A stretch of DNA of 7,171 bases from Phycisphaerales bacterium (lineage in GTDB: Bacteria; Planctomycetota; Phycisphaerae; Phycisphaerales; UBA1924). Each line of letters begins with the position of its first letter. Positions within the stretch are counted from its first letter, which is position 1. The translations under genes and the position numbers were made by a program. The notes under the pieces are model-generated. The model did no database searches and was not told the DNA's origin. It saw only the letters and a program-made list of their open reading frames with translations. Shown one piece after another: positions 1-7,171 of this stretch. Location of the stretch: contig JALSHW010000003.1 of assembly GCA_026982035.1 (NCBI GenBank), forward strand, positions 1 through 7,171, written 5' to 3'.

Positions 1-1
1 T

Positions 2-130
2 CTTGTTCTCCCGGCGTTGTACCACATCTTCACAGGCAGAGATCCAGATGGCCAACCGCAGCCTACAACTCAGCCGTGGGAGGCCCCCGAAAGCGGACCA
101 TTGGAGGTAAAACCCGAAGAGCAGGAGTAG
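2..130 (+). CDS. C-terminal end of a CusA/CzcA-type heavy-metal RND efflux pump (5' part outside window)
   Basis: An open frame enters from the left edge and ends at TAG 128-130, giving 42 residues. It begins LVLPALYHIF, which matches the end of the last transmembrane helix in CusA/CzcA (HME-RND) pumps, where a 'TLLVLPALY' stretch precedes a short cytoplasmic tail. The rest is a hydrophilic tail rich in Pro, Gln and Glu (GQPQPTTQPWE, then EVKPEEQE), as expected for a cytoplasmic C-terminus. Such pumps export monovalent or divalent metal ions across the envelope with a membrane-fusion protein and an outer-membrane channel. The assignment rests on a short stretch, but the next two genes belong to families often found beside CusA/CzcA, which supports it. 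The metal specificity cannot be read from this fragment. Confidence 0.68.
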   Translation, partial: LVLPALYHIFTGRDPDGQPQPTTQPWEAPESGPLEVKPEEQE

Positions 131-200
131 TAGGCCAGATATGACTTGTAGTAATCATTCTGAGCGTCAGGCTGATCTTGTAGGATGCAGACGCTTGCGA

Positions 201-231
201 TTGATTTCACCGTTTCGTTCAAAGATACAAA
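201..231 (+). promoter_or_regulatory. Possible promoter ahead of the HupE-like gene
   Basis: The 132-base gap between the efflux-pump stop and the HupE-like start contains TTGATT (201-206) and, 17 bases on, GATACA (224-229), overlapping TACAAA (226-231). These are weak matches to -35 and -10 elements. No clear terminator follows the pump gene, so readthrough from upstream is equally possible. Confidence 0.22.
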
Positions 232-262
232 TTCGATCTTTCACCAAAATCAGGAATCGTAA

Positions 263-964
263 ATGCAACTAAGAAACTATATGCTCTCCTATCGATTTTT
301 AGCGATCATCATACTTCTGGTGGTACTCTCGCCCGAAGCACTCGCCCATGGGGTTACGGCTGGTGACAAGGGCTATATCCAAGAATCATCTGGGGTTATG
401 CCAATCCCATTCATGTACCTCGGTGCCAAACACATGATGACCGGGTATGACCACCTACTCTTTCTGTTTGGCGTCATTTTCTTTCTCTATCGCCTCAAAG
501 ATGTCTCGATCTATGTCACCCTGTTTGCGGTCGGTCATGTGATCACGCTGCTCTCAGGAGTGCTCTTTGAGATTTCGGTCAGTGCGTACATCATCGATGC
601 CATCATCGGATTTTCGATCGTGTATAAAGCGCTCGACAACATGGGTGCATATCAGAAATGGTTCGGTGTCCAGCCCAGTACCAAGGCCGCCACGCTCATC
701 TTTGGTTTGTTCCACGGCTTAGGGCTTGCGACCAAGATTCTGGAATACGAGGTGTCCCCAGATGGTCTCTTGATGAATCTCATTTCGTTCAATATTGGTG
801 TCGAGATTGGTCAGATCCTCGCACTTGCTGCTATCCTCATTGTCATGGGGTACTGGCGGAAGTCGAGTGGATTCATGAAGCACGCATACTCGGCGAACAC
901 AGTGCTCATGACCGCTGGCTTTGTCCTTGTTGGCTATCAACTCACTGGCTATTTTGTCGTCTAA
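263..964 (+). CDS. HupE/UreJ_2 family membrane protein (putative metal-linked transporter)
   Basis: This 233-residue inner-membrane protein has a signal peptide (about residues 8-28, AxA-type site EALA at 25-28) that would leave His29-Gly30 at the mature N-terminus. Several hydrophobic helices follow. Family hallmarks are visible: GYDHLLFLFG (61-70), FAVGHVITL (88-96), FGLFHGLGLA (147-156) and FNIGVEIGQ (176-184). The conserved His and Asp residues (H57, D63, H64, H92, H151) lie in or next to membrane segments, as expected for metal coordination. HupE and UreJ are nickel or cobalt permeases. The UreJ_2 branch has less certain substrates and often sits beside CusA/CzcA pumps, as here. The ATG at 263 is supported by AGGA at 252-255, seven bases upstream. 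The next gene starts 30 bases after the stop, so the two are probably co-transcribed. Confidence 0.85.
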   Translation: MQLRNYMLSYRFLAIIILLVVLSPEALAHGVTAGDKGYIQESSGVMPIPFMYLGAKHMMTGYDHLLFLFGVIFFLYRLKDVSIYVTLFAVGHVITLLSGVLFEISVSAYIIDAIIGFSIVYKALDNMGAYQKWFGVQPSTKAATLIFGLFHGLGLATKILEYEVSPDGLLMNLISFNIGVEIGQILALAAILIVMGYWRKSSGFMKHAYSANTVLMTAGFVLVGYQLTGYFVV

Positions 965-994
965 CCAATTGTTCACACAGAAAGAAATATTACA

Positions 995-1624
995 ATGCAC
1001 AACGCAAATATCCCAGATTATACGGAACTCCCAACGAACAAGCGACTTCTCCGTTCAACCATCATCGCAATCATCTCCGCAGCGATCATCCTCGTCACGA
1101 TCGTGCTTCCCTCCGAGTACGGTATTGATCCAACCGGAATCGGTTCGGTCACGGGACTCAAACGCATGGGCGAGATCAAGACCTCGCTTGCTGAAGAACT
1201 CAAAGCAGATCAATCAAATCAGATCGACTCAGCAAGCATGGCCAATCCTGAACAAGTCAGCAACGAAGTTGAAGCCGTAGCTGTACCTGACAAGGTGCAA
1301 AGTAACGATGTGGGCAGAACAGAAACGATGAGTGTCACCCTTGACCCTGGAAAGAGCACCGAAATAAAGATCACTATGCAAAAAGAATCATCCGTCGAGT
1401 TCAGTTGGTCATCCAATGCAGGTGCTGCTTTTTATGATCTCCACGGGGATTCCAAGGACATCGACTACCATGTGTATGAGAAGGGAACTGAAACCTCAAA
1501 GCAAGGTACGCTTGTTGCGGCTTTCGACGGGAATCATGGCTGGTACTGGAAAAATCGTTCCAACAAACCGATCACAATCACACTCACTGTCGTAGGGGAT
1601 TATCAAGACATCAAGGAAATGTAG
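995..1624 (+). CDS. Transmembrane anchor protein with periplasmic domain, metal-cluster associated
   Basis: The 209-residue protein has a short polar N-terminus containing ANIPDYTELP (4-13), one transmembrane helix (about 20-39), then LPSEYGIDPTGIG (38-50). A charged, Gln/Ser-rich linker follows (about 60-110), and then a beta-rich C-terminal domain (about 110-202). This layout and the EYGIDPTGIG signature match a conserved but functionally uncharacterised family annotated as 'transmembrane anchor protein', which I recall beside CusA/CzcA and HupE-like genes. The C-terminal domain has H150, H159 and the cluster H181-G-W-Y-W-K (181-186), which could bind metal or pack as a folded core. It would face the periplasm. 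Upstream AGAAAGAAA (980-988) is a poor ribosome-binding site, so translation may depend on coupling to the gene before it. The biochemical role is unknown. Confidence 0.75.
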   Translation: MHNANIPDYTELPTNKRLLRSTIIAIISAAIILVTIVLPSEYGIDPTGIGSVTGLKRMGEIKTSLAEELKADQSNQIDSASMANPEQVSNEVEAVAVPDKVQSNDVGRTETMSVTLDPGKSTEIKITMQKESSVEFSWSSNAGAAFYDLHGDSKDIDYHVYEKGTETSKQGTLVAAFDGNHGWYWKNRSNKPITITLTVVGDYQDIKEM

Positions 1625-1678
1625 GGTCAGGATTCATTAATCGAGATCGTAGGGTCCAAAAACTCGGCTGAGGTGATT

Positions 1679-1714
1679 CTTCTGATATTTGGAGGCGAAT
1701 TGGTGAATCAGAAG
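1679..1714. repeat. Inverted repeat, 8-bp arms, downstream of the anchor gene
   Basis: CTTCTGAT (1679-1686) and ATCAGAAG (1707-1714) are perfect complements separated by 20 bases. The repeat lies 55 bases after the anchor-gene stop. There is no T-tract after it, so a classical intrinsic terminator is not supported. It could be a chance repeat or a degraded end of the neighbouring transposable element. The rest of 1625-1772 shows no gene. Confidence 0.25.
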
Positions 1715-1772
1715 CGTTATCTGTGCACGAAAATGTTGAGTTTGATTGTGAGATGGACCAATTGGAATCGTT

Positions 1773-2030
1773 TCAAGCGGCGCGACGGTACGAGCGGATC
1801 AGCCCGCCAAGTCGCTCGTCGCAGATAACGCGTCCTTCGGTGATGATGGGTTCGGCACTTGACGAGAGTATTGAGTTGCCCATTCCCTGATACGGACGGT
1901 CTTGGTTGTAGTGCTCAATGTAAGCGTCAACCGCTCGCCACAGATGCTTCTCGCCGACTGGATGATCCGGCTCATGCATTCGCTTTTGATTGACCGAACT
2001 ACCCTCTTAGTATGGGCATTGATCTTCATA
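1773..2030 (-). pseudogene. Decayed 3' end of a DDE integrase/transposase (rve type)
   Basis: Read on the minus strand, two adjacent frames together give the end of an integrase-core transposase. The first frame (2029 down to about 1961) encodes NAHTKRVVRSIKSECMSRII. The second (about 1961 down to TGA at 1773-1775) continues PVGEKHLWRAVDAYIEHYNQ, then DRPYQGMGN, and ends VCDERLGGLIRSYRRAA-like. In intact relatives these are contiguous (SRIIP-GE-HL). One base, probably a C in the run near 1960-1961, has been lost and splits the frame. The family's catalytic glutamate normally sits in an NAYAERFVRSIKSE-type motif. Here that position is Lys (NAHTKR), so the product would be dead even without the shift. 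Upstream of about 2035 the reading becomes unrecognisable, and the first two catalytic Asp regions are absent. IS481 or IS3-like is the likely affiliation. Confidence 0.8.
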
Positions 2031-2180
2031 TTTTGAAGGAAACCATGTCCATGTGTCCCATAGGGATAGGCATCTGACCAACCGAATATGCTTCGAGCGG
2101 TTCAAGTGGTCATTGGCTCTTCGCCCCCGTTCTTGCTCAATAATCTGTAATACAGCGGTCGGCGAGATACAATGCGTCTT

Positions 2181-2186
2181 AAGGAG
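2181..2186 (+). promoter_or_regulatory. Ribosome-binding site that sets the ATPase start at 2196
   Basis: AAGGAG at 2181-2186 is a near-perfect Shine-Dalgarno sequence, with nine bases between it and the in-frame ATG at 2196. The longer in-frame ATG at 2172 lies upstream of this site and has no purine-rich motif of its own, so 2196 is the better start. No convincing -35/-10 pair was found in 2035-2180. TACAAT at 2168-2173 is an isolated match. Confidence 0.75.
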
Positions 2187-2195
2187 TATGAGACC

Positions 2196-4085
2196 ATGAC
2201 AACAACCGACCGCACATCTAGCTCCCACCAACTCAAGGCCATATCCATCGTTGGCGGTTTCCTTGACGGCCAGCGGTTCGAGCTCTCCAGCAACCTCAAC
2301 TGCATCATCGGGGCGAGGGGGACCGGAAAGACCACAGTGTTGGAGTTCGTGCGATACGCGATGGATGCGATGCCGTCCGATCCAGTCGCCCATAAGCGTG
2401 TGATCTCTTTGGTCGAGAACAACTTGGGTGGCGGACGCATTGAAGTCGCAGTGCAAACGAAGGACGGCTTGTCCTACATCATCAGCCGCTCCGCTGGTGA
2501 CGAGCCGGTTGTGCTGGACGAGAATCGAAACCCAACAGAGATCAAACTGCGTTCCGGCGGGCTGTTCAAGGTGGATAACTTCAGCCAGAACGAGGTCGAA
2601 GACATTGCGGATCAATCCAGTTCCCAGCTTGATCTGATCGACAATTTCAAGATCGATTGCATCAGTGAAAACCAGAGTCGCATCCGGACTCTCAAAGCCG
2701 ACCTGAACTCCAATGCCAGCAAGATTATCCCACTACAGCATAAGGTTGATGCAATTGTAGAGGAACTCAATGCGCTCCCGGGTTTGGAAGAGAACCTTAA
2801 AGCCTTCGCGGATGAGGGAGGCGAAGATGCGGATGAGATCAATAAGGCGCACACTCTCAAATCGCTCCGCGATCGGGAATGGAGAGCGATTGATACCTCC
2901 ATGGGTACGCTCGTCGAAGTTCAACAGACCATCGAAGAGGACATCGGTCGTATCGACCATCGCTTGGCTATGGTGTTTTCCGAAGACATGCTCGAAGGGC
3001 CCAACGGCGATGTCATTCGGCAGCTTCGTTCGGGAATTGGGGCATGCTCTGACGATGTCGATCGACTGCTCAAACAGGTCGTTGCCCGGATTCAATCTGA
3101 AACCGATGCCATCAAGGAACGGGCGGGGCAACTTGATCTCTCACACAAACAGCAGGATCAATCATTTCAGAACATTATTGAGAAACACAAGGAAGTCCAG
3201 GGTAAGGCGGCCGAACGGCATCGGCTGGAGAAGCTTCGGAACGAGTTGCTTGCCAAGAAGAGAGATCGTGAACAACTAACGACACAGCTCGACAGTTTGG
3301 ACTCCGAGCGAGTTCGCTTGCTTGAACAGCTTTCCGAACTGCGTGATGTGCGATTCAAGATGCGTCAAGCCATCGTCGATCAGATCAACGAGGCGCTCTC
3401 GCAGACAATCCGCGTCACACTCATGCAGTTCGGCAATCCAGAGAAGTATCGCACACTCCTCGGAGAAGCTCTGAAGGGTGGAGCGAGAATGCACCAGAAT
3501 GTGATTGCGGAGAAGATTGCCGGTTTATTCTCGCCTGCCGATCTTGCTGATGCAATCAAGATGGGCAATACACAACCATTGGTTGAAAAAGCTGGACTCA
3601 GCGATGAGCAGGCGGGCAAAGTGATTGCTGCATTAGTGGGCACGCAGGTCTTGTTCGATTTGGAGGTTGTTGAGATGGTTGATCGGCCCAAGATCGAGCT
3701 CAATGATGGCGGCACCTTCAAGGAAACCGGTTCGCTTTCAACCGGGCAGAAATGTACGACGATCTTGCCCATCCTGCTCATGGACAGCGACAACCCACTT
3801 CTGATCGATCAACCCGAAGACAATCTGGACAACCGCTTTGTCTTTGAGACGATCGTCGAAAGCATCGGGAGGATCAAGAACAGGCGGCAATTGATCTTTG
3901 TGACACACAACCCGAACATTCCGGTTCTTGGCGATGCCGAACGGGTCTTTGTACTCGAATCAGACGGTACATCCGCGACCAAGGTCAACGAGGGAAGTGT
4001 GGATCAATGCAAGGACGACATCGTGACACTGCTCGAAGGGGGCGAGGACGCCTTCAAGCGAAGAAGGGATCGCTATTCCTACTGA
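2196..4085 (+). CDS. SMC/ABC-like ATPase with central coiled coil, related to the TrlF-type AAA-like ATPase module
   Basis: The protein is 629 residues long from the chosen ATG. The N-terminal lobe has Walker A GARGTGKTT (39-47) and a Q-loop candidate in NFSQNEVEDI (Gln131). A long, heptad-like, charged central section (about 150-400) is predicted coiled coil. The C-terminal lobe has the ABC signature LSTGQKCTTILP (514-525), Walker B with D-loop LLIDQPEDNLDN (535-546), and the switch histidine in FVTHNPNIPVLGDAE (His571). The tail is basic (KRRRDR). This split-lobe layout is that of SMC/Rad50/RecN-like ATPases. The IDQPEDNLDN and THNPNIPVLGDAE wording is closest to the ATPase part of TrlF-type proteins, but no PHP or other nuclease domain is fused. 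The protein is cytosolic, probably dimerises on ATP, and may engage DNA or RNA. The stop lies one base before the kinase ATG. A DNA-repair role is the main alternative to a defence role. Confidence 0.85.
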   Translation: MTTTDRTSSSHQLKAISIVGGFLDGQRFELSSNLNCIIGARGTGKTTVLEFVRYAMDAMPSDPVAHKRVISLVENNLGGGRIEVAVQTKDGLSYIISRSAGDEPVVLDENRNPTEIKLRSGGLFKVDNFSQNEVEDIADQSSSQLDLIDNFKIDCISENQSRIRTLKADLNSNASKIIPLQHKVDAIVEELNALPGLEENLKAFADEGGEDADEINKAHTLKSLRDREWRAIDTSMGTLVEVQQTIEEDIGRIDHRLAMVFSEDMLEGPNGDVIRQLRSGIGACSDDVDRLLKQVVARIQSETDAIKERAGQLDLSHKQQDQSFQNIIEKHKEVQGKAAERHRLEKLRNELLAKKRDREQLTTQLDSLDSERVRLLEQLSELRDVRFKMRQAIVDQINEALSQTIRVTLMQFGNPEKYRTLLGEALKGGARMHQNVIAEKIAGLFSPADLADAIKMGNTQPLVEKAGLSDEQAGKVIAALVGTQVLFDLEVVEMVDRPKIELNDGGTFKETGSLSTGQKCTTILPILLMDSDNPLLIDQPEDNLDNRFVFETIVESIGRIKNRRQLIFVTHNPNIPVLGDAERVFVLESDGTSATKVNEGSVDQCKDDIVTLLEGGEDAFKRRRDRYSY

Positions 4086-4086
4086 T

Positions 4087-5247
4087 ATGGCTGACCAACG
4101 AGACCATCTCGATTTCTCTGTCGTAGTTGACCGGCTTCAAGGGTCACGCGATGCTTACAACTGGCCCCAGAGGCGTGAGTTGGCTATGGCTGCGGTTGAG
4201 CAGCTCGAACGAGAGGGCTCATCGGAATCGCTGATTTCTCTACTGTGGCTCTTATCCGACGATGACAAGTGGGAGGTCCGCAAGGATGTGGCGGACTGCC
4301 TGATGCTGCTGCCTGATGATGAGTTTCCCCGCTTTGCTGCTAAATTGCTTGATGACTCGAACTCATTCGTGCAAACGGCAACTCGTCGAGCAATGGATCG
4401 TCGCCGCCGTGGGGCACAAGTGACTCAGAGAAATCGGAGAGGTCTCGATCACATTCAGGTGCAGTACGATTGCATTGAAAAGACATACGGCTCCGAAGCG
4501 GCTGAGATGGCGCGAAAGATGGCGGAGCAGTTGTACGACCAGATCGTCGGAGCGACCGTCCACGACATGCGGAATATTCTCGCTCCGCTCAAGTCCGGCA
4601 TCTCGGCGCTGACCAACAATCTGCGCAGCGGCGACATCGAACCCAAACTATTTAAGAAGGGGTTGGTCAAGTTGGGGCATCAGGCGGAGATGCTTGAGCG
4701 AATGATCGACGACATGCGTGAATACATGCAGCCGACACCATCCGAGCGTCGGCAAGAGCGATTAGCAGATGTTGTTGAAGAAGCTCGCGTGGCGGTGATC
4801 GACACATTTCAGGCAACGGGACGCGATGCTTCCAGTGTATCAATGATGATCGAAGTCCCAGACAATATTACGGTTGAGATATCGCGTCATCAGGTTGTGC
4901 GTGCAATCAGCAATGTGCTCAAGAACGCTTACGAGGCGTTTTCCACCGATCCAGACACATTCACACGAGGCAATGTTTGTGTGGTTGGCCGGGGAGTTGA
5001 TCTTGAGCGTGTTGAGATCGTAGTGAGTGACAACGGCATGGGGCTGTCCATTGATGAGCTGGCTTATGTTCGTCGATTCATTCCTGGTGGCACATCCAAG
5101 AAGACGCACGGCACAGGCTTTGGTCTTCCCATCGCCAAACGGAAGATTGAGGATCATGGCGGCTCGCTGGCCATCGACAGCGAAGACGGGAATGGGACAG
5201 CGATCACGATCACCTTACGCAGGGAAACTGACGGAGGTGGTCTTTGA
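4087..5247 (+). CDS. Soluble HEAT-repeat sensor histidine kinase
   Basis: The 386-residue protein has no signal peptide or transmembrane segment. Residues about 21-105 form HEAT-like helical repeats (SLLWLLSDDDKWEVRKDVAD, then FAAKLLDDSNSFVQTATRRA). An Arg-rich stretch follows (100-119). The dimerisation/phosphotransfer region (about 145-215) carries the phospho-acceptor His159 in VHDMRNILAPL. The HATPase_c domain shows the N box NVLKNAYEAF (276-285, Asn280), the G1 box SDNGMGL (314-320), and the F/G2 region FIPGGTSKKTHGTGFGLPIA (331-350). All residues needed for ATP binding and autophosphorylation are present, so it should be active. It begins one base after the ATPase stop with no nearby Shine-Dalgarno (the closest AAGG is about 19 bases away), so translation is probably coupled. 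The partner is the regulator encoded next. The signal is unknown; HEAT repeats usually bind proteins or nucleic acid, which makes the ATPase a candidate input. Confidence 0.9.
   Translation: MADQRDHLDFSVVVDRLQGSRDAYNWPQRRELAMAAVEQLEREGSSESLISLLWLLSDDDKWEVRKDVADCLMLLPDDEFPRFAAKLLDDSNSFVQTATRRAMDRRRRGAQVTQRNRRGLDHIQVQYDCIEKTYGSEAAEMARKMAEQLYDQIVGATVHDMRNILAPLKSGISALTNNLRSGDIEPKLFKKGLVKLGHQAEMLERMIDDMREYMQPTPSERRQERLADVVEEARVAVIDTFQATGRDASSVSMMIEVPDNITVEISRHQVVRAISNVLKNAYEAFSTDPDTFTRGNVCVVGRGVDLERVEIVVSDNGMGLSIDELAYVRRFIPGGTSKKTHGTGFGLPIAKRKIEDHGGSLAIDSEDGNGTAITITLRRETDGGGL
5233..5240 (+). promoter_or_regulatory. Strong ribosome-binding site inside the kinase 3' end, for the TTG-started regulator
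   Basis: GGAGGTGG at 5233-5240 lies within the last codons of the kinase gene. Its GGAGG core ends six bases before TTG at 5244-5246. The regulator has no ATG at this place, and TTG overlaps the kinase stop as TTGA (5244-5247). The strong site probably compensates for the weak start codon and favours stop-start coupling. Confidence 0.8.
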
Positions 5248-6347
5248 AATACCACGCTTTGGTCATTGATGACAGCCCCGATATTCTTGAAGATGTCAAG
5301 GGCCGATTGGAATCTCTTGGCCACACATGTGATTGCGTAGGCTCTCAGAAATTGGCCCAGGAGAAAGCAGCTTCAAATGGATACTCATATGTGCTGTTGG
5401 ACTTAGAGATTCCATTCAGCTTCGGGAAACCATCGATGCAACAGTGTGGGAAGAACTTGCTCAAGGAGATCAAGGCTACGCGAGGCCATGAGGACATCCC
5501 CGTCATTGTCATGACTTCTCACGGGCACGACACCTCTGATTTGGCTACTGAAGTCATGAGGGGCAACGGAGCGGTTGATTATGTGAAGAAGCCATTCCCA
5601 AATGACGGCCGGACGCTCGAGAAAGCTATCGAGGATGCTCTTGCTGCAAGCGGACGATCACGACCCGGGGCGGCCAGTCAATCCGAGCCCTATCGGGACG
5701 AGCCTCTTCAGCCATTCGAAGAAGGCGAGATGGCCTATTTCGATGACCGGATCGAACTCTGCGGAATAAAAGTCTGTGGAGCGGTTGGTAGTACCCGGAT
5801 TCGCAAGATACTGGATGAACTACGCGAGAAGAGCGACCGAGGATTCTATCTCGCCTACAGCGGATCGGAGTTGGCTAAACGGATTGGGTGCTCAGTCGGG
5901 GAAACAGGTATTGCATGTGCAGTCAAGGAATTTCGGACCAAGATTGTCGGGGCACTTCTTGGAGATTTGAGGATAGAAGTCACTCGAACGGACATCATCC
6001 AGAGCGGTGGACGCGGATACCGGCTGACGGAGAAGATCACGGTGGTCAATGGCAACGACCCCGTTCGTGACTCCGTAAATGAACCCGATGACCCCGATCT
6101 TGACCCTGTATATGACCCAGAAAACGAACAACAGGATCATCGCCAAGAGTGGATATTGAGCCAACTGCGAGATCGCCATCCCCTTCAGAAAAAAGAGATT
6201 ATGGCACAGTTCAAATGCTCAAGTTCAACGGCGAAACGACTCCTGAGTGATCTAAAGGCAAAGGGGCACATCGAGTTCGTTGGAGCGGCCAAGACGGGCC
6301 ACTATGAGTTCAAGAAGCCCGTTCAGGCGGTTTCCCGCACGATCTGA
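5244..6347 (+). CDS. Response regulator: REC domain plus two predicted winged-helix DNA-binding domains
   Basis: The protein is 367 residues long and starts at TTG. The receiver domain (1-135) has the acidic pair Asp9-Asp10, phospho-acceptor Asp53 in VLLDLEIP, Thr91 in IVMTS and Lys116 in YVKKPF, so it should be phosphorylatable. The loop after Asp53 is unusually long (PFSFGKPSMQQCGKNLL, 57-73). Residues about 163-262 resemble an OmpR/PhoB-type winged helix: a FDDRIELCGIKV opening strand, a central helix pair near SGSELAKRIGCSVGE, and the wing signature GGRGYRLTEK (255-264). An acidic Asp-Pro-rich linker (271-293) leads to a second winged helix (about 300-357). That domain has ILSQLRDRHPLQKKEI, CSSSTAKRLLSDLKAKG and the wing HIEFVGAAKTGHYEF, and resembles the wHTH found at the C-termini of many ATP-binding regulators. 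The role is presumably transcriptional output of the kinase. The first wHTH call is moderate; the second is stronger. Confidence 0.85.
   Translation: MKYHALVIDDSPDILEDVKGRLESLGHTCDCVGSQKLAQEKAASNGYSYVLLDLEIPFSFGKPSMQQCGKNLLKEIKATRGHEDIPVIVMTSHGHDTSDLATEVMRGNGAVDYVKKPFPNDGRTLEKAIEDALAASGRSRPGAASQSEPYRDEPLQPFEEGEMAYFDDRIELCGIKVCGAVGSTRIRKILDELREKSDRGFYLAYSGSELAKRIGCSVGETGIACAVKEFRTKIVGALLGDLRIEVTRTDIIQSGGRGYRLTEKITVVNGNDPVRDSVNEPDDPDLDPVYDPENEQQDHRQEWILSQLRDRHPLQKKEIMAQFKCSSSTAKRLLSDLKAKGHIEFVGAAKTGHYEFKKPVQAVSRTI
6054..6122 (+). repeat. Degenerate 12-bp coding repeat giving an Asp-Pro-rich linker
   Basis: Codons 271-293 of the regulator read NDPVRDSVNEPDDPDLDPVY then DPE. Asp/Glu-Pro pairs recur every four residues (272, 276 as DS, 280 as EP), slip by one, and then resume (283, 287, 291). 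This looks like a decayed tandem repeat of an NDPV-type unit. It separates the two predicted DNA-binding domains and is probably a flexible or extended acidic tether. Confidence 0.55.
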
Positions 6348-6625
6348 CTCGCCCGGACGAGATACGGTGGGGGTGGCAAGAGAAAAGTGGCCACGAACGG
6401 TTCTACAATCCCATGTGGCGGTTCGAAGTTCGGACAGTCACCCCGATTGTTTTCAAGGTCGAGCCCTTTGGCGAACATGTCGAAGGGTTTTCTCATTGTA
6501 GGGACAAGACTTACGCCCTCCATAGTAAAGTTCAAACACACGATTTCGAGGGTGCGCCGCTTTTCGGTGTAATCTGCACTTAGAAGCCATTTCAAAACCC
6601 ATCCGATAGCCCATAAACACTCTGG
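6323..6625 (-). pseudogene. C-terminal remnant of a site-specific serine recombinase, truncated at its 5' side
   Basis: On the minus strand an open frame runs from just after a TGA (6628-6626) down to TGA at 6325-6323. Its best part, 6595 to about 6437, reads LLSADYTEKRRTLEIVCLNF, then TMEGVSLVPTMRKPFDMFAKG, and ends near NRGD. A 'TKR-ILE-CLNF-L-RKPFD-L--GL' pattern is the usual C-terminal end of large serine recombinases with a coiled-coil/zinc-ribbon arm, as I recall them from environmental bacteria. The resolvase catalytic domain and everything before WVLKWLLSADY are missing. The break falls beside the start of the IS5-like remnant, which suggests that element removed or displaced it. The final 38 residues are Pro-rich, poorly family-like, and overlap the end of the response-regulator gene on the other strand. 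Identification is from memory of the family, with no alignment. Confidence 0.52.
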
Positions 6626-6640
6626 TCATGGATGACCAGA
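6621..6640. repeat. Perfect 9-bp inverted repeat spanning the transposase-remnant start
   Basis: TCTGGTCAT (6621-6629) and ATGACCAGA (6632-6640) are exact complements separated by two bases (GG). The putative ATG of the IS5-like remnant (6628-6630) lies inside it. It marks the junction between the recombinase remnant and the transposase remnant. It could be a hairpin that limits translation of the transposase, a relic of an element end or resolution site, or chance. Confidence 0.6.
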
Positions 6641-7171
6641 AGGATGTGCCAGGATGGCCAAACGACATCAACGACGAAAACCCCAACCCACAATCTGGCG
6701 GTGTCCCCTGGCGGCGTCCCGATAAGCTTTGGGAAAAATTTCAACTCGTTCTTGACGAATCGACCAACGCAAAGCACTCGATGGCCTGATCCACCAAGCA
6801 CGCACCGGCTGCCAATGGTGCACCATCCCACTCCATTTCGGCGATCACCGATCCATCCATCGTACCATCTTTGATTTCGATTGGCTATTCGCACCTGTGC
6901 TTGGACAAAGGAAAGGGCACGACAATCCGACGGGGCACACGGCACACATTCACCGGATTGGTGAAGAGAAGTTTGATGCGCAGAGATGCAAACGCCGCCC
7001 GGCTCGCCGCTGAGTGATCGAACGAACACTTGGCTGGCTCAACCAATGGCGTGGTATTCTGGTGCGTTATGCGAAGAAGTCATCGAACTGCCTCGCTTCG
7101 ATCAAACTCGCTTGCATCCTGATCTGGTACAGAAGACTTCAACGATTGACGGTTTTGAGATCGTTTCTAAG
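6628..7171 (+). pseudogene. Decayed IS5-family transposase, internally deleted, running off the window
   Basis: Three frame segments together give a recognisable IS5-type transposase. From ATG 6628 the first frame has WRRPDKLWEKFQLVLDE, like the N-terminal 'D-LWE-I-PLLP' motif, and stops at 6787-6789. From about 6756 a second frame reads RIDQRKALDGLIHQARTGCQ, then W and FGDHRSIHRT, the typical DGI-Y-LRTGCQW region. At 6892-6912 HLCLDKG appears in the first frame again, then GHDNPTG (from 6915), HIHRIGEEKFDAQ and RRPARR in the second. The code then meets TGA (7011-7013) where relatives have Trp (ARRWVVERT). VIERTLGWLNQWRGILVRYA and a CILIWYRRLQR tail follow. Relative to intact members, roughly the central third, including the first catalytic Asp, is missing between 6890 and 6892. 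The Asp of LCLDKG and the Glu of VIERT remain. The right end lies beyond the window. Confidence 0.85.

Follow-up and report, generated by a model that had tools for sequence, protein, structure and literature searches.

The window, meaning the whole stretch of 7,171 nucleotides that was analysed, carries at positions 2196-6347 three adjacent genes encoding an SMC-like ATPase, a histidine kinase with HEAT repeats and a response regulator that binds DNA (genes 1, 2 and 3; together, the trio). The open reading frames (2196-4085, 4087-5247 and 5244-6347, all on the forward strand) were confirmed to be real, and the tight joins claimed in an earlier note on this DNA were read directly: genes 1 and 2 are separated by a gap of 1 base, while genes 2 and 3 overlap by 4 bases, TTGA. 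The features of the locus are as follows.

1624..1625, no strand, left edge of the variable region (blastn against six same-genus genomes)
1773..1979, reverse strand, transposase remnant, integrase core (rve_3, weak, E 0.002, below cut-off)
2180..2185, forward strand, ribosome-binding site of gene 1, AAGGAG, 10 bases before ATG 2196 (read directly)
2196..4085, forward strand, gene 1, ATPase half of a TrlF-type SMC/ABC-like protein, 629 aa (NF045780, motifs, TrlF comparison)
2310..2333, forward strand, Walker A codons of gene 1
4087..5247, forward strand, gene 2, HEAT-repeat histidine kinase, 386 aa (Pfam, invariant His159, AlphaFold2)
4561..4563, forward strand, codon of His159 of gene 2
5244..6347, forward strand, gene 3, response regulator, 367 aa, TTG start, made up of a receiver, an OmpR-type winged helix and a second winged helix (Pfam, invariant Asp53, AlphaFold2, Foldseek)
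5400..5402, forward strand, codon of Asp53 of gene 3
6341..6592, reverse strand, remnant of a large serine recombinase C-terminus, convergent with gene 3 (blastx)

The ATG at 2196 is preferred as the start codon of gene 1, because AAGGAG lies 10 bases upstream and the matching residue also starts the closest relative, a protein of 80% identity. Against the NF045780 model (TrlF_fam_ATP), gene 1 scored 322.6 bits, under the cut-off of 350, with model positions 285-943 of 944 aligned; since both the alignment and the protein begin at model position 285, the N-terminal part (model 1-284) is absent, and on these two counts gene 1 was ruled out as an ordinary TrlF. Similarly, its match to an 888-aa TrlF (31% identity) starts at TrlF residue 269. 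The missing part of about 268 residues is presumably a PHP phosphoesterase domain; a comparison of the TrlF N-terminal 268 residues with solved structures gave no informative match. The Walker A motif, the LSxGQK signature, the LxDQPEDN stretch and THNPNIP are conserved with few substitutions across 12 aligned sequences. By these motifs, which include Walker A, the signature and Walker B, gene 1 qualifies as the ATPase half of TrlF. RecF, SMC and Rad50 profiles also match gene 1, and no relative of solved structure was found by sequence search. Phage records also contain matches to the ATPase: seven at E values up to 1e-10, of which two extend across at least 80% of its length.

In gene 2, Pfam recognised HEAT_2 (E 6e-6, just under the cut-off), a weak HisKA (0.004) and HATPase_c (5e-17), and His159 is invariant among 49 kinase sequences. 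The AlphaFold2 model (pLDDT 89.3) consists of a helical repeat, a DHp-like bundle and a CA domain, from which we read the kinase as a probably soluble, cytosolic protein. Gene 3 contains the Pfam domains Response_reg and HTH_11, and Asp10, Asp53 and Lys116 are invariant among 44 regulator sequences. Its AlphaFold2 model (pLDDT 88.5) comprises a receiver and two winged helices (155-270 and 292-356), and Foldseek aligned it with full-length OmpR/PhoB regulators (RpaA, VanR, MtrA) over about 270 columns. Because a histidine in the DHp bundle, the HATPase, the receiver aspartate and the OmpR-type winged helix are all present, the weak HisKA match notwithstanding, genes 2 and 3 make up a two-component system of the histidine kinase and OmpR/PhoB regulator type. 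The phosphorelay residues are intact, and relay activity is predicted from them.

To place the trio among other genomes, 80 loci were collected by the ATPase alone from Planctomycetota, Verrucomicrobiota, Lentisphaerota and Pseudomonadota. The three genes stand in the same order in 73 of the 80, a recurrence that puts the order beyond chance; the remainder comprise one split kinase, five loci cut by contig ends and one decayed locus. In G070, the ATPase and kinase are present with no regulator detectable beside them. The gaps between neighbours never exceed 14 and 17 bases, and the three proteins, compared by their pairwise distances, show correlations of 0.87-0.90 (69 loci; maximum of 500 permutations, 0.14). 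Thus, the three genes are a co-inherited cassette, which is present in at least four bacterial phyla. Chthoniobacter flavus Ellin428 (L076) is a cultured carrier, and trios of the plasmid kind occur in Shinella and Phaeobacter (L123/L126). The ATPase itself is patchy, being found in 15 of 392 Planctomycetota genomes and in 2 of 21 genomes of the host genus. The trio therefore neither co-occurs rarely nor forms a fixed core locus of one lineage, and the idea of a candidate conflict or stress system, put forward in the earlier note, withstood this comparison.

The neighbours of the trio are frequently defence genes. In the closest relative, a type III restriction enzyme lies 74 bases upstream; a type I methyltransferase is directly upstream in L022/L044, SspC/BrxC-like, weakly PglZ-like and BrxL genes are upstream in L047, and type III restriction-modification (R-M) genes occur in L049, L057 and L081. 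In several loci, the trio terminates a type I R-M, type III R-M or BREX-like operon. The ATPases of L047 (BREX-like, Planctomycetota) and L049 (type III R-M, Verrucomicrobiae) are sisters (SH-aLRT 100) despite their different operons, and the cassette has therefore kept its parts while its neighbours changed. An enrichment test of genes lying up to 15 kb from the ATPase (46 genomes), which covered three families and a control only, bore out the association anticipated in the earlier note: WYL (11 of 58 matches vs 0.51 expected) and N6_Mtase (at least 8 of 191 vs 1.69) were enriched, ResIII modestly so (at least 12 of 458 vs 3.82), whereas the control Peptidase_M20 was not (0 among the matches listed of 167, vs 1.38). 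The ResIII family also takes in housekeeping helicases. Together with the ordered trio and the patchy ATPase, this enrichment supports the reading as a candidate conflict system; as for a stress role, the neighbourhoods examined do not appear to point there.

In many loci, the genes immediately flanking the trio include none recognised as a defence gene. Upstream of it, 23 of the 80 loci have a codirectional gene within 150 bases and 37 a divergent gene within 700, with neither type in 13 and a contig end in 7, and only a minority of these upstream genes were identified. Among neighbours chosen by size, PADLOC matches at E values up to 1e-8 were obtained for 6 of 7 in one set and 5 of 10 in another. 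WYL proteins are defence regulators in their own right, so that the trio may serve as a supplementary switch instead of the main one.

The trio of the window lies between decayed mobile elements, as had been proposed. Upstream is the weak rve_3 remnant; downstream, the recombinase remnant shares 51% identity over 84 aa (blastx) with residues 445-527 of the 532-residue recombinase adjoining the trio in L085, from a family in which the one member scanned is composed of Resolvase and Recombinase domains. This serine recombinase is directly convergent with the trio in L051, L057, L071 and L085, is decayed in the window, and belongs to a family found in 13 of the 80 loci. Six same-genus genomes share a HupE/PepSY-like pair, and their blastn similarity to the window stops at 1564-1624, one of the six contigs ending about 200 bases beyond that point. 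Positions 1600-7171 contain no sigma-70-like site, vs 3.5 expected by chance, and a sigma-70-like promoter of the trio's own was rejected. An upstream remnant of a type III restriction gene was also rejected, as nucleotide similarity to the closest relative starts only at 2191; elsewhere in the bin (56% complete), the relative's restriction enzyme found a single 27-residue, 25-bit match. Apparently, the restriction genes of this trio were lost or never present, and the relay alone remains. No regulated gene is visible beside the trio in the window.

The regulators vary in their output. Among chromosomal regulator ORFs, 51 of 79 match the double-winged-helix profile to its end, and nine others scanned with Pfam contain no enzyme domain (one of the nine, from L107, is also among the 51). 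The shorter regulators of Magnetococcales and Lentisphaerota have no Pfam output domain and, by alignment, look like single winged helices. A further branch resides on plasmids: all six relatives annotated as plain AAA family ATPase, among 20 plasmid matches listed, carry the same three genes (Enterobacterales, alpha- and betaproteobacteria, Rhodococcus), and in all six regulators TCAD9 (APH/TCAD9, small-molecule-kinase-like) replaces the winged helices. The earlier remark that no effector is seen holds for the window, but the regulators of these plasmid trios carry an enzyme-like output domain. We propose that the output is exchangeable: a double winged helix, a single one or a small-molecule kinase may fill this position. 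The annotation of the six plasmid trio operons, taken from an incomplete gene table, shows no R-M gene, and megablast recovered no near copies of the Klebsiella pneumoniae plasmid trio in Escherichia coli genomes. In three of four plasmid records examined, full-length TrlF is next to type I R-M or BREX genes or embedded among them, and no kinase or regulator adjoins it in any of the four.

Taken together, these observations lead us to an interpretation that we judge to have an even chance of being right: the ATPase would sense invading DNA or interference with restriction, the kinase would pass the signal on, and the regulator would switch on the accompanying defence genes. The TrlF-type ATPase would act as the sensor, either of tampering with the restriction machinery or of invading DNA; because the TrlF N-terminal part is missing here, its output would have to pass via another protein. 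The HEAT repeats may dock the kinase onto the ATPase, the kinase is predicted to phosphorylate Asp53, and the phosphorylated double-winged-helix regulator would activate its own and adjacent defence promoters; in the plasmid branch, phosphorylation would fire the APH/TCAD9 kinase-like effector directly. Counting against this interpretation are the many loci lacking a recognised adjacent defence gene, the modest ResIII enrichment, a window in which nothing regulated is visible, the missing regulator of G070 and the possibility that WYL proteins are the main switch. In its broadest form, which we put forward with slightly less assurance, the cassette would be a portable guard, composed of a TrlF ATPase stripped of its effector, a soluble kinase and a regulator of exchangeable output. 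It would plug into operons of the type I R-M, type III R-M and BREX-like kinds in different phyla and on plasmids, so that restriction, when damaged or evaded, gives rise to a phospho-signal calling up a second line of defence.

An alternative hypothesis, unlikely in our estimation yet the strongest competitor, is a self-sufficient, Detocs-like abortive infection system, in which the ATPase senses phage and the phosphorylated regulator itself stops growth, enzymatically on plasmids or through a lethal regulon on chromosomes. The enzyme-like output and the six plasmid operons without an annotated R-M gene (in that incomplete table) would fit, as would a window trio with no intact defence partner; however, the prevalence of double winged helices and the lack of Pfam enzyme domains in the other chromosomal regulators scanned argue against it, as do R-M-type genes near the trio more often than expected. 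Improbable is a switch timing the expression of mobile restriction operons in the manner of C proteins or WYL/BrxR, which would delay restriction until the host is methylated and involve no sensing of infection. The terminal position in R-M operons, the accompanying WYL genes, the patchiness and the occasional adjoining recombinases are compatible with such a switch, but neither an SMC-like ATPase nor a kinase would be needed for it, an additional N-terminal part is present on full-length TrlF at similar places in operons, and the output of the plasmid branch is an enzyme resembling a kinase. Still less probable is a two-component system that serves DNA damage or replication stress and plays no part in defence, or one that regulates the very element carrying the recombinase, since the shared RecF/SMC/Rad50 profiles and the convergent recombinases (four loci, and decayed in the window) are set against a patchy occurrence, close relatives beside different defence operons and a recombinase family confined to a minority of loci.

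Defence systems are usually described as a sensor and an effector in one locus. If the portable guard is real, a transferable phosphorelay with changing defence neighbours would constitute an inducible control layer for bacterial innate immunity, and would explain the existence of TrlF ATPases without the N-terminal part.

The trio was rejected as a catalogued defence system by name, as gene 2 had no PADLOC match at E values up to 1 and gene 3 only weak ones. No literature on it was found in a search whose coverage left out most subscription journals and bioRxiv. HATPase and REC domains appear in a figure legend of predicted, not validated, systems in PMC13092281, and an overlap of these systems with the plasmid branch is possible. 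NxD-type McrB GTPase systems, as presented in the accessible part of PMC11090510, which does not name TrlF, likewise have two-component genes in a restriction operon, but their core is a GTPase and a nuclease, unlike the trio. PARIS, according to PMC12839542, guards against the anti-restriction protein Ocr. PARIS AriA, Gabija GajA and Lamassu LmuB belong to the same broad ABC/OLD/SMC ATPase class as gene 1, and PADLOC gave weak matches of AriA and LmuB to the window ATPase and of GajA to the plasmid ATPase. However, none of the conserved neighbours was found to be a TOPRIM, nuclease or LmuA partner; in place of the LmuA beside LmuB of Lamassu stand the kinase and regulator, the LmuB matches being weak, and the output of the trio is predicted to run by phosphorelay.

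The C-terminal ATPase stretch of Ppl (PADLOC PDLC02208, NCBIfam NF042955) matches gene 1 at 89 bits (PADLOC) and 133 bits (NCBIfam), the latter far below the NCBIfam cut-off of 1000; gene 1 does not span the full-length model, its best stretch being C-terminal, and Ppl is one long protein whereas the window encodes a three-gene relay. TrlF (NF045780) has the ATPase half in common with gene 1 and likewise occurs within type I R-M and BREX operons, but it possesses the N-terminal part and lacks an adjacent kinase or regulator (4/4 records), the reverse of the window ATPase. BrxR/CapW WYL regulators likewise travel with defence operons, but are one-component and are not known to involve a kinase or ATPase. 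Detocs (DtcABC) employs two-component signalling with two receiver proteins and a nucleosidase (PNP) effector, and is not known to have a separate SMC-like ATPase. The trio resembles it in two-component signalling and, in the plasmid branch, in an effector output on the receiver protein; it differs in that the output is two winged helices in gene 3 and TCAD9/APH on plasmids, neither of which is the nucleosidase by which Detocs is commonly defined. Because the plasmid regulators carry an enzyme-like output, the comparison with Detocs is therefore closer than the earlier note could know.

The window lies on contig C3, from a 1.47 Mb bin at 56% completeness, and its features are as follows:

263-1624: HupE/UreJ-type membrane protein and PepSY_TM-like protein (weak match)
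2196-4085, + strand: gene 1, SMC/ABC-like ATPase
4087-5247, + strand: gene 2, kinase core preceded by HEAT repeats
5244-6347, + strand: gene 3, receiver, OmpR-type winged helix and second winged helix
6341-6592, - strand: C-terminus of a large serine recombinase, right of the trio

Genes 1 to 3, closely packed on the + strand, make up a trio of ATPase, kinase and regulator. Gene 1 scored 322.6 bits against the TrlF profile NF045780 (cut-off 350), aligning with positions 285-943 of 944, and thus represents the ATPase part of TrlF without its N-terminal part; the alignment with an 888-aa TrlF starts at TrlF residue 269. The missing part is presumably PHP, which the motif IIGLADHGSVDG in the 888-aa TrlF alignment fits. 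The AlphaFold2 models of genes 2 and 3 had pLDDT values of 89.3 and 88.5, and the best Foldseek matches of gene 3 were RpaA, VanR and MtrA, over approximately 270 columns. His159 was invariant among 49 aligned kinases, as were Asp10, Asp53 and Lys116 among 44 aligned regulators.

Comparative analyses indicated that the trio forms one unit. In a survey of 101 genomes (its own and 100 relatives), 13 ATPases of gene 1 length were spread over 10 genomes, in addition to two further ATPases (30-31% identity) in frames exceeding 900 aa. The kinase adjoined the ATPase in 12 of the 13, and the regulator came next in order in nine. In genome G079, both ATPase contigs stop within the kinase and two other contigs begin with regulators; G070 carries an ATPase-kinase pair beside which no regulator was found, and in G094 the kinase is missing, the regulator is reduced to a fragment and the ATPase frame contains an in-frame stop. 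A second survey, with the ATPase alignment as query and one genome per species, yielded 80 loci (the best 80 of at least 408 relatives, at 40% identity or more, some records being shared with the first survey). ATPase, kinase and regulator were found in order at 73 of these 80, the regulator being called by a profile match at E <=1e-12, which in some cases covered the receiver alone. L052 retains all trio genes with the kinase split over two frames, five trios are truncated by contig ends (L053, L062, L064, L069 and L077) and that of L082 is decayed. Across 69 loci, the protein distances of the three components correlate pairwise at 0.87-0.90. Separately, one genome, G080, harbors two broken copies consisting of a kinase C-terminus and a regulator without an ATPase (L035 and L036), the regulator of the second lying in two frames; the presence of two such copies suggests repeated loss.

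The trio often shares its neighborhood with defence genes. Immediately upstream, the closest relative (L041) has a type III restriction enzyme and L044/L022 a type I methyltransferase; L047 has SspC/BrxC-like, BrxL and weakly PglZ-like genes, and L049, L057 and L081 carry type III genes, restriction or methyltransferase (the methyltransferase of L049 and the restriction gene of L081 were assigned by clustering). Nearby genes elsewhere include an HmaA-like helicase (L096), a DrmD-like helicase (L102), an HKD+Snf2-like helicase followed by a Mokosh-like gene (L093), a TmtA-like gene (L055), a CAP12/Pycsar TIR effector (L024) and an OLD-type ATPase (L028). Among neighbors chosen by size and position, six of seven in one set and five of ten in another matched PADLOC models at E <=1e-8; the neighbor genes of L050, L061 and L066 and both of those of L080 had no match at this threshold. 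In 46 genomes, carrying 48 of the 80 loci, a Poisson test of genes within 15 kb of an ATPase gave 11 of 58 for WYL (0.51 expected, P ~1e-11), at least 8 of 191 for N6_Mtase (1.69 expected, P 4e-4) and at least 12 of 458 for ResIII (3.82 expected, P 6e-4), while the Peptidase_M20 control gave 0 among the matches listed, of 167 (1.38 expected). Against this association, the first sizeable upstream gene at the 80 loci was codirectional within 150 bases in 23, divergent within 700 in 37 and otherwise placed in 13, and seven loci began at the contig start. No single PADLOC model matched more than three of 40 upstream genes scanned (E <=1e-15), and the upstream partners are diverse.

Two other gene families were observed beside the trio. 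An exonuclease-like gene adjoins it in two Lentisphaerota loci and one labelled planctomycete (L103:13783-14337, RNase_T by scan; L078:8132-8737 and L111:3389-3940, by clustering). Family F14, of approximately 244 aa, lies upstream of the ATPase on the opposite strand in five Verrucomicrobiota loci (e.g., L104:1008-1736, in which a scan gave no Pfam match).

ATPase matches in plasmids (tblastn) comprised 106 records, 20 of them listed. All six listed matches annotated as plain AAA family ATPase (Klebsiella, Leclercia, Shinella, Rhodococcus, Caballeronia and Phaeobacter) showed the order ATPase, kinase, regulator, the Klebsiella kinase having been visible in the match listing before that record was examined. 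The plasmid kinases are shorter than the chromosomal ones, with no HEAT-repeat match in the three scanned, and all six regulators are receiver + TCAD9 proteins with APH-like matches. The regulator output is swappable, with winged helices in chromosomes and TCAD9 on plasmids. Receiver + TCAD9-type proteins were seen in 47 plasmid records, Piscirickettsia accounting for 36; ATPase neighbors were checked for some of the records. In the Caballeronia record, the regulator is also followed, at a distance of 1.4 kb, by the gene pair of Hachiman, DUF1837 and a DEAD/DEAH helicase. As a contrast, four of the listed matches annotated TrlF were examined: no kinase or regulator adjoined any of them, and three lay beside or within type I R-M or BREX genes. 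In L143, on a Citrobacter plasmid, full-length TrlF and an RNA-binding-domain protein behind it form part of a type I R-M operon; in L144, on a Vibrio plasmid, such a pair lies in a BREX-1 operon. Full-length TrlF therefore seems to be a recurrent R-M/BREX accessory.

The trio is patchy and mobile. The ATPase was found in 15 of 392 Planctomycetota genomes, representing 14 of 267 genera, and at full length within the genus of the window only in its own genome and G016 (21 genomes, several bins being incomplete). The HupE/PepSY-like pair left of the trio is common to six other genomes of the genus and stops where the variable region begins: similarity to the window ceases at 1564-1624 in all six, one contig ending soon after. 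The large serine recombinase whose C-terminus remains right of the trio in the window lies convergent and immediately behind the regulator in L051, L057, L071 and L085. Placing Verrucomicrobiota, Lentisphaerota, Pseudomonadota and Planctomycetota on the ATPase tree requires six changes against a minimum of three, which by the tool's own warning is not by itself proof of transfer. L043 (Sedimentisphaerales) and L044 (Phycisphaeraceae) have ATPases approximately 0.02 changes per column apart, these names being those of metagenome bins, where misplaced contigs can occur.

In full-length TrlF, the ATPase presumably governs its fused N-terminal part. The trio lacks this part and has two signalling proteins added; on the most economical reading, the ATPase would still be the sensor, its signal being passed to the kinase and converted by the regulator into output: in chromosomes, transcription of adjoining defence genes; on plasmids, a kinase-like effector action. 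Its placement inside R-M and BREX-like operons suggests restriction itself as the thing under watch, as it is for PARIS with Ocr (PMC12839542). In the window copy, the R-M partner was apparently lost through mobile-element decay.

Regulators of the trio family were also seen in other arrangements. Genome G085 holds three more, with receiver and first winged helix only:

L037:7606-8460
L038:8099-8953
L039:7328-8179

Each sits, without trio kinase or ATPase, in a repeated block of shared gene families, apparently a mobile or defence block present in several copies. The trio regulator is followed, directly or closely, by an additional receiver protein in L107:14080-14424 and L115:4022-4459, and by an additional protein with the second winged helix in L086:12937-13374; these extra proteins recall the separate receiver of Detocs.

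Two-component immunity is already known from Detocs, though no description of the ATPase-kinase-regulator architecture was found in the literature searched. McrB-type operons carrying two-component genes have also been published (PMC11090510), and the legend to a figure of predicted systems names HATPase and REC domains (PMC13092281).
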